Source: Fidelibacterota bacterium (lineage in GTDB: Bacteria; Fidelibacterota; Marinisomatia; SCGC-AAA003-L08; JACNLC01). Taken from it: a DNA stretch of 64,000 nucleotides. The DNA lies in NCBI GenBank assembly GCA_013204025.1, contig JABMOW010000008.1, forward strand, positions 1 to 64,000. The letters run 5' to 3'. Position numbers and translations under genes: made by a program. Below are positions 1 through 64,000 of this stretch, one piece after another. Each line of letters starts with the position of its first letter. The stretch's first letter is position 1. The notes beneath the pieces were generated by a model, which had not been told where the DNA came from, made no database searches, and saw only the letters and a list, made by a program, of their open reading frames with translations.

Positions 1-459
1 ATTATATACTCCGACTATTTTCTTGTATACTTTTACGTCACTATTTTTTTAATCTCCGTCGTGAAGTCAGCGTACTGTTAATCCGTTGACGAAAAAAATA
101 CCGTCCAATTACCGTCAAGTCACATTTATTCTCGACGGAAACACTGCGTACTTCAAAGCCGCTGTGTGGCAGTGATGTCACAGGTGTGTTCGATTCGCAC
201 ACGCTTCCGCTATAAAATTGTGTTCCCTGCCCGATCGCAGGTGGGGATTCGCACATTCTTCCGCAAATCTCCTGCAATACATCGTGTTACTATAAATTAA
301 TTACAATCTATCCCAGTTAACTTCTGATAATTCTACCAACACAAAGATATATTAAAAAAATAAATATCGAAAGGTTGTAATTATCTCTGGACATAAGTAA
401 CTACAATATTTTAAATTATTAACAATCTACAACAAAAATACTAATATAAAAGGAATATC
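1..459. other. Gene-poor leader region with short imperfect repeats
   Basis: I see no convincing gene here; the 78-residue minus-strand ORF is cysteine/serine rich, lacks a recognisable domain and overlaps the repeats. A 19-base unit GATTCGCACACGCTTCCGC (192-210) recurs as GATTCGCACATTCTTCCGC (246-264). Bases 184-200 can fold as a tRNA T-arm-like hairpin (stem GTGTG/CGCAC, loop TTCGATT), but no matching acceptor, D or anticodon arm is visible, so this is not called a tRNA. The last 100 bases are AT-rich and presumably carry the promoter of the next gene, which has a good ribosome site AAAGGAAT. Confidence 0.5.
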
Positions 460-2367
460 ATGAGAAGGATTCTATCATTAATTATAGTTTTGTACTTCTT
501 AATAATCAGTGGTTGTGCCAAGGTTGCTTGGATGACCATTGACCCCATACAGCTAGCCTCAACTGAGTTCTCTGAACACCCTGAAATCCATGCATATATT
601 TTGCATAAACAAATGGATGTTTGGGCTTTTGGGAGGAAAGTTAGCGAGGTATCACCTTCACGGAAAGTAATTTACGAATTCAAGGAACAGCGAAAAATCT
701 ATTCCAATGAAGGGATGAAATATGCGACAATTAATATTCGTGATTTTAAAAGATCAAGTTTCTTGAAAATTGTTGCCAGAACTATTCATCCGGATGGATC
801 AATAACTGAGTTAGATCAAAAAAATATTTATGATAAAAAAATTGACGACCTAAAATTTAAATCTTTCACGTTCCCGGATGTGACACCAGGTTCAATTCTG
901 GAATATCAATATAATTACGAAACAGAAAGTATTGTCATAATCAAACCTTTTAGATTTCAAGAATCAGTTCCATTAGCGCATGTTGAATATAATTTTCACA
1001 GTGCCAGAGGATTGGACTATCTGCTTTCATATCGTAATAAACCAAGTTATATTGATTTGGAAAATACTACATTGAAGCTTGCAATAGGAAATTTTAATGT
1101 TCTGTCTTTAAAAGGAGATGATGTACCCATGATAAAGGATGAATTCCTTGGTGCGAGTCTTGAAAGAAACGCCATGGAGGTATTAGCGGTATTAGCAAGG
1201 TTTAGTACAGAGTACGTAATTGATAGTTGGTCCGATATGATTCCCTATATAAATTACAAAGATGAGATAAAAAAAATACCGGAAACAACTCAAATACTGA
1301 ATGACGCTGGTGTTGGCGAGAATCAAAGTGTAAAGGTGCTCGAAACTTTATTGAAATGGGTTCAGGATAATATTGAGTTTAATAATACAAGAGGATTGAA
1401 TTTTTCACCCAAATCCAGTGATAAGACACTTATAGATCGGATTGGAGATAACGAAGATTTAGCTGTATTATTAATGGGTATGCTACAAGAAGTTGGTATT
1501 CGAGTTTACCCGGTGCTTACCAGATTTTATACAAAAGGAGAACCTGTTTCTTCCTTTCCGTATCCGTATCAATTTGACCATGTACTAATACTTGCCGAGG
1601 TGGGATTTGATAAATATTATCTTGACCCTTCCGTCTCCTTTTCTAAAATAAATGAACCGTACTGGAAATCGCAGGATGTAGCGGGTGTGGTGTTAAAAAG
1701 AAAAGAAATTGAGTTTGTCCAAACTCCGAGATCAAATTATTTGGATAACAGCGAAGTTAGCAGTCATCGGATCAGTGGTATTGATCAAAATCGAATTGAT
1801 GTTCAATCTGAAATTCAGTTTTCAGGTGTTAGATTAGATTATCCAAATACTTTTAAGCAAAATGATAGTGACAGACAAAAAGAAAGAATTAACAATTATA
1901 TTCAGAATGATCTGACAAATGCAGTTGTTGATACATTTAGCATCGGAGACGAATCATTATCAATTTCTTATCATGCTGACAATTATTCAATGAAAACAAA
2001 GGATCGGATTATTATCAATCCAAACATATTCAGACGTCAAGATACATCAGTTATTTGGGATGATGAACGGTTTTCAAATTTCTATTATTCATATCCCTTA
2101 TTAACCAAGGATACCTACATTCTTCCAATTCCAGAGGGTTATGAGATTGAAAGTAAACCCTCCGATTATATTTATGAGAATGAAAATTCCGGACTATATT
2201 TTTACAGTGCGTCAAAAGTAAGCCATAACTCAATCATTGTTACAAGAGAAAAAAACATAAGAAAGAGAGTTATATCTCGCGAATTGTACAAAGCTGTGAA
2301 TGATTATTATTCCTTGATTATGGCATCAGATGATGAAGAATTTATTTTTAAACGAATTATAGAATGA
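460..2367 (+). CDS. DUF3857/transglutaminase-like lipoprotein, catalytic Cys missing
   Basis: Predicted lipoprotein: the N-terminus ends in a lipobox (IISGC, Cys19). It is followed by a DUF3857-like beta-rich region and a transglutaminase-like core around residues 270-400. In the neighbouring paralogue the core reads YGDCKDKAN; here the same place reads IGDNEDLAV, so the nucleophilic Cys is Asn331, while the His (FDH, His374) and Asp (LDP, Asp389) positions are kept. It therefore probably binds rather than cleaves or cross-links. The stop overlaps the next start as ATGA, so the two are translationally coupled and may act as a pair at the envelope. Substrate unknown. The start is supported by an AAAGGAAT ribosome site. 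Confidence 0.8.
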   Translation: MRRILSLIIVLYFLIISGCAKVAWMTIDPIQLASTEFSEHPEIHAYILHKQMDVWAFGRKVSEVSPSRKVIYEFKEQRKIYSNEGMKYATINIRDFKRSSFLKIVARTIHPDGSITELDQKNIYDKKIDDLKFKSFTFPDVTPGSILEYQYNYETESIVIIKPFRFQESVPLAHVEYNFHSARGLDYLLSYRNKPSYIDLENTTLKLAIGNFNVLSLKGDDVPMIKDEFLGASLERNAMEVLAVLARFSTEYVIDSWSDMIPYINYKDEIKKIPETTQILNDAGVGENQSVKVLETLLKWVQDNIEFNNTRGLNFSPKSSDKTLIDRIGDNEDLAVLLMGMLQEVGIRVYPVLTRFYTKGEPVSSFPYPYQFDHVLILAEVGFDKYYLDPSVSFSKINEPYWKSQDVAGVVLKRKEIEFVQTPRSNYLDNSEVSSHRISGIDQNRIDVQSEIQFSGVRLDYPNTFKQNDSDRQKERINNYIQNDLTNAVVDTFSIGDESLSISYHADNYSMKTKDRIIINPNIFRRQDTSVIWDDERFSNFYYSYPLLTKDTYILPIPEGYEIESKPSDYIYENENSGLYFYSASKVSHNSIIVTREKNIRKRVISRELYKAVNDYYSLIMASDDEEFIFKRIIE

Positions 2368-4316
2368 TTTTTATGCTTAAAATAAAAAAGATTTATTCAA
2401 TTTTTGTGTTGATAGGGTTTTTGACTGCGGCAGTTCCTCAATGGATGAACCCGTATTTTGAATATGATTCAGAATCGAAAGACTCCCGTTACTTATTTGA
2501 GAGTGTCGATATAGAATATGATAACGCTAATCAGAGTGTATCAACCAATCGTACTATAATTTATCTGGGCAATCAACATGATATTGATAATAAAATTCCG
2601 TATTCATTCTATTTTGATAACACGTCAAAACTAAAAAATATTGAGATATTTTATAAAATACCAGGTAAAAAAGTAGCGCGTGTTAAGCAAAAGGAATTGA
2701 AAGAATCGGAAGGGATAGGTATTGAGTTATATTCCGATCATAAGTTCTTGACTTGGTATCCAAATTTCTTGGTTCCGGGGAGTGTTGTGGGAATCGGATA
2801 TACACGTATTGATTTCGCTCCACAATATGTTTTGTGGATACCAATCCAGGATACATATCCAATTGATCTTCTGGAGATCGATTTTCATTATCCCGAAGAG
2901 TGGTATTCTGTCTTCACTCTGTTGAACGATGTAATCAATACTGGCTTGCCTTCAGAAATTCCACTCACTCAACTTGGTAGGCTTACTATTGAACTTAGAA
3001 ATGTACCAAAGTTAAAACCTTTCGAAATCAGACGATTACCGAAGAACGATCGACCAATATTATATTGCCAATTGGGAGTGAATTTGGATAATAGCCATCC
3101 CAAAAAAGCACATGAAAACTGGGGGACTCTGGGTGCTGCTTTTTATAAACATTACTATGCGGAAAAAATTGAGTATCATCCCGGTATTGATTCACTTGTT
3201 ACAGAGTTGACTTCCGGTATGAATTCTGATTATGTTAAAATCAATTCAATCACACAGTGGGTTCAAAAGAATATCAGGTATGTTGCAGTGGAAATTGGTG
3301 ATGGGGGATTTCGACCTTATCCTGCAGATCAAACATTTTATAATAAATACGGCGATTGCAAAGACAAAGCTAATCTACTTAATACCATGTTAGCATACGT
3401 AGGAATTAATGCATTGCCGGTGTTAATTCATACCCGCGGTAATTGGCTTGTAGAAAAGCAATTTCCAGGAAATCAGTTCAATCATGCGATAACTGCAATA
3501 GAAATAAAAGATGAGGATGAGGTTTCTAAACTTAATTCTATTGAAATTGTGAACAGAAAATACGTTCTGTTTGATCCCACTAATCCGATTGTACCATTCG
3601 GTCAACTTCCCGAATATGACGAGGGAGTGAGAGTATTGGTTTTAGAAAGTGAAAGTGGTCATCTGATTGAATCCACTTCGAGGTCCTTCAACGACAATCA
3701 ATATAAAACTAAAATTACATATGATCTTAAAGAAAGTGGCGAAATTTCAGGTGAGCTTTATGGCGAATATGTGGGGCAATCTGCTTATGATTTGATCAGA
3801 ACTCTTAAAGAAGAGGGATCATTCAAGGAAATTGCGAAGGGATTCATTTTGCCCTATTTCTCTGGGAGTACAATTAATGTATATGATATTGAACAGTCCG
3901 ACAGTGCGCCGGATACAGTAAAATTTAATATCAGTTTTGAAGTCCCTGTGAACGGTAAATACCTTAAAAAAGTAATTCCATTTGAGATTAATCAATACAG
4001 TACCAATTTGAGCACATATGATGAAGACAAAGCAAGTAATGTATATTTTGATAGTCCATACCATAGTCTTGACTCAGTCATCGTTAATTTAGATGATAAT
4101 GTTAAAATTGTTGAATTACCGGAAAATATTCATTACGTCAATGATTTAGGTGAATATCACGCGGAATTTACTTCAAATGGCAATAATTGTATAATGGCCA
4201 CCCAATTCTCAATATTTAATCGATTTATCCCAAAAGAAAAGTACTCACAGCTTAGAGAGTTATATGATATTAGATATTCTGGAGAAAAGTCCATTCTATT
4301 CTTGGAAAATAATTGA
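2364..4316 (+). CDS. DUF3857 and transglutaminase-like domain protein, intact triad
   Basis: Exported protein with an N-terminal hydrophobic signal (residues 5-22), a DUF3857-type N-terminal domain and a transglutaminase/cysteine-protease-like core. The triad is visible: Cys332 in YGDCKDKANLL, His374 in FNHAITAIEI and Asp404 in LFDPTNP. Proteins of this architecture are common in Bacteroidetes and relatives, but their substrates are mostly unknown. It overlaps the upstream paralogue by four bases (ATGA); a second ATG lies three codons in and is an equally possible start. The pair looks like an active member plus a degenerate partner. Confidence 0.82.
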   Translation: MIFMLKIKKIYSIFVLIGFLTAAVPQWMNPYFEYDSESKDSRYLFESVDIEYDNANQSVSTNRTIIYLGNQHDIDNKIPYSFYFDNTSKLKNIEIFYKIPGKKVARVKQKELKESEGIGIELYSDHKFLTWYPNFLVPGSVVGIGYTRIDFAPQYVLWIPIQDTYPIDLLEIDFHYPEEWYSVFTLLNDVINTGLPSEIPLTQLGRLTIELRNVPKLKPFEIRRLPKNDRPILYCQLGVNLDNSHPKKAHENWGTLGAAFYKHYYAEKIEYHPGIDSLVTELTSGMNSDYVKINSITQWVQKNIRYVAVEIGDGGFRPYPADQTFYNKYGDCKDKANLLNTMLAYVGINALPVLIHTRGNWLVEKQFPGNQFNHAITAIEIKDEDEVSKLNSIEIVNRKYVLFDPTNPIVPFGQLPEYDEGVRVLVLESESGHLIESTSRSFNDNQYKTKITYDLKESGEISGELYGEYVGQSAYDLIRTLKEEGSFKEIAKGFILPYFSGSTINVYDIEQSDSAPDTVKFNISFEVPVNGKYLKKVIPFEINQYSTNLSTYDEDKASNVYFDSPYHSLDSVIVNLDDNVKIVELPENIHYVNDLGEYHAEFTSNGNNCIMATQFSIFNRFIPKEKYSQLRELYDIRYSGEKSILFLENN

Positions 4317-4442
4317 TTAGAACTCGAACTGGTATCGAATATCTTACTAGTTAGGCTCTTCACATTGTATAGTAAAAAGTTCTGCTAACGAATGTTGTAA
4401 GTAACTCGTACTTATTATATGAAGTTGGTGCAAAATTAAAAA

Positions 4443-5324
4443 ATGACTAGGAGGTGTGTGATTATAAAATACATGACATTAATTACTCTGATTTCGATGG
4501 TTTTCAGCAGTGCCCCGGATTCACTCAAACTATCCGTAATTACCACTCCTGCGGAGACTGATGTGATAATCAATTATAATTCTGTTGGAAAATCTCCCCT
4601 GTTTTCAGAGATGATATATTTCCAAAATCTTTTTTTAATCGAATTAAAAAAGGATGGTTATATTCCACTCCGCTTTCCCCTTGATGAACCATATGGATCC
4701 TACACACTGGACTGTAATATGGTTAGTATTGCTGAGTCCGAACGCATACAGAAAAGAATAGACAAATTACTATTTCAGCGGTACCGAGATCCCATGCTGA
4801 TCAGTGCTATGGTGGCGTTGATTGGTGGAGGAGCTCTCAATAATGTAGTACGCAATGAATGGAAGAGTTACAGTTACCTCAGAAACAACGGATATCATCC
4901 ATCCAAAGATAAAATTGAGAAATACGTAAAAAGATCGGAAGCATTAATATACTCGATGTCATTTTTTGTATCAGTTCCGGTACTGACAAATTACAGACAC
5001 ATTAGGTCAAAGGAAAAAATTCCGGAGTATCAATTTCAACACGATTATTTAAAAAATCGAACCCGACATCAAAATGCACCCTATAATTTCATGGTTTGTT
5101 TTGTAGGAGGGAGTACATTACAGTTATTGTCTAATACGCTAAAATCCAGAGAAAGTACTGCAATTTGGCAGGAGGATTTTCCTGACCTAAAATTGTCTGA
5201 CTCTTTTGAATTTACAGCCAATACGCTTTACATATACGGAGCGATGGAACTAATAAACTGGATTTTATTGAAAAAGCATAAGCCCACAATTAACAAATAC
5301 GTTCAAATCAGATTGAATAACTAG
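4443..5324 (+). CDS. PEGA-domain-like exported protein of unknown function
   Basis: The N-terminus (about 22 residues) looks like a signal peptide. It is followed by a PEGA-like beta domain: LKLSVITTPAETDVIINYNS, then a GKSP turn and ELKKDGYIPLRF, the usual spacing of surface-layer PEGA repeats. The remaining 200 residues contain two weakly hydrophobic stretches (MLISAMVALIGGGALNNV and ALIYSMSFFVSVPVL) that may be membrane segments, and no motif I recognise. It lies 126 bases after the DUF3857 pair and 28 bases before an exported M28 peptidase, so it is probably part of the same envelope cluster. Confidence 0.6.
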   Translation: MTRRCVIIKYMTLITLISMVFSSAPDSLKLSVITTPAETDVIINYNSVGKSPLFSEMIYFQNLFLIELKKDGYIPLRFPLDEPYGSYTLDCNMVSIAESERIQKRIDKLLFQRYRDPMLISAMVALIGGGALNNVVRNEWKSYSYLRNNGYHPSKDKIEKYVKRSEALIYSMSFFVSVPVLTNYRHIRSKEKIPEYQFQHDYLKNRTRHQNAPYNFMVCFVGGSTLQLLSNTLKSRESTAIWQEDFPDLKLSDSFEFTANTLYIYGAMELINWILLKKHKPTINKYVQIRLNN

Positions 5325-5352
5325 AGTGATAGTTCTACTATAATTACCCAAT

Positions 5353-6300
5353 ATGAGAAAATCAGTGATAATTCATAATTATAAAAAGATTATTCTGGTG
5401 TCTGTATTCATCAGTTTAAGTGTTATGGGTGAGAATACAGACTCTATTCTTACCCAGAACCTCTATTCACATGTCCAATTCTTATCAAATACTCCCGGTT
5501 ACCGAAATCATTTAAATATCCATTCCTTAAACATTGCAGCCGGGTACATTGATTCTGTGTTATCTATGTTCAGTCATCGTGTTGAAATTCAATCGTTTAC
5601 TGTAGATAGCTTATCGTACCAGAATATTATTTGTTCTTTTGGGCCGGAGGCTGGAGAGAGAATTATTGTCGGTGCTCACTATGACGTATGTTATTTTCAA
5701 TCAGGAGCTGATGACAACGCAAGCGGGGTTGCCGGACTTTTAGAATTAGCCCGTCTTCTATCCGAAAATACGACAGAATTAGAATGCAGAATCGATTTGG
5801 TCGCCTATTCACTGGAAGAACCTCCCAATTTTAAACGCGAGAGCATGGGAAGTTACGTCCATGCAAAAAGTCTGTATGATTCTAAAGTGGATATCAAATT
5901 GATGATCAGCCTGGATATGATTGGGTACTTCAACGAAAATCCCAATACACAGCATTTTCCGATAGGATTAATGAAATTATTTTACCCTGATAAAGCAAAT
6001 TTCATCGCTGTGATAAGTAATTATCAAAATTATTTTTCCGGGGTAAAAGTGAAGCGATTGTTGAGTAATAATTCCTCGATAAAAGTATGTCAGTTTAGCG
6101 GTCCATCTATTTTGGAAGGGATTGATTTTTCTGATCATTTAAACTTTTGGAAATTTGGGTACGACGCGGTTTTTATTTCAGACACGGCTTTTTACAGAAA
6201 CCAAAATTATCACAAAAAGACTGATACCATTGAAACCCTAAATTTTGAATTACTGTCGGAATTAGTAAAAGGGATACATCTTACAATCAAACAATTGTAA
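5353..6300 (+). CDS. Exported M28-family zinc exopeptidase
   Basis: M28 (aminopeptidase Y/glutaminyl cyclase-like) fold. The two-zinc ligand set can be followed: GAHYD (His109), GADDNASG (Asp120/121), the Glu-Glu pair in YSLEEPP (catalytic base and ligand), SLDMIGYF (Asp) and the C-terminal NYHKKTDT (His about residue 287). The N-terminal hydrophobic stretch KKIILVSVFISLSVMG suggests export. At 315 residues it is a single-domain enzyme without a PA insert. Likely role: removal of N-terminal residues from peptides in the periplasm or outside; the exact specificity (aminopeptidase or glutaminyl cyclase) cannot be decided here. Confidence 0.8.
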   Translation: MRKSVIIHNYKKIILVSVFISLSVMGENTDSILTQNLYSHVQFLSNTPGYRNHLNIHSLNIAAGYIDSVLSMFSHRVEIQSFTVDSLSYQNIICSFGPEAGERIIVGAHYDVCYFQSGADDNASGVAGLLELARLLSENTTELECRIDLVAYSLEEPPNFKRESMGSYVHAKSLYDSKVDIKLMISLDMIGYFNENPNTQHFPIGLMKLFYPDKANFIAVISNYQNYFSGVKVKRLLSNNSSIKVCQFSGPSILEGIDFSDHLNFWKFGYDAVFISDTAFYRNQNYHKKTDTIETLNFELLSELVKGIHLTIKQL

Positions 6301-6360
6301 TGAAAATCAACCAAAACCCGACTTTAGAGAAGTTCATTCCTATCTGTTTAATCCATAACT

Positions 6361-9228
6361 TTGGAGGTTAACATGTTTGTTCAACGAATCTTTACAATTA
6401 TAGTTCTCATTTCAACTGTATGGACACAATTCAACTGGCAGGATGGTGGTGTCCCTGTTCAAACCTATTGGGGTAAAGAGTGGTTCGAAGCAGCTGTTTT
6501 GAGTGGAGATGATTTGATTATAGCCTGGTCTGATTCTCAAATGGGCAGCCCCGACGTATATGCACAGAAATTTGACTCTGATGGAAATCCATATTGGGAT
6601 GATGGTGGTATTCCAATTTTCATAGGTGAAGGCACTCAACGTGATGTAAAAATGATAACGGACAACAACGGAGGTGCATATATTTTCTGGGCAGAACCTA
6701 ATTATGACGGCTGTGCAGAAATAATGGTACAACATATGAATTCTGATGGTGGATTATTGTGGGAACTTGACGGTATTTCTCTTGGGTTGTCGTACTCGGA
6801 ATCATTTGCTCTGGATACGAGATACAAAGTCATCAGTGACAATAATGGCGGAGTATTTTTTTATTATTATGATTGTGATTCTGGTAATTCAATTATTTAT
6901 CTAAACGAAACAGGTATTTACACCACACCAGAAGAATTCCAATTTCCTTTTAGTAATTATATAGATATTAAGATTGCTAGCGATTACAATGGCGCTTTGA
7001 TTTGTGTTTTTCGCTTGATGGAAGGTATTTATGCAATGAAATTTAATCATTCAGGCGAACCATTATGGGGGACTACCGATGGAATTGTACAGATATATGA
7101 TAGTGGAGGAATTATGCCAAATTTTAGTACTGCCATACTAGAAGACTCGTCAATAGCAATTGCATATGTACTTCAAAATTCAGATGATAACCTACAGGGA
7201 TTATATTTACAAATTATTAATCAATATGGAGGCCTAGAGTTTGAAGAGGGTGGGATTCCAATTCGGTTAGATCAAGATTTCGATTCTCCAATCAGTCTTA
7301 TCGCAGATGGAAATAATGTGTATGCAATTTGGACTGAATATCCCGAAGAATTCAGGATGCAACACATTTCAAGTGATGGCTGGTTAAATCTTCAAAATGA
7401 TGGGTTAATTATTCCGGGTATAAATAATTATCATGTTTTGGATGTAGTTTCTGATCTGAATGGTGCTTTAAATATCCTTGTAAATTATAATAACTTAGAT
7501 AATTTAATTTTGCAGAAATATGATCCATCAGCAGGATTCACATTTGGGGAGTTTGGTTTAGATTTACTACCATCAGTTTCAGACATATCAAACGGGAAAA
7601 TATTATCTGGATCTCAGGAAAGTCTATGGGTGATGGTTAATCAACCTTCAGATTCACAAAATAATTTATTTGCACAAAAAATAGTAAACGATGCTCCATT
7701 TTTTGAAGAGGAGGGTATAACGCTTTACCAGTCCAATTCATTTCTAAGTGCAGATAATCTATCTTCGATTCAATTGGATAGCGACAGTTATTTGTTATAT
7801 TGGGAAGATGTGTTAAATACAGAAATTGCCGGTCGAATTGTAAATAATGGATATGTATCAGACTTAATTTCCTTGACCACGCATCCATCGCATCATCCAA
7901 CGATAATTCAGGTTGAGGATCATTATTTCATGAGTTATATAAAAATTGGTGTGTGGGGTGAATATCAGGCTGCATTCATCATGTTTGATAATTCTCTCGT
8001 ACCTATAACAGACCCGGAAGGATTTGTAATTAGTAATTCTAATAATTCGAATATTTCAATGCCGATATCAAATAGTTGTACCAATAATAACAGAGATGTA
8101 TTTGTGACGTATTCGGTACAAGATTTGGTTGGTTCGTCCGGATTAAATATATTTATACAAAAAATAAACGATTTAGGTTTACCAGAATGGGTGGAAGGAG
8201 GTATACTATTGACGGATAACGATTACACTGACGAAATAGTTCAACATGTTTCGTCAAATCCGAATTCAGGTGCGGTTGTGTTTTGGTCCACCAATAGTTT
8301 TGGAAGTAAAAGTTTATTCGTCACATCATTAGATGAAGATGGTGATTTTATTACCGAATGGGGAAATGAACCGGTAGCTTTGGATACTTCGGGTAATTTT
8401 CGTCGAGCATGGTTCCAAGAAGGAACAGATGGTATCCTCGTTACGTGGACACAAGAAAATGAGCTAGAATGGAAAATATTAGCACGATTTATAAGGTACA
8501 ATGGTGAGTTAGTGCCCGCCACCAACGAAATAGAGGTTTTTAATAGTAATAGTTCTTTTAGGAGCAGTTTAGGATCGGTTCTTTTACAACAGGGAAACTC
8601 CCTTAATGCCGATATTTGCGGGCAGATATTTAATGGCACAAAATATGATCTTCAATGTCGCAAAATCAATATTTTAAATGGCGAAATGTCAGAGATACAA
8701 ATTATATCGAATAGTTCGAACGGAGATTATAATGATTTAGATGTTGAATTAGGTAGCAACCAGGAGCTAATGATTTCATGGGTTGAAAGTGACTCGCCAA
8801 TGTGGGACAATCATGAGTTAAAATATCAGGAATTTACTGAATTCCCAGGTCCTTCAGTGTTTCGTTTTGGAGGTGTGACAGTGAGTAATAATTTTTTTGA
8901 TTTTGATCATATCGGGATTCTTCCCAATTCCAGCGAAGATAATTCAGCATTGATCTACTGGTTAGACGGTCGGCATAGCATTAATTTAGAATATTCTAGT
9001 GTCTATGTTCAATCCAGGACAGTTTTAGACAATAGTTGCAGCGATGTAGTGGGAGACATAAACCGAGATAATATTCTTGATGTCCTTGATCTGATTATAA
9101 TCCTAAATATGATCATAAATGAAGAATCTTTCGAATATTGCCCATTCATTATTTCTGATGCAAATGGAGATGATATTGTTGATATTCTTGATATTGTTCT
9201 CTTAGTGAGTTATATAATGGAAGAGTAA
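6361..9228 (+). CDS. Large secreted repeat protein with C-terminal dockerin-like module
   Basis: A short signal peptide (residues 1-20) is followed by about 850 residues of repetitive, acidic, Trp/Gly/Asp-rich sequence. Units such as WDDGGIPIFIGEG, WELDGI and FEEGGIPIRL alternate with QxxNSDG-type strands, suggesting a beta-propeller or similar beta-repeat. The last 65 residues carry two calcium-loop repeats, GDINRDNILDVLDLIIILN and DANGDDIVDILDIVLLVSY, the hallmark of type I dockerin/EF-hand-like modules. No catalytic domain is visible. Probably a surface or extracellular binding protein; the dockerin may anchor it or bind calcium. The start is supported by a GGAGG ribosome site seven bases upstream. 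Confidence 0.75.
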   Translation: MEVNMFVQRIFTIIVLISTVWTQFNWQDGGVPVQTYWGKEWFEAAVLSGDDLIIAWSDSQMGSPDVYAQKFDSDGNPYWDDGGIPIFIGEGTQRDVKMITDNNGGAYIFWAEPNYDGCAEIMVQHMNSDGGLLWELDGISLGLSYSESFALDTRYKVISDNNGGVFFYYYDCDSGNSIIYLNETGIYTTPEEFQFPFSNYIDIKIASDYNGALICVFRLMEGIYAMKFNHSGEPLWGTTDGIVQIYDSGGIMPNFSTAILEDSSIAIAYVLQNSDDNLQGLYLQIINQYGGLEFEEGGIPIRLDQDFDSPISLIADGNNVYAIWTEYPEEFRMQHISSDGWLNLQNDGLIIPGINNYHVLDVVSDLNGALNILVNYNNLDNLILQKYDPSAGFTFGEFGLDLLPSVSDISNGKILSGSQESLWVMVNQPSDSQNNLFAQKIVNDAPFFEEEGITLYQSNSFLSADNLSSIQLDSDSYLLYWEDVLNTEIAGRIVNNGYVSDLISLTTHPSHHPTIIQVEDHYFMSYIKIGVWGEYQAAFIMFDNSLVPITDPEGFVISNSNNSNISMPISNSCTNNNRDVFVTYSVQDLVGSSGLNIFIQKINDLGLPEWVEGGILLTDNDYTDEIVQHVSSNPNSGAVVFWSTNSFGSKSLFVTSLDEDGDFITEWGNEPVALDTSGNFRRAWFQEGTDGILVTWTQENELEWKILARFIRYNGELVPATNEIEVFNSNSSFRSSLGSVLLQQGNSLNADICGQIFNGTKYDLQCRKINILNGEMSEIQIISNSSNGDYNDLDVELGSNQELMISWVESDSPMWDNHELKYQEFTEFPGPSVFRFGGVTVSNNFFDFDHIGILPNSSEDNSALIYWLDGRHSINLEYSSVYVQSRTVLDNSCSDVVGDINRDNILDVLDLIIILNMIINEESFEYCPFIISDANGDDIVDILDIVLLVSYIMEE

Positions 9229-9572
9229 TAATTGACTGTTAGAGTCTCAACTAATGCTGTGAAGCAGTTAAGTAATCCCCACATTTGTAAGCTCGTCGAT
9301 CGCACGCGCTCCTGCTTAAAAAGTAAATCTAATGGTGATCCTGGAAATTATATCACCAAATACTCGTTAATCTATTTTAATAATGTTAGGTTGATATTCT
9401 CAACGAATCATATTCATAGTCTGTACTGAATTCATACTCAAATCTTCCCAGTTAATGACCCATGAACCCCGGATAATTATCCAGACCTTTTCGCTTTTAA
9501 GACGTGAGGATCAGAGGGTAATTTTACCGTCTGATTTGACGAAATAATTATCAAATTAATCAGGTAAATAAA
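9229..9572. other. Intergenic region and leader of the heme operon
   Basis: No supported gene. The 65-residue ORF at 9232-9429 begins with TTG, has no ribosome site and no recognisable domain. Bases about 9253-9317 (GCTGTGAAGCAGTTAAGT ... GATCGCACGCGCTCCTGC) weakly resemble 161-210 at the left end of the window (GCTGTGTGGCAGTGATGT ... GATTCGCACACGCTTCCGC), which may be a decayed dispersed repeat. A strong dyad (9510-9535) lies just before hemX and is listed separately. Confidence 0.5.
9510..9535. promoter_or_regulatory. 12-bp-arm inverted repeat in heme operon leader
   Basis: ATCAGAGGGTAA-TT-TTACCGTCTGAT: two 12-base arms with one mismatch around a two-base centre, ending 37 bases before the hemX start codon. 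It could be a dimeric repressor operator or a stem-loop in the transcript leader. No U-run follows immediately, so a simple terminator is unlikely. Its position suggests control of the whole hem operon; the regulator is unknown. Confidence 0.5.
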
Positions 9573-10397
9573 ATGATACTTTTTATACACAGCGTAAATG
9601 TACTGTTGCCATTGATATATGGTGTTGCTTTGGGAATGTATGCATGGCATTTTTTCCAAAACACTTCCAAAATTGGTGAATATGCCTCTCGGGCTTTATT
9701 GACTGCAATCGTTCTGCATTTAGTCTATCTGGTCAGTCAAGGGGTTCACTTCAGGATATTTCCTGTTGCAACCATATTTGCATCCATGTCCATGTTTGCC
9801 TTGAACATATCCGTTATTTATTTAATTATTGAAAGAATCTCCAAAGATAGAAAAACCGGTATTTTCTTTCTGATCATCATTTTCTGTTTTCAGTTATGTT
9901 CTTCGATGCTGATTACATTCGAATCCCCCACAAACAGCATTTTATCAAATTCCATGTTTGGGATTCATACAACTCTCACCCTATTTGGTGTATCCGCATT
10001 GGCCATTTCTGCGTTGTACTCGATAATGTATTTGATGCTGGCAAAAGAGATCAAACGTCATCGTTTTGGACTAATTTACGACGGCCTTCCCGCATTGGAA
10101 ACTTTGGAAAACATGTCCCGTTACGCAACAGGTGCTGGGATTATTTTTCTGGGTGCGGGGCTTTTTACTGGACATCTATGGAGCTATAAAGTACTTGGCT
10201 ATTTTTTCAAATATGACGTGAAGATCATTGCAAGTGATGTTGCGTGGTTCTTTTACTTATTTGGATGGATTCTTGTAAAAATTCGTCATCTGCATGGATT
10301 GAAGATGAGCCGTGTTGCCATCGGCGGATTTTTAGCATTTATCATTATTTTGTTCGTCGCCAATTTTGTCGATACCACCTTTCACAGTTTTATTTAA
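9573..10397 (+). CDS. hemX: HemX/CcsA-like integral membrane protein
   Basis: About eight hydrophobic segments over 274 residues. The central histidines (SNSMFGIHTTLTLFG and FLGAGLFTGHLWS) sit in positions typical of the CcsA/HemX cytochrome-c-assembly superfamily. Its stop overlaps the hemA start by one base (TAATG), the same hemX-hemA linkage known in Bacillus and many other bacteria, where HemX modulates glutamyl-tRNA reductase levels. The alternative role, a CcsA-type heme handling protein, cannot be excluded because the WWD tryptophan-rich loop of true CcsA/CcmC is not obvious. First gene of the heme operon. Confidence 0.75.
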   Translation: MILFIHSVNVLLPLIYGVALGMYAWHFFQNTSKIGEYASRALLTAIVLHLVYLVSQGVHFRIFPVATIFASMSMFALNISVIYLIIERISKDRKTGIFFLIIIFCFQLCSSMLITFESPTNSILSNSMFGIHTTLTLFGVSALAISALYSIMYLMLAKEIKRHRFGLIYDGLPALETLENMSRYATGAGIIFLGAGLFTGHLWSYKVLGYFFKYDVKIIASDVAWFFYLFGWILVKIRHLHGLKMSRVAIGGFLAFIIILFVANFVDTTFHSFI

Positions 10398-11683
10398 TGT
10401 CCGACACAATTATAGCGGTTTCCTACAATTACCAGAATACACCTGTTGAGCTGAGAGACAAGGTGGCTTTATCCGATGATGAGGCAAAACAATTCATCCG
10501 TGCAGCGATGGAAGGACAGGGCGAGATTAAGGAATTGGCCATCATATCCACCTGCAATCGAACGGAAATCTATGCAGTACTGCGTGAACCCGGTCATTTC
10601 TTCGATTGGGTCACTGACCAGTATCAACACCTCAAACAAGTTAATCTGAAAACGGAATCCGCAGACCCCACAATTTTGTACAATGCACACGCGATCGAAC
10701 ATCTCTTCGGAGTTGCCGGAGGTCTGAAAAGCATGATGCTGGGCGAAAATCAAATCTTATCACAGGTAAAATCAAGCTACGAATTGATCCTGTCCCTACC
10801 CTATTCATTCCCGATTTTGAACCGACTGTTTCAGGACGCCGTTCGTGTGGGTAAATCTGTTCGAACAAATACCCATCTGTGCAAAGGAGCCGTGTCCATC
10901 AGTCTCGCTGCTGCTGATTTGACTAGAAAAATATACGCAAATTTCTCAAAATTGAAAGTATTGCTTGTGGGCGCAGGTGAAACGACAGAATTAACCGCAG
11001 TTCATTTGAGGGCGATTGGGGTTGTCGATTTTATCATTGCTAATCGCGGTGAGGAAAGACGAAAAGTTCTGGCAGAGAAATTTAATGCAAAAGCTATTTC
11101 GTTGGATGAAATTCCATCTGCATTAACACAGGTGGACATTGCCATCGTTGCGACAAAATCAAAAGATTACCTCATCACTCACGACATGGTTAAAAAATCT
11201 TTATCGGAGCGCAAACAAGGTTCATTCCTCATCATCGATATCAGCTCGCCCAGAAATGTGGACCCTCTAGTTGGCGATCTCCCACAAATATATTTGTACA
11301 ATATTAATGATCTTGATAAAGTAGTAGCAGAAAATCTGGAAAAACGAAAAAAAGAATTACCTGTGGCTAATGAAATTGTCCGGGAAATTGCAGCAGAATT
11401 CAGGGAATGGTTTAAAACTCTGGAAGTCGTTCCTACCATCAGTCGTCTAAGCGGATATTTTGAGCATATCCGGGATCAGGAATTGGGTAAATTCAAATAT
11501 AAAACAACGGAGCAGGAGTTTCAAAAAATGGATGACCTCTCCAGAAAAATTATCCGCAAACTGCTTCATTATCCCATTAAAGAATTGCGAGAACAGAACA
11601 ATAATGGAAATCTGACCGTGAGTAAAATCGATACATTGTGGGACTTATACCGATTAAAAAGTTTTAAGAAAGACAAAGAATGA
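10397..11683 (+). CDS. hemA: Glutamyl-tRNA reductase
   Basis: NADPH-dependent reduction of glutamyl-tRNA to glutamate-1-semialdehyde, first committed step of C5-pathway tetrapyrrole synthesis. The catalytic Cys53 is in STCNRTEIY; GLKSMMLGENQILSQVK is the family signature, and LLVGAGETTELTAVHL is the nucleotide-binding domain, followed by a C-terminal dimerisation helix. The ORF track extends 51 codons upstream into hemX; the correct start is the MSDTIIAV methionine, which overlaps the hemX stop by one base and gives 428 residues, normal for HemA. Overlaps hemC by ATGA. Confidence 0.95.
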   Translation: MSDTIIAVSYNYQNTPVELRDKVALSDDEAKQFIRAAMEGQGEIKELAIISTCNRTEIYAVLREPGHFFDWVTDQYQHLKQVNLKTESADPTILYNAHAIEHLFGVAGGLKSMMLGENQILSQVKSSYELILSLPYSFPILNRLFQDAVRVGKSVRTNTHLCKGAVSISLAAADLTRKIYANFSKLKVLLVGAGETTELTAVHLRAIGVVDFIIANRGEERRKVLAEKFNAKAISLDEIPSALTQVDIAIVATKSKDYLITHDMVKKSLSERKQGSFLIIDISSPRNVDPLVGDLPQIYLYNINDLDKVVAENLEKRKKELPVANEIVREIAAEFREWFKTLEVVPTISRLSGYFEHIRDQELGKFKYKTTEQEFQKMDDLSRKIIRKLLHYPIKELREQNNNGNLTVSKIDTLWDLYRLKSFKKDKE

Positions 11684-12591
11684 AAACCATCACGCTGGGA
11701 ACTCGTGGCAGTCAATTAGCGCTTTGGCAGGCAAATCATATCAGTGACTTGATTCTTCAACATGTTATCGATATTGAAGTAAAAATTCAGGTGATCCATA
11801 CAAGTGGTGACATGATACAGGACAAACCGCTCCCTGAACTTGGTAGTAAAGGAATATTTACACAAGAGCTGGAAGACGCTTTATTTAACGAACAGATTGA
11901 TATTGCCGTCCACAGTCTGAAAGACCTACCATCCTCATTACCGGATGGCTTGATCTATGCCGGGTCTTCTAAACGGGCAGATTGTCGGGATGCATTCATT
12001 TCTCCTACAGATTTACCATTTGAAGACCTCCCCGATGGAGCCAGGATTGCTACGGGAAGCATGAGACGGAAAGCCCAAATTTTGGAGCAGAATCCCAAGA
12101 TATCCTGCGGACCTTTACGGGGAAATATCCAAACCCGATTGCGGAAACTGAAAGAAGAAAACTGGGATGGGATATTTATGGCTGCAGCCGCTCTCAATCG
12201 TCTGGGATTAAAGGAATATCATCCTCAACTACTGGATCCGGAAATTTTTGTCCCTGCAGTTGGTCAGGGAGCTGTAGGATTAGAGATTAAACAATCCCGG
12301 CTGGACATTCAAGAAATTCTAAATCAGATTATCGATCCAGACACCGTCACCACAGTAACAGCTGAGCGGGCATTCATGAGAACGTTGGAAGGCGGATGTT
12401 CCATTCCAATAGGTGCGTGGGGCAGACTGGAATCCGATGCGTTGATACTCACCGGGTATTTCGCTTCAACCGATGGGCAACGGGTGCTGCGGAAAACATT
12501 GAAAGGGAGCGCTGATGCTCCTGACAAACTTGGAATCCAACTGGCTCACATATTTAAAGCCGATGGAGTTGATTCACTCATCGATCGATGA
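11680..12591 (+). CDS. hemC: Porphobilinogen deaminase (hydroxymethylbilane synthase)
   Basis: Polymerises four porphobilinogens into hydroxymethylbilane. The N-terminus TLGTRGSQLALWQ is the family hallmark. SLKDLPSSLP carries the active-site loop, GPLRGNIQTRL the substrate-binding arginines, and Cys240 in EGGCSIPIGAW holds the dipyrromethane cofactor. 303 residues is full length. Overlaps hemA (ATGA) and hemD (ATGA), so it is tightly coupled. Confidence 0.96.
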   Translation: MKTITLGTRGSQLALWQANHISDLILQHVIDIEVKIQVIHTSGDMIQDKPLPELGSKGIFTQELEDALFNEQIDIAVHSLKDLPSSLPDGLIYAGSSKRADCRDAFISPTDLPFEDLPDGARIATGSMRRKAQILEQNPKISCGPLRGNIQTRLRKLKEENWDGIFMAAAALNRLGLKEYHPQLLDPEIFVPAVGQGAVGLEIKQSRLDIQEILNQIIDPDTVTTVTAERAFMRTLEGGCSIPIGAWGRLESDALILTGYFASTDGQRVLRKTLKGSADAPDKLGIQLAHIFKADGVDSLIDR

Positions 12592-13325
12592 CCTGGAATA
12601 TCTATTTCACAGGAACAAAGGTTCCTGAACTAAACCTCTTTTCTCATTTGGAAATAAACATTTACCATACACCGACCATTCAAATCAACTATACTGAGCC
12701 GGAATCCTTTCAGACAGTGGAAGGATTTCTCAACAAAGGTGCACCGATCATATTCCTCAGCAGGAATGGAGTGATTGGATTCCAGAAATGGCTGAAAAGA
12801 TTGGATAAATCCTTCGAGCATTGGTCCAATCCATTGATAGCAGTCGGTTCGGAAACTTCACTAGAAATTGAACGGGTTTTCCACCGTTCGTCTCATGTAC
12901 CAGAAAACCAGAGAGCGAAGGGTATTCCGGAGATATTGAAAACCTATCCTCATAAACAAGCGATTTTGATAACCGGAGATCGTTCAAGACCTGAACTACC
13001 CCGGTGGATGACTGAAAATGGCTGGGATTTTATAACAGCGGTAGTTTATCAAACCGACTGGTTTGAAAATCTGGATCTGAAGCAAAATTTCAAAAATGGT
13101 GATGATGAAATCCTCATTTTTTCTTCACCATCCACAGTTGTGGGTTTTCTGCAAACTATCGATCAAAATGATTTGAAATCCATTCAGAGTAAATTGATTT
13201 CTATCGGACCAACGACGTCGTGGGAGATTGAAAAATTATCCGGGCGCGTATTTTTAGAAGCTGCCAATCCCTCTGTTAACTCTGTGATATCCGAAACGAT
13301 AAATCTAATAACTCATGTTCAGTAA
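12588..13325 (+). CDS. hemD: Uroporphyrinogen-III synthase
   Basis: Cyclises and inverts ring D of hydroxymethylbilane. HemD sequences are poorly conserved, so the call rests on fold-type motifs and position. These are PIIFLSRNGVIGFQKWL near residue 60, a central ILITGDRSRPELPRWM, and the C-terminal IFSSPSTVVGFLQTI and LISIGPTTSWEIEKL, the last being the characteristic IGxxTxxxL element. 245 residues matches the family. It lies between hemC and hemE as expected. Confidence 0.9.
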   Translation: MTWNIYFTGTKVPELNLFSHLEINIYHTPTIQINYTEPESFQTVEGFLNKGAPIIFLSRNGVIGFQKWLKRLDKSFEHWSNPLIAVGSETSLEIERVFHRSSHVPENQRAKGIPEILKTYPHKQAILITGDRSRPELPRWMTENGWDFITAVVYQTDWFENLDLKQNFKNGDDEILIFSSPSTVVGFLQTIDQNDLKSIQSKLISIGPTTSWEIEKLSGRVFLEAANPSVNSVISETINLITHVQ

Positions 13326-13334
13326 AGGAATGAA

Positions 13335-14372
13335 ATGAACTCACGCACACGTTTTATTGCCGCCTGTCAATGTAAATCACTGAACCGTCCGCCCATTTGG
13401 GTGATGCGGCAAGCGGGGCGATACCTGCCTGAATACAGGCAATTAAAAGAAAATTTTAGTTTTGTAGAAATGGTCCAAACTCCAGAGTTGGCTGCACAGG
13501 TGACCCTGCAACCCCTTCAGCGATTTAATCTAGATGCGGCTATTCTTTTCAGTGATATTCTCGTGATACCCGAAGCCATGGGACAGGCGTATGCTTTCCG
13601 CGATATAGGGGGGATTGAAATGGAATTCAAAGCGGACTCAAAACATAAGATTGACGGCTTGAATGGTGATGGAATAGCAGAGAAACTGAAATATGTAGCT
13701 GATGCTATCTCCCTCGTCAAGACCGAATTGAATGGTGAGAAAGCCCTCATCGGGTTTGGCGGTTCTCCTTGGACGCTGGCTACCTATATGGTTGAGGGGG
13801 GGAGCTCTAAAAATTATGCAGGAATTAAAACCCTGTTTTATACAGACCGTCCGTTATTTGATTCGTTATTATCCCGGATCACAAGTGCAGTGATCAACTA
13901 CTTCGAGATGCAGATTAATGCAGGAGTGGATGTAATCCAGATTTTCGATAGCTGGGGTGGAGTTCTTAATGCAGATACTTTTTGGCAGGCGTCCGGGCAA
14001 TACATGAAACGAATCGTGGAATCTGTTAAAGGACGAATCCCTGTGATCGTATTTTCCAAGGGTGCCCACAATTGGATCACCGATCTTCAAAACACCGGCG
14101 CAAATGTGCTGGGACTCGACTGGACATATCCAATCGACCGGTTCTACGATGACCTTGGCGGGACAACGGCGGTTCAGGGGAATCTGGATCCTGTACTTCT
14201 CAACACAACACCGGAAGTAGTTCGACAGGAAGCCAACCATTTGCTTCGAAAAATGAGTTCACGCCCGGGGCATATATTTAATTTGGGGCATGGTATTCTG
14301 CCCGACGCAAAGATAGAATGCATGGAAGCACTGGTTGAAACGGTGACTAATTTTAACGAATTATCAGATTAG
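13335..14372 (+). CDS. hemE: Uroporphyrinogen decarboxylase
   Basis: Decarboxylates the four acetate side chains of uroporphyrinogen III to coproporphyrinogen III. PPIWVMRQAGRYLPEYR is the diagnostic N-terminal signature with the substrate-binding arginines; ILFSDILVIPEAMG carries the catalytic Asp region; IQIFDSWGG and the C-terminal FNLGHGILPDA are also conserved. Full length at 345 residues. Ribosome site AAAGGAA precedes the ATG. Confidence 0.96.
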   Translation: MNSRTRFIAACQCKSLNRPPIWVMRQAGRYLPEYRQLKENFSFVEMVQTPELAAQVTLQPLQRFNLDAAILFSDILVIPEAMGQAYAFRDIGGIEMEFKADSKHKIDGLNGDGIAEKLKYVADAISLVKTELNGEKALIGFGGSPWTLATYMVEGGSSKNYAGIKTLFYTDRPLFDSLLSRITSAVINYFEMQINAGVDVIQIFDSWGGVLNADTFWQASGQYMKRIVESVKGRIPVIVFSKGAHNWITDLQNTGANVLGLDWTYPIDRFYDDLGGTTAVQGNLDPVLLNTTPEVVRQEANHLLRKMSSRPGHIFNLGHGILPDAKIECMEALVETVTNFNELSD

Positions 14373-14402
14373 AGTAATCCTGAATTGAAAAAAGGAATGT
14401 AA

Positions 14403-15773
14403 ATGACATTGGAAGTAAATCTTGATTTAGTAAAAAAGTATAACCGTCCCGGGCCGCGGTACACCAGCTATCCCACAGCACCTCATTTTAATACTGAAGT
14501 TGGGGAAAAAGCGCTGACTGAACATATTCGGTTGAATAACCTGAATTCTGATCGTGATTTGTCTCTGTATTTTCACCTGCCGTTCTGTGATACGCTGTGT
14601 TGGTTTTGTGGCTGCACAATGCTTGTCACTCGAAATAAAGATAAAATCGCAAACTATCTGGATTATCTGTACAAAGAGATCGACCTGATCGCTAAACAGA
14701 TCCATCCTGATCGAAAAGTAGTTCAACTCCATCTTGGTGGAGGTACACCTACAGCGTTGACGCCAGATCAGATCAGATCACTTGGTATTAAACTGAAGCA
14801 GTCATTTCAGTTTTCTGCAGATGCAGAAATTGGGAGCGAGATGGACCCCCGGGAATTGACAGAAGACCATATCAGTGCATTGGCAGAGGCAGGATTCAAT
14901 CGGGCTTCACTGGGTGTACAGGATTTTAATCCGAAGGTTCAAAAAGCGGTGAACCGAATCAATCCTGTCGAAATGGTTTCAGAAGTAGTGGATTGGATTC
15001 GCAAATATAAATTTCAATCCCTGAATCTGGATTTGATCTACGGCTTACCACATCAGACTAGTGAAGATTTTGAAAAGACTATTGACCAAGTCTTGAAAAT
15101 GGATCCTGACCGACTGGCTGTTTTCAATTATGCTCATGTACCTTGGATGAAACCGCACCAGAAACTGATCAACGAGTCCGATCTGCCTACGCCTGAAGTG
15201 AAATTGGCCATGTTGAAGATGATTATCGAACGGCTTACATCTGCAGGGTATGTGTACATCGGCATGGATCATTTCGCCAAAGAGAACGACGAGCTGACCA
15301 TCGCCCAAAATGAGAAAAGTCTGCAACGGAATTTCCAGGGTTACAGCACCAAATCCGGTACAGATATTTACGCGATGGGGATGTCATCCATCAGTCAGCT
15401 TGACAATATTTATGCACAGAATTTCAAAGAATTACCCACATATTATGAGAAGATTTCAGCTGGTATTCTCCCAATCCAAAAAGGGTATATCTTGTCCGAA
15501 GACGACAAACTTCGACAGGAAACCATCATGCGCCTCATGTGTGATCTGGAACTTGACTTTAATCATATGTCTCGTCATTTAGCGATTGACTTCAAGGAAT
15601 ATTTCAAAGACAGCCTTAGTCGAATGGACGGATTTGAATCCGATGGACTATTGACAATGACCAAGGATAAGCTTGTCATTACCAACGAAGGACGGTTATT
15701 CATCCGAAATATCGCCATGGAATTTGACGCCTACCTGGATAAATCAGAAGCCCGATTTTCAAAGACGGTATGA
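14403..15773 (+). CDS. hemN: Oxygen-independent coproporphyrinogen III oxidase (radical SAM)
   Basis: Converts coproporphyrinogen III to protoporphyrinogen IX using two S-adenosylmethionines. The [4Fe-4S] motif is Cys62-x3-Cys66-x2-Cys69 in PFCDTLCWFCGC, with the additional following Cys seen in genuine HemN. The N-terminal PGPRYTSYPTAPHF arm and LHLGGGTPT are HemN-specific rather than HemW-like. 456 residues is the usual HemN length. An O2-independent enzyme fits the nitrate-respiring lifestyle suggested by the nar operon. Ribosome site AAAGGAA; four-base overlap with hemH. Confidence 0.95.
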   Translation: MTLEVNLDLVKKYNRPGPRYTSYPTAPHFNTEVGEKALTEHIRLNNLNSDRDLSLYFHLPFCDTLCWFCGCTMLVTRNKDKIANYLDYLYKEIDLIAKQIHPDRKVVQLHLGGGTPTALTPDQIRSLGIKLKQSFQFSADAEIGSEMDPRELTEDHISALAEAGFNRASLGVQDFNPKVQKAVNRINPVEMVSEVVDWIRKYKFQSLNLDLIYGLPHQTSEDFEKTIDQVLKMDPDRLAVFNYAHVPWMKPHQKLINESDLPTPEVKLAMLKMIIERLTSAGYVYIGMDHFAKENDELTIAQNEKSLQRNFQGYSTKSGTDIYAMGMSSISQLDNIYAQNFKELPTYYEKISAGILPIQKGYILSEDDKLRQETIMRLMCDLELDFNHMSRHLAIDFKEYFKDSLSRMDGFESDGLLTMTKDKLVITNEGRLFIRNIAMEFDAYLDKSEARFSKTV

Positions 15774-16723
15774 GCCAACCCGTTGACATTATTTTAGCAA
15801 ATCTGGGAGCACCTTCCAAACTGGATGAGGTTCAACCTTTTCTAAAAAATCTGTTCAATGACGCGGATATTTTTCATTTCCCATTTGGCAAAGCGGGTCA
15901 GTCATTTTTTTCATCCCTGATTTCCAAAGTAAGAGCGCCAAAATCCAGAAAATATTATCAGGCAATTGGCGGTGGATCACCGTTACACGCGAATACGATC
16001 CGGCAGGCGGAAAAATTGCAAACCATGCTGGGTTCGTCCGGACAGTACCGGGTTTGGGTGGCGCAACGGTATTGGCATCCGTTCATGCAGGAAATTTCAG
16101 ATAGACTCCGGGAATTGAATAGCAGTCGGATCATCCTGATACCATTATATCCTCATTATTCCACCACAACTACGTTATCTATTGTGAATGAATGGGAACG
16201 AGTGGCAGGTGATCTGGTGACTCCATCCGTGATTGAGCGGTTCTATTCTGAACCCTTATACCTGGATGCCTGTGCTCACCAAATTCGAAATTGTATTGAT
16301 GAATCCGGTGACAAACCACATGTCCTATTTTCAGCGCATTCCATCCCGGTGGAACGGGTAAAGAACGGTGATCCGTACGAAAAAGAGATCACCCACAATA
16401 TGGAACTCATCATGGACAGCCTGAATCGGGAATATTCATATTCACTCTGCTATCAAAGTAAGGTGGGACCTGTCAAATGGCTGGAGCCGTCGGTAGAACA
16501 GGAGATTGACAGATTGGTTTCGCTGGGTATTGAACGAGTGGTCGTTTTCCCCATCAGTTTTGTTTCTGAACATTTAGAAACATTGTATGAACTCGATATC
16601 CAGAAAAGGGATTATGCCCTGAGTCATGGAATCAAAGAATATCAACGGGCGAGAACAGTTGAAGACAGTGATGATTTCATCCGATTGCTCGTTAAACTCA
16701 TTAAAGGTCAGATCAATGAATAA
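15770..16723 (+). CDS. hemH: Ferrochelatase
   Basis: Inserts ferrous iron into the porphyrin. VDIILANLGAPSKLDEV is the N-terminal family signature. The catalytic His190 lies in LFSAHSIPVERV, and FPISFVSEHLETLYELD carries the conserved Glu cluster near the C-terminus. 317 residues, a soluble or peripheral enzyme without a C-terminal membrane tail. Overlaps hemN by four and hemG by eight bases. In this order it would follow HemG, so the classical protoporphyrin-dependent branch is encoded rather than the coproporphyrin branch (no HemQ is seen). Confidence 0.94.
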   Translation: MSQPVDIILANLGAPSKLDEVQPFLKNLFNDADIFHFPFGKAGQSFFSSLISKVRAPKSRKYYQAIGGGSPLHANTIRQAEKLQTMLGSSGQYRVWVAQRYWHPFMQEISDRLRELNSSRIILIPLYPHYSTTTTLSIVNEWERVAGDLVTPSVIERFYSEPLYLDACAHQIRNCIDESGDKPHVLFSAHSIPVERVKNGDPYEKEITHNMELIMDSLNREYSYSLCYQSKVGPVKWLEPSVEQEIDRLVSLGIERVVVFPISFVSEHLETLYELDIQKRDYALSHGIKEYQRARTVEDSDDFIRLLVKLIKGQINE

Positions 16724-18095
16724 ATCCGTAGTGATTATAGGTGGCGGAATCGCGGGTTTGACTGCGGCTTTTCGGTTGCAGCAATCAGGTGTGAATGTCA
16801 CGCTGGTGGAAAAATCCGGTCGGTTAGGTGGCGCTATGTATTCGAAAAAAGAGGATGGCTTCTTATCTGAAATCGGACCAAATACCATCCTTGAAACATC
16901 ACCACTGGTAACCCAATTGGTGAAGGATATCGGTCTGGAAGATTCAAAGGTGTATGCGAATGATACGTCCAGTAATCGGTACATCGTTCGAAACAAAAAA
17001 ATGGAAGCATTACCCACATCTCCACTGGCATTTCTTACCTCACCCTTGTTCAGTTGGAAGGCAAAACTTCGATTGTTCCGCGAACCGTTCATCCCCGCAT
17101 GGGATAATCGATTCGAAGAATCTCTATCACAATTTGTGCTGCGGCGATTGGGTATGGAATTCTTGGATTACGCCATAAATCCATTTGTGGCGGGTGTCTA
17201 TGCCGGAGACCCCGATTCACTCAGTGTCGTCCATGGATTTTCAAAACTGTATCAATTGGAACAAACCTACGGTGGACTCATCAAAGGTCAGATTAAGGGC
17301 GCTCGAGAGCGGAAAAAGCGAAAGGAAGTTTCCAAACAAACAGCGAAAATGTTTTCCTTCACTTCAGGATTGAGAGAAGTACCAGACCGATTGGAAACTC
17401 TTCTGGGAACGTCCATCCTAAAACGGACAGTTGTGAAAGACATTTCTCCTTTGAGAAACGCCTGGGCGGTGACGATCTCCGATGACAAAAATAAATCAAA
17501 AGTGTTGAATGCTGATGCGATTCTTTATGCAGGACGTGCGGCAGACCTCCATACTTTTACTCTGAATAGAAAGACTCATACTTACCAGACTGACCTTTCA
17601 AAAATTTATCATCCCCCGGTATCGGTGTTAACTTTAGGTTTTAATCGTGAGGATATCGTGCATCCATTAGATGGTTTTGGCGTGCTTATCCCAAAAGTAG
17701 AAAATTTTCAGATTTTGGGAACACTGTTTTCTAGTACATTATTTGAGAATCGTGCTCCGAAAGATAAAGTATTATTGACAGTGTTCATCGGTGGTTCGAG
17801 ACAACCCGATAATGCTATGAAATCCACATCAGAATTAACGGAGATGGCAGTAAAAGATTTGAACATAATGCTGGGTGTTAAAAAATCCCCTATTTATGTT
17901 TCTCACACCTTTTGGGCGCAGGCAATTCCTCAATATCAGGTAGGGTACGGTGTGCACAAAGAAGCCATCTCATCGTTGGAAGATCAAAATCCGGGACTCT
18001 TTTTTACCGGAAATTATCGGAATGGGATTTCCGTCGCAGATACCATCGTGAACAGTGAAGAGATAACTGATAAAATTAAAACCTTTATAAAATGA
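16716..18095 (+). CDS. hemG: Protoporphyrinogen oxidase, FAD type (HemY/PPO family)
   Basis: Six-electron oxidation of protoporphyrinogen to protoporphyrin. N-terminal FAD fold VVIIGGGIAGLTAAFRLQ with the following acidic residue in TLVEKSGRLGGA, and a C-terminal FAD-binding stretch GLFFTGNYRNGISVADT. 459 residues from the MNKSVVII methionine; the ORF track begins 30 codons earlier inside hemH, which I reject because homologues begin directly at the FAD motif. HemY enzymes usually use oxygen, so pairing with oxygen-independent HemN implies either another acceptor or microaerobic life. Sometimes named hemY. Confidence 0.92.
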   Translation: MNKSVVIIGGGIAGLTAAFRLQQSGVNVTLVEKSGRLGGAMYSKKEDGFLSEIGPNTILETSPLVTQLVKDIGLEDSKVYANDTSSNRYIVRNKKMEALPTSPLAFLTSPLFSWKAKLRLFREPFIPAWDNRFEESLSQFVLRRLGMEFLDYAINPFVAGVYAGDPDSLSVVHGFSKLYQLEQTYGGLIKGQIKGARERKKRKEVSKQTAKMFSFTSGLREVPDRLETLLGTSILKRTVVKDISPLRNAWAVTISDDKNKSKVLNADAILYAGRAADLHTFTLNRKTHTYQTDLSKIYHPPVSVLTLGFNREDIVHPLDGFGVLIPKVENFQILGTLFSSTLFENRAPKDKVLLTVFIGGSRQPDNAMKSTSELTEMAVKDLNIMLGVKKSPIYVSHTFWAQAIPQYQVGYGVHKEAISSLEDQNPGLFFTGNYRNGISVADTIVNSEEITDKIKTFIK

Positions 18096-18110
18096 AGGAG
18101 AGGCCAATCA

Positions 18111-19100
18111 ATGAATTCAGAGTTTGACCAACTACTATCGCGACCTCGTCGATTACGCAGGAACGAAAACATCCGTCGGTTGGTGAGGGAAACGTATCTC
18201 CACCGCGACGATCTCATTGCACCTGTATTTGTCATTGCCGGATCAAACATTAAGAATGAGATCCCATCCATGCCGGATGTCTTTCAATATTCGATAGACC
18301 GATTAAACGAAGAAATGGACGCTCTCCTGAAAGCAGGGATCACGCGTGTCATTCTGTTCGGAATCCCTGCCGCAAAAGATGAAGTTGGGTCAGACGCAAT
18401 TTCAGATGATGGAATCATTCAACAGGCGATCCGTTATATCAAACAAACTTACTCCGACATTTTCGTCATTACCGATGTGTGCATGTGTGAATACACTGAT
18501 CACGGGCATTGCGGGATCATCGTTGATGGTGATGTTCATAATGACCAAACATTAACCTATCTGCAAAGACAGGTGGTGAGTCATGCAAAAGCTGGCGCGG
18601 ATATGGTTGCACCATCAGGAATGATGGATGGTATGATCAGCGCTATTCGAACCGGATTAAACGATCATGGATTTAACAGTATCCCTATCATGAGTTATGC
18701 GGTGAAATATTCATCCGCCTTTTACGGACCTTTCCGGGAAGCTGCAGATTCTACGCCCCATTTCGGTGATCGAAAAACTTATCAAATGGACCCTGCCAAC
18801 GTGAGGGAAGGGATAAAAGAAGCCCTGTTGGATGTAGACGAGGGCGCAGATATTATCATGGTAAAGCCGGCGCTGGCATATCTGGATATCATCTCCATGG
18901 TCAAAGAAAACACCCTGTTGCCCGTCGCCTGTTATAATGTGAGTGGTGAATACAGCATGATCAAAGCGGCTGCACAAAAGGGGTGGATCGACGAGGACAA
19001 AGTGATGATGGAATCTCTGATCAGTATGAAAAGAGCGGGGGCGGATATCATCATCACCTATTTTGCCAAACAAGCTTCATCATTGTTAAATAAAGTGTAG
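18111..19100 (+). CDS. hemB: Delta-aminolevulinic acid dehydratase (porphobilinogen synthase)
   Basis: Condenses two 5-aminolevulinates into porphobilinogen. The zinc-binding cysteines are visible (Cys124, Cys126, Cys134 in [12 protein letters not shown]), so this is a zinc-type enzyme. The two Schiff-base lysines lie in [15 protein letters not shown] and [13 protein letters not shown]. Full length at 329 residues with a strong AAGGAG ribosome site. It sits after the late heme genes, so gene order does not follow pathway order. Confidence 0.96.
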
Positions 19101-19107
19101 AGGAATA

Positions 19108-20400
19108 ATGAATTTCACGAAAAGTCAGAACATATTTGAGCGAGCACAGAAGGTGATTCCCGGTGGTGTGAATTCTCCCGTCAGAGCATTTAAAGGTGTG
19201 GGGGGGACGCCGCCATTTATCAAAAAGGGGCAAGGCCCCTTTATTTATGACGAAGATGGAAACCAGTACATCGATTTCGTAGGGAGTTGGGGACCGTTGA
19301 TCCTGGGACATGCGCATCCCGAAGTAGTGGATGCTGTCGCTCGTGTGCTATCAGATGGTACCAGCTTCGGGGCACCTACCGAACGGGAAGTAGTTCTTGC
19401 TGAAATGATCATCGACAGAGTGCCATCCGCTGAAATGGTGAGATTAGTAAACAGTGGGACTGAAGCCACCATGAGTGCCATTCGTCTGGCACGAGGTGTT
19501 ACCGGTCGGGATAAGATCATCAAATTTGATGGATGCTACCATGGTCATGGCGACAGTTTTCTCATTGCAGCCGGTTCAGGGGCAATCACATTCGGTATGC
19601 CCAATTCTCCAGGTGTCACGACGGGTACTGCGAAAGATACCTTGGTAGCAAAATTCAACCGGATCGATACAGTGAATGATATATTTCAGCAGCATCCGGA
19701 CCAGATCGCCTGTGTCATCGTGGAACCGATAAATGGAAATGTAGGATGTATCCCACCTGAGGGTTCTTTTTTGCAGGAGCTCAAAACATTGTGTCACATA
19801 AACGGTGCTCTGTTAATATTAGATGAAGTGATGACCGGATTCCGGGTTGCCCGTGGTGGAGCGAACGAATTGTATAATGCGGATGCGGATTTGCTTACGT
19901 TTGGAAAAGTCATCGGTGGTGGATTCCCCATCGGTGCCTACGGTGGGAAAAGAGAATTTATGGAACAGGTATCACCCGTGGGAGCAATCTATCAAGCCGG
20001 GACGTTAAGCGGAAATCCGGTGGCGGTCACTGCTGGTATCGAAACTCTGAAAAGACTCACACCTACCGCATATCTGGAATTAGAACGACTCGGTAAACTA
20101 TGGGAAGACGGAACACAATCTGCAATCGATAAAGACAACCTGCCGTTGACGATTAAACGGGTGGGGAGTATGATTACATTATTTTTTACCGATCATGATA
20201 TTCGAAATCTCGACGATGTCAATCACTGTGATTTTGAAGCATTCAAACGGTATTTCCACAATATGCTTGATGCCGGGGTCTATCTTGCACCCAGCCAATA
20301 TGAAGCGGGATTTATCTCACTAGCGCATGATGATTATCTCATTCAGAAAACTCTGGAGATCAGCGCTCAATCGTTTGCATTTCTAAAGGACCATCAATAG
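19108..20400 (+). CDS. hemL: Glutamate-1-semialdehyde 2,1-aminomutase
   Basis: PLP enzyme converting glutamate-1-semialdehyde to 5-aminolevulinate, second step after HemA. The PLP lysine is Lys267 in FGKVIGGGFPIGAYGG; IPGGVNSPVRAF and NSGTEATMSAIRLARG are family signatures that separate it from other class III aminotransferases. 430 residues, full length. Last gene of the heme operon; ribosome site GAGG. Together with hemA it shows that this organism uses the C5 pathway. Confidence 0.96.
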   Translation: MNFTKSQNIFERAQKVIPGGVNSPVRAFKGVGGTPPFIKKGQGPFIYDEDGNQYIDFVGSWGPLILGHAHPEVVDAVARVLSDGTSFGAPTEREVVLAEMIIDRVPSAEMVRLVNSGTEATMSAIRLARGVTGRDKIIKFDGCYHGHGDSFLIAAGSGAITFGMPNSPGVTTGTAKDTLVAKFNRIDTVNDIFQQHPDQIACVIVEPINGNVGCIPPEGSFLQELKTLCHINGALLILDEVMTGFRVARGGANELYNADADLLTFGKVIGGGFPIGAYGGKREFMEQVSPVGAIYQAGTLSGNPVAVTAGIETLKRLTPTAYLELERLGKLWEDGTQSAIDKDNLPLTIKRVGSMITLFFTDHDIRNLDDVNHCDFEAFKRYFHNMLDAGVYLAPSQYEAGFISLAHDDYLIQKTLEISAQSFAFLKDHQ

Positions 20401-20441
20401 TCCGTAGTTGGTCGAGTTACACCTTTTTATTGCTATTACTT

Positions 20442-20798
20442 TCATCGTGAAGGTTGCTCCTCAAGCGCCTTCACTCTTCCTTCCAATAGCGCATTAGATT
20501 GTGCTAAATCTTTTAAATTTTCATTGAGTTTTGACAACATTTGCTCCTGCCGAAAGATGACAAACAACAGCAGGATGGTGGAAATGAGGAACAATACTGA
20601 CGGTGGATAATAGATACCTACCCATTGAGAAATAATATCCAGCAATTTTGGAAAAATCGATAACAGGAAAATGGTGAATCCGATGAGCATCCAGAAAATA
20701 CTTAACTCTATTGAGAATTGATTTCGTTTTACCCGGAGAAAAACGTACACCATGACGATGATTCCAAATAGTGGCAGCATTATATTTTGAAAAGTCAT
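20442..20798 (-). CDS. DUF2304-type small membrane protein
   Basis: 118 residues with three hydrophobic segments (about 5-20, 32-50 and 65-85) and a C-terminal coiled-coil-like tail (EQMLSKLNENLKDLAQSNALLEGRVKALEE). This is the layout of DUF2304 proteins, which usually follow a dolichyl-phosphate-mannose-synthase-like glycosyltransferase, exactly as here; the start overlaps that gene's stop by four bases. Probably a membrane partner or anchor of the glycosyltransferase; biochemical role unknown. Confidence 0.8.
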   Translation of the reverse strand: MTFQNIMLPLFGIIVMVYVFLRVKRNQFSIELSIFWMLIGFTIFLLSIFPKLLDIISQWVGIYYPPSVLFLISTILLLFVIFRQEQMLSKLNENLKDLAQSNALLEGRVKALEEQPSR

Positions 20799-21559
20799 CT
20801 GGACTCCCCTTTCGTTTTGAATAAATGTTTTACCAGAATGATGAGGATGTTATACAATATCAGCATCATGTAATAAAACGATGAGTAAATATTTTCATGC
20901 ATTCCTTTCCCCGATAGCCGTTGTCTCATCTTCACCGGGATCTCGGTGACTTCGTATCCGCTAAGGATCATATCCACGATGAGATTCGCATCAGGGAATT
21001 GTGGGAAATACGGCATATCTGCGTAAAGTTGAACCACCCGTCTACTCAATACTTGAAAGCCGGAAGTGGGATCGTGAATGGACTGTCTGCAGAAAAACCG
21101 GATGAGTGATTTAAAAATTCCTGTCCCCAATCTGCGGATGGGCGAGTGAGGGTAATCCGATGCTTCCATAAATCTGGAACCGATAACAATATCCGCCTTA
21201 GTTGCCAGTACATGTTCGGTTAGTTTTAAGGCTTCAGAAGCGATGTGCTGGCCGTCTCCGTCAAATTGAATGATATAATCATAGTGGTTCTGATTCGCAT
21301 ATTTAAATCCGGTTTTCAATGCCAGAGAATAACCCACATTGAAAGGTAGTGAGAGTGTGTGGATATAATCCATTGTTTTCAGAAGAGCGGCAGTTTCATC
21401 AGTAGAACCATCATTGACCACCAGAATATCAAAATCAGGCAGATCTCTTTGTAATTCATCCACCACAGCAGGCAGGTTCTCTGCTTCATTGAAAACAGGG
21501 ATGATCACAAGAAATTGTTTTGAGTTAGACGATTTACTATTTTTCAATTTGTTCTTCAA
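20795..21559 (-). CDS. Family 2 glycosyltransferase, DPM1/polyprenyl-phosphate type
   Basis: GT-A fold: FLVIIPVFNEAENLPAVV, ILVVNDGSTDETAALL and the metal-binding QFDGDGQH motif, followed by GSRFMEASDYP and SGFQVLSRRVV. Closest in style to dolichyl/undecaprenyl-phosphate sugar synthases, which load a sugar on a lipid carrier for use by membrane glycosyltransferases. There is a plausible user next door: the PMT-like protein encoded divergently at 21710. The C-terminus ends in a hydrophobic stretch (FYYMMLILYNILIILV) that may contact DUF2304. Confidence 0.88.
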   Translation of the reverse strand: MKNKLKNSKSSNSKQFLVIIPVFNEAENLPAVVDELQRDLPDFDILVVNDGSTDETAALLKTMDYIHTLSLPFNVGYSLALKTGFKYANQNHYDYIIQFDGDGQHIASEALKLTEHVLATKADIVIGSRFMEASDYPHSPIRRLGTGIFKSLIRFFCRQSIHDPTSGFQVLSRRVVQLYADMPYFPQFPDANLIVDMILSGYEVTEIPVKMRQRLSGKGMHENIYSSFYYMMLILYNILIILVKHLFKTKGESR

Positions 21560-21709
21560 AGTTTCAAGCAGGTTTTATTCTGCACAGAATCCGCTTTTTA
21601 TCTCACAAAAATGTACCATAATATAACCGGGTTAGAAGTAAATTCTCCGACTTGAAATTCTCTGTAAGTCCAGATATGAGCGCTGCCAGTATTTCAAAAT
21701 CCTGATGCG

Positions 21710-24700
21710 ATGTTTATAAAAAAAATACCAGCTAACCTATTAAAAGTCCTCTACTTCTGCAGCCTGCTTGCAGTCTTGGTTTTGGGCTTCTTTATCTATT
21801 CAAATACGTTTGACAATGAGTTCATATTTGATGACCGGAACATGATCGGCGAAAATCCGGTGATCAGGCAAATGGATATCCCCACAATTTTTAATCATAG
21901 TGATGGAAGGTTCATCGGATATCTCACATTCGCAGCCAACTTCCATTTCCATCAGTACGATGTGAAGGGGTACCATGTTGTCAATTTAGGCATTCATCTG
22001 ATAAATGGACTTCTGGTTGCTTGGCTGGTGCTATTAATCTCTAGATTACCCGCTTTTAAGTCGGGTACCCTTCATACTCACCGAATGAAGATCAGTATTT
22101 TAACAGCTCTGTTATTCATCACTCACCCGGTACAAACGCAGGCAGTTTCTTATGTGGTTCAGCGTTTTACCTCGCTATCCACGCTATTCTATGTGCTCAG
22201 TTTATGCCTTTATCTATGGGCAAGGATGGCTTCAATAGATGATCGTCCAAATTGGACAATCATACTTCGGTACATTCTCGCTTTTGCTGTCTTTATTATG
22301 GGCGTTCTGACAAAGGAATCTGTTTACACACTCCCGGTGATGATCGTGGTGATTGAGTTTGGATTCATCCATAATATCAAACTATCTCACATCCCCAAAT
22401 GGATTTGGGTGATGTGCACCGCTGTTTTCGTTTTGTTGCTTGCAATTGTGGTAAGATTTTACACCGTTTCGGATATTTTCTCTCCGGTATATGCCTATGC
22501 AATAGACGTGACCCTAAACAGTTGGACCTACTTTATCAGTCAATTTCCGGTAATGATTGGGTATATCCGTGTGCTTGCTTATCCGGCAAATCTGATTTTG
22601 GATTATGGGGTTATACCCGCAACATCCATTTTGAACGCCTATGTTTTATTGTCACTCGTAATTGTTATGCTGATCATCGCATCGGCTATCCGATACAAAA
22701 ACCGATTCCCGATTTTTTCTCTGGCAGTATTCTGGTTTTTCATTACACTATCTATTGAGAGTAGCATCATCCCTATAGCTGACCTCATGGTTGAGCACCG
22801 GTTGTACCTTCCCTCCATTGGCTTTTTTCTCTTGATGATTGTCACCGTATTTTCTTTATTCAAAGGCAGGTGGATCATTATTCCAATCATCCTCTTTTTC
22901 GGGTTGGCTGCAGAATATTCCCATCTGACGTGGGAAAGAAATAAAATATGGCAGGATGCTTTCACCATGTGGGATGACAACGTTGAAAAGACCCCTCTGA
23001 ATCCCAGACCGTATAGCTCCAGGGGTATCGAATACAGCGTTCGTGGCGAGTTAGAAAAAGGATTCGCCGATTTTAACAAAGCCATCGAGTTGAATCCCAA
23101 TTATGTGAATTCTCTGGGGAATCGTGGGAAATATTATCAATCCAAGGGAATGTTCAAAGAAGCCGCTTTGGATTATACGCGAGCGCTTGAATCTGACGCG
23201 GGTTACGAACATATCTGGTTGAATAATCGAAGTACGATTTATACGTCCATGGGTGAATGGAAATTGGCACTGGATGATGTAAATCAATCGATTGAGCTGA
23301 TCCCGGCGAACATCAATAATTATCTGAAGCGTGGAGATATCAAACGTGAATTAGGGGATTTTGAAGGTGCAGTCGATAATTACTCCATGGCACTACAACT
23401 GAACCCAAGTTACGGAATCGCTCTGTTCAACCGGATGAAAACATACCTGCTGATGAAGGATTTCAATCTTGCCCGGCGCGACTTTCAAACTTGTCTTGAC
23501 TGGCAACTCCCCATCGATATGAACTACATTCAGCAGGTGAATGATGAGTTAAACAATTATTTCGGGAATCTCTCTGAAAAGCCTAATATCCTACTCATTT
23601 CTACTTTTGGGATGGACACCCGACTATTGAAATATCTCGAAAATATCCCCACATTGCTAATGGATGAAGGTATCGTATTTGAAAATGCGTTTACCACAAC
23701 TCCTCAATACAATGGAGCTATGATGTCTCTGATAACAGGGAAGAACAGTCACCAGGCAGTTCAAGAAGACCTGTGGTATAATAAAATATTAGCACAGTCA
23801 ATGGATGACTCCACCCTTGCAACGGCATTATCTAATGCAGGATATAAAACGGTATTTGTGGGGAATTATTTTGATGGATATGCGGGAATGCCAAAATTTG
23901 AAGAGAAAATCCCGGACCCCGATTTCCCAATACCGTTGGAAGAAACAGAGCAAAATCCTTACGAATTTGGTATTCCACCCGGATGGACGCACTGGCATGG
24001 AATCACCCATTTTAACATGTCAAATGAACTAGTTTTCAATGATGACGGTAATACCGAAAGATATACATTTAGTGAAGAATTCATTCCGTTGAATGATTTG
24101 ATATTTGAAAGGGTGACACCCTTTTTACCCCGATCGAGCGCTCCGCTCTTCATGTGGATCAATTATCCATCTTTTCTTTCGTATAAAGCATATGACCCTC
24201 GTTATGATCAATCTGAAAATGAAAAAATTGAATACCAGATTGAAGATGATCTTTCGGATAAACCGCAGTATGTGAGAGAATTTGAAAGCTCAAACGCATT
24301 TACTAATGATCTGACAATGGAAGTAGCAAATACCTATTATAATCGACTCATCCGGCAATATCGTACATTTGACCAATTTGTCGGTATGATCATGGAGGAG
24401 ATAAATCGAATCGGGCAGACCGAAAATACAGTGATCATCCTGGTATCAGGAGTGGGTAGCGGAATCTCAAACCGATATCACTGGCAGACGTATTTGACAC
24501 CACATGATGAGACAATACGAGTACCCATGATCATGAAAGGACCCGGTATCATCAGTCAGAAGCGTATCCTGCAACCAACATCCATCATGGATATTTTTCC
24601 CACAATCATGGATTTGACACAAATCCAGCAGCCATGGCTTACCAATGGTAGGTCACTTCACGCGATGCTCAACTCTGGGGAAATTCCTGATAATCAGATG

Positions 24701-24952
24701 CACCGCGCCGTGTTCACCGAATTGTGGAATATCAGACATCATAAATGGAATTCCCTTCCCCCTAAATACCGGTTGTTCAGGACAGATGAGTATAAATACA
24801 TTGAATACGAGACCGGAGAAAGTGAGTATTACGATCTGAATTCCGATCCTGAAGAATTTGACAATTTATATTACATCTTAACCAAAGAGCAGAAACAAAG
24901 TTTGAAAGCAGAATTAATCAAACAACTTGGAAAAGGATTTTCTGAAAAATAA
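21710..24952 (+). CDS. PMT/TMTC-like membrane domain - TPR - degenerate sulfatase fusion
   Basis: Three parts in 1080 residues. (1) Residues about 15-420: ten or so membrane segments with an early acidic loop FDNEFIFDDRNMIGENP, resembling lipid-linked-sugar-using O-mannosyltransferase/TMTC proteins. (2) About 430-605: four to five TPR units (GELEKGFADFNKAIELNP, GDFEGAVDNYSMALQLNP). (3) About 620-1080: alkaline phosphatase/sulfatase fold from PNILLIST to EYYDLNSDPEEFDNLY. In part 3 the CxPSR nucleophile motif is replaced by YNGAM in PQYNGAMMSLITG, the first Asp pair by FG, and the later DHG metal motif by GVG, so it should be catalytically dead. Probable role in surface glycosylation. The stop overlaps the next start by one base. 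Confidence 0.82.
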   Translation: MFIKKIPANLLKVLYFCSLLAVLVLGFFIYSNTFDNEFIFDDRNMIGENPVIRQMDIPTIFNHSDGRFIGYLTFAANFHFHQYDVKGYHVVNLGIHLINGLLVAWLVLLISRLPAFKSGTLHTHRMKISILTALLFITHPVQTQAVSYVVQRFTSLSTLFYVLSLCLYLWARMASIDDRPNWTIILRYILAFAVFIMGVLTKESVYTLPVMIVVIEFGFIHNIKLSHIPKWIWVMCTAVFVLLLAIVVRFYTVSDIFSPVYAYAIDVTLNSWTYFISQFPVMIGYIRVLAYPANLILDYGVIPATSILNAYVLLSLVIVMLIIASAIRYKNRFPIFSLAVFWFFITLSIESSIIPIADLMVEHRLYLPSIGFFLLMIVTVFSLFKGRWIIIPIILFFGLAAEYSHLTWERNKIWQDAFTMWDDNVEKTPLNPRPYSSRGIEYSVRGELEKGFADFNKAIELNPNYVNSLGNRGKYYQSKGMFKEAALDYTRALESDAGYEHIWLNNRSTIYTSMGEWKLALDDVNQSIELIPANINNYLKRGDIKRELGDFEGAVDNYSMALQLNPSYGIALFNRMKTYLLMKDFNLARRDFQTCLDWQLPIDMNYIQQVNDELNNYFGNLSEKPNILLISTFGMDTRLLKYLENIPTLLMDEGIVFENAFTTTPQYNGAMMSLITGKNSHQAVQEDLWYNKILAQSMDDSTLATALSNAGYKTVFVGNYFDGYAGMPKFEEKIPDPDFPIPLEETEQNPYEFGIPPGWTHWHGITHFNMSNELVFNDDGNTERYTFSEEFIPLNDLIFERVTPFLPRSSAPLFMWINYPSFLSYKAYDPRYDQSENEKIEYQIEDDLSDKPQYVREFESSNAFTNDLTMEVANTYYNRLIRQYRTFDQFVGMIMEEINRIGQTENTVIILVSGVGSGISNRYHWQTYLTPHDETIRVPMIMKGPGIISQKRILQPTSIMDIFPTIMDLTQIQQPWLTNGRSLHAMLNSGEIPDNQMHRAVFTELWNIRHHKWNSLPPKYRLFRTDEYKYIEYETGESEYYDLNSDPEEFDNLYYILTKEQKQSLKAELIKQLGKGFSEK

Positions 24953-26301
24953 TGAAAAGTACAGCGCGCTATCCTAAAGTAAATACTGAAAAACTATCCG
25001 TAATAGGATTGGGAAAACTGGGACTATGCACGGCCGTATGTCTGGCGGATTCCGAGTATTCCGTATTGGGTATTGATAATAATTCCGATGTCATCACTAG
25101 CATTTCAAACGGAGTTTCTCCCCATGCAGAAACCGGTCTTCAGGAATTGCTGACTAAAGTAAAAGGACAGCTTTCTGTTCAGTTATCAGATTACAACGCT
25201 GCTATTGCCGATACAGATGTCACTCTATTGATCGTACCTACTCCTAGCATGGATAACGGAGAATTTTCCACAAAATATTTGGTGGAATCACTCAAACCTA
25301 TGGCTATTGCATTATCAGAAAGTAGAAAGCCGTATCATTTATTTGTGATTGTATCTACCGTCTCGCCAGGTACGTTGTTGGAAGAATTGATTCCCTTGGT
25401 GGAATTTCACTCCAGCCGTCAAATAAATAATGGATTTGGTATGTGCTATAACCCAGAGTTCATTGCCCTGGGGAGTGTGATACATGATTTCTTCAACCCG
25501 GATATGGTTCTGATCGGGGAGCATCAACCTTCCGATGGCGAAATATTAGAAGATATCTATCGTAATGTCTGTCGGAATCAACCCAAAATTTCCAGAATGT
25601 CTATTACCAGTGCTGAAATTACAAAAATCAGTTTAAATGCGTTTGTTACTATGAAAATCAGTTTCGCAAATACACTCACCAGCCTGTGTAATGGAATTCC
25701 AGACGCTGATATCGATAAAATTACGACTGCATTAGGAGCAGACAAACGGATTGGGAGCAATTTTCTTCGAGGTGGAACGCCTTTTGGTGGTCCCTGTTTC
25801 CCACGAGATAATCATGCATTTTCAGAATTTGCCAGACGACATGGATTTCAGGCGTTTCTTGCGGAAGCTACCGACCAGATCAACAATGCACACGCCTCTT
25901 TTATTATAGATAAAATTGATCAGATAATTAATGACAAATCGAAAACAATCGGGGTTTTGGGCTGTGCGTACAAACCAGGGACACCGGTTCTGGAAGAATC
26001 TTTTTCCATTGAATTGATCAGAAAGTTGATCGAAAAAAAATATTCGGTGACGGTTTACGACCCGATAGCGATGGATGGTGTTCGTGTAATATTAGGAAAT
26101 TCAATCAATTTTACCCAGAGTGTAAAATCATGCGTCGATGAATCTGATGTTATAATATTGACATTACCAGATCCGGCTTATTTTAAAATCGGAACCTATT
26201 TAAAGAAAACGTCTGGGAAAATTATTATTGACCTTTGGCGGATCCTGAAAGATAAAGATTTGTCTGAACATAAATATTATGCTTTGGGCAATTACAAATA
26301 A
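24952..26301 (+). CDS. UDP-glucose/GDP-mannose dehydrogenase family protein
   Basis: NAD-dependent four-electron oxidation of a nucleotide sugar to the uronic acid. Rossmann motif SVIGLGKLGLCTAVCLA; central domain lysine/asparagine signature ITKISLNAFVTMKISFAN; catalytic Cys282 in GGTPFGGPCFPRDNHAF; C-terminal second nucleotide fold IGVLGCAYKPGTPVLEES. Whether it acts on UDP-glucose, UDP-ManNAc or another sugar cannot be told. Translationally coupled to the PMT-TPR-sulfatase-like gene, which supports a shared role in making an acidic surface glycan. Confidence 0.88.
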   Translation: MKSTARYPKVNTEKLSVIGLGKLGLCTAVCLADSEYSVLGIDNNSDVITSISNGVSPHAETGLQELLTKVKGQLSVQLSDYNAAIADTDVTLLIVPTPSMDNGEFSTKYLVESLKPMAIALSESRKPYHLFVIVSTVSPGTLLEELIPLVEFHSSRQINNGFGMCYNPEFIALGSVIHDFFNPDMVLIGEHQPSDGEILEDIYRNVCRNQPKISRMSITSAEITKISLNAFVTMKISFANTLTSLCNGIPDADIDKITTALGADKRIGSNFLRGGTPFGGPCFPRDNHAFSEFARRHGFQAFLAEATDQINNAHASFIIDKIDQIINDKSKTIGVLGCAYKPGTPVLEESFSIELIRKLIEKKYSVTVYDPIAMDGVRVILGNSINFTQSVKSCVDESDVIILTLPDPAYFKIGTYLKKTSGKIIIDLWRILKDKDLSEHKYYALGNYK

Positions 26302-26315
26302 TCTGTACTTGCCTT

Positions 26316-27101
26316 CTAGGATTCTGGGAAGAATCTCCTGAAAAGGCGTTGAAGACGGAAGAATAATTCATCAGGCAGAATAGGTTTTATCATTTTTGTG
26401 ATAAATCCTATCCATAAGATTTTGCGAAGGTAATACCATTTCATTTCCCACGTGCCAGCGAACATTTGGGTTGTTTCCCAATACAATAAAACCGCTTTGA
26501 ATTCCTGATGAAAAATATCTCCACCGATCAGATAGGTATTTACCACAATAGGCAGGTATGACAACTCCGCTCCTTCAGAACTGGATTTCATCACAAAATG
26601 AAAATCGGAAGCAGGGCGGTATTTCGGGTCAAATCCGTTACTTTTCAGTAGAGATGCCCGGAAAAATGCTGCCTGATGGTTGAAAAAAGGTTTCCAAATT
26701 TCATCTGGTGGATGGGCTTTCACGATTCTGGTTTTTCCGTCGGGGTACCAGAACTGTGTATCTCCGTAAATAATGTCCACAGATTGATGAGCCCTTCCAA
26801 AAATTCTGGATATTACTCCGTTGTCGTAGAAAGAGTCTCCACTGTTCATAAAATGGATATACTCACCGGTTGCCAGTTCAATCCCTTTATTCATGGCGGG
26901 ATAGATTCCATCGTCTCGTTCTGAAATAATTCTGTGAATTTTCGTGCGATATTCATCTATGATTGAAAGTGTTGTATCTGTTGACCCACCATCGATAATG
27001 ATGTACTCAATATTTGACCAGTCCTGGCCTAAAACGCTCTCGATTGTACTCCGAATATTCGTTTCATCGTTGAGCACGACAGTCACAACAGTCATTTTCA
27101 T
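26316..27101 (-). CDS. Family 2 glycosyltransferase (WcaA/colanic-acid type)
   Basis: GT-A fold with MTVVTVVLNDETNIRSTIESV, IEYIIIDGGSTDTTLSII and a GDSFYDNG metal-binding region, followed by YGDTQFWYPDG, typical of colanic-acid-type GT2 enzymes. The ORF can open at 27152, but that would overlap the upstream gene by 35 bases and add 17 residues with no match to the family fold. The MKMTVV methionine at 27101 places the first beta strand as usual. No clear ribosome site decides this. Donor and acceptor sugars unknown. Confidence 0.8.
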   Translation of the reverse strand: MKMTVVTVVLNDETNIRSTIESVLGQDWSNIEYIIIDGGSTDTTLSIIDEYRTKIHRIISERDDGIYPAMNKGIELATGEYIHFMNSGDSFYDNGVISRIFGRAHQSVDIIYGDTQFWYPDGKTRIVKAHPPDEIWKPFFNHQAAFFRASLLKSNGFDPKYRPASDFHFVMKSSSEGAELSYLPIVVNTYLIGGDIFHQEFKAVLLYWETTQMFAGTWEMKWYYLRKILWIGFITKMIKPILPDELFFRLQRLFRRFFPES

Positions 27102-27117
27102 CGGAGGTTGTCTGATG

Positions 27118-29082
27118 TTACCATTCCGGGTAGCAGATTTGCCTCTGCTCATCCCAATGAAGTAGAGGGGGGATTCGATTCAATTCTGCATAGATTGTAC
27201 GGATCAGCGGTATTCGGAATCGATATCCGGGATAGAGCACAAAAGAAAGTAATCTTCGGATGAAAGGATGCGGTAATGATTGAGCATCAGAAATGTTATC
27301 ATTATCGGGACTGGCGTATTGATGAAGGGGTTCATTATTCGCTTGATGCACATCTGTAAAAGGTCGATCAATAGTTCGCAACTCTGTATGTTTTGCAAAC
27401 TCAAGCCAGAGATGAAACTCTGTAAACGATGAATTCATCAGGATATTATCCTTCGTCGTCTCCCACAAATGACGCTTAAAAATGACGTTGGAAAACCGAA
27501 GTGAATCGTTGATATTCTGGTTAGATAAACTTTGAAGTCGAGTTCGACTCCATCTGCACTGATCCTCACGAAGGCCGGAAATTCCCATGCCATTCAGCCA
27601 TTGAATATCCTGGCATTTGGTAAAAACCTCTGCAGCAATCATCGCAGTCTGTGATAAGATTTGTGCTCCTGTGTGGACAATCATGATCATTTCGGGATTC
27701 ACGTCTGTAATAATGTCATCGATGGCCGGACCAAGATTCTCTATTTTATCACGAAAATGCTCAATCTCACCGGGTAGATTCAATTCAATTTGTGGATTGG
27801 ATAAATCCAGTACTACATATTTCAGATTAGGATAGCTACATGTGCTGGTAATCTGTTGAATATCATCGGCGGAAACCTGATCGTAAACAGGTGTGATGAC
27901 CAACAATTTGGGATTTTTCTGCTGGAATTCCATATCGTTCTTCATCTTGTTAAATACGGTTGCTCCCATGTCTGTGGCTTTGTTGGCGATGAGATCATTA
28001 TAAATATTTTCATGTATGGATGCGGTCTGATAATAATAAAAATGACGGGGGAGAGGTTCGTCAATCACGAATTTTTTTCGAGTCAGGTTAATTTTATTCC
28101 CCGGTACATCATGAATCACATTCTGCATAGCTGGGATCATTTTCATACCAAATGATTGTTCAGCTTGTGTAGATCGCCGGGTGGTAAGGATAAACTCTGA
28201 ATTGATTGTATCCAGATCTTTTGTGCCGTAAAGATCCACAGTTAATGATGTGTTTCCCAAATTTGGTGCACGATGTTTGAGGCACTCCGGGAGCAATTCA
28301 AACCAAGCATCATACCGAGTGCAAAATTTCATAAAAGGCGCTAATAATACAGATGGAGATTCCATCGAAAGTGATATCTGAAATAGTCCCTGCCGATCGG
28401 CATGGGTTCCCGGGTCACCAAAATTGGTAGTGTAAGACTGCCGTGGAAAAACAAAATATCGATCCGTATCAATCAAATATTTGAAAAATATTTTTTTCCA
28501 TGAGGTCTCGGGCCACTGCTTCACATATTGAGGGAGGAGACTTTCCGTGCGTTTTTCGTGAGCTGTTAGCCACTGTTTGAAACCTTCCCATTGTTGTGCG
28601 GTCCAAGCTTGCCCCCAGGAAGATGGGACCTGCATAAAATACGTGGAGTACTCATCGTCAATGGGGACGAATGGAAAAAATCCGTTTTCGGTGATCTCAT
28701 ATTGGTACAGAGATAAACCAGCAATTTCGGTAACATCTTTGTAGAATTCAAGTGCATTGACAGCAAATTGATAAAAATACGGTGAAACCATGAGGTCATC
28801 TTCCAGCAAAATAATATTACCATATTTTTGAGTCAGGTCTCCGCAGTAGAAAACATGTTGTTTTAGCCCAAGATGATTCCAATGACAAATGATTTCTTTT
28901 GAACCGTGCGACCACTGAAATTCTGTTGCGATATCCTTTACACGTTCGTTTTCTCCTCCATCGATACTGATGATCAATTGAATAGAGTCTGAAGAAAACG
29001 ACGCTGTTTGAAGGGAAACCAGCAAGCGATTCAAACTATCCGGGCGGTTATATGCCACAACGATTATTGCGGGATTATTCAT
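27118..29082 (-). CDS. Two-domain glycosyltransferase-like protein (GT2/GNT-I-like N-domain)
   Basis: Residues 1-330 form a GT-A-type domain: PAIIVVAYNRPDSLNRLLVS, IISIDGGENERV and the metal-binding NIILLEDDLMVSPYF, with the look of GNT-I-like/GT2 proteins that act on surface glycans. From about residue 385 a second, more divergent domain begins (NPKLLVITPVYDQVSADD), also resembling the first half of a GT-A fold, but its expected DxD position reads VHTGAQ, so it may be non-catalytic. Length 654. Lies upstream of, and probably in one transcript with, the GT2 gene at 26316. Confidence 0.7.
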   Translation of the reverse strand: MNNPAIIVVAYNRPDSLNRLLVSLQTASFSSDSIQLIISIDGGENERVKDIATEFQWSHGSKEIICHWNHLGLKQHVFYCGDLTQKYGNIILLEDDLMVSPYFYQFAVNALEFYKDVTEIAGLSLYQYEITENGFFPFVPIDDEYSTYFMQVPSSWGQAWTAQQWEGFKQWLTAHEKRTESLLPQYVKQWPETSWKKIFFKYLIDTDRYFVFPRQSYTTNFGDPGTHADRQGLFQISLSMESPSVLLAPFMKFCTRYDAWFELLPECLKHRAPNLGNTSLTVDLYGTKDLDTINSEFILTTRRSTQAEQSFGMKMIPAMQNVIHDVPGNKINLTRKKFVIDEPLPRHFYYYQTASIHENIYNDLIANKATDMGATVFNKMKNDMEFQQKNPKLLVITPVYDQVSADDIQQITSTCSYPNLKYVVLDLSNPQIELNLPGEIEHFRDKIENLGPAIDDIITDVNPEMIMIVHTGAQILSQTAMIAAEVFTKCQDIQWLNGMGISGLREDQCRWSRTRLQSLSNQNINDSLRFSNVIFKRHLWETTKDNILMNSSFTEFHLWLEFAKHTELRTIDRPFTDVHQANNEPLHQYASPDNDNISDAQSLPHPFIRRLLSFVLYPGYRFRIPLIRTIYAELNRIPPLLHWDEQRQICYPEW

Positions 29083-29283
29083 CGGCTAAATTTAGCCGGT
29101 TTTAAATACGGGGTAAATAACTTTTTCCGTTCATTCGATTGTACATCTATGGACTATCGGCTGATACTCACCTTGGAATTCATCGCGATTTTCATCCATT
29201 ACGCGTGTTAATTTTGCCAATCACCACTGGGAATTATTCGATGTACAAGGTGGGAAATATTTTATAACCTGGAAAGGAAAAAG

Positions 29284-30675
29284 ATGAATCCATGGGATTT
29301 GACCATCAATTTGAAAGATGTAGTTCTGGATATCCTCTATCTCAGCAGCTTTATTTTGATTGGGACAATTTTACGACGATATGTGAAATTTTTTCAAACC
29401 TACTTGGTCCCCAATAATTTTATAGCGGGATTTTTCGCTTTAGTTGTTGGTTCACAGGGATTGGGATGGGTTCACCTGGATCCCGAAAGACTCATCCTAT
29501 ACGTTTATCACTTCCTTGCTCTCACATTTATCGCACTGGGCTTGCGGAAAAGTAAATCCCATTGGGGGCGTGGTCCGTTCAGTAAAAGCATGAGCGCGCT
29601 GTTCTCGTACCTGTTGCAAGCGACAGTTGGATTGAGCGTGGCATTAATCCTGTTTTATACGGTAATGCCGGATATTTTCCCTGGAATCGGTCTGGTGGTT
29701 CCCCTAGGGTTCGGAATGGGACCTGGCCTAGCTGCAACGCTTGCAGGAAGTTGGGAAGAATATGGCTTCATAGGCGGCGCACAAGTGGGTCTCACATTTG
29801 CTACCATCGGATATGCATATGCATTCTTTGTGGGGATCGCTCTCATCCACTGGGGAATTCGGAAGAAAAAGATGTCGGTGATCAAAGATATTGACCATCT
29901 TACTCATGAAATTCGCATCGGCGTTCATAAACGAGGAGAGCTTCCCTCTGCCGGGAATCTCACGATGTACACAGAGGCCATCGAACCGTTGGCATTCCAC
30001 ATGGCTGCCGTGGGATTTATCTACTTACTTACGTACCTGATTGTGAGCAAGGTGACTGGCATGATGTACTCAGTAGGATTAGACCAATTTGTTCCCACGG
30101 TATGGGCCTTTCATTTCGTTGTTGGACTTATGCTGTCGCTATTTATTCGAAAGATCATGGATATGACGGATAAATCTTACCTCATCGATCATGGTCTAAT
30201 GACCCGTGGAATCGGGCTATTTCTGGATTATCTGATAGTGGGGGCTATTGCTGGGATCAGCTTTACTATTATGTCAAAATACTGGCTGCCAATACTCCTC
30301 ATGTCGGTAATTGCCGGCCCCGCAACCCTAGTTATGCTTTACTATTTATCTTACCGCGCATTTACCGATCACCATTTTGAACGGTTCGTTGAACTATTTG
30401 GAGAGATGACAGGCACCATTAATTCAGCATTGGTTCTGTTACGTATTGCAGACCCGGAGTTTGAGACCCCTGTAGCTGAAGATGCGGTAGTGGGGAGCGG
30501 AATTACCCTATTTCTGGGATTCCCATTGCTCTATGCCTTGAACATTCCTTTCGTTCATTTTGGGAATTCCATCCGTGGATATTGGGTCACACTTGGTGTT
30601 CTTCTGGCATATTGGGTGATACTGGCTGTGGTCTGGTATGCGTCCGGATATTTTAGATTTAAAAGGACCGTTTAA
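29284..30675 (+). CDS. GltS-like sodium/glutamate symporter family protein
   Basis: About eleven to twelve membrane segments. VPNNFIAGFFALVVGSQG and the mid-protein GFGMGPGLAATLAGSW correspond to the glycine-rich re-entrant region of the GltS family. SALVLLRIADPEFETPVAEDAV fits the second half of the internal repeat. True GltS proteins are about 400 residues; this one (463) is longer and divergent, so the substrate may be another dicarboxylate or anion. Ribosome site GGAAAGG. It converges on, and overlaps by three bases, the acyltransferase gene on the other strand. Confidence 0.7.
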   Translation: MNPWDLTINLKDVVLDILYLSSFILIGTILRRYVKFFQTYLVPNNFIAGFFALVVGSQGLGWVHLDPERLILYVYHFLALTFIALGLRKSKSHWGRGPFSKSMSALFSYLLQATVGLSVALILFYTVMPDIFPGIGLVVPLGFGMGPGLAATLAGSWEEYGFIGGAQVGLTFATIGYAYAFFVGIALIHWGIRKKKMSVIKDIDHLTHEIRIGVHKRGELPSAGNLTMYTEAIEPLAFHMAAVGFIYLLTYLIVSKVTGMMYSVGLDQFVPTVWAFHFVVGLMLSLFIRKIMDMTDKSYLIDHGLMTRGIGLFLDYLIVGAIAGISFTIMSKYWLPILLMSVIAGPATLVMLYYLSYRAFTDHHFERFVELFGEMTGTINSALVLLRIADPEFETPVAEDAVVGSGITLFLGFPLLYALNIPFVHFGNSIRGYWVTLGVLLAYWVILAVVWYASGYFRFKRTV

Positions 30676-31493
30676 TTTTCTTCTAGATCTGGGGGTAGCC
30701 CCATTTTCTCAGGTTGCTGAAGCAATTCAATGATTGCAGCCGCTAGTTTCCCTCCATGGAACCCATCCACGACACGGTGATCAAATGTACCTGATATTGG
30801 CATGATAGTACGGATGACGATCTTACCATCTCGAACCACTGGTTTTTCTTCTGCTTTTCCCATGATGATCACTGCAGGCAGGTTCGATCCAGGGAATAAT
30901 GCCGCGGTACCGGTAGTAAGTCCATGGGACCCGATATTGGTCAATAATACAGATCCAAATGCATCGTGAGTTAAACCGAAAGACCTGATTTCAAGTCCAA
31001 GCCCAGTGGTCATAAATTTCAGAATATTGAATAATATGTTTCTGAATGGCCAGGGAATGCTCAGCAAAATATGTTTGTTTTGCATCAATTTATTTTCAGA
31101 TCCTTTTCTAGCTTTTTGTGCCCGATCCCGAATTTCGTCGGCAATCTGAAATACTGTCTTTTTATGGGCATTTCGGATTTTGATACTGGTCATTTCACCA
31201 CCGTCACCTGCATTCACAGCTACCATCACGATCACATCTTTATGTGCAATGAGTCTACCGCGACAGACATATGCGTTCATCTCTGGTACATAAAATCCAA
31301 TCGCTCTTGCCAAAGCTGCTGTTGCCAGATGGGTAATTGTGATTCGGTTTTTCATCGCTCGCTGTTCAGCGATATATGCTAGTGCATTTGTCACATCAAT
31401 TTCCATCGTACCATGGGTGCGCCCGTCACGGGGTGGCTTGTATATGGCGGTGGAGATGACCCGCCAGGGAGTATTTAATCTATCCAGGCTCAT
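30672..31493 (-). CDS. Stand-alone 2-oxoacid dehydrogenase E2-type acyltransferase domain
   Basis: Catalytic-domain-only relative of dihydrolipoamide acyltransferases and CAT-like enzymes. The catalytic motif is intact: His239 in GTFDHRVVDGFHGGK. No lipoyl or E1/E3-binding domain is present in its 273 residues, and no E1 or E3 gene is nearby. It may therefore act on a free acyl-CoA or acyl carrier rather than in a pyruvate dehydrogenase complex. Acceptor unknown. Confidence 0.78.
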   Translation of the reverse strand: MSLDRLNTPWRVISTAIYKPPRDGRTHGTMEIDVTNALAYIAEQRAMKNRITITHLATAALARAIGFYVPEMNAYVCRGRLIAHKDVIVMVAVNAGDGGEMTSIKIRNAHKKTVFQIADEIRDRAQKARKGSENKLMQNKHILLSIPWPFRNILFNILKFMTTGLGLEIRSFGLTHDAFGSVLLTNIGSHGLTTGTAALFPGSNLPAVIIMGKAEEKPVVRDGKIVIRTIMPISGTFDHRVVDGFHGGKLAAAIIELLQQPEKMGLPPDLEEN

Positions 31494-31591
31494 TCAGTTA
31501 ATTTCCTTCTTTATTGTGGTGGGTAACTTAATCCCGAACAGATGAAAAATGGAAATTGAGAAAGGTGGGTAACTCGATATCGTATCTAAAA

Positions 31592-31624
31592 TAAAAAAGC
31601 CGCCAGAATGGGAATCCGACGGCT
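31592..31624 (-). terminator. Rho-independent terminator of the nar operon
   Basis: On the minus strand AGCCGTC-GGATTCCCATTCT-GGCGGCT forms a seven-base stem with one G-T-type mismatch, followed directly by TTTTTTAT. It lies about 50 bases past the stop of the last narK gene, in the right orientation to end the narC-G-H-J-I-K-K transcript. Confidence 0.8.
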
Positions 31625-31676
31625 AATTCAATTGATAATTTCTCTTATTGATCAGGAGACATTAAGAACCACCTGA

Positions 31677-33323
31677 TTAGGGATTCTTCACGTACGCATT
31701 GGGACGCATATAAAACCACCAGTTCAACACCAAGCACACGGCATAAAAAATTGCGAAACCATATAAGGCATACTCGGGAGTGGTTGCTTTGATCTGTTCT
31801 CCGAATACCTTTGGGATGATAAACGCACCGTACGCCGCAACAGCGGATGTCCATCCCAGAACTGGACCTGCTTGTTCAGGATTGAAGACTACAGCAATTG
31901 TTCTGAACGTGGATCCATTGCCCACACCGGTTGCCGTAAACAGGATTATGAACAGGATAAAAAACGGTAAAAAGTATTGTTCAGGGGTGGCAGATTGGTA
32001 CGCTGCTGACATGTAATAAGCCACGCCTAAAGCAGAAGCAATCATCACGGCGGATACAAGTTGGGTGATCTTAGCACCGCCTACTTTATCGGAAATCCAA
32101 CCACCAACAGGACGTATCAGCGCACCGATAAAGGGACCCATCCAGGCAAACATGAGAGCGCTGGGTCCGTTAGGATTGATGGCGCTGTGAATGAGCGTAC
32201 CATCCGGTCCGGGGACATGAGTGAATCCGAAGATCACTTTAATCGCAAGGGGAAATGCAGCAGAAAATCCGATGAAAGAACCGAAGGTCATGGTATAGAT
32301 GATGGTCATTGCCCAGGTGTGCTTGTTATCGAAAATTTTGTACTGACGTTTGAGGTTTTCTTTCAATTCCCCGGGGGACAATAATTTCATTAAGAAAACT
32401 GTCATTCCGATAATGATGGGCAAAATAATCCATTTATTTTTCAAAATATTATCGGTGAACCAACTACCTCCTGCCAAGCCGGTAGGGGCTGGGAGGATGA
32501 AATATAAGCCAACAGCGGCAGTAAAAAATCCGATGAGCAGTAAGTAACTGATCTTGGCGAATGCAACAAGCGGATGTCCCGGATTCGGGGTAACCGCTTC
32601 AGTAGCGAGATTGTTCATTTTGGACCATCCAAAATAAGCCAGAGGAACAAGAAATAGAAGCCAGACAAATCCAGCGTTTTGAATCCAGGCATCCGTTCCT
32701 GCGGGAATTTTTCCGATGAGAGTACCACTGGTATTTTCAAGGATCATAGAGTCACCTGAAAGCCCACCAAGCAGTGCAAAGGTCATTACCAATGGAACGA
32801 GAATCTGCATTGTGGTCACACCGAAATTCCCCAGACCTGCATTTAATCCAAGTGACATTCCCTGTACTTTTTTTGGGTAGAAAAAACTGATATTACTCAT
32901 GGAAGAAGCAAAATTTCCACCTCCAAATCCTGATAAGAACGCGAGGATCTGAAATATCCATAATGGTGTACTTTTATCCTGCAGAAAAATCCCTGCTCCC
33001 AGTGCAGGTATCATCAGTAGTGCCGTAGTAAAAAAGATGGTATTTCGTCCTCCGGCTATCCGGATAAAGAACGTACTGGGAATTCGGAGCGTTGCACCTG
33101 TGAGACCAGCGATAGCAGTTAAGGTAAACAGCTCCGATTGTGTGAATGGAAATCCCAGGTTCAGCATTTGAACAGAGATAATTCCCCACATGATCCACAC
33201 AGCAAATCCGATCAACAGACTGGGGATGGATATCCACAGATTTCGGTTGGCGATTCTCTTTCCGGTAGATTCCCAAAATTGAGGATTTTCCACATCCCAT
33301 TTGGTGATATTGGCTTTAGACAT
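31677..33323 (-). CDS. narK: Nitrate/nitrite transporter, E. coli NarK type
   Basis: MFS protein of 548 residues with twelve or more membrane segments. The N-terminus (WDVENPQFWESTGKRIANRNLWIS) closely follows E. coli NarK. The two nitrate-signature motifs are present (FGGGNFASSMSNISFFYP and GVGNGSTFRTIAVVF), as are the substrate-binding arginines in TLRIPSTF and ALIRPVGG. Probable nitrate/nitrite antiporter supplying the cytoplasmic face of NarG and exporting nitrite. Longer than NarK because of an extra segment between helices 6 and 7. Last gene of the operon, followed by a terminator. Confidence 0.92.
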   Translation of the reverse strand: MSKANITKWDVENPQFWESTGKRIANRNLWISIPSLLIGFAVWIMWGIISVQMLNLGFPFTQSELFTLTAIAGLTGATLRIPSTFFIRIAGGRNTIFFTTALLMIPALGAGIFLQDKSTPLWIFQILAFLSGFGGGNFASSMSNISFFYPKKVQGMSLGLNAGLGNFGVTTMQILVPLVMTFALLGGLSGDSMILENTSGTLIGKIPAGTDAWIQNAGFVWLLFLVPLAYFGWSKMNNLATEAVTPNPGHPLVAFAKISYLLLIGFFTAAVGLYFILPAPTGLAGGSWFTDNILKNKWIILPIIIGMTVFLMKLLSPGELKENLKRQYKIFDNKHTWAMTIIYTMTFGSFIGFSAAFPLAIKVIFGFTHVPGPDGTLIHSAINPNGPSALMFAWMGPFIGALIRPVGGWISDKVGGAKITQLVSAVMIASALGVAYYMSAAYQSATPEQYFLPFFILFIILFTATGVGNGSTFRTIAVVFNPEQAGPVLGWTSAVAAYGAFIIPKVFGEQIKATTPEYALYGFAIFYAVCLVLNWWFYMRPNAYVKNP

Positions 33324-33355
33324 TTTTTATCCTTTAATTAAGTAGTTTGGGAATT

Positions 33356-34900
33356 TTATTCTTCAGCAAATGCATTTTTGGGTTCTTCCAGCAAGAATAG
33401 ACAGATGATGAAACTGATAGCGGCACCAGCAGCGATTGTCAGAAAAAACGTTTTTGAATCAACCAATGAAAACAGTACCAGATAAAAGACAGCTCCAACA
33501 TTTCCATAAGCACCAGCCATTCCTGCGATCTGTCCTGTCATACTACGTTTGATCATGGGTATTACGGCGAAAGTAGCGCCCTCAGCTCCCTGAACAAACA
33601 TGGAACATATAACGGTAATGACCACCGATACCACCAGCCACCAAATCCCGTCGAACATGGGTACCAGAGTCTGGACACCATCCAATACGGGACCCCATTT
33701 GCTGATCTGTGCCATACCCAAAAACCCAAGAGTGATACCCACCATGTAGATGAGCATGGTTCTCTTTCGATTTTGCATACTGTCGGAAATCAATCCACCC
33801 AAAGGTCTGGCAAAGAGGTTCACGAAGGCAAAGGAAGCTGCGATCAGTCCCGCAAGTGTGGCGGTCATGATCATGTTTCCTGATGAATTGGTCACATTTG
33901 AAAATGTGGTTTCAAAGAACATGGGCAGCATGGATACCACGGCAAGTTCAGCACCAAAATTGGCAAAGTAAGTGCTGTTTAATGCTGCAACACTTCCCCA
34001 GTGATATTTCTCATGGTCAGGAACGCCCTGCTTTAATACAGGGAGATTTATTTGCAAAACTTTGATCACATGAGCGATATAAATCAACGACAGCACAACA
34101 TAAACACCCATGAGAACATTGTGTGATATCAATGAAATTCCTTCAACGTTCACATTCCCAATCCGCCACGCGAGGATACCCATGGCACCAACCAGCGGGA
34201 ATGACCAAGCCAAGTATTGAATCAGATCGCCATATGAGGAAACCGTCATGGGTTCTGTTTTTTTCGTTTTGTTGATCTGTTTACCGGTGGGGCCATCAGT
34301 AACCAGAAAATAATACATAACTCCATAGACCAGAGACACGAGACCATTCACTGCCAACGCATAACGCCAGGCGTTTCCTCCCAGCCCAAGATAGTCATTA
34401 AAAAAGTGAATCGCCAACCAGGGAAGCGTCATTGCTGCCCATGCTGAACCGAAATTGCCCCACCCAGCATAAAATCCTTCTGCTCTGCCGATCATTTTTG
34501 GAGGGAACCAGTTGGCAACCATTTTAAATCCCACCACAAATCCGGCACCGATAGAACCCAGAATCAAACGAGAGATGAGTAACTGCGTGAATGTATTTCC
34601 AAAAGCAAAGAAGAATACCGGAACCGCCATGGTGATCATCAAACCGGAGAACACGACACGAGGTCCGTATCTATCAATCAGTGCGCCAATAATGATACGA
34701 GCAGGAATTGTAAGCGCAACATTACAAATAGCCAGAACTTTGATATGCTCTTTGGTTAACCAAGCGACATTTTTGAGCATCGTCGTGGCAACAGGCGCCA
34801 TATTGAACCAAACGAAAAAGGTAATGAAAAATGCAATCCAGGTATAATGGAGAACGCGTATCCGCTCCTGGTTAAAATCGATGAGTTCAGGTTTCTTCAT
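33356..34900 (-). CDS. narK: Nitrate transporter, NarK1-like (MFS)
   Basis: 514-residue MFS protein: FITFFVWFNMAPVATTML, DRYGPRVVFSGLM and GFYAGWGNFGSAWAAM are typical of the NarK1/NNP branch thought to take up nitrate with protons, distinct from the antiporter-like NarK encoded next. The pairing of one of each type directly after narI is the arrangement known from Thermus and some denitrifiers. It lies 42 bases after narI, in the same transcript. Confidence 0.88.
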   Translation of the reverse strand: MKKPELIDFNQERIRVLHYTWIAFFITFFVWFNMAPVATTMLKNVAWLTKEHIKVLAICNVALTIPARIIIGALIDRYGPRVVFSGLMITMAVPVFFFAFGNTFTQLLISRLILGSIGAGFVVGFKMVANWFPPKMIGRAEGFYAGWGNFGSAWAAMTLPWLAIHFFNDYLGLGGNAWRYALAVNGLVSLVYGVMYYFLVTDGPTGKQINKTKKTEPMTVSSYGDLIQYLAWSFPLVGAMGILAWRIGNVNVEGISLISHNVLMGVYVVLSLIYIAHVIKVLQINLPVLKQGVPDHEKYHWGSVAALNSTYFANFGAELAVVSMLPMFFETTFSNVTNSSGNMIMTATLAGLIAASFAFVNLFARPLGGLISDSMQNRKRTMLIYMVGITLGFLGMAQISKWGPVLDGVQTLVPMFDGIWWLVVSVVITVICSMFVQGAEGATFAVIPMIKRSMTGQIAGMAGAYGNVGAVFYLVLFSLVDSKTFFLTIAAGAAISFIICLFLLEEPKNAFAEE

Positions 34901-34942
34901 TGTAGATGATCTTCCTTATTATTTCTTTAATTTGATAGCAGT

Positions 34943-35632
34943 TTAAATAAACCGTTTCTTCGGATTCCAATTCCATCTGACCATTTGTGGTTTTCTCCAA
35001 AGATATGGGTTGGGCACAACCAAGATATGAACCAGACGTGAAAATGGAAACAAAAAGAGGGTCAGCCAAGCTCCCATGATGTGCAGTTGGATCATCCACG
35101 GAAGCGGTGCAATAAAGCCAACTTGAGGATCCATCCGTAATAATGACATGAGATAGGGATTAGCAACTGCGGTAAACCATGAACTGCCCCAAGAATTGAA
35201 CACTGCAGTACCCAAACCGGATAATACTTGTATCATGATCAGGGTCAAGACGATCCAGTCCATTCGTGAAGTGACAATTTTAGCTCTGGGATTTGTCCAC
35301 CGGCGAATGAAAATGGCTAACATTCCCATCAGGGTAAAGAGTCCTCCCATAAATGCGCTGATCTCCAGGATGTATAACCGGGTCAGGTCGCTATTCCAGG
35401 ATAAGATGTAAGTCGGTAGCAGGAATGCTACCAGATGTCCAAGAAAGATAAAAATAATTCCAAAATGGAAAGGTACCAACGCCCAAAAGTGGATCCGATT
35501 CTCTAAAAACTGTGACGACAAACTGGAATAGGAGTATCCTCTACGGGTGTACCGGTAAATGGAAAAAAAGATAAATATAAATATGGCGATGTATGGGAAA
35601 ATCCCGTACAATACGAAATTGAAAGTTTTCAT
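34943..35632 (-). CDS. narI: Respiratory nitrate reductase gamma subunit (cytochrome b)
   Basis: Five-helix membrane subunit of 229 residues that oxidises quinol and passes electrons through two b hemes. The four heme ligands are visible as pairs: FHFGIIFIFLGHLVAF and QLHIMGAWLTLFLFPFSRLVH, matching E. coli His56/66 and His187/205. Overlaps narJ by four bases. Confidence 0.94.
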   Translation of the reverse strand: MKTFNFVLYGIFPYIAIFIFIFFSIYRYTRRGYSYSSLSSQFLENRIHFWALVPFHFGIIFIFLGHLVAFLLPTYILSWNSDLTRLYILEISAFMGGLFTLMGMLAIFIRRWTNPRAKIVTSRMDWIVLTLIMIQVLSGLGTAVFNSWGSSWFTAVANPYLMSLLRMDPQVGFIAPLPWMIQLHIMGAWLTLFLFPFSRLVHILVVPNPYLWRKPQMVRWNWNPKKRFI

Positions 35633-36165
35633 TTCATTTCCTCATTATTTGGATATTTTTCAATCAGATAGGTATTGAGTGCCTGAATCGCGGGTCGGTA
35701 TACATTATCTTCGGGCAGGGATTCGGTGATCTTCTTCAATGCCGGAAACAGGTATGACTGAACAAATGACATTGCCTCTTTTTCCTCCAACCTTTCCAGA
35801 ACCTGTAAACAATGGCTGATATGGTCCGGCAATTCGGTGGTTTCCGGGATGCCGTATTTTTTCAGAGATTGTCTCATCTTCACCAGAAATTCACCTCGTT
35901 CATAGCTTTCACCAAACAGATGCCAGCCTAATTCCAGACAAGCAGATGGGTTCATGTCAAACGTATAGGTGAAGGATTCTTCCAGCTTCCAAGAAGCCAT
36001 ACCTTCAATTGTCTCTACAAAATCAGTCAGATGTGCAGATGTTACTTCCGATAGACCCGGAGTACAGGATAATTGACGGGTAGCCGATTTAATCTGGTCA
36101 CCAGGGTAAGAAAAAATCGTCGCAAAACTGTGATGAACAGAAAGTGGCGTGGCTGCTGTTTCCAT
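35629..36165 (-). CDS. narJ: Nitrate reductase assembly chaperone NarJ
   Basis: TorD/NarJ-type all-helical chaperone for insertion of the molybdenum cofactor into NarG. Recognisable segments are FATIFSYPGDQ near the N-terminus, ELGWHLFGESYERGEFLVKM (the NarJ signature) and a helical C-terminus. The ORF extends to 36213, but that overlaps narH by 44 bases. The METAATPL start at 36165 follows the narH stop by four bases and is preceded by AGAGGA, so I prefer it (178 residues). Confidence 0.88.
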   Translation of the reverse strand: METAATPLSVHHSFATIFSYPGDQIKSATRQLSCTPGLSEVTSAHLTDFVETIEGMASWKLEESFTYTFDMNPSACLELGWHLFGESYERGEFLVKMRQSLKKYGIPETTELPDHISHCLQVLERLEEKEAMSFVQSYLFPALKKITESLPEDNVYRPAIQALNTYLIEKYPNNEEMK

Positions 36166-36169
36166 AATC

Positions 36170-37660
36170 CTACAGTCCTCTCGTCGGTTTATCCCGGAAC
36201 CCGAATCCTGCATGTTGTTTGTATTCTAATGGATCGTCCATCATTTCAATGGCTTCTTCACGATGAGCAGGGGGGATGACGAATCTATCTTCAAGGGTTG
36301 CTATTGACGTCAGGTGATAAATTCCTTCCGCTTCTGCTATCGTGCAATCTGCTGCGATCAGCATTTTTTCGGCTGTCTCTTTACTGATATCACCAACTGT
36401 CACTGCGCGGCGCCATGTCCGTACTGCCATTTGTTTTTTTAGTACATATCTCATTTTTTCACCATCACCGGCAGTGAAAAGACTACTGAGGAATTCGATG
36501 GGTACTCGTGCCTGATCGAACTCAGGAAATAACCCTTCTGCCATATTTTTACGTGCTTCACCATCCAGTGATGATATCACCGGTAACATGGGCGGCACAT
36601 AAAACAACATAGGGAATGTCCGATATTCGATATGAGGAGGGAGTGCCATCTTCCACACTTTGACAAATTTATAAACAGGGGATTCCTGCGCGGCTTGGAT
36701 CGTGTGTTCGTGAATGCCGTTCGCTTTCGCCATTTCAATCACCTTAGGATCAAAGGGATCGAGGATCATTTCCCTCTGCGCATTTACCAGTTCCCGATCG
36801 GTTTTGCTTGCCATTTCTTCAATTTTGTCTGCATCATACAGCAAAACACCAAGGTAGCGGATTCTTCCTACACAAGAATGAAAACATGCAGGTGCCTGAC
36901 CCGTTTCTAATCGTGGGAAGCACAAAATGCATTTTTCAGATTTTCCAGAAGTCCAGTTGTAATATGTTTTTTTGTAAGGGCAAGCGGCGACACAGGATCG
37001 CCACCCACGGCATCTTTCCTGATCCACCAAAACGATTCCGTCTTCACCCCGTTTATATAACGCACCTGATGGGCAGGATGCCACACATGCGGGATTCAGA
37101 CAGTGATTACATATCCGTGGAAAGTAGAAAAGTACAAGTCGTTCAATTTCGAATAGTTGCTGTTTTTGCTCTTCTGTCAATGATTCCAGATTGGGATCGT
37201 TTTTCGCATAAAGGGAAGATCCTCCCAGATCATCGTCCCAATTTGGTCCTGATTCAATGTCAATATACTCACCGGTAACCATGGATTTCGGTAGTGCGGT
37301 GGGTTGATCGTCACCTGCCGGGGCGTTGAATAAATTCTGATAATCGTACGTCCAAGGCTCGTAGTAGTCATCCATAGACGGGAGACTGGGATTGTGAAAA
37401 ATATTGGGAATGATTCGTGCCTTGCCCGTGGATTTCAATCTCACGCTGTCACCGTCTTTTTCCCAACCGCCACGATACTTTTCCTGGTCTTCCCATCTTG
37501 TAGGGAACCCTGTACCGGGCTTGGTTTCTACATTATTCCACCACATGTATTCGGTGCCTTTTCTGTCTGTCCAGATGTTCTTACAAGCAACACTACACGT
37601 ATGGCAACCGATGCATTTGTCGAGGTGAAACACCATTGAAATCTGACTGCGAATATTCAT
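36170..37660 (-). CDS. narH: Respiratory nitrate reductase beta subunit (Fe-S)
   Basis: Electron-transfer subunit with three [4Fe-4S] and one [3Fe-4S] cluster. Cysteine groups in order: CIGCHTCSVACKN, CNHCLNPACVASCP, CRGWRSCVAACP (Trp in place of Cys, the known [3Fe-4S] site of NarH) and CILCFPRLETGQAPACFHSC. N-terminus IRSQISMVFHLDKCIGC is standard. 496 residues, full length; no export signal, consistent with a cytoplasmic location. Confidence 0.96.
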   Translation of the reverse strand: MNIRSQISMVFHLDKCIGCHTCSVACKNIWTDRKGTEYMWWNNVETKPGTGFPTRWEDQEKYRGGWEKDGDSVRLKSTGKARIIPNIFHNPSLPSMDDYYEPWTYDYQNLFNAPAGDDQPTALPKSMVTGEYIDIESGPNWDDDLGGSSLYAKNDPNLESLTEEQKQQLFEIERLVLFYFPRICNHCLNPACVASCPSGALYKRGEDGIVLVDQERCRGWRSCVAACPYKKTYYNWTSGKSEKCILCFPRLETGQAPACFHSCVGRIRYLGVLLYDADKIEEMASKTDRELVNAQREMILDPFDPKVIEMAKANGIHEHTIQAAQESPVYKFVKVWKMALPPHIEYRTFPMLFYVPPMLPVISSLDGEARKNMAEGLFPEFDQARVPIEFLSSLFTAGDGEKMRYVLKKQMAVRTWRRAVTVGDISKETAEKMLIAADCTIAEAEGIYHLTSIATLEDRFVIPPAHREEAIEMMDDPLEYKQHAGFGFRDKPTRGL

Positions 37661-37677
37661 TATTGAGTTCCTTTATA

Positions 37678-40600
37678 TTACCACTTGAGTTCAGGCAGTT
37701 TTCGAACTAAAATATGGGTATCGCGGTTATTTCCTACGGGACCCCAGTAATTGAAATGATAGGTGAACTGACCATACCCGCCCACCATGAGATTGGGCTT
37801 TAACCGTGTTCGAGTCAAGCTGTTATGGCCTCCCGCACGACGATTTCCGCGCATCGGAGATTTAGGCACAGACAGTGTTCTTTCAGGAGAGTGATACTGA
37901 ATGCAAATCCCAGTAGGTATTCTTGCGCTGACACATGCTCGCGTAACCACGACGCCATTATCGTTATAGACTTCGACCCAATCGTTATCATTGACACCGA
38001 TATCAACTGCATCTTTATCGTTCATCCATAACGGTTCAACACCGCGAGAGAGTGTACTCATCCTGTGATTATCGCCATATGTAGAGTGGATATGCCACTT
38101 ACCATGAGGTGTAAGGTAATTCAGCATTTTAGTCTTGGTCTCTTCCGTACTAAAATGGAGATCAGAAAACTGTTGAGATGTGGGTTTGGGTTTGTATGTG
38201 GGAACATGCTCACCAAACTCGATGTACCCGGGATGATCCAGGTAGAAATGCTGTCGCCCGGTTAACGTTCGCCAGGGAACCAGCTTTTCTGTATTATAAG
38301 TGAATGGCGAATAGGCACGTCCATCGGTTACAAGTCCTGACCACATCGGGCTATTCACAAACCTCCGGGGCTGTGCGATCAAGTCATCAAAAGATACACG
38401 GAAGTCACGATTCTTTTCCACAAGGTCAGCCAGCGGAAGTCCGACTTTTTTCTCCATATTTTTATAAGAGCGGTATGCCAATTCACCATTGGTCACAGTC
38501 GCCAAATTAAGTATGACATTGCAGACGTATTTATCTTTGTTCAGTGACGGATATTTCATCCCATCCCATTCGACGGTTGGGTGTGTATCCAGCATTTTGT
38601 CATAGTAATCATCAATCTGATACCCGGTGCCGTGAGCGCCGATCCCGTTATCCCGTGCACCACGTCCGAAGGAGACATATTGGTTGTAAAGGTTTTTGTA
38701 ATCCCGGTTGACAATTTTTAAACCGGGCATGGTTTTCCCCGGTATTGCTTCTATTTCACCAGTGATCCAATCTCTCATCTGCGGCTGTGCAATTTCAGCC
38801 GGTGTATCGTGTTGTAAAGGAACTGATACTACATCTCTCACTGTTTCTGGAAAATGAGTTTCGGACAATTTTGAAAACCGTTTTGAGATGGCTTTGAAGA
38901 TATCCCAATCGCTTTTCGTTTCCCAGACGGGTGGAACTGCTTCCGAAAGCGGATGGATGAAACTGTGCATATCGGTGGAATTCAAATCGTTTTTTTCATA
39001 CCATGTCGCTGCCGGTAGGACGATATCCGAGTATAGGGCAGAAGTATCCATTCGGAAGTTCAAATCAACCACCAAGTCCATTTTTCCCTGAGGAACTTTG
39101 TCATGCCAGACGACTTCTTTTGCAGATTCCTTTGCGAAACTACTATCCCCGATGTGATTTTTATGGGTACCCAGATAATGGTCCAGGAAATATTCATGTC
39201 CTTTTGCACTGGACATGAGTGCATTTCCGCGCCAGATATACCAGACGCGTGGCCAGTTCTTTTCAGAATCCGGATCTTCCACAGAAAATTTCAGATCCCG
39301 ATTCTTCAATTGATTTACGATGTACGTTTTGATATCTTTTTCATCGGTGGACCCGGTAGCGCTGACAGCTTCTTTCACCAGATCAAGCGGATTTTTATTG
39401 AACTGCGGATAAAATGGTAACCAGCCGTTTCGAACTGCTTTAATCTGCTGGTCAATGGTGTGTCCCTGGGCAAATTTACTATTTTTTGAACTTTCAGGCA
39501 CAGGTTGGTACTCGGTAAATTCTTTTTCGTAACGCCACTGATCGGTGTGAACATAATGCCAACTGGGAGCGTTTTGAAGTCGCTGCCCATCGTACCAATC
39601 TTTGGCCATTGCTACTGCTCCCCATGATTCTCCCGGAGCTAATTTTTCTTGACCTACATAATGGGCTAAACCGCCACCATTGACACCTACGCATCCACAT
39701 AGCATCAACGCATGAATACCAGCCCGGTACATGAGATTTCCGTGGTACCAATGGTTGATACCGGCACCGATGATGATAGTGCATTTCCCGTTGGTGTGGA
39801 GAGCGGTAGATCCCCATTCACGAGCAAATTTGATAAGATTATCTTTGGAAAGTCCAGTGTACTTCTCAGACCAGGCAGGAGTATAAGGTAATTCTTCGTC
39901 ATTATAATCTTTTGGATATTCGCCACCCAAACCACGATCAACACCATATTGTGCCATCATGATGTCATAAACGGTTGCAATCAGAACCGTTTCACCAGAA
40001 TTGGTTATCACTTCTTTAACTGGAACGCCTCTGGTTCTTGTAGTGTCACCGCCAAAATCATCAAATTTGACTTGAACGACAGAATCATTTTGCTCTAGAA
40101 ATGTGAGTGCCGGATCGATGGGAGAATCGTCAATACCGTCTTTCAGTTCCAGATTCCATTTGCCTTGTGTGGTATCCCAACGATGTCCCACAGAACCTTT
40201 AGGCATTTTCGGTGCTCCTGTGACAGAATCCCACATGAGGAATTTCCACTCGCCGTTATTTTCGTTTTTATAAGGGGATGTGCGATTGGCACGAAGAAGT
40301 TGGCCGGAATAATAAGAGTCGTCTGTTTTTTTGATCTCTACCAACATGGGCAAATCGGTAAATTGTTTTGAATAATTGATGAAATAGGGGACTTTCTGCT
40401 CATGATGAAATTCCTTCAGCAGAACGTGATTGACAGCCATCCACCAGGCACCGTCTTGTCCTGCATTGATTGACATCCATTCATCAGCGTATTTTGCCAC
40501 CTGATTGAAATCCGGTGAAAAGACTACCATTTTGGTCCCGTTGTGACGCGCTTCTGCTGCAAAGTGGCAATCCGGTGTACGGGTCATGTTCAGGTTGGAT

Positions 40601-41328
40601 CCCATAACCGCTAACATTTTTGCATTATACCAGTCAGCGGATTCATTCACATCCGTCTGCTCGCCCCAGGTTTCCGGTGACGCGTTTGGCAGGTCACAGT
40701 ACCAATCATAGAAAGAGAGCGAAACACCTCCCATAAGCTGAAGCATTCTCGACCCCGCGGCATAACTTACCATTGACATGGCGGGAATGGGGGAGAATCC
40801 GGTGATTCTATCAGGACCGTGTTTCTTGATCGTATAAATATTTGCTGCAGCCATGATATCGAGCACGGTGTCCCAATTGGCACGTCGGAATCCACCTTTT
40901 CCACGAGCAGTTTGCCACTGTTTCCGTTTTTCGGAGTCTTCAACCATAGACTTCCATGCGTCAACGGGGTCTGAGTAGATTTTTCTGGCTTCTACCCATA
41001 AATCCAGAATTGTCCCTCTGATATAAGGGTACTTGACTCTCAGCGGACTATACAAATACCATGAGTAGGAAATCCCTCTCTGACAACCACGGGGTTCATA
41101 CGCAGGTAGTGTGGATTCCAGCTTGGGATAGTCCAGCCCTTGCATTTCCCACGTGACGATACCATCTTTCACGTGGATGTTCCAGGTGCAACTACCAGTA
41201 CAGTTTACGCCGTGTGTGCTTCTAACAATTTTATCATACTGCCAGCGATTTCGGTAAAATTCTTCCCACTGTCTCTGTTGAGGGACGACGTCATCTCTGA
41301 TCCACTTGTTCTTTAAATTATCTGACAT
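37678..41328 (-). CDS. narG: Respiratory nitrate reductase alpha subunit (Mo-bisMGD)
   Basis: Catalytic subunit reducing nitrate to nitrite. The N-terminal cluster motif [12 protein letters not shown] shows the His-plus-three-Cys coordination of NarG, with the last Cys in [16 protein letters not shown]. The molybdenum-ligand Asp region [19 protein letters not shown] is intact. 1216 residues, full length. No twin-arginine signal is seen, so the active site should face the cytoplasm, which agrees with two nitrate transporters in the operon. Start follows narC by four bases. Confidence 0.97.
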
Positions 41329-41332
41329 TGAT

Positions 41333-42172
41333 CTATCCTTGTATTGTGGATTTAGTATGTTTACTTGCTGCTATCATCGGTTTTCTCACTGCGGTGAAAC
41401 GTCCGCTCCAGATGCTGCCAATGAGAACAAATAACAATATGGTTCCTAAAATTCCGTATAATATGAAGTTTGCTACTGATGCCAGCGTTGGTGCATTTGT
41501 GGTTTCGCCCTCATTCTTAAAGAATGCCATCAATTCAACAATTTCCTCATCTGTGAGAGGATGGTCAGCGAACACAGGACTCATGGTTACAGTTGGAGGA
41601 GCCTTTAACCAGTTGGTCAATCCTCTGGCTTCACCGAGACGGAAGTACACATCTGTGAGGTTAACTCCAAGTTTCCCACCACCCAAGCCTGAAAGACTGT
41701 TCACTTGGTGACACGAAACACAGGGAGGTCCGGTATTGGTAAGTTTTTGTTTCCCTAGAAAAATAGCTTTACCTATTACGATATCTTCAGGAGTGAAAGT
41801 GGGAGGGATATACGCGACTACAGGTGTTCCGGAAGTTGCTATTTCCAAAATATAATCCAGTAATCTAGCTGCAAGTTCAGCGTTAATACCAGGGGAGGGT
41901 ACCATGGGAACATTATTAGCTTCAATTAAAATCTTCGCTGCGTAGGGGTCACCAGATGCCAGGACACTTGCAGGGTCGGTAATCCAATTGATTAGCCATT
42001 CACGAGTTTGGCGTGTTTCAACGTCCTTAAGATCCGGTCCGATTAACTTTCCTCCACCGATGGTATGACACGCTTGACAGTTGGTTTGGAAGTATTGTTC
42101 GGGCGAGTTTTGTGCATAACCCACAGCGCTTGTTAAAAATATCAATCCTGAAATAAAATATGGTATTCTCAT
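41333..42172 (-). CDS. narC: Diheme c-type cytochrome of the nar operon (NarC-like)
   Basis: Signal peptide (residues 1-20) followed by two cytochrome c domains: CQACH near residue 33 with a Met in NVPMVPSPG, and CVSCH near residue 148 with a Met in [17 protein letters not shown]. One C-terminal membrane helix ([20 protein letters not shown]) anchors it. In Thermus a diheme cytochrome NarC is encoded first in the narCGHJI operon and takes part in electron transfer and maturation; this gene has the same place and architecture. First gene of the operon, about 34 bases after the predicted transcription start. Confidence 0.85.
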
Positions 42173-42216
42173 TTTCTTCGACCTTAATTATAATTAAGTA
42201 CAGTGCTTTAATATTA

Positions 42217-42232
42217 TGCAATTTTCATACCC
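42217..42232 (-). promoter_or_regulatory. Sigma-54 (-24/-12) promoter for narCGHJIKK
   Basis: Minus strand GGGTATG-AAAA-TTGCA against consensus TGGCACG-N4-TTGCW. The invariant GG and GC are exactly 12 bases apart. Transcription would start near 42206, giving a 34-base leader before narC. An NtrC-type activator with the sigma-54-contacting GAFTGA loop is encoded directly upstream. Confidence 0.65.
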
Positions 42233-42355
42233 TAACGAAAATTTAATGGGATGGAGATAACGGATAACTTCCATTACTCCAATAAATACAGGTGGATAAG
42301 AGATATTTTGTGTGTGGTAATTATTCTAATATCAGATTTATTAGTGAGGGCTAAC

Positions 42356-42373
42356 TGCATACGGCGTAATGCA
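42356..42373. promoter_or_regulatory. Upstream dyad 1, candidate activator site
   Basis: TGCATACGGCGTAATGCA: five-base outer arms TGCAT/ATGCA. It shares the half-site GCATAC with dyad 2, about 71 bases away, and lies about 158 bases upstream of the predicted nar start, a usual distance for a sigma-54 activator. Confidence 0.4.
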
Positions 42374-42427
42374 CCGATAACAGTTAAATCAGGTATTTAC
42401 GAGGGTAGAATTTCAGGTTATGATGTC

Positions 42428-42443
42428 GCATACTTCAGTATGC
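42428..42443. promoter_or_regulatory. Upstream dyad 2, candidate activator site
   Basis: GCATAC-TTCA-GTATGC: perfect six-base arms with a four-base spacer, the typical size of a Fis-type helix-turn-helix dimer site. About 230 bases upstream of the predicted nar start and 82 bases beyond the regulator stop codon. Confidence 0.45.
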
Positions 42444-42524
42444 ATAACACTGTGCAAGTTACTGTTAGATACTTGAAAAATTGGGTGATAGAAAGATTGC
42501 TGGGGGGAATTGAATTATCAGCGT

Positions 42525-43925
42525 TTATCGGATGTCAATTTTTTTCATGATTCGTTGAAAGGCTGCTCGTGTTAATCCACAAAGTTCTGCTGCATGTGTG
42601 ATATTGCCATTGGTCCTTTCAAGTGTGTTGCGGATATACTGCTGCTGAAACGAAGAAATGGCTTGTTGCTTCCCTTCTTCATACGAAGGAAATTCACTAA
42701 ATATTTCATCTCTTGACAGATCACTGGCACCGATCCCCAGGTCAGATGGAATAATCTTTTCCCGGTCGCACATCACCAGCGCTCTCTGAATGGTATTTTC
42801 CAATTCGCGGACATTACCTCTCCAATCGTGATTCAGAAGTGAGGATAAAGCGGATTGAGTCAATTTGGGTGTGTTTACTTTAGTCCCAAATAAATCACGG
42901 GTAAATTGATGAACAAAATAGTCCGCAAGTGCAGGAATACTTGATCGTCTGTCATTCAGTATCGGTAATTTAATTTTCATTACCTTGATACGGTATAAAA
43001 GGTCTTCGCGGAATTGTCCTTCACCTACCAATTGATTCAAATCTTTATTGGTTGCTGTAATCAGACGGAATTCAACTTTTCGGGATTCCTGGCAACCCAG
43101 AGGTCTGATGGATTTGTCCTCCAATACCCGTAACAGTTTGCTCTGAAAATTCAATGACATAGAAGAGATTTCGTCTAAAAAAATAGTTCCACCACAAGCT
43201 TGTTCAAAGATTCCTTTTGTATCCACATGAGCGCCGGTAAAAGCACCTTTTTTATATCCAAATAACTCGGATTCAAGCAATGTATCCGGGATTGCGGCAC
43301 AATTAATTGCCAGAAATTGAAGATCGCGTATGTTACTTTTTTCATGAATAGCCCTTGCAGTAAGTTCTTTTCCCGTTCCGCTGGCACCTTCGATCAACAC
43401 CGGAACAGAAGTGGGCGCGACTTGATCCACTATTTGAAGAACCTGTTGCATGGGGAGATCTTCGGCTATGATCGCGGGGAGTTTGTCAAATCGTTTTGAT
43501 CTTTCAGAAGCATAATTTCGTAATAGTATTTTGTATCCAGCGCGTTCCACAAACCGGATAATTTCCTTATTGTCGAATGGTTTGGTAATGTAATGAGCCG
43601 CTCCGTTTTGGAGACAATGAACAGCAGTTTCTATTGTTCCGAATCCGGTAACCATGATCACTTCAATCCCAGTTTGGTGATGAGTAATCCAATTTAAGAG
43701 GTCAATTCCGGACATGCCGGTCATTTTGATGTCAGTGAAAACAATATCGTATTTATCATTTTGAAGAAGAGTAATGGCTTCCTCTCCACTCGCTGAAATT
43801 TCAACAGGGCATTTCAAAGATGAAATTAGTTTTTGCAATCCTCGGCGTACATCCAATTGGTCATCAACAACCAACACTCTGATCTCGCGAAAATTTAGGG
43901 TAAAATGCGGTATACTTTTCTGCAT
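42525..43925 (-). CDS. Sigma-54-dependent response regulator (NtrC family) of the nar locus
   Basis: Receiver domain (phospho-acceptor Asp65 in IVFTDIKMTG), AAA+ domain with Walker A GASGTGKE, the sigma-54 contact loop GAFTGA and Walker B TIFLDE, and a C-terminal Fis-type helix-turn-helix (NGNITHAAELCGLTRAAFQRI). 466 residues, complete. Downstream of its histidine kinase and directly upstream of the nar promoter, where a sigma-54-type element and dyads are present, so it most probably activates narCGHJIKK. Confidence 0.9.
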   Translation of the reverse strand: MQKSIPHFTLNFREIRVLVVDDQLDVRRGLQKLISSLKCPVEISASGEEAITLLQNDKYDIVFTDIKMTGMSGIDLLNWITHHQTGIEVIMVTGFGTIETAVHCLQNGAAHYITKPFDNKEIIRFVERAGYKILLRNYASERSKRFDKLPAIIAEDLPMQQVLQIVDQVAPTSVPVLIEGASGTGKELTARAIHEKSNIRDLQFLAINCAAIPDTLLESELFGYKKGAFTGAHVDTKGIFEQACGGTIFLDEISSMSLNFQSKLLRVLEDKSIRPLGCQESRKVEFRLITATNKDLNQLVGEGQFREDLLYRIKVMKIKLPILNDRRSSIPALADYFVHQFTRDLFGTKVNTPKLTQSALSSLLNHDWRGNVRELENTIQRALVMCDREKIIPSDLGIGASDLSRDEIFSEFPSYEEGKQQAISSFQQQYIRNTLERTNGNITHAAELCGLTRAAFQRIMKKIDIR

Positions 43926-43991
43926 GGGTACCTGAATTTACGTATGTGATTAGTTTTCTTCAATCCATTCCAAAATATTACTTATGCCATT

Positions 43992-46250
43992 CTAACTGAA
44001 TTCTCTATTCCCTCGATATGTATATGGTAGAGTGATTCTGAAAATTGTGGGTTGAGGTTGATTTTGGTAAAGCAATACCGAACCGCCATGGGCTTCAGCG
44101 ATTCGTTTAGCAGTTGACAAACCTAATCCCGTGCCCATATCAGAGTCTCTTGTGGTAAAGAAAGGAGTGAAAATATCTTTTCCAATCCCCGGATCTATAC
44201 CGACGCCGGAATCTTCTATATCAACGACCATACATTTATCAGAATCATTGGTTCGAGTACGGATCATCACTTTGCCATTTGATTCTTTGACCGCCTGAAT
44301 TGCATTCAAAATAATGTTTGCGAAAATCTGCTTCAATCGACTTAGGTCTCCTTCAATCCGAAATTCAGACGCTTCTAAAAAAAGTTTAATGGTAATATTT
44401 GTTTTACCATGTAATGGTACAAGAAGTCGGACGGTCTGATTGATCAATTCATGAATATCAACAATACTCATGTTGAGCGTTGGAGTTCGCGCAAAATCCA
44501 GAAGATTTGCTATGATCTCTCTGCAAGTTTCAGTATTTCTGTTGATCACATCAATATGTTCTGCATACGGTGATTGAGGATCAAAATCATCTGCTAACAT
44601 CTGATTGTACATGGATATCGCTGCTAACGGACTGTTCATTTCATGGGCGACAACCGCTGCCATATTTCCCAGAACGGCCAAACGTTCCTGACGGGAATGT
44701 TTCTCGTGCATCAGAATTCTGTCCGTAATATCGCGAGATACAAGAATCTTTCCAGCTCCTCCACTTAATCCCGGCAGTTGGGTGGATAACACCTCAAAAT
44801 ACCGGTTTTCCAATTTTATAGTGCATGCTTGCATAGAATTGAGATCGAGCAAACAATCTATGCATTGCTTTGATTTAAGACTTTCAGGATTTATACATTC
44901 GAATTTTTCCATGCTGGAATCTGTGGCAAACAGGTGCTGGACAAAAGGTTTTCCAGCATCATTGTGGAGTACAATTTCGCCCTTACTATTTAAAAGGATT
45001 AACCCGTCATTCATTGAGTTAACCACAGTTTTTAACCGATCGTGCTGAATGCGGATCTCTTTCTCTCGTTCTGCCAGGTCCCCGGCAGTTTTTTCCAGCA
45101 CTGCTGTCCTTTCTTCCATAGCTTCTGCCATCTGATTGAAACTGGAAGCGAGGTCCCCGATTTCGTCTTCCGAATCTGTTTTGACACGAGCAGAATAGTC
45201 TCCTTCTTTAATGTCAAAAGCCATCGTCTCCAGTTCACCCAGTGGACGGATAAGAAAGCGAACAGGGAAATACATGGCCACCAGAATCAGGATAGCAATG
45301 AACAAACCAACAAGAAATAACCTTTCCTCTAAAGCAGTAATAGTTTTCAAAGCGTTGGCAGTACCCAACTCTACGAGGAGTGTCCAGTTCACATATTTCA
45401 TGGGAAAGCTGAATCCAAACATTTCCTGATCATTTCGACAGTTATGGCGGCCTTCATGTAATACGATAGAATTGTGAATGTCTGAATCAATATGTTGGAT
45501 GGTAAGATCAAGCAAATCTACGTTTTCTCGTCGATTGAGGGTCCACCATGGAATGTCAAGCATTCCGCCTGATTGGTCGATAAAAGTGAGATACTTTTCA
45601 ACATCAGAAAATGACATTGCGTTCTGATATTGTTCTGAAAGATAGGCGAGTATTTGGGCGAAATCCACAACACAAACCAAGTGGCCTATAAGTTTGGTCT
45701 GGTTAATATTGGTGAGAGGCGTAACAACGGCAAATCGGGGGCTCACAGGGTTTGTTCCTGAATGAAACAGCGGACTGTACCAGAGCGTGTCCTTTTGAAA
45801 TCCTTCAGCGATAATGTCAATGAGTCCGGTCTCCATTGGATAAACGGATGCAAGCCTGTTTGCCTGGATATCAAATACATGGAGGTTTATGAATTCGTCA
45901 ACAATCGGTAATTTATTGATTTTCAGATGATTAATGAGTCTGGTTTCTGTATCATTGATAGATGTGGTGGTATCCTCAATAATTTCGGTTTGAGTACGAA
46001 TAAATCCATCTGAAGCAAAATCCTGCGCACGTCTCCCTAACATAAGCAGATGTTGATCGAATACTGAAGACTGTGCAATAGTTTCGCTTTTTAACCGAGT
46101 TTGGATTTCCTGAATTAAACTGCTGTGAACTGTGTTGATGATCAAAAAACCACCTAATCCAAATGCGATCAGACTTACCACCACAAAACTCAATGGGAGT
46201 TTGTAACGGATTTTTAGTTTGGCGAGTGGATCTCTATTTAGCCAGTTCAT
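43992..46250 (-). CDS. Membrane histidine kinase with HAMP and PAS domains (nar-associated)
   Basis: 752 residues: membrane helix (about 18-37), large extracytoplasmic sensor (about 40-305, Cache-like), second helix (about 308-330), HAMP (PLGELETMAFDIKEGDYSARV), coiled coil, PAS (about 405-505), HisKA with phospho-acceptor His in VAHEMNSPLAAI, and an HATPase domain (DSGVGIDPGIG, GTGLGLSTAKRI). The PAS region has four cysteines spaced C-x10-C-x2-C-x9-C (FECINPESLKSKQCIDC...QAC), which might bind a metal or Fe-S cluster or respond to redox. The extracytoplasmic ligand is unknown; nitrate or nitrite is an inference from position. Confidence 0.85.
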   Translation of the reverse strand: MNWLNRDPLAKLKIRYKLPLSFVVVSLIAFGLGGFLIINTVHSSLIQEIQTRLKSETIAQSSVFDQHLLMLGRRAQDFASDGFIRTQTEIIEDTTTSINDTETRLINHLKINKLPIVDEFINLHVFDIQANRLASVYPMETGLIDIIAEGFQKDTLWYSPLFHSGTNPVSPRFAVVTPLTNINQTKLIGHLVCVVDFAQILAYLSEQYQNAMSFSDVEKYLTFIDQSGGMLDIPWWTLNRRENVDLLDLTIQHIDSDIHNSIVLHEGRHNCRNDQEMFGFSFPMKYVNWTLLVELGTANALKTITALEERLFLVGLFIAILILVAMYFPVRFLIRPLGELETMAFDIKEGDYSARVKTDSEDEIGDLASSFNQMAEAMEERTAVLEKTAGDLAEREKEIRIQHDRLKTVVNSMNDGLILLNSKGEIVLHNDAGKPFVQHLFATDSSMEKFECINPESLKSKQCIDCLLDLNSMQACTIKLENRYFEVLSTQLPGLSGGAGKILVSRDITDRILMHEKHSRQERLAVLGNMAAVVAHEMNSPLAAISMYNQMLADDFDPQSPYAEHIDVINRNTETCREIIANLLDFARTPTLNMSIVDIHELINQTVRLLVPLHGKTNITIKLFLEASEFRIEGDLSRLKQIFANIILNAIQAVKESNGKVMIRTRTNDSDKCMVVDIEDSGVGIDPGIGKDIFTPFFTTRDSDMGTGLGLSTAKRIAEAHGGSVLLYQNQPQPTIFRITLPYTYRGNREFS

Positions 46251-46420
46251 CTGTTTTTCCAGTTTGATTAACGCGTATTATCATCGGTAAATTTCATTTA
46301 GCGGGATGAAAAACATTAGAAATATTAGTACTTTACACGAGCATAGGCAAATACATGTTCACTTTTTCAGGAATGTCAATGAGCTTCAGATTCTTTTTAG
46401 ATCCGTAATAGCAAAATTAG

Positions 46421-47173
46421 ATGAATAATATTTTTGATTTGAATTACACGGGTAATCCCTTTCATTTCTATGGCATCCAGCATTTCAGCGCATTTGCTAT
46501 GATCATAGCCGTATTGGGTCTCATAATCCTATTCAAACGGTTTCGTTATACGAGGAGTATTGAGGTGATCCGGTATACGTTGGCATTAGGGATTATCCTC
46601 AACGAACTGGGATGGCATTTATGGGCAATATTGCACGGCGAATGGAATATACAAACTGCACTTCCTTTACATCTTTGCAGCATCATGGTTTATCTGACGC
46701 CCATATTATTGATCCGAAAGTCTTATCGGATATATGAACTAATCTACCTATTGGGTGTTGCGGGAGCTATGCAGTCGTTATTTACGCCAAATCTAACCAC
46801 TTATGGATTTCCTCATTTTTTATACTTTCAGTTCTTTATATCTCATGGCTCCATCATTCTTGCCGGATTATTCATGACTATTGTGGAAGGATACCGCCCG
46901 AATCGTAATTCTGGTCTTCGAGTATTTTTGACAGGGAATGTATTCATGGTAATCGTGTTTTTTATCAATCGGGTGATTGGCAGCAATTATATGTTTGTCT
47001 CTCACAAACCTCTTACACCCAGCCTGCTTGATTATCTGGGACCGTGGCCATTTTACATCATCGGGATCGAAATATTTGCAATACTTTCCATTACGTTACT
47101 TTATCTGCCGTTTATTAAAAACAGGTCGAATCAATCAGACTCACAATATCTTGGAGAGGAAGCTGTTAACTAA
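46421..47173 (+). CDS. TIGR02206/YwaF-like integral membrane protein
   Basis: 250 residues with seven membrane segments. ELGWHLWAILHGEWNIQTALPLHLCSI is the characteristic TIGR02206 signature with conserved His and Cys; GSNYMFVSHKP and the following LDYLGPWPFYI also fit. Function of the family is unknown. Divergent from the kinase gene, with a 170-base shared promoter region. Confidence 0.82.
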   Translation: MNNIFDLNYTGNPFHFYGIQHFSAFAMIIAVLGLIILFKRFRYTRSIEVIRYTLALGIILNELGWHLWAILHGEWNIQTALPLHLCSIMVYLTPILLIRKSYRIYELIYLLGVAGAMQSLFTPNLTTYGFPHFLYFQFFISHGSIILAGLFMTIVEGYRPNRNSGLRVFLTGNVFMVIVFFINRVIGSNYMFVSHKPLTPSLLDYLGPWPFYIIGIEIFAILSITLLYLPFIKNRSNQSDSQYLGEEAVN

Positions 47174-47678
47174 ATAACCCAGAAAATACGGGTTGTTATC
47201 AAGGAAAGTAACCCAATGTTTCGGTTCCAACGCTTTGGTTGGAATCTGCGATAGAGACACAAACGTAACCGCACGACGGATTAGCAGTAAGCTAAATGCT
47301 CATCGAGAAATGGGGGAGTTGTGACGGGAAAATACACAAAATTAAATGAGTCGGATACACGCTGGTCCAAGGAACAGTACAACCTGATGATTTTATAGAA
47401 ATTATAGAAAATTGGTCACCGAAAAGTCACCATGCGATTTAACTTGATATCGGTAACTGAAAAGTGGGCAAGAATTATTGAAGACAGACCGGATGTTTTT
47501 TTCTGATTGATCATAGCCTCAATTTTACACAAACTTATTAATTAATGGTCTGGCAAATGTTCGTTTTTAATAGTACCCAAATTGAAGAACAGTATGTCGA
47601 TTAGTAAAATGCTTTGTTTTGAAAGCGATATACATAAGAAAACAAATTATAGTTTGACAATTGTATTTGTGGCTTTGA
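47174..47678. other. Intergenic region with hairpins
   Basis: No gene seen. AACCC-agaaaatac-GGGTT at 47176-47194 may be a weak terminator for the TIGR02206-like gene. TTCCAAC-gctttg-GTTGGAA at 47225-47244 is a perfect seven-base-arm stem-loop of unknown role. An imperfect tandem repeat (TTGGTCACCGAAAAGT, then TCGGTAACTGAAAAGT) lies near 47412-47466. Confidence 0.45.
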
Positions 47679-48230
47679 TCATGGAATAGAATTCAATTCT
47701 TCTTTTAGGAAAACACGGGTGAAAGAAAATCCAGATTTATAGATCTGAAGTCTTGATATTCCAATGATTTCCAGTAGGAAATCAAGCAGCCACTTTGTGT
47801 GTTTTGACATGAAATCGTTATAGACAGTCAGTTTGTTAGGTAAATCACTCTTTAGGATTTTCTCCAGCAACTCAAATATCATCGCAGCATGATCCGGAGG
47901 CATGGTATTGGTTTGGACTTTGGACAATCCATATTGTTTCATAAACTGATTCACCTCATTTGCATCCACACCCCAATATGTACCTTCAGTGAATACCGAC
48001 TGATAGGGAGGATGATGATCCGCAGGTCCCAGAAATAATCTTGTGTATTCTGCTTGCATCTGATCAAGGGTTAGTGAATCGTCAATCTGAACTCCAATGG
48101 ATCTTAACTCCGTCTGTTTGCCGATAACAAATTGGAAAAGTTCTTCATCTGGTTCAGAGAACAGTGTGCGCAAGAAGCGCAACACTGGAATTGCTACGCT
48201 TTCTGTATTGTAACGACTGTATCCATCCAT
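47679..48230 (-). CDS. TorD/DmsD-like molybdoenzyme chaperone
   Basis: All-helical 183-residue protein. AEYTRLFLGPADHHPPYQSVF is the family hallmark (EYTRLFxGP...PPYxSV), and PPDHAAMIFELLEKIL carries the second conserved region. It should bind the Tat signal of the molybdopterin subunit encoded just upstream and hold it for cofactor loading. Its start overlaps the end of that gene by 37 bases. Last gene of the porin-B-A-D operon. Confidence 0.88.
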   Translation of the reverse strand: MDGYSRYNTESVAIPVLRFLRTLFSEPDEELFQFVIGKQTELRSIGVQIDDSLTLDQMQAEYTRLFLGPADHHPPYQSVFTEGTYWGVDANEVNQFMKQYGLSKVQTNTMPPDHAAMIFELLEKILKSDLPNKLTVYNDFMSKHTKWLLDFLLEIIGISRLQIYKSGFSFTRVFLKEELNSIP

Positions 48231-50650
48231 CGCTGTTGTCCTCCAATTGGATCCGGGCTATTGGGAATGATCCAATTCGGATTTTTACCGTGTGTATCCC
48301 ACCATACATGATCACAATCTGGAATACATTCATGTCCTGTTGACGCTTTCTTACCACTAGCAAATTCACCATATTCCCAGTGGCCCAGATGAAAGCTGAT
48401 AGCAATAACGCCTGGGACAATCCCTTCAATAACCTTCGCATTGGTAGTCATCTCACCGATACCTGATTTAACCTTTATCTGATCACCATCTTTAATGCCG
48501 AACATGCTGGCAGTTTTTGGATTCATCAAGCCAGGATTATCATGGAAGAGTTCTGAAAGCCACCGGCTATTTTGCGTACGCGAATGTGTCTGCACTGCAA
48601 CTTTGTAGGTAGTCAAGATGAGCTCATCCCTGGATAAATTCTGGTGTTCCGGGATAGGCATCCAACTGGGGAGTTCCGGGAATCCTTTTTCTTTTAGGAA
48701 GGGAGATGATATTTCAACCAAACCGGATTTATTTATCTTATCAGGTTTAAAACCAGCCATGACTTTTCCATTGATATCCTGACCGATATAGCCTTTGTAG
48801 GCATATTTCATTTTTCTATAACCCGTTTTCTGGGCTTCAGCGGCTGATTTTGCTTTTGACTTTTTCCAGTTCCAGTATACGCCGGTATCTTCGTCCAGGA
48901 TAACATCGGCTGCTTTGTAGGCCTCAGCCTTGATTTCTTTTAGATGCTGCAGGAATTTAGGTTTCGCGTTCGGGTCATGCCACACACCATTCTTCTTTAA
49001 TAAGGCGAAATCAACATGGCTCTTTTCGCAGGATTTCTTTATAAAATCCAAAGTCGAATCATATCCAAGACCAAATCCCATTTTCTTTGCAAGGTCAATA
49101 ACAACATCCTGGAACTGTCGTGATTCTCCTAAAGGGTCGACAACAGGCTGACGCAAGTAGAACTCAGGTATCATCGCAAATGAGATCATATCATCCCAGG
49201 ACCAGCGCTCAAGATATGTCACATCCGGCAAGATGAGATCAGCAAGAGCAGTGGTTTCACTCATAAACACATCTACAGCAACATGGTAAGGAATTAAAGA
49301 TTCGTCCTTGAGTATCTCAATATTCTCACCACAATTACCATTTACAAAAGCTGGGTTATAACAGTGGGTCATGTAGATATCAGGGCGGCCGTTCCTTCCA
49401 TCCTTGATCATCTTCAGTACCTGATGATTGACATGATGATTGGGAAAGGCGCTCTCACCAGGAAAGCCATTAGCCAGGTCTAATTTTTTAGTACTACCGC
49501 TGACTTTAGGATATTTCCATTTCGGTCCAACGGCCTGGTTAGTTCCGCCGGGTTGATTCAGATAACCGCACATTGACTCCAGCATAAATTTAGCACGTTC
49601 AGTCATTACACCATTGTAGTGTGCAACAGCACCTCGATAAGTTACCAATACTGCAGGTTTTGCTTTAGCAAACTGAATCGCAACAGATTCAATCATATCC
49701 GCAGAAACTCCAGATATCTGCTCCGCCCATTCCGGAGTATACTGCTTCAGGTGTTTTTTTAATTGTTTAACGCTTGTGGTTGTCCAATTTTCGATGAAGC
49801 TTTTATCATAAAGTCTCTTTTTCATGATTACGTTGCCCATCGCCAGCATAACAGCCAAGTCTGTCCCGGGCTTCACGGGTATCCACTGAGTAGATTTTGC
49901 CGCAGTATTCGACAGTCTTACGTCGAAAGTATACATTTTTACACCGCGATCCATAGCGTCAGTCGCCCGCTGGGCAGCCTGAACATGAGAGGTATGTGCT
50001 TCAAAGAAGTTTGATCCGAAGTTCACAATCAGGTTGGTATTATCAAAATCCCATACATCATAATGTTTTGCCCAGGTCAGCTCCTGTGCAACCCACTTTG
50101 CACCTTCGCAAATTGAAGTATGATTTCCCAAGGTTCCCGTTCCGAATCCAGTGAGGAAATCCTTCACTATTTTTCCGTCAGAAGCCTTCATCCGACCATA
50201 ATGAAACATGAACTTTTCCGGCTCATTTTTCTTGCGCAGAGTATCAAGTCGAGAACTCAATTCGCCCAGGGCATCGTCCCAAGAAATGCGTTTCCAATTT
50301 CCTTCTCCGCGTTTGCCAACCCTCTTCATGGGGTAAAGAATTCGATCTGGATCATAGACCTGGTTTATACCAGCCTGTCCCCGTGAACAGATCTTGCCAC
50401 GGTTACGGATTGAGCGTGGATTACCTTCTATCTTTACTAATCTTCCATCCTCAACCTGGCACTCTATCGCATCCCTCGATACACATTGCCAGCAGGCAGA
50501 AGGTATTATTTTTCTTTCTTTACCAGAGGGGGAAAATCCTTTAGTCACACCTTCAGCTGAAATGTCGCCACGAATCTGGCTGCCAGCCGCCAATGTCCCG
50601 AATACTGCGCTTACTTTAATAAAATCTCTTCTTGAAATGGTTGTATTCAT
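48194..50650 (-). CDS. Tat-exported molybdopterin oxidoreductase, PsrA/TtrA/ArrA-type catalytic subunit
   Basis: 818 residues. Twin-arginine signal SRRDFIKVSAVFGTLAAG (residues 6-23). N-terminal cluster region CWQCVSRDAIEC...GKIC: Cys53, Cys56 and Cys88 are in place, but the third usual Cys position is Asp60, with an extra Cys64. The probable Mo ligand is Cys181 in GNHTSICEGAKW, as in polysulfide, thiosulfate, tetrathionate and arsenate reductases. The C-terminal domain (TYKVAVQTHSRTQNSRWLSEL) binds the cofactor. The substrate cannot be assigned. Paired with a four-cluster ferredoxin subunit, but no NrfD/PsrC membrane subunit is present in the window. Confidence 0.88.
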   Translation of the reverse strand: MNTTISRRDFIKVSAVFGTLAAGSQIRGDISAEGVTKGFSPSGKERKIIPSACWQCVSRDAIECQVEDGRLVKIEGNPRSIRNRGKICSRGQAGINQVYDPDRILYPMKRVGKRGEGNWKRISWDDALGELSSRLDTLRKKNEPEKFMFHYGRMKASDGKIVKDFLTGFGTGTLGNHTSICEGAKWVAQELTWAKHYDVWDFDNTNLIVNFGSNFFEAHTSHVQAAQRATDAMDRGVKMYTFDVRLSNTAAKSTQWIPVKPGTDLAVMLAMGNVIMKKRLYDKSFIENWTTTSVKQLKKHLKQYTPEWAEQISGVSADMIESVAIQFAKAKPAVLVTYRGAVAHYNGVMTERAKFMLESMCGYLNQPGGTNQAVGPKWKYPKVSGSTKKLDLANGFPGESAFPNHHVNHQVLKMIKDGRNGRPDIYMTHCYNPAFVNGNCGENIEILKDESLIPYHVAVDVFMSETTALADLILPDVTYLERWSWDDMISFAMIPEFYLRQPVVDPLGESRQFQDVVIDLAKKMGFGLGYDSTLDFIKKSCEKSHVDFALLKKNGVWHDPNAKPKFLQHLKEIKAEAYKAADVILDEDTGVYWNWKKSKAKSAAEAQKTGYRKMKYAYKGYIGQDINGKVMAGFKPDKINKSGLVEISSPFLKEKGFPELPSWMPIPEHQNLSRDELILTTYKVAVQTHSRTQNSRWLSELFHDNPGLMNPKTASMFGIKDGDQIKVKSGIGEMTTNAKVIEGIVPGVIAISFHLGHWEYGEFASGKKASTGHECIPDCDHVWWDTHGKNPNWIIPNSPDPIGGQQRWMDTVVTIQKA

Positions 50651-50662
50651 AATATAATCCTC

Positions 50663-51562
50663 TTATGCTTTCCTGTTTTGTCCGCCGGAAGCCGGGGCAT
50701 TATTTCTGATATCAGAACCGTGAGTATAGGTATCTTCAAATAAATTCAGATAGAACACATTTGGATGGGTTCCATATCCTTCTTTCAAACCTTTTACTCT
50801 GTTTTTATTCTTTTTAATGATCTTTGAAATAGCAGCGTTTGGATCATCCAGATCACCAAAAATCCTCGCATTGCCCGGGCAGGTATTAACACAACTGGGT
50901 TCGAGACCTCTATCTACCCTGTGCTGGCAGAATGTACACTTGCCAATCGCCTGATTATCAGGCTCTTCACCAGCCCGGAGCAATGGATCAACATAACGAG
51001 CCTTGTACGGACATTCTTCTACGCAAGCATGACAACCCAAGCACCGATTTTGATCATATAGAACCATACCATCGGGTCGTTTGTAGGTTGCCTTGGCATC
51101 GTAGGTTTTTCCGTTAAAATTCTTTTTGACTGGATCAGCAGGGCAGACATCCACACAAGGAGCATCGGAACAATGGTTGCATAGCCAGGGTAGAAATGAA
51201 CGAGTAGTTTTTGGATATTTGCCATGTTCATATTCGATCACATTGCTATTATATACACCAAGTCGGACATCAAATTCAGCTTTACATGCAATCGCACAGG
51301 CTTTACAGCCATAACAACGATTTAAGTCTACCAGCATGCCCCATCTGCCAGCAGGTTTCAACCCTCCATCGTTGGTGGGCGAATTAGATGTGGCAAGTAA
51401 GCTGGATGTGCATAACGGTAGGAGGCTGGTCGCCGCTAATCCCACCCCTATTTTTTTTAGAAAATCTGTACGGACAATACCGTCTTTTTGAATATTTTCA
51501 TTTTCGTCAGGTGTACTTGCAGGCTCTTTGATGATTCCTGTATTTGTGTCACTTTTACTCAT
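50663..51562 (-). CDS. Four-cluster ferredoxin subunit of the molybdopterin oxidoreductase
   Basis: 299 residues with four Cys groups: CYGCKACAIACK, CNHCSDAPCVDVCP, CLGCHACVEECP and CTFCQHRVDRGLEPSCVNTCP, the DmsB/PsrB/TtrB pattern with four [4Fe-4S] clusters. The N-terminus has a long polar leader, then RTDFLKKIGVGLAATSLLPLC, a Tat-like signal with Arg-Thr in place of Arg-Arg; it could be exported by hitch-hiking with subunit A. Twelve bases upstream of the catalytic subunit gene. Confidence 0.9.
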   Translation of the reverse strand: MSKSDTNTGIIKEPASTPDENENIQKDGIVRTDFLKKIGVGLAATSLLPLCTSSLLATSNSPTNDGGLKPAGRWGMLVDLNRCYGCKACAIACKAEFDVRLGVYNSNVIEYEHGKYPKTTRSFLPWLCNHCSDAPCVDVCPADPVKKNFNGKTYDAKATYKRPDGMVLYDQNRCLGCHACVEECPYKARYVDPLLRAGEEPDNQAIGKCTFCQHRVDRGLEPSCVNTCPGNARIFGDLDDPNAAISKIIKKNKNRVKGLKEGYGTHPNVFYLNLFEDTYTHGSDIRNNAPASGGQNRKA

Positions 51563-51629
51563 GTTGACCCCTTGATTATTCGTGTCGTGTTCTAAATACT
51601 ACTTAACATGCTAAAATCTAATATCATCT

Positions 51630-52571
51630 CTACTTTAGCTTAAACTGAAAGTTGAGTTGAAAAAAGGTTTCGGAGTCGCCTTCTTCAGGAGTAACCAATC
51701 TCAAATTAGGCGCAATTATTAACCCAGTTACAGGAGAATAATGTATACCTGCGATTATATAATTTTCAGAATCCTCATCTGTGTCAGTATTTGGGTCGTA
51801 TATATCTATACGACCATAGGTCTGCAACTTATCGGAAAGTTTATAAACTGTATAAACAGAGATAATCTGTTCAGTCACATCAGGTCCTGAATCGGTAAGC
51901 ATGTCAAATTCACCACCAATCCGTAAGGCTGCAGATGCAAATCCACCAAACAGACCAAAAACTGTGACGGTTTCATCTGATTCATAGGGTTCAAAGGTGA
52001 AAACTCCTCCTGCATTGAAACCTTCTTTCGAACTTAATTTTGGTTGTCCAATTAAGGCTTGAGCGGAAATCTTCTTATAAGAATCATCTTCACTTTTTTT
52101 GTAACCAGTTCCATTGGTGTAGAGTATACTGAACAGGATATTCTGCGCGAATTTGTTCGCATATCCAATTCCCATATCTGCTGAGCTGGAAAACTTCTTG
52201 CGATCCATGGCGGATTTCTCAATAAAACGATATCCCCAGGTTTTCTCCTGAACACTGAATACATTCATTCCTTGGAGCCCCAGAGTGATTTTACCCAGAT
52301 CCGTCTTCCAATCGACCTTTGCATTTTTCAAGTAGACATTTTTAGGAGAATTATTGGAGTCAATGTCAGTCTGTAATTTATAACTCAGATTATCGGCAAG
52401 ATTATCTGTAACAGTAAAATAAACACGCTTTATTGCGAATCCAGCATCATTATTAGCATCACTCGTAAAATCGTAGATATAATCAAAAAAGACCACCGAA
52501 CTCACGTTGGGGGTTCCAGCGATTACTAATGAGCATAATAAGAGCGCTGCCATGAAATTTCTTTTAAACAT
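51630..52571 (-). CDS. Outer membrane porin-like beta-barrel protein
   Basis: Signal peptide (about 25 residues), then alternating beta-strand sequence such as NLSYKLQTDIDSN, VDWKTDLGKITLGLQGM and ILFSILYTNGTGY, ending in FFQLNFQFKLK with an aromatic/hydrophobic barrel end. Resembles phosphate-selective porin O/P-type proteins. First gene of the operon behind the sigma-54-type promoter, so it probably admits the substrate of the periplasmic molybdoenzyme. Confidence 0.72.
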   Translation of the reverse strand: MFKRNFMAALLLCSLVIAGTPNVSSVVFFDYIYDFTSDANNDAGFAIKRVYFTVTDNLADNLSYKLQTDIDSNNSPKNVYLKNAKVDWKTDLGKITLGLQGMNVFSVQEKTWGYRFIEKSAMDRKKFSSSADMGIGYANKFAQNILFSILYTNGTGYKKSEDDSYKKISAQALIGQPKLSSKEGFNAGGVFTFEPYESDETVTVFGLFGGFASAALRIGGEFDMLTDSGPDVTEQIISVYTVYKLSDKLQTYGRIDIYDPNTDTDEDSENYIIAGIHYSPVTGLIIAPNLRLVTPEEGDSETFFQLNFQFKLK

Positions 52572-52648
52572 TCTTCTTTCCTTTTTTTATATTTTATAAT
52601 GGGTTAATGCTATTTGGAAATACAAATCTTACATACGGTCTGATCTTA

Positions 52649-52664
52649 AGCAAATTCCATACCG
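52649..52664 (-). promoter_or_regulatory. Sigma-54 (-24/-12) promoter for the porin-B-A-D operon
   Basis: Minus strand CGGTATG-GAAT-TTGCT against consensus TGGCACG-N4-TTGCW; GG and GC are 12 bases apart. It is nearly the same element as in front of narC (GGGTATG-AAAA-TTGCA). Start predicted near 52638, giving a 67-base leader before the porin gene. Confidence 0.65.
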
Positions 52665-52740
52665 TTGGTACAAGGTGATCGCAAACTATTGTAATTACAT
52701 TACTTTGGGGAATATTAGGAGTGGAATTGAGATATGGAAT

Positions 52741-52776
52741 CGACGAGAAATCATCCAGATCGACGAATTATCGTCG
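52741..52776. promoter_or_regulatory. Tandem dyads, candidate activator binding sites
   Basis: A perfect dyad CGACGA-ATTA-TCGTCG (52761-52776) and a degenerate copy CGACGA-GAAA-TCATCC (52741-52756), centres 20 bases (two helical turns) apart, 110 and 130 bases upstream of the predicted start. No T-run follows on either strand, so a terminator is unlikely. The size fits a Fis-type HTH dimer of the regulator encoded just upstream. Confidence 0.55.
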
Positions 52777-52801
52777 CTGTTGAGAAGAATTCAGAAATTA
52801 T

Positions 52802-54151
52802 CTAATCGTTATTGGTATTGGTAAGTTTACTCTTGAGAGTTGAGACGGGGATGCCAAGTATGCGGGCTGCTTCAGCTTTGTTCCCATTGGCTTTATTGAG
52901 GGCTTCCTGTATTAAACCATATTCATATCTTGAGACATTATCAGTCATGTTGACATTCGTTGATTGCTTCTCAGTTGTACGAGAAAATCGTGGATTTCCT
53001 TCCAAAATTTCGAGGGGCAAGCACTCTGGCTCAATCGGATTGCATTTGCAAATAATAGAAAGACGCTCAACAAGATTCTTTAGTTCTCTAACATTACCTT
53101 TCCAATTATAATCAATCAATATAGACATAGTTTTATCGCTAATTAGAATTGGCTCAATGGAATATTCTTTAAAAAAATGGGTTAGAAGTAAGGGTATATC
53201 CTCCCGTCGATCGATGAGAGGTGGAAGTTTAAGTGGAAACACATTCAATCGGTAGTACAGATCTGAGCGAAAACGGCCTTCCTCTACAAGCGTTAAGAGA
53301 TTGACTTTAGTGGATGCCAATACTCGTGTATCAACAGGAATTATTTCTGTGCCGCCGACTCTTTCAATGACTTTTTCCTGCAACACACGGAGCAATTTTA
53401 CTTGTGATTCAAGTGGAATATCATCTACATCATCGAGAAAGATAGTACCACCTCTCGCCAGCTCAAAACGGCCGATTTTGCGCTGATGGGCACCAGTGAA
53501 AGCCCCACGCTCATGCCCAAATAGTTCACTTTCCAATATATCTTTTGAGAGCGCTGCACAGCTAACCTTGACCAATGGGTTCTTTGATCTATGACTATTA
53601 TGATGAATAGTATCCGCCAGGATTTCCTTTCCAGTACCGGTCTTTCCTGTAATCAAGACTGTCACATTCTCAGGTGCTACGACAACAATCTGTTTATAAA
53701 CTTTTAACATCACGGAACTTTTTCCGATGATCTTGCCAAACGAGTAGCGTTCTTTCAGTTGAGATCGAAGAAATTTATTCTCTTTATTTAATTGAATTAG
53801 TTCCTCAATATGATCAAGAATTTTTTTCAGTTCATCAAATTCGATCGGTTTAGTCAAATAATCATAAGCACCGAGATGAATTGCTTCTACGGCATTTTTA
53901 ATTGTTGCGTAGGCTGTCATTATTAATACTTCACCGCCTATACTGTGTTCCTTAATTTTACTAAGGAGTTCTATCCCACTCATCCCTGACATTTTTAAAT
54001 CGGTCAGAATTACGTCAAACTGATTCCTTTTAAGTACATCAAGTGCCTGAATCCCAGATGCACAAATCTCAACCTCATGTCCGAAGTCTTTTAATTCATC
54101 GCGAATTGTTATACGCTGTATTTCTACATCGTCTATTACCAGTATTCTCAT
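52802..54151 (-). CDS. Sigma-54-dependent response regulator (NtrC family) of the second Mo-enzyme locus
   Basis: 449 residues: receiver with phospho-acceptor Asp51 (VILTDLKMSG), AAA+ with Walker A TGKTGTGKE, sigma-54 contact loop GAFTGA and TIFLDDVDD Walker B, and a Fis-type helix-turn-helix NGNKAEAARILGIPVSTLKSK. Overlaps the kinase-MobA gene by four bases, so they are a cognate pair. A sigma-54-like promoter and tandem dyads lie between this gene and the porin operon. Confidence 0.92.
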   Translation of the reverse strand: MRILVIDDVEIQRITIRDELKDFGHEVEICASGIQALDVLKRNQFDVILTDLKMSGMSGIELLSKIKEHSIGGEVLIMTAYATIKNAVEAIHLGAYDYLTKPIEFDELKKILDHIEELIQLNKENKFLRSQLKERYSFGKIIGKSSVMLKVYKQIVVVAPENVTVLITGKTGTGKEILADTIHHNSHRSKNPLVKVSCAALSKDILESELFGHERGAFTGAHQRKIGRFELARGGTIFLDDVDDIPLESQVKLLRVLQEKVIERVGGTEIIPVDTRVLASTKVNLLTLVEEGRFRSDLYYRLNVFPLKLPPLIDRREDIPLLLTHFFKEYSIEPILISDKTMSILIDYNWKGNVRELKNLVERLSIICKCNPIEPECLPLEILEGNPRFSRTTEKQSTNVNMTDNVSRYEYGLIQEALNKANGNKAEAARILGIPVSTLKSKLTNTNND

Positions 54152-56220
54152 CTCATCCTATTTAGATATTTTTTACCGATTTTTTCAGCTAATGAAAGGT
54201 CCCCTGGTGTATTCACATTATGCAATAGTGATACGGTCTCTGGAAAATCAGAATTACTGATGTTGATTATATGGGCTCCGGATTCAGTGATCAGGTCGTT
54301 GATACTATATTTTCCCGCATTGATCCTCTTTTCAATCAGAGGGATCAACTTACAACTGTATACAGCACACAATGGTTCTATGCCTCGACCGGCATCTACA
54401 GTACAAACATCATATCGTGGACCCTCCCGACATAGTAACTGTAGAATCTCGGATGAAATCAATGGCAGATCACATGCTACGATAAGACAATGCGTAGAAC
54501 GGCAGTTTTTGAGGGCCGTATAGATACCACCTAGTGGACCTATATTTTTAATAATATCGGTGTGCATCGACAAGCCCAAGAATTTATATACATCAGTGTT
54601 GTCTGCAATGAGAAGGGGATTTTCAATACAGCTTGACATCACCTGATACACCCATTCTATAAGAGCCATTCCATTTACCTGCTTCAAAGCCTTGTTTGCC
54701 CCCATTCTACTGGATTTTCCACCAGCTAATATTGCACCGCAGGTTACTGCCCAGTTATCATCGACCGCCGATGCATGGGGAAAGTCGAGAAAAAATAAAG
54801 TACCGTTCCCAAGGTTACTCTCAACACGGATGCTCCCATCGTGCCCAGACATAATGTTTTGACAAACTGCCAACCCCAAACCAGTTCCCTCTCCCTGGGT
54901 CTTTGTGGTAAAAAATGGATCAAATATTTGATCCAGATTATGCGGTGCAATCCCGATACCATTATCCTCGATTGATACAAATACATTTTTAGAATTGTAA
55001 GATGTTTGGATATTGATTTGACCATTCACAGACACAGCATGGACGGCATTGAGAATAAGATTAATCAAAACCTGTTCAAGTTGCTCCTGATCACCCAGTA
55101 TATGAGGAGATTCGGCACTTAAATTAAGCTGTAATTCAACCTGCTTCTCAGATAATTGAATTTCAAGAATACGGGTTGCATTCTGTATGACTTGGTTGAT
55201 ATCAACTGCCTTTAAAAGAGGATCCTTGGCACGAGAATAATCCAGTAATCCACCAACAAGGTTCTTGATCTGGTGCAGTGAATTCTCCATCAGACCGATA
55301 TACTGAGCAGTTTGTTCTTTATCTACTTGATCAGCCTTAATTCTTTTTAAACAGGTTATCACACCACCAAGCGGATTATAGATCTCATGAGCCAATCCGG
55401 CTGTTAGAGTACCAATAGCGGCTATTTTTTCGGTACGAATCATAGCAAGTTTCGATTTTTCCTTTTCCAGCCCTGACCTGTGAAGTCTGCCCATCATATT
55501 TAAAAATCCTTGTTCCAGGAGGCCGATCTCATCTCTTCTATTTGAGGTGAATCCTGGCTGGAAGTCTGTATCCGATACTTTTATCATTTCATCTGCCAAC
55601 TTCTTGATTGGTTTTGCAAGAATCCTAGCAACCGCTACAGCTACAAGAATTCCACCAAACAACGCAAGAACAGTGAATACCAGTAATTTCAAACGCCACG
55701 CAGCGAGATATTCTAACTCAGATTCCAGGGAGAAATAGATGAACAATACTCCAAACGATTTTCCATGGACATGCAGGGGAATGATAGTCTCGAGTTGCTG
55801 GATCTTGCCACGCTTCAGATGTGTAGTTTGCATCTCATCTGTCTGACATTTATCTAATCTACATTCAGACATCGCTTGATAGTCGTACCAAGTATAATTG
55901 CTTGCGGCAATAGTATGGCAATCCCTATCAACAACCGCCATTTCAAGTACAGCAGCATCTTTATTCTTCAAAAGATCCGCCATCTGATTCTCAAGTAAAC
56001 CTCCTTCTTCAAGAAGTCCGATTTCCTCATACAACAAAGTGTTTGTGAAAGAAACGGCGGTGGATATGGAAACAAGTTGAGCACGCCGTTCTGCTTCAAA
56101 CATGTGGGATTTGAATTCCGTCCGATACAGATACATGTTCATAAAAACAGAAATAAGAGTCACGATCACGGCTGCCAGGGATATGAACTTGACCTCCAGA
56201 TTGAAAGATACTCTTTTCAT
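54148..56220 (-). CDS. Sensor histidine kinase fused to MobA-like molybdenum cofactor guanylyltransferase
   Basis: 690 residues. Membrane helices at about 11-30 and 178-200 enclose a small extracytoplasmic sensor containing C-x4-C (SECRLDKCQTDEM) and a His. HAMP, HisKA (His in LAHEIYNPLGGVI) and HATPase (DNGIGIAPHNL, GEGTGLGLAVCQ) follow. From about residue 492 there is a full MobA domain: GAILAGGKSSRMGANKAL (GTP loop), IGPLGGIYTAL, VACDLPLI (metal Asp) and a C-terminal NVNTPGDLSLA. The joint (FPHASAVDDNWAVTCGAILA) is in frame and has no ATG, GTG or TTG start, so MobA cannot be translated separately from there. MobA attaches GMP to molybdopterin to make the MGD cofactor that the downstream oxidoreductase needs. 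Overlaps the regulator gene by four bases. Confidence 0.9.
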   Translation of the reverse strand: MKRVSFNLEVKFISLAAVIVTLISVFMNMYLYRTEFKSHMFEAERRAQLVSISTAVSFTNTLLYEEIGLLEEGGLLENQMADLLKNKDAAVLEMAVVDRDCHTIAASNYTWYDYQAMSECRLDKCQTDEMQTTHLKRGKIQQLETIIPLHVHGKSFGVLFIYFSLESELEYLAAWRLKLLVFTVLALFGGILVAVAVARILAKPIKKLADEMIKVSDTDFQPGFTSNRRDEIGLLEQGFLNMMGRLHRSGLEKEKSKLAMIRTEKIAAIGTLTAGLAHEIYNPLGGVITCLKRIKADQVDKEQTAQYIGLMENSLHQIKNLVGGLLDYSRAKDPLLKAVDINQVIQNATRILEIQLSEKQVELQLNLSAESPHILGDQEQLEQVLINLILNAVHAVSVNGQINIQTSYNSKNVFVSIEDNGIGIAPHNLDQIFDPFFTTKTQGEGTGLGLAVCQNIMSGHDGSIRVESNLGNGTLFFLDFPHASAVDDNWAVTCGAILAGGKSSRMGANKALKQVNGMALIEWVYQVMSSCIENPLLIADNTDVYKFLGLSMHTDIIKNIGPLGGIYTALKNCRSTHCLIVACDLPLISSEILQLLCREGPRYDVCTVDAGRGIEPLCAVYSCKLIPLIEKRINAGKYSINDLITESGAHIINISNSDFPETVSLLHNVNTPGDLSLAEKIGKKYLNRMR

Positions 56221-57194
56221 TACTTGAAGAATAATCCCGGGTGACAGGTGTTGCCACAGGAACCTGGTATTGCGTTTAACATATCACGAACAATCTGATA
56301 GTCGGCATCCTGAGTTTCGGTAAATCCATATCTGAATTCTGGATTCCAATTTGATACAAGGGTTTGGTATTCAGGAACGTTGACATCTATCTTCAATAAT
56401 GCTTTTGTAATATATTTGACAATTGTTGAATCTAAATCAGACTTAATGACGAATGGTACACTCGGGACTGCATCAGATATGTCCAATATTCGTAATCCTT
56501 TTTCAAGATACTTATAAGCAACTATATCCTTCATAGCGCCAGCATCATACTCACCGGAAAGTACTGCTTTAGCTACGGAATCATGGTGCTTCAAATTCTT
56601 GTAGTCGGATAAGTTTTCTAAGGTCAGACCGACTCCTGCAAGAGTATACCTTGGTACCAGATTACCTGATGTAGAATGGACGGAAGCAAAAGCAAATGTC
56701 CGGTTTTTTAGATCCTTGAGATTCAGAATATCGCTATCCTTCCGTACAACAATTAAACTTCTATAATTGGGCTCACCTTCCGAATTCAGCGGTTTCAGTA
56801 TTGGTATTGCACCATATTTAGAATGTGCCTCCACGTACGTTACGGCACCGAATGAGGCAATCTGTATAATATCGTTTTCTAGATAGTTAACTGCATCTTG
56901 ATAGGTTTTCCCTAATTTGATTTCAAACAAATAGGGTGTTTCTCGGGATAGATAATCCATTATAGGTTGATACTCTTCGTACATGATCCTGGGATTATAT
57001 CGCGTGATAAACCCAAAATACACAGTATCTAAAGGTTCAATCATTACATTAATGGAGGTTTTTGTTTCCGTTTTAATTTGATCAGTGGTAGCTGATTGAT
57101 CACAGGAGTAAAAAAAATAACTTGAGACCATCCCCATTGTAGCAAAACAAGTAATCTTCATAATCCATGATGTATAACGTTTATCTAGTAACAT
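56220..57194 (-). CDS. PhnD-like periplasmic binding protein (three-component sensor partner)
   Basis: Family-type II binding fold of the phosphate/phosphonate PhnD class: VYFGFITRYNPRIMYEEYQP, YLENDIIQIASFGAVTYVEA, SLIVVRKDSDI and KNRTFAFASVHSTSGNLVPRY. N-terminal signal with a possible weak lipobox (FFYSC followed by Asp). PhnD-like proteins act as sensors in AioX (arsenite) and inside TtrS (tetrathionate), and this gene overlaps its kinase gene by one base, so it is probably a ligand sensor, not a transporter; no ABC permease is nearby. The extreme C-terminus has SCGNTCHPG, a C-x3-CH motif that might bind heme or metal. A second possible start is Met12. Confidence 0.83.
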   Translation of the reverse strand: MLLDKRYTSWIMKITCFATMGMVSSYFFYSCDQSATTDQIKTETKTSINVMIEPLDTVYFGFITRYNPRIMYEEYQPIMDYLSRETPYLFEIKLGKTYQDAVNYLENDIIQIASFGAVTYVEAHSKYGAIPILKPLNSEGEPNYRSLIVVRKDSDILNLKDLKNRTFAFASVHSTSGNLVPRYTLAGVGLTLENLSDYKNLKHHDSVAKAVLSGEYDAGAMKDIVAYKYLEKGLRILDISDAVPSVPFVIKSDLDSTIVKYITKALLKIDVNVPEYQTLVSNWNPEFRYGFTETQDADYQIVRDMLNAIPGSCGNTCHPGLFFK

Positions 57195-58059
57195 ATATCT
57201 TTTGATATCTCTTCTTTAGAACGGGCTCAAATAGTCGCACTGAAAGTATTTTCTCAGCATAAACGATTGATTATCATGTTGTTTCAACATTCGTGACAAG
57301 CATCAACCAGATTGTTATAAGACAATCATAGTTTAATCTAAAACCTAAAATGTGAAAACGTATAGTCATTCTTGTACACAATTGTCCATTGTTAAAAAAA
57401 CGATTGGACACGAATAGGATAATATAAAGAGAATACTTTAGGTTTTATTGTTATCATAATTTACAAAATTAAGCTAACTTGCTTAAGTTGCTATTTCCTC
57501 GTTTGGACGTTGTCAGCTTTTTGATTTTCGCCCTTCTCTTTTTAATCTCATAATCATTCCCACAATACCGGCTGTTGTTTTCTTGCTTGTGAATGTTGAA
57601 TCATTAGACTTCCCTTATTGTTAAAATTTAACCAGAAGTCTCTCATAGGATTAATCTATTTAATTCCCGAAGGCTTTGACACGATACATCCATACCTGTA
57701 ACCAATAATCGCAGTAATTTTGAGATCTGTTTGTAGGCTGGCAGGATCGCTAAAGTTAACCCACTTCAGTAGCTGATAAGTTCACGATCACGCGGATGGT
57801 CCTCATATTGGCTTATGTCTATTTCATATCGCTGTCGTAAATCTGCAAAAAAAATAGTACCTTCAGCTGCCATAGAAAAGCTGAAGAACAATCCAGAGAT
57901 GATAATTAGAAGTGCTTTTTTCATTGTTATAAGTATTCCGCTTTATTTTTTTTATATAATTGAGTGCTAAAATTTATTGTGAATTCCATAGATAAATAGT
58001 CACAGAAAACGCCTTAAATTTTGTCCGTTACAAATTTGAGTTAATTAAAGGAGATAATC
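57195..58059. other. Long intergenic region between the sensor locus and tatA
   Basis: 865 bases without a convincing intact gene. It holds a dyad TGTCCA...TGGACA (57383-57410, 16-base spacer) about 190 bases upstream of the PhnD-like gene, a candidate small exported ORF (listed separately), and the tatA leader with ribosome site AAAGGAGATAATC. Otherwise AT-rich and featureless to my eye. Confidence 0.5.
57656..57924 (-). pseudogene. Small exported protein, probably frameshifted
   Basis: Too short for the ORF track. ATG at 57924 opens MKKALLIIISGLFFSFSMA, a textbook signal peptide, and continues to DHPRDRELISY with a stop at 57766 (52 residues). One frame over, the sequence goes on as LKWVNFSDPASLQTDLKITA and reads to a stop at 57656, also protein-like. 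This suggests a former 88-residue exported protein broken by a one-base indel near 57768, by mutation or sequencing error. No family recognised. Could be intact as the 52-residue form. Confidence 0.4.
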
Positions 58060-58251
58060 ATGTCAGTCGGACCATGGGAAGTCATAATCATTTTAGTGGT
58101 GGTCCTAGTAATATTTGGCGGAAAAAAAATACCGGAACTCGCCAGAGGGTTAGGACAGGGGTTAAGAGAATTTAAAAAAGCTACCCACGAAATTAAGGAA
58201 GAAGTGGAGAACGCCACAAAAGAGTCTAGTGACGTGAAAAAAGAAGATTAA
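58060..58251 (+). CDS. tatA: Sec-independent translocase subunit TatA
   Basis: 63 residues: N-terminal membrane helix (VGPWEVIIILVVVLVIFGG), the FGGKKIPEL hinge and amphipathic helix with ARGLGQGLREFKKATHE, and a charged tail. Pore-forming component of the twin-arginine export system. No tatC nearby. Strong ribosome site AAAGGAG. It lies between the Tat-dependent molybdoenzyme locus and the bat operon, and may be an extra copy serving that enzyme. Confidence 0.93.
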   Translation: MSVGPWEVIIILVVVLVIFGGKKIPELARGLGQGLREFKKATHEIKEEVENATKESSDVKKED

Positions 58252-58531
58252 TGTGACATTTGGATATTATCAAAATATTTTCAATGCATCCAAACCTCAC
58301 TGTGTACTCATTTCAGTTCCATTATAATACAGTTATACCGGTAGGTTAATTCGTATTACAATTGTAATTATAATATATTATATCTAATTAATTTTATTCT
58401 ATGATCAATATCCGGCAATCTGTCATTATTAGATTGGCATAAAAAAATCCTCAATTGTCTCGAAACTTTCTCCAAATATTTGCATTTATAGGGTTGCGTA
58501 ATTAGTCACACCTGTTGATAATTTAAAGCTT

Positions 58532-59524
58532 ATGATAGAATTTCAAAATCCACTATTTCTCTTGTTATTGCTGGCTCTGCCGTTGATGTTCATTTGGTAT
58601 CAACGAGCAGGCAGGCACCGTGAAGCGACACTTCGGTACTCTTCACTTGATCTGATCCCCACGCCCCTACTCCATGCTGGAAAGTGGAAATCCATTACGC
58701 TTCAATCCTTCAAATATGTTATTCTCCTTCTGATCATTTTGGGGCTTGCACGTCCGGTTAAAAAAGACAGCATCCAGGAAACCAAAACTGATATTATCGA
58801 TGTGATGTTGGTGATCGATCAATCCTCATCCATGTTGGCGCAGGACTTTGAGCCAAATCGTCTGGGCGCAGCAAAAGAAGTAGCGAAAAAATTTATAAAA
58901 GACCGCGAAGGTGATCGGTTAGGGATTATCGTATTCGCAGGTGAGTCATTTATCCAGTGTCCCTTAACAACAGATACGGATGTACTTATTCAGTTTGCAG
59001 ATCAGATCGATATTGTTGATCGGGATCACGATGGAACCGCTATCGGAATGGCTATCGCAAATGCACTCAACCGGTTACGGGATTCTGAAACCAAATCAAA
59101 GATTATGATTCTGTTATCAGATGGATCTAACAATCAGGGCGAACTTGATCCTTTGACAGCAGCAGATCTCACCGCCAAATTTGATATAAAGATTTATACT
59201 ATCGGAGCCGGTACCCGTGGATTCGCTCCATATCCGGTGCAGGATGCCTGGGGTCGGACGGTTATGAGAAATATTGAAGTCGAGGTTGACGAAGTAACTC
59301 TGGCAGAAATTGCCAGGATCACGGGTGGAAAATTTTACCGCGCTACGGATAATGAATCTTTGGTAAAAATATACGATGAAATCAATGCACTTGAACGAAC
59401 AGAGGTTGAAGTCCATGAATATGAAAATATTACTGATCTCTACAGTTTCTTCACCATACCTGCTGCATTACTTGCATTGGGATTTGTTGTGACTTTCAGA
59501 AGTATTTTCAGGAGACCATTCTGA
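58532..59524 (+). CDS. batA: BatA-like VWA membrane protein
   Basis: Membrane helices at about 8-22 and 62-80 and near the C-terminus surround a von Willebrand A domain with the metal-site motif VIDQSSSM (DxSxS) and a conserved TDVLIQFAD. First gene of a batA-B-C-D-E cluster, known as Bacteroides aerotolerance genes and linked to oxidative-stress tolerance and envelope integrity. The usual upstream moxR-type ATPase and DUF58 genes are absent here. Confidence 0.9.
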   Translation: MIEFQNPLFLLLLLALPLMFIWYQRAGRHREATLRYSSLDLIPTPLLHAGKWKSITLQSFKYVILLLIILGLARPVKKDSIQETKTDIIDVMLVIDQSSSMLAQDFEPNRLGAAKEVAKKFIKDREGDRLGIIVFAGESFIQCPLTTDTDVLIQFADQIDIVDRDHDGTAIGMAIANALNRLRDSETKSKIMILLSDGSNNQGELDPLTAADLTAKFDIKIYTIGAGTRGFAPYPVQDAWGRTVMRNIEVEVDEVTLAEIARITGGKFYRATDNESLVKIYDEINALERTEVEVHEYENITDLYSFFTIPAALLALGFVVTFRSIFRRPF

Positions 59525-60555
59525 TGGTCAGATTTACGCATCCTCACTTGTTTTACCTGTTTATCCCGTTTGCGGTATTTCTGATTTGGAACTGGATCAC
59601 CCGACGAAATCAAAATAAACGAATTGAACAGATTGGGACTCCCAGCATTCGGCAGTTTCTATTTAACCGCATTTTATTCAACCGGATAAACCTGAAATAC
59701 ATTCTCATATTTTTAGGAACAACCTTTCTAATTCTTTCAAGTGTGGGACCACAGATTGGCACTCGTTTGACAGAGCTGAAACGGAAAGGTGTGGATGTAG
59801 TCATTGTATTGGATACATCAACGAGCATGGATGCAGTAGATGTAAAACCCAGTCGAATGGAAAAAGCAAAATATGAATTATCCCGACTGATCAACAACCT
59901 CAAAGGTGACCGGGTGGGACTTGTGGTTTTTGCAGGCACGGCTCATCTGCATATGCCACTGACAACCGATTATGGCGCAGCTCGGTTATTCCTCAATTCT
60001 ATTGATACTAAAACGGTTTCCAGCCAAGGCACAAATTTCCAGGATGCTATTAAACTGGCACTGGACAATGTAGACGCAGAAGATAACAAATATAAAGTAG
60101 TGGTTTTGGTCTCTGACGGTGAGGATCACCAAGGTGGAATTTCTGATCTGGCTGAGGATGCCCGACAAAATCAGATTATTATCCACACTTTAGGTGTTGG
60201 TACAACTGGTGGCGGACCTATCCCTGTATCTGATGCTCAAGGAAACCAAGTTTTTAAAAAGGATGGCTCCGGGAGGATCATCACCACTCAATTGAATGAT
60301 GCCGTATTAAATGAGATTGCGGTTACCACGGGAGGGAAGTATATTCGAATCGAAAATCAAGCCAATGCTATTGGTCCGTTATTGGATGAGCTGGATAATA
60401 TGGAGAAGCGCGACATGAAAACCCATGTGTTCTCTCAATATGAGGACCGGTATGGCGTATTTTTATTATTAGCAGGTTTGTGCTTTTTGATCGAATTTTT
60501 AATTACTACACGGAGCAGCAAAGAAATCACCTGGCAAGGTAGGTTCAGTAGATGA
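59524..60555 (+). CDS. batB: BatB-like VWA membrane protein
   Basis: Paralogue of BatA: N-terminal helices, VWA domain with VIVLDTSTSMDAVDV at the metal site and THLHMPLTTDYGAARLFL-type follow-up (here AHLHMPLTTDYG), and a C-terminal membrane helix (FLLLAGLCFLIEFLI). Start overlaps the batA stop by one base. BatA and BatB are thought to form a membrane complex. Confidence 0.9.
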   Translation: MVRFTHPHLFYLFIPFAVFLIWNWITRRNQNKRIEQIGTPSIRQFLFNRILFNRINLKYILIFLGTTFLILSSVGPQIGTRLTELKRKGVDVVIVLDTSTSMDAVDVKPSRMEKAKYELSRLINNLKGDRVGLVVFAGTAHLHMPLTTDYGAARLFLNSIDTKTVSSQGTNFQDAIKLALDNVDAEDNKYKVVVLVSDGEDHQGGISDLAEDARQNQIIIHTLGVGTTGGGPIPVSDAQGNQVFKKDGSGRIITTQLNDAVLNEIAVTTGGKYIRIENQANAIGPLLDELDNMEKRDMKTHVFSQYEDRYGVFLLLAGLCFLIEFLITTRSSKEITWQGRFSR

Positions 60556-61370
60556 GGAGTACAGGAACACACATGAGATTACTTTTTTTCATCATGATAT
60601 TTACTTTTGCATTAAGTCAGCAACCAGCAGATTTGCTTCCCAGCACTCAACAACCTCAAATGCCACCTGATCCAAAATTGGAAAAAGCGCTTCTTGAATA
60701 TGAACAATTATTAAAAGAGCACCCGGATAAAAAAGAATTGAATTATAATATGGGCAACATCAAGTACCTCATGGGCGATTTGGAGTCTGCGGTTTCTGAA
60801 TACCAGAAAGCAGAAGGAGTACCGGACAATATTTCCCGGTCACATGCGTATTATAATGCAGGCAATGCCATGGTTCAGCAGGAAAATTTACAAGAAGCCA
60901 TCTCTTTGTATAAAAATGCTATGCTGTTGAATCCTGAAGATGAGGACCTAAAGTACAATTACGAATTAAGTAAACTGATGCTCCAGCAGCAACAACAGCA
61001 GCAACAGGAAAACCAGGATTCCGACGAGAAAAAAGAACAGGAACAGCAACAAGAAGAGCAGAAACAGCAGCAAGAAAATCAATCAGACGAACAGCAGAAG
61101 GACGAATCCCAGCAGAAAAAAGATTCAGAAGAACAGGATAAAGAGGAAGGCGAAGAACAGGATAAGCCATCGGAAGAACAAGCAAAAGAAGAAGAAAAAA
61201 AAGAAGATGAATCTCCACCACCGCTGACACCTTCAGCCGAAAATGAAGAAAAAAAATTGGGAAAAGAAGAAGCAGAAGCCATACTGAATTCACTGAAAGC
61301 AGATGAAGACAATATGATGAAGAAGAAGTACGTGAGCGCCAAACAGGTAAAAGCAGAGAAGGACTGGTAA
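60552..61370 (+). CDS. batC: BatC-like TPR protein with Gln/Glu/Lys-rich C-terminal tract
   Basis: Signal peptide, then TPR units (ELNYNMGNIKYLMGDLESAV and AYYNAGNAMVQQENLQEAI) to about residue 140. About 100 residues of low complexity (runs of QQQQQQQE and EEQDKEEGEEQDK) and a short conserved-looking end (AEAILNSLKADED) follow. ATGA overlap with batB; a second ATG at 60573, with AGGAA before it, is an alternative start that trims the leader to MRLLFFIM. The tract is repeat-prone and its length may vary between strains. Confidence 0.85.
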   Translation: MRSTGTHMRLLFFIMIFTFALSQQPADLLPSTQQPQMPPDPKLEKALLEYEQLLKEHPDKKELNYNMGNIKYLMGDLESAVSEYQKAEGVPDNISRSHAYYNAGNAMVQQENLQEAISLYKNAMLLNPEDEDLKYNYELSKLMLQQQQQQQQENQDSDEKKEQEQQQEEQKQQQENQSDEQQKDESQQKKDSEEQDKEEGEEQDKPSEEQAKEEEKKEDESPPPLTPSAENEEKKLGKEEAEAILNSLKADEDNMMKKKYVSAKQVKAEKDW

Positions 61371-63107
61371 GTGATCCGTGTGTTCATATTTCTATTGATC
61401 AGCCTAACACTATGTTTTGCTGCAGATCCACAGATCCGGGTCACAGTAGATCGGAATAAAATTTACGAAGGAGATTCCGTTACGCTCACCGTGAGTGTGG
61501 AAAACGGAAATGGTTATCCGCAGTTGAATATTTCTGATATTGAAGATTTCCGAACTGTAACAGGGCCTAATCAATCATCCAATATGCAATGGGTCAACGG
61601 TGAAGTCACATCCACGCATTCATTAGTTTACGTCATGGTTCCTAAAAACAGGGGCGAATTATTCATCCCGGAATTGACCATCAAGGCAGAGGGTAAGACA
61701 TATAAATCCAAACCCATCTCTGTCACTGTATATAAACGGAAGGACCAATTTACTACTGGTACACAGGGTAACCCTCCTGAGAGTCGGTACTTTATTGAAG
61801 CATCCGTTGATAAACCAAATCCTTACAGAGGAGAGCAGGTCACTCTAACCTACACGATTTATACCAAAGTGGATATTTCTAAATTTGAAAAAAAGATAAT
61901 TCCTCGCTATCAGGGATTCTGGACGCATGAGCTGAACACTCCGCGGAATTTACAGTTACGTGAAGTGGTGCGTGGCGGAGCAAAGTGGTATGCAGGGACA
62001 GTGAAAAAGATCGCACTTTTTCCGACGCAATCGGGCATTATTGATATCGAACCCCTCACAGCAGTGATTGGCCTCAGGGTGGAAGACAGGTCGCAGAGGG
62101 GATTATTTTCAAATATGTTTGCCACCACAAAAAACTATTCGATTTCCTCAAACTCGGTTCAACTTGATGTCCAATCTTTACCACCCAACTCCGGGAAGGT
62201 ATCTGCCGCAGTGGGAGACTGGGCTATCACAAGTAGGATAACTGCAAATGACGTCAAACAGAATGAGGCTGTGACTTTGACCATCCGACTTCGGGGAAAA
62301 GGGAATCTACAGGCTGTGGATATCCAGGATATTAACTTCCCAGACGAAATCGAAGTATTTGATCCCACCATCAATGTGGATGAACATCCGCAGGGAGATG
62401 TAGTCGCCGGGACGAAAACCATTGAGTATGTACTGATCCCCCGGGGAACAGGGAATATAAAATTACCATCAATTGAACTTTCATATTTTGATCTCCGAAC
62501 GAAACAATGGCGGGCCAAGGCGACGCGACCCATTGTCCTCAAAGTAACACCCGGAGATCGAAATTACTCCACCGAAATTGGATTTACAAAAAAAGAAGTC
62601 TCTCTCATGGGTCGGGATATCCGCTTTGCCGACCATCGCACCCCAACGTGGAGAAGAAGCGATGCGGGGATGGTTTCGCCATGGACGGTTACTTTTCTAT
62701 TTGCAGCGGTATTCTTGTATTTTATACCCTGGTTTCTTTCCTATAATCAGGCACGAGTCGCTGCAACTGCAGGCTCACGGCAAGCTAGAAAAGCGTTGAA
62801 GTCAGCATTGGAATCTTTAAAAAATTATACGGGCGATCCGTCAACAGATTACCGAAACATGCAGTCTGCATTAACTGTCTTTCTCAATCTGAAACAAAGT
62901 ACACGGAAAGAACGCTCCACAAGCGACATCGTCGAAGCGATGAAGGCACATGGCGTATCGGATGATATTATATCACAAATTGAGAATATTTTAATCCGGG
63001 GAGATGCCGTTCGGTTTGCACCTGTGTCACGTGAGGAATCCAAAACGGACTTTCAAACTATGAGTACCGCATTAGAGGAATTAGATCACCATTGGAGTGT
63101 AAAATGA
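61371..63107 (+). CDS. batD: BatD-like membrane-anchored protein
   Basis: GTG start directly after the batC stop. Signal peptide (residues 1-18), several immunoglobulin-like beta repeats of the BatD type (VTVDRNKIYEGDSVTLTVSV; VDKPNPYRGEQVTLTYTI; ITANDVKQNEAVTLTIRL), then a membrane helix at about 440-460 and a cytoplasmic helical tail. 578 residues. It would hold the BatA/B/C complex on the outer face of the membrane. Confidence 0.9.
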   Translation: MIRVFIFLLISLTLCFAADPQIRVTVDRNKIYEGDSVTLTVSVENGNGYPQLNISDIEDFRTVTGPNQSSNMQWVNGEVTSTHSLVYVMVPKNRGELFIPELTIKAEGKTYKSKPISVTVYKRKDQFTTGTQGNPPESRYFIEASVDKPNPYRGEQVTLTYTIYTKVDISKFEKKIIPRYQGFWTHELNTPRNLQLREVVRGGAKWYAGTVKKIALFPTQSGIIDIEPLTAVIGLRVEDRSQRGLFSNMFATTKNYSISSNSVQLDVQSLPPNSGKVSAAVGDWAITSRITANDVKQNEAVTLTIRLRGKGNLQAVDIQDINFPDEIEVFDPTINVDEHPQGDVVAGTKTIEYVLIPRGTGNIKLPSIELSYFDLRTKQWRAKATRPIVLKVTPGDRNYSTEIGFTKKEVSLMGRDIRFADHRTPTWRRSDAGMVSPWTVTFLFAAVFLYFIPWFLSYNQARVAATAGSRQARKALKSALESLKNYTGDPSTDYRNMQSALTVFLNLKQSTRKERSTSDIVEAMKAHGVSDDIISQIENILIRGDAVRFAPVSREESKTDFQTMSTALEELDHHWSVK

Positions 63108-63865
63108 AGGCAATCCAAATGTTGATTCTGATTTTCATCGCTGTTACCGGGATGGTAACGGCCGATGAAGTCAGTGAACGTTATTCCCAGGGCATGGAAG
63201 CCGTAGAAGCAGGACAGTTCAATCTTGCGGTGCAGGAATTCGAGAGAATATTACAATCCGGGTGGGAATCAGCTCCGCTACTGTACAATCTGGGTAATGC
63301 CTACTTTAGAGAAAATAATATTGCAGGCGCAGTGTGGGCATATGAAAAATGCCTGAAACTAGACCCGGGATTTCAAGATGTCATCTATAATTTGAGTTTG
63401 GTAAACCTGAAAGTGAAAGACCGGGTAGATGTCCCCACGCCACCCATATACCTGCAGTTTTATCGTCATCTCAAACAGCAATTCACTCCGGAAGTGTGGA
63501 TATCCATCTGCAGCTTGTGGTTGGTCCTGTTTACGCTCTTTAGAATGGTAAGGTTGGTCAAGAGGTGGGATCATATCAAACCGTTGAAAATTACCGAACA
63601 TGTTTTCATAATTCTTTTGATCATGTCAGTTCTTGTAGGCGCTCATGCAATCAATGATGTTATGCGAATCGAGGAGGGGATAATCTATTCCGATACGGTG
63701 ACAGCTACTTCAGAACCCAACGAATATTCAACTACTCTGTTTCAGGTTCACGAAGGATTAAAAGTGACAGTCATTGATCAAATGAAGGATTGGGTAGAAA
63801 TCCGACTGATTGATGATAAATCTGGCTGGATACCCGAAAAGGATGTGCGGCTGTTTCGGGAATAA
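63104..63865 (+). CDS. batE: BatE-like TPR and SH3-domain protein
   Basis: Signal peptide, two to three TPR units (GQFNLAVQEFERILQSGW; NIAGAVWAYEKCLKLDP), two membrane helices (WISICSLWLVLFTLFRM; VFIILLIMSVLVGAHA) and a C-terminal bacterial SH3-like domain (TTLFQVHEGLKVTVIDQMKDWVEIRL). ATG overlaps the batD stop (ATGA); the track's longer version begins at a TTG four codons earlier, which I do not prefer. Closes the bat operon. Confidence 0.85.
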   Translation: MKAIQMLILIFIAVTGMVTADEVSERYSQGMEAVEAGQFNLAVQEFERILQSGWESAPLLYNLGNAYFRENNIAGAVWAYEKCLKLDPGFQDVIYNLSLVNLKVKDRVDVPTPPIYLQFYRHLKQQFTPEVWISICSLWLVLFTLFRMVRLVKRWDHIKPLKITEHVFIILLIMSVLVGAHAINDVMRIEEGIIYSDTVTATSEPNEYSTTLFQVHEGLKVTVIDQMKDWVEIRLIDDKSGWIPEKDVRLFRE

Positions 63866-63871
63866 TTATTT

Positions 63872-63900
63872 GAAGATGATCTTCCTTTAAGTTGAAGATC
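63872..63900 (+). terminator. Possible stem-loop after batE
   Basis: GATCTTC-ctttaagtt-GAAGATC: perfect seven-base arms (63878-63884 and 63894-63900) starting 12 bases past the batE stop. No T-run follows, so it may be a weak terminator or an mRNA-stabilising hairpin. Confidence 0.35.
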
Positions 63901-63929
63901 GCAAAATTCACTAAATGAGGTAAGTCACC

Positions 63930-64000
63930 GTGAAGAAAATTATGTATTTGATCATCGTGACCCTGCTCACGATATCCTGTTCAGTCCGGGAAAATAAATC
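63930..64000 (+). CDS. Start of a lipoprotein gene (cut by window end)
   Basis: GTG start with GAGG ten bases upstream opens MKKIMYLIIVTLLTISCSVREN: a lipoprotein signal with lipobox TISC. Only 23 codons are visible, so no function can be given. It follows batE by 64 bases and may share its transcript. Confidence 0.55.
   Translation, partial: MKKIMYLIIVTLLTISCSVRENK

Follow-up and report, generated by a model that had tools for sequence, protein, structure and literature searches.

Why should a membrane protein that resembles a glycosyltransferase end in a sulfatase domain that has lost its catalytic residues, and what could such a domain be kept for? The question is raised by a gene at 21710..24952 (+) of the window, by which we mean the whole stretch of 64,000 nucleotides analysed here. 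The gene is a continuous open-reading frame of 1080 aa in three parts. The first is an eleven-TM, TMTC/PMT-like GT-C domain (21710..22948 (+), residues 1–413), delimited by predicted helices and loop charges, the second a TPR array predicted to lie on the periplasmic side (22949..23557 (+), residues 414–616), which matches Pfam TPR_1 (E 1.4e-23) and forms helical hairpins in the model, and the third a dead S1 (GNS-like) sulfatase domain (23561..24949 (+), residues 618–1080), recognised by PF00884, PF16347, its fold match and its place in the tree. Pfam sets the TPRs at residues 435–600, Sulfatase (PF00884) at 643–972 (E 1.4e-22, above cut-off) and SGSH_C (PF16347) at 932–1073 (E 1.2e-14); the dead domain is bounded by PNILLIST at one end and EYYDLNSDPEEFDNLY at the other. 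The order of glycosyltransferase, TPRs and dead sulfatase, which the initial annotation had read from the letters, is borne out by the open frame, by the Pfam domains and by a homologue of the same architecture. The chain looks like a new architectural variant of what appears, from its sequence, to be a TMTC-type GT-C transferase.

The membrane part and its relatives

Helix prediction and loop charges point to 11 TM and a cytoplasmic N-terminus, with a first outer loop of 49 residues and a TM7–TM8 loop of 57 residues, a topology which would place both the TPRs and the pseudo-sulfatase in the periplasm. The first outer loop carries an intact D41-D42 motif (21830..21835 (+)), the putative GT-C catalytic/metal site, which is invariant in 16/16 aligned family members; R67, H96, H139-P140, R152, K202 and E362-H363 are also invariant in the alignments, and the DD, R, K(E) and EH motifs are invariant or nearly so across the TPR-bearing relatives. 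TMTC proteins are described by the motifs DD (EL1), RxD (EL2), KE (EL3) and ERxxY (EL5) (PMC7801869), and the window protein has this set as D41 D42, R152, K202-E203 and E362-H-R-L-Y366, the last with its Arg shifted by one. With the human TPR-bearing GT-C O-mannosyltransferases TMTC1-4 and with the bacterial TPR-bearing GT-C relatives it shares 11 TM, the N-in orientation, outer TPRs, the long TM7–TM8 loop, the DD in the first outer loop and the R, KE and ExxxY motifs. It differs from them in having no DUF1736 match, in E-H-R in place of E-R, and in the 460-aa dead sulfatase that follows the TPRs.

The description as a membrane glycosyltransferase stands in so far as relatives and motifs carry it; a direct Pfam match for the window sequence does not add to it, as none was found before the TPRs, and DUF1736 (PF08409) did not match the window gene. 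Aligned relatives match PMT_2 (4.8e-7) and PMT (2e-5), and we therefore call the domain TMTC-like and not TMTC. A paralogue in the same genome matches PMT_2 above cut-off. The top matches listed in the fold search of residues 1–616 were TPR proteins only, so that structure comparison did not confirm GT-C, and when the sequence of the TM part was compared with solved structures, matches fell only at the TPR edge; the GT-C assignment of the window protein is a probable one, drawn from its relatives and motifs. Five other TPR-bearing relatives are encoded in the same genome, all without a sulfatase part, which means that the basic reaction does not depend on the sulfatase domain and tells against the binding role proposed below. 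TPR-bearing GT-C-like paralogues stand in tandem in this genome, three at G000:C101 and two at G000:C76 (L043, L042), none with a sulfatase domain.

The three-part architecture itself is rare. A full-length profile recovered it in 2/245 Neomarinimicrobiota genomes and in 0/388, 0/384 and 0/396 genomes of the phyla to which an Opitutae, an Omnitrophota and a Bacteroidota genome respectively belong, that is in only two of about 1,400 genomes searched. Scoring covered the two or three top candidates of each genome, so that rare cases may have been missed. TPR-bearing GT-C-like proteins without the sulfatase part are common in the Opitutae-, Omnitrophota- and Bacteroidota-phylum genomes. The second carrier (G003) is of another genus within the same Neomarinimicrobiota family, and its full-length protein of 1078 aa is likewise dead, which answers the search for further cases that the initial annotation had proposed. 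Its public record, JABHXA010000008.1 of Candidatus Neomarinimicrobiota SI047_bin25, was identified by a contig scan with the two-sequence alignment; the same scan of genome contigs with the window protein alone as query gave no match. In the literature searched, nothing relevant turned up on pseudo-sulfatases or on the fusion of a sulfatase with a glycosyltransferase.

Loss of the catalytic sites and descent of the domain

Three losses had been named earlier, and sequence comparison confirms them all: the metal-binding Asp pair (23606..23611 (+)) is now F633-G634 (Y-G in the homologue), the CxPSR nucleophile motif (23708..23722 (+)) is Y667-N-G-A-M671 (YNSAF in the homologue), so that the formylglycine motif C/S-x-P-S/A-R is absent from both proteins, and the metal-binding D-N/H of S-D-N/H-G (24449..24454 (+)) is G914-V915, followed by G (A-S in the homologue). 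We found three more: the catalytic Lys of the GKY/GKW motif (23864..23866 (+)) is N719 (E in the homologue), the active-site His of the APHxP motif (24176..24178 (+)) is L823 (His kept in the homologue), and the late active-site Lys (927/928; 24488..24493 (+)) has given way to T927-Y928 (G-D in the homologue). Of the 51 comparison sulfatases, nearly all of the same phylum, 50 have the metal Asp, while the Cys, the Arg and the Lys are each found in 49.

The losses are concentrated at the catalytic sites. Five active GNS-like sulfatases agree with one another at 66 positions; of these the window protein keeps 0/9 catalytic residues (Ca-binding Asp/Asn and active-site Lys/His/Arg) and 32/57 of the others (Fisher p 0.002), which bears out the view that the scaffold was kept while catalysis was lost; the homologue keeps 1/9 and 34/57 (p 0.01), with Y, G, Y, F, E, H (retained), A, S and D at the nine sites. 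Among the compared positions are those that in S1 sulfatases contact sulfate and metal. The clade-specific motifs PPGWxxW, ExDxSxKP and GPGI persist in both members despite the catalytic losses. From these replacements, sulfatase activity of the three-part protein is not expected.

Both proteins have diverged to a similar extent along their whole length. They share 44% identity over the full length and 41% in the sulfatase part (amino-acid identity 0.41 for the sulfatase, 0.47 for the TM and 0.43 for the TPR part), and differences at the three codon positions are 0.49/0.32/0.66 in the dead domain, 0.47/0.27/0.65 in the TM part and 0.47/0.33/0.67 in the TPRs, indicating that the dead domain is under selection similar to that on the rest of the protein. 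Since the same architecture with corresponding losses is found in so distant a relative, the dead domain appears to be kept for some non-catalytic job.

The fold is that of an S1 sulfatase. An AlphaFold2 model of residues 618–1080, built on a shallow alignment of six sequences, has a mean pLDDT of 68.6 and a pTM of 0.75; Foldseek matched it to S1 sulfatases, best to the GlcNAc-6-O-sulfatase BT4656 (5g2v, E 4.5e-21, TM 0.71), and a two-sequence profile found the same best solved relative (E 1e-24). Structure prediction, which had been suggested as a check on the reading of the fold, thus recovered a sulfatase and no other fold. The window protein and its homologue group together in the tree with support 100/100, and the pair joins the GNS-like sulfatases from Fischerella, from Rubrobacter and from three viral-collection contigs (support 100/99), apart from most other Neomarinimicrobiota sulfatases and on a long stem of 2.67 changes per column; some branches are long, and the exact sister of the pair is unsure. 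For the relatives without a solved structure the label GNS-like is presumably apt, by resemblance to the motifs of human GNS. With the GNS-like S1 sulfatases (Fischerella BAZ71100.1, Rubrobacter WP_166180599.1 and BT4656 5g2v) the dead domain shares the fold, the C-terminal region, PPGWxxW, ExDxSxKP and its tree placement, but differs from them in having no catalytic residues (one His is kept in the homologue) and in its fusion to a glycosyltransferase. Fold and tree together trace the C-terminal domain back to an active S1 sulfatase of the GNS-like type.

Two other origins were considered and set aside. Descent from the S1 sulfatases of the phylum itself is not supported by the tree, and a phosphoethanolamine-transferase/LtaS type was rejected as the domain matches S1/GNS-type sulfatases by profile, fold and tree. 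The only other sulfatase-superfamily protein found in the same genome is LtaS-like, and the pseudo-sulfatase used as a query against the viral contigs gave no match. Elsewhere in Neomarinimicrobiota, two sulfatase-like proteins (L019, G014:C9:26798-27991; L073, G081:C138:10117-10641) lack the catalytic Cys, Arg and Lys in the alignment and may be further dead sulfatases, although L073 is a long branch of unsure alignment; their open frames of 471 and 424 aa are too short for a glycosyltransferase fusion.

Neighbourhood and possible role

Upstream of the three-part gene, a small DUF2304 membrane protein (20442..20798 (-); PF10066, E 2.9e-25) adjoins a GT2 (20795..21559 (-); PF00535, E 1e-24), whose nearest matches are polyprenyl-phosphate-sugar synthases (NCBIfam PpgS, E 5e-23, the best, and AglJ, E 1e-16, neither of which reaches the curated cut-off). 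Downstream lies a nucleotide-sugar (UDP-glucose-type) dehydrogenase (24952..26301 (+); TIGR03026, E 1e-91, above cut-off), the start codon of which shares one base with the stop codon of the three-part gene (TAATG), the two genes being 5 bases apart in the second carrier. It is followed by a WcaE-like GT2 glycosyltransferase (26316..27152 (-)), assigned by profile matches, and by a 654-aa GNT-I/GT2-like glycosyltransferase (27118..29082 (-)) with weak GNT-I/GT2 matches, a gene of about 650 aa which, among five genomes of the family, was found only in the two three-part carriers (G000, G003). DUF2304, GT2, dehydrogenase and WcaE-like GT2 are all conserved in place at the homologue locus, and seven genes stand in an order common to both genera: DUF2304 and GT2 (-), the three-part gene and the dehydrogenase (+), the GT2 and the ~650-aa glycosyltransferase (-), and a transporter-like gene (+). 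The upstream flanks of this block differ between the two genera.

Other genes of the window are recorded for their own sake. A lone 2-oxoacid dehydrogenase acyltransferase catalytic domain lies at 30675-31493 (-), and a similar gene occupies the same place beyond the transporter-like gene at the homologue locus (L041 17723-18538). A TMEM164-family protein (PF14808, E 9e-56), of an animal-named family in a bacterium, is encoded at 46421-47170 (+), and a sensor histidine kinase (HAMP-HisKA-HATPase) with a C-terminal MobA-like NTP-transferase fusion at 54151-56220 (-), close to genes for molybdopterin oxidoreductase and for Nar-type nitrate reductase.

We infer a polyprenyl-sugar-dependent periplasmic glycosyltransferase in which the pseudo-sulfatase would serve as a non-catalytic acceptor- or glycan-binding module, a reading that we consider evenly poised between right and wrong. 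The GT2/DUF2304 pair would make a polyprenyl-phosphate-linked sugar, which the TMTC-like GT-C enzyme, working on the periplasmic side of the inner membrane, would take from its carrier and pass to an acceptor that the TPRs hold in the periplasm. The dead sulfatase would serve for binding or docking, its most likely partner being an acceptor glycan or glycoprotein, and would so direct the glycosyltransferase to the right target. Binding of a sugar, a glycan or a protein acceptor is possible, and because BT4656 is a carbohydrate sulfatase solved with a sugar substrate, a sugar-binding cleft could be reused. The initial suggestion that the pocket recognises phosphate or sulfate is not supported: the residues that would hold the sulfate and the metal are gone from the window protein, several now aromatic or hydrophobic (F/Y633, Y667, M/F671), and with all nine compared catalytic residues replaced, some by aromatics, specific sulfate or phosphate binding at the old site is unlikely. 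This reading of the pocket draws on the two sequences that have the three-part architecture.

The partly aromatic and hydrophobic replacements may also be a sign that the pocket is filled and the domain purely structural. The dead sulfatase would then be a scaffold, stabilising the TPRs, spacing the enzyme from the membrane or mediating contacts in a dimer or with a partner, and the old pocket would bind nothing. The bulky substitutions at the active site in both members, the complete loss of the metal ligands and the long stem branch, a sign of strong change after the loss, all favour such a role; however, a 460-residue domain with conserved GNS-type motifs would be costly as a mere spacer, and TPR-bearing GT-C relatives manage commonly without one, so that we regard a scaffold-only domain as rather unlikely.

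A regulatory role has a precedent. PbgA/YejM/LapC is an inner-membrane protein, linked to LapB, with a periplasmic sulfatase-fold domain that is non-enzymatic according to some authors, a point in dispute (PMC7576196, PMC11025326), and beyond PbgA/YejM we found little described on sulfatase-fold pseudoenzymes. By this analogy the domain would bind an envelope lipid or glycan and signal its sufficiency to the transferase, as PbgA/YejM does for LPS synthesis. However, PbgA/YejM/LapC is a 5-TM regulator with an LtaS-type domain, whereas the three-part protein has 11 TM resembling a glycosyltransferase with intact motifs, TPRs and a domain of S1/GNS type, and the PbgA/YejM profile NF038282 scores it at 32.7 bits, far below its cut-off of 825; we judge a sensor improbable. 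Less probable by a wide step is a domain still enzymatic through a new active site that needs no metal: the two members share some new residues at and near the old site (Y667, N668, A670, G634), and these could in principle be catalytic, but the metal ligands, the formylglycine precursor, the Arg and the Lys are all replaced, in most cases by different residues in the two members. Recent local decay of a fused enzyme that had been active, for which nothing beyond the losses themselves speaks, is hardly credible and was rejected, since the sole homologue of the same architecture, in another genus and at 41% identity, is dead at 8/9 sites, the frame is open, codon-position constraint is similar throughout, and no fused homologue with intact catalytic residues was found.

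For the preferred reading, of a glycosyltransferase guided by a non-catalytic binding module, the meaning lies in what the dead domain may reveal. Uncultured bacteria commonly encode TPR-bearing GT-C transferases, and a dead sulfatase that is fused to one of them and conserved offers a way to learn what such a transferase recognises and how a degrading enzyme can be recruited into a building pathway. We tentatively go further, as a suggestion that we believe somewhat more apt to fail than to hold, and propose a new class of Neomarinimicrobiota periplasmic protein/glycan glycosyltransferase in which a former sulfatase acts in cis as a lectin-like acceptor-recognition module. If this were true, the protein would offer a direct view of a sulfated-glycan hydrolase turned into the specificity domain of a glycan-building enzyme.
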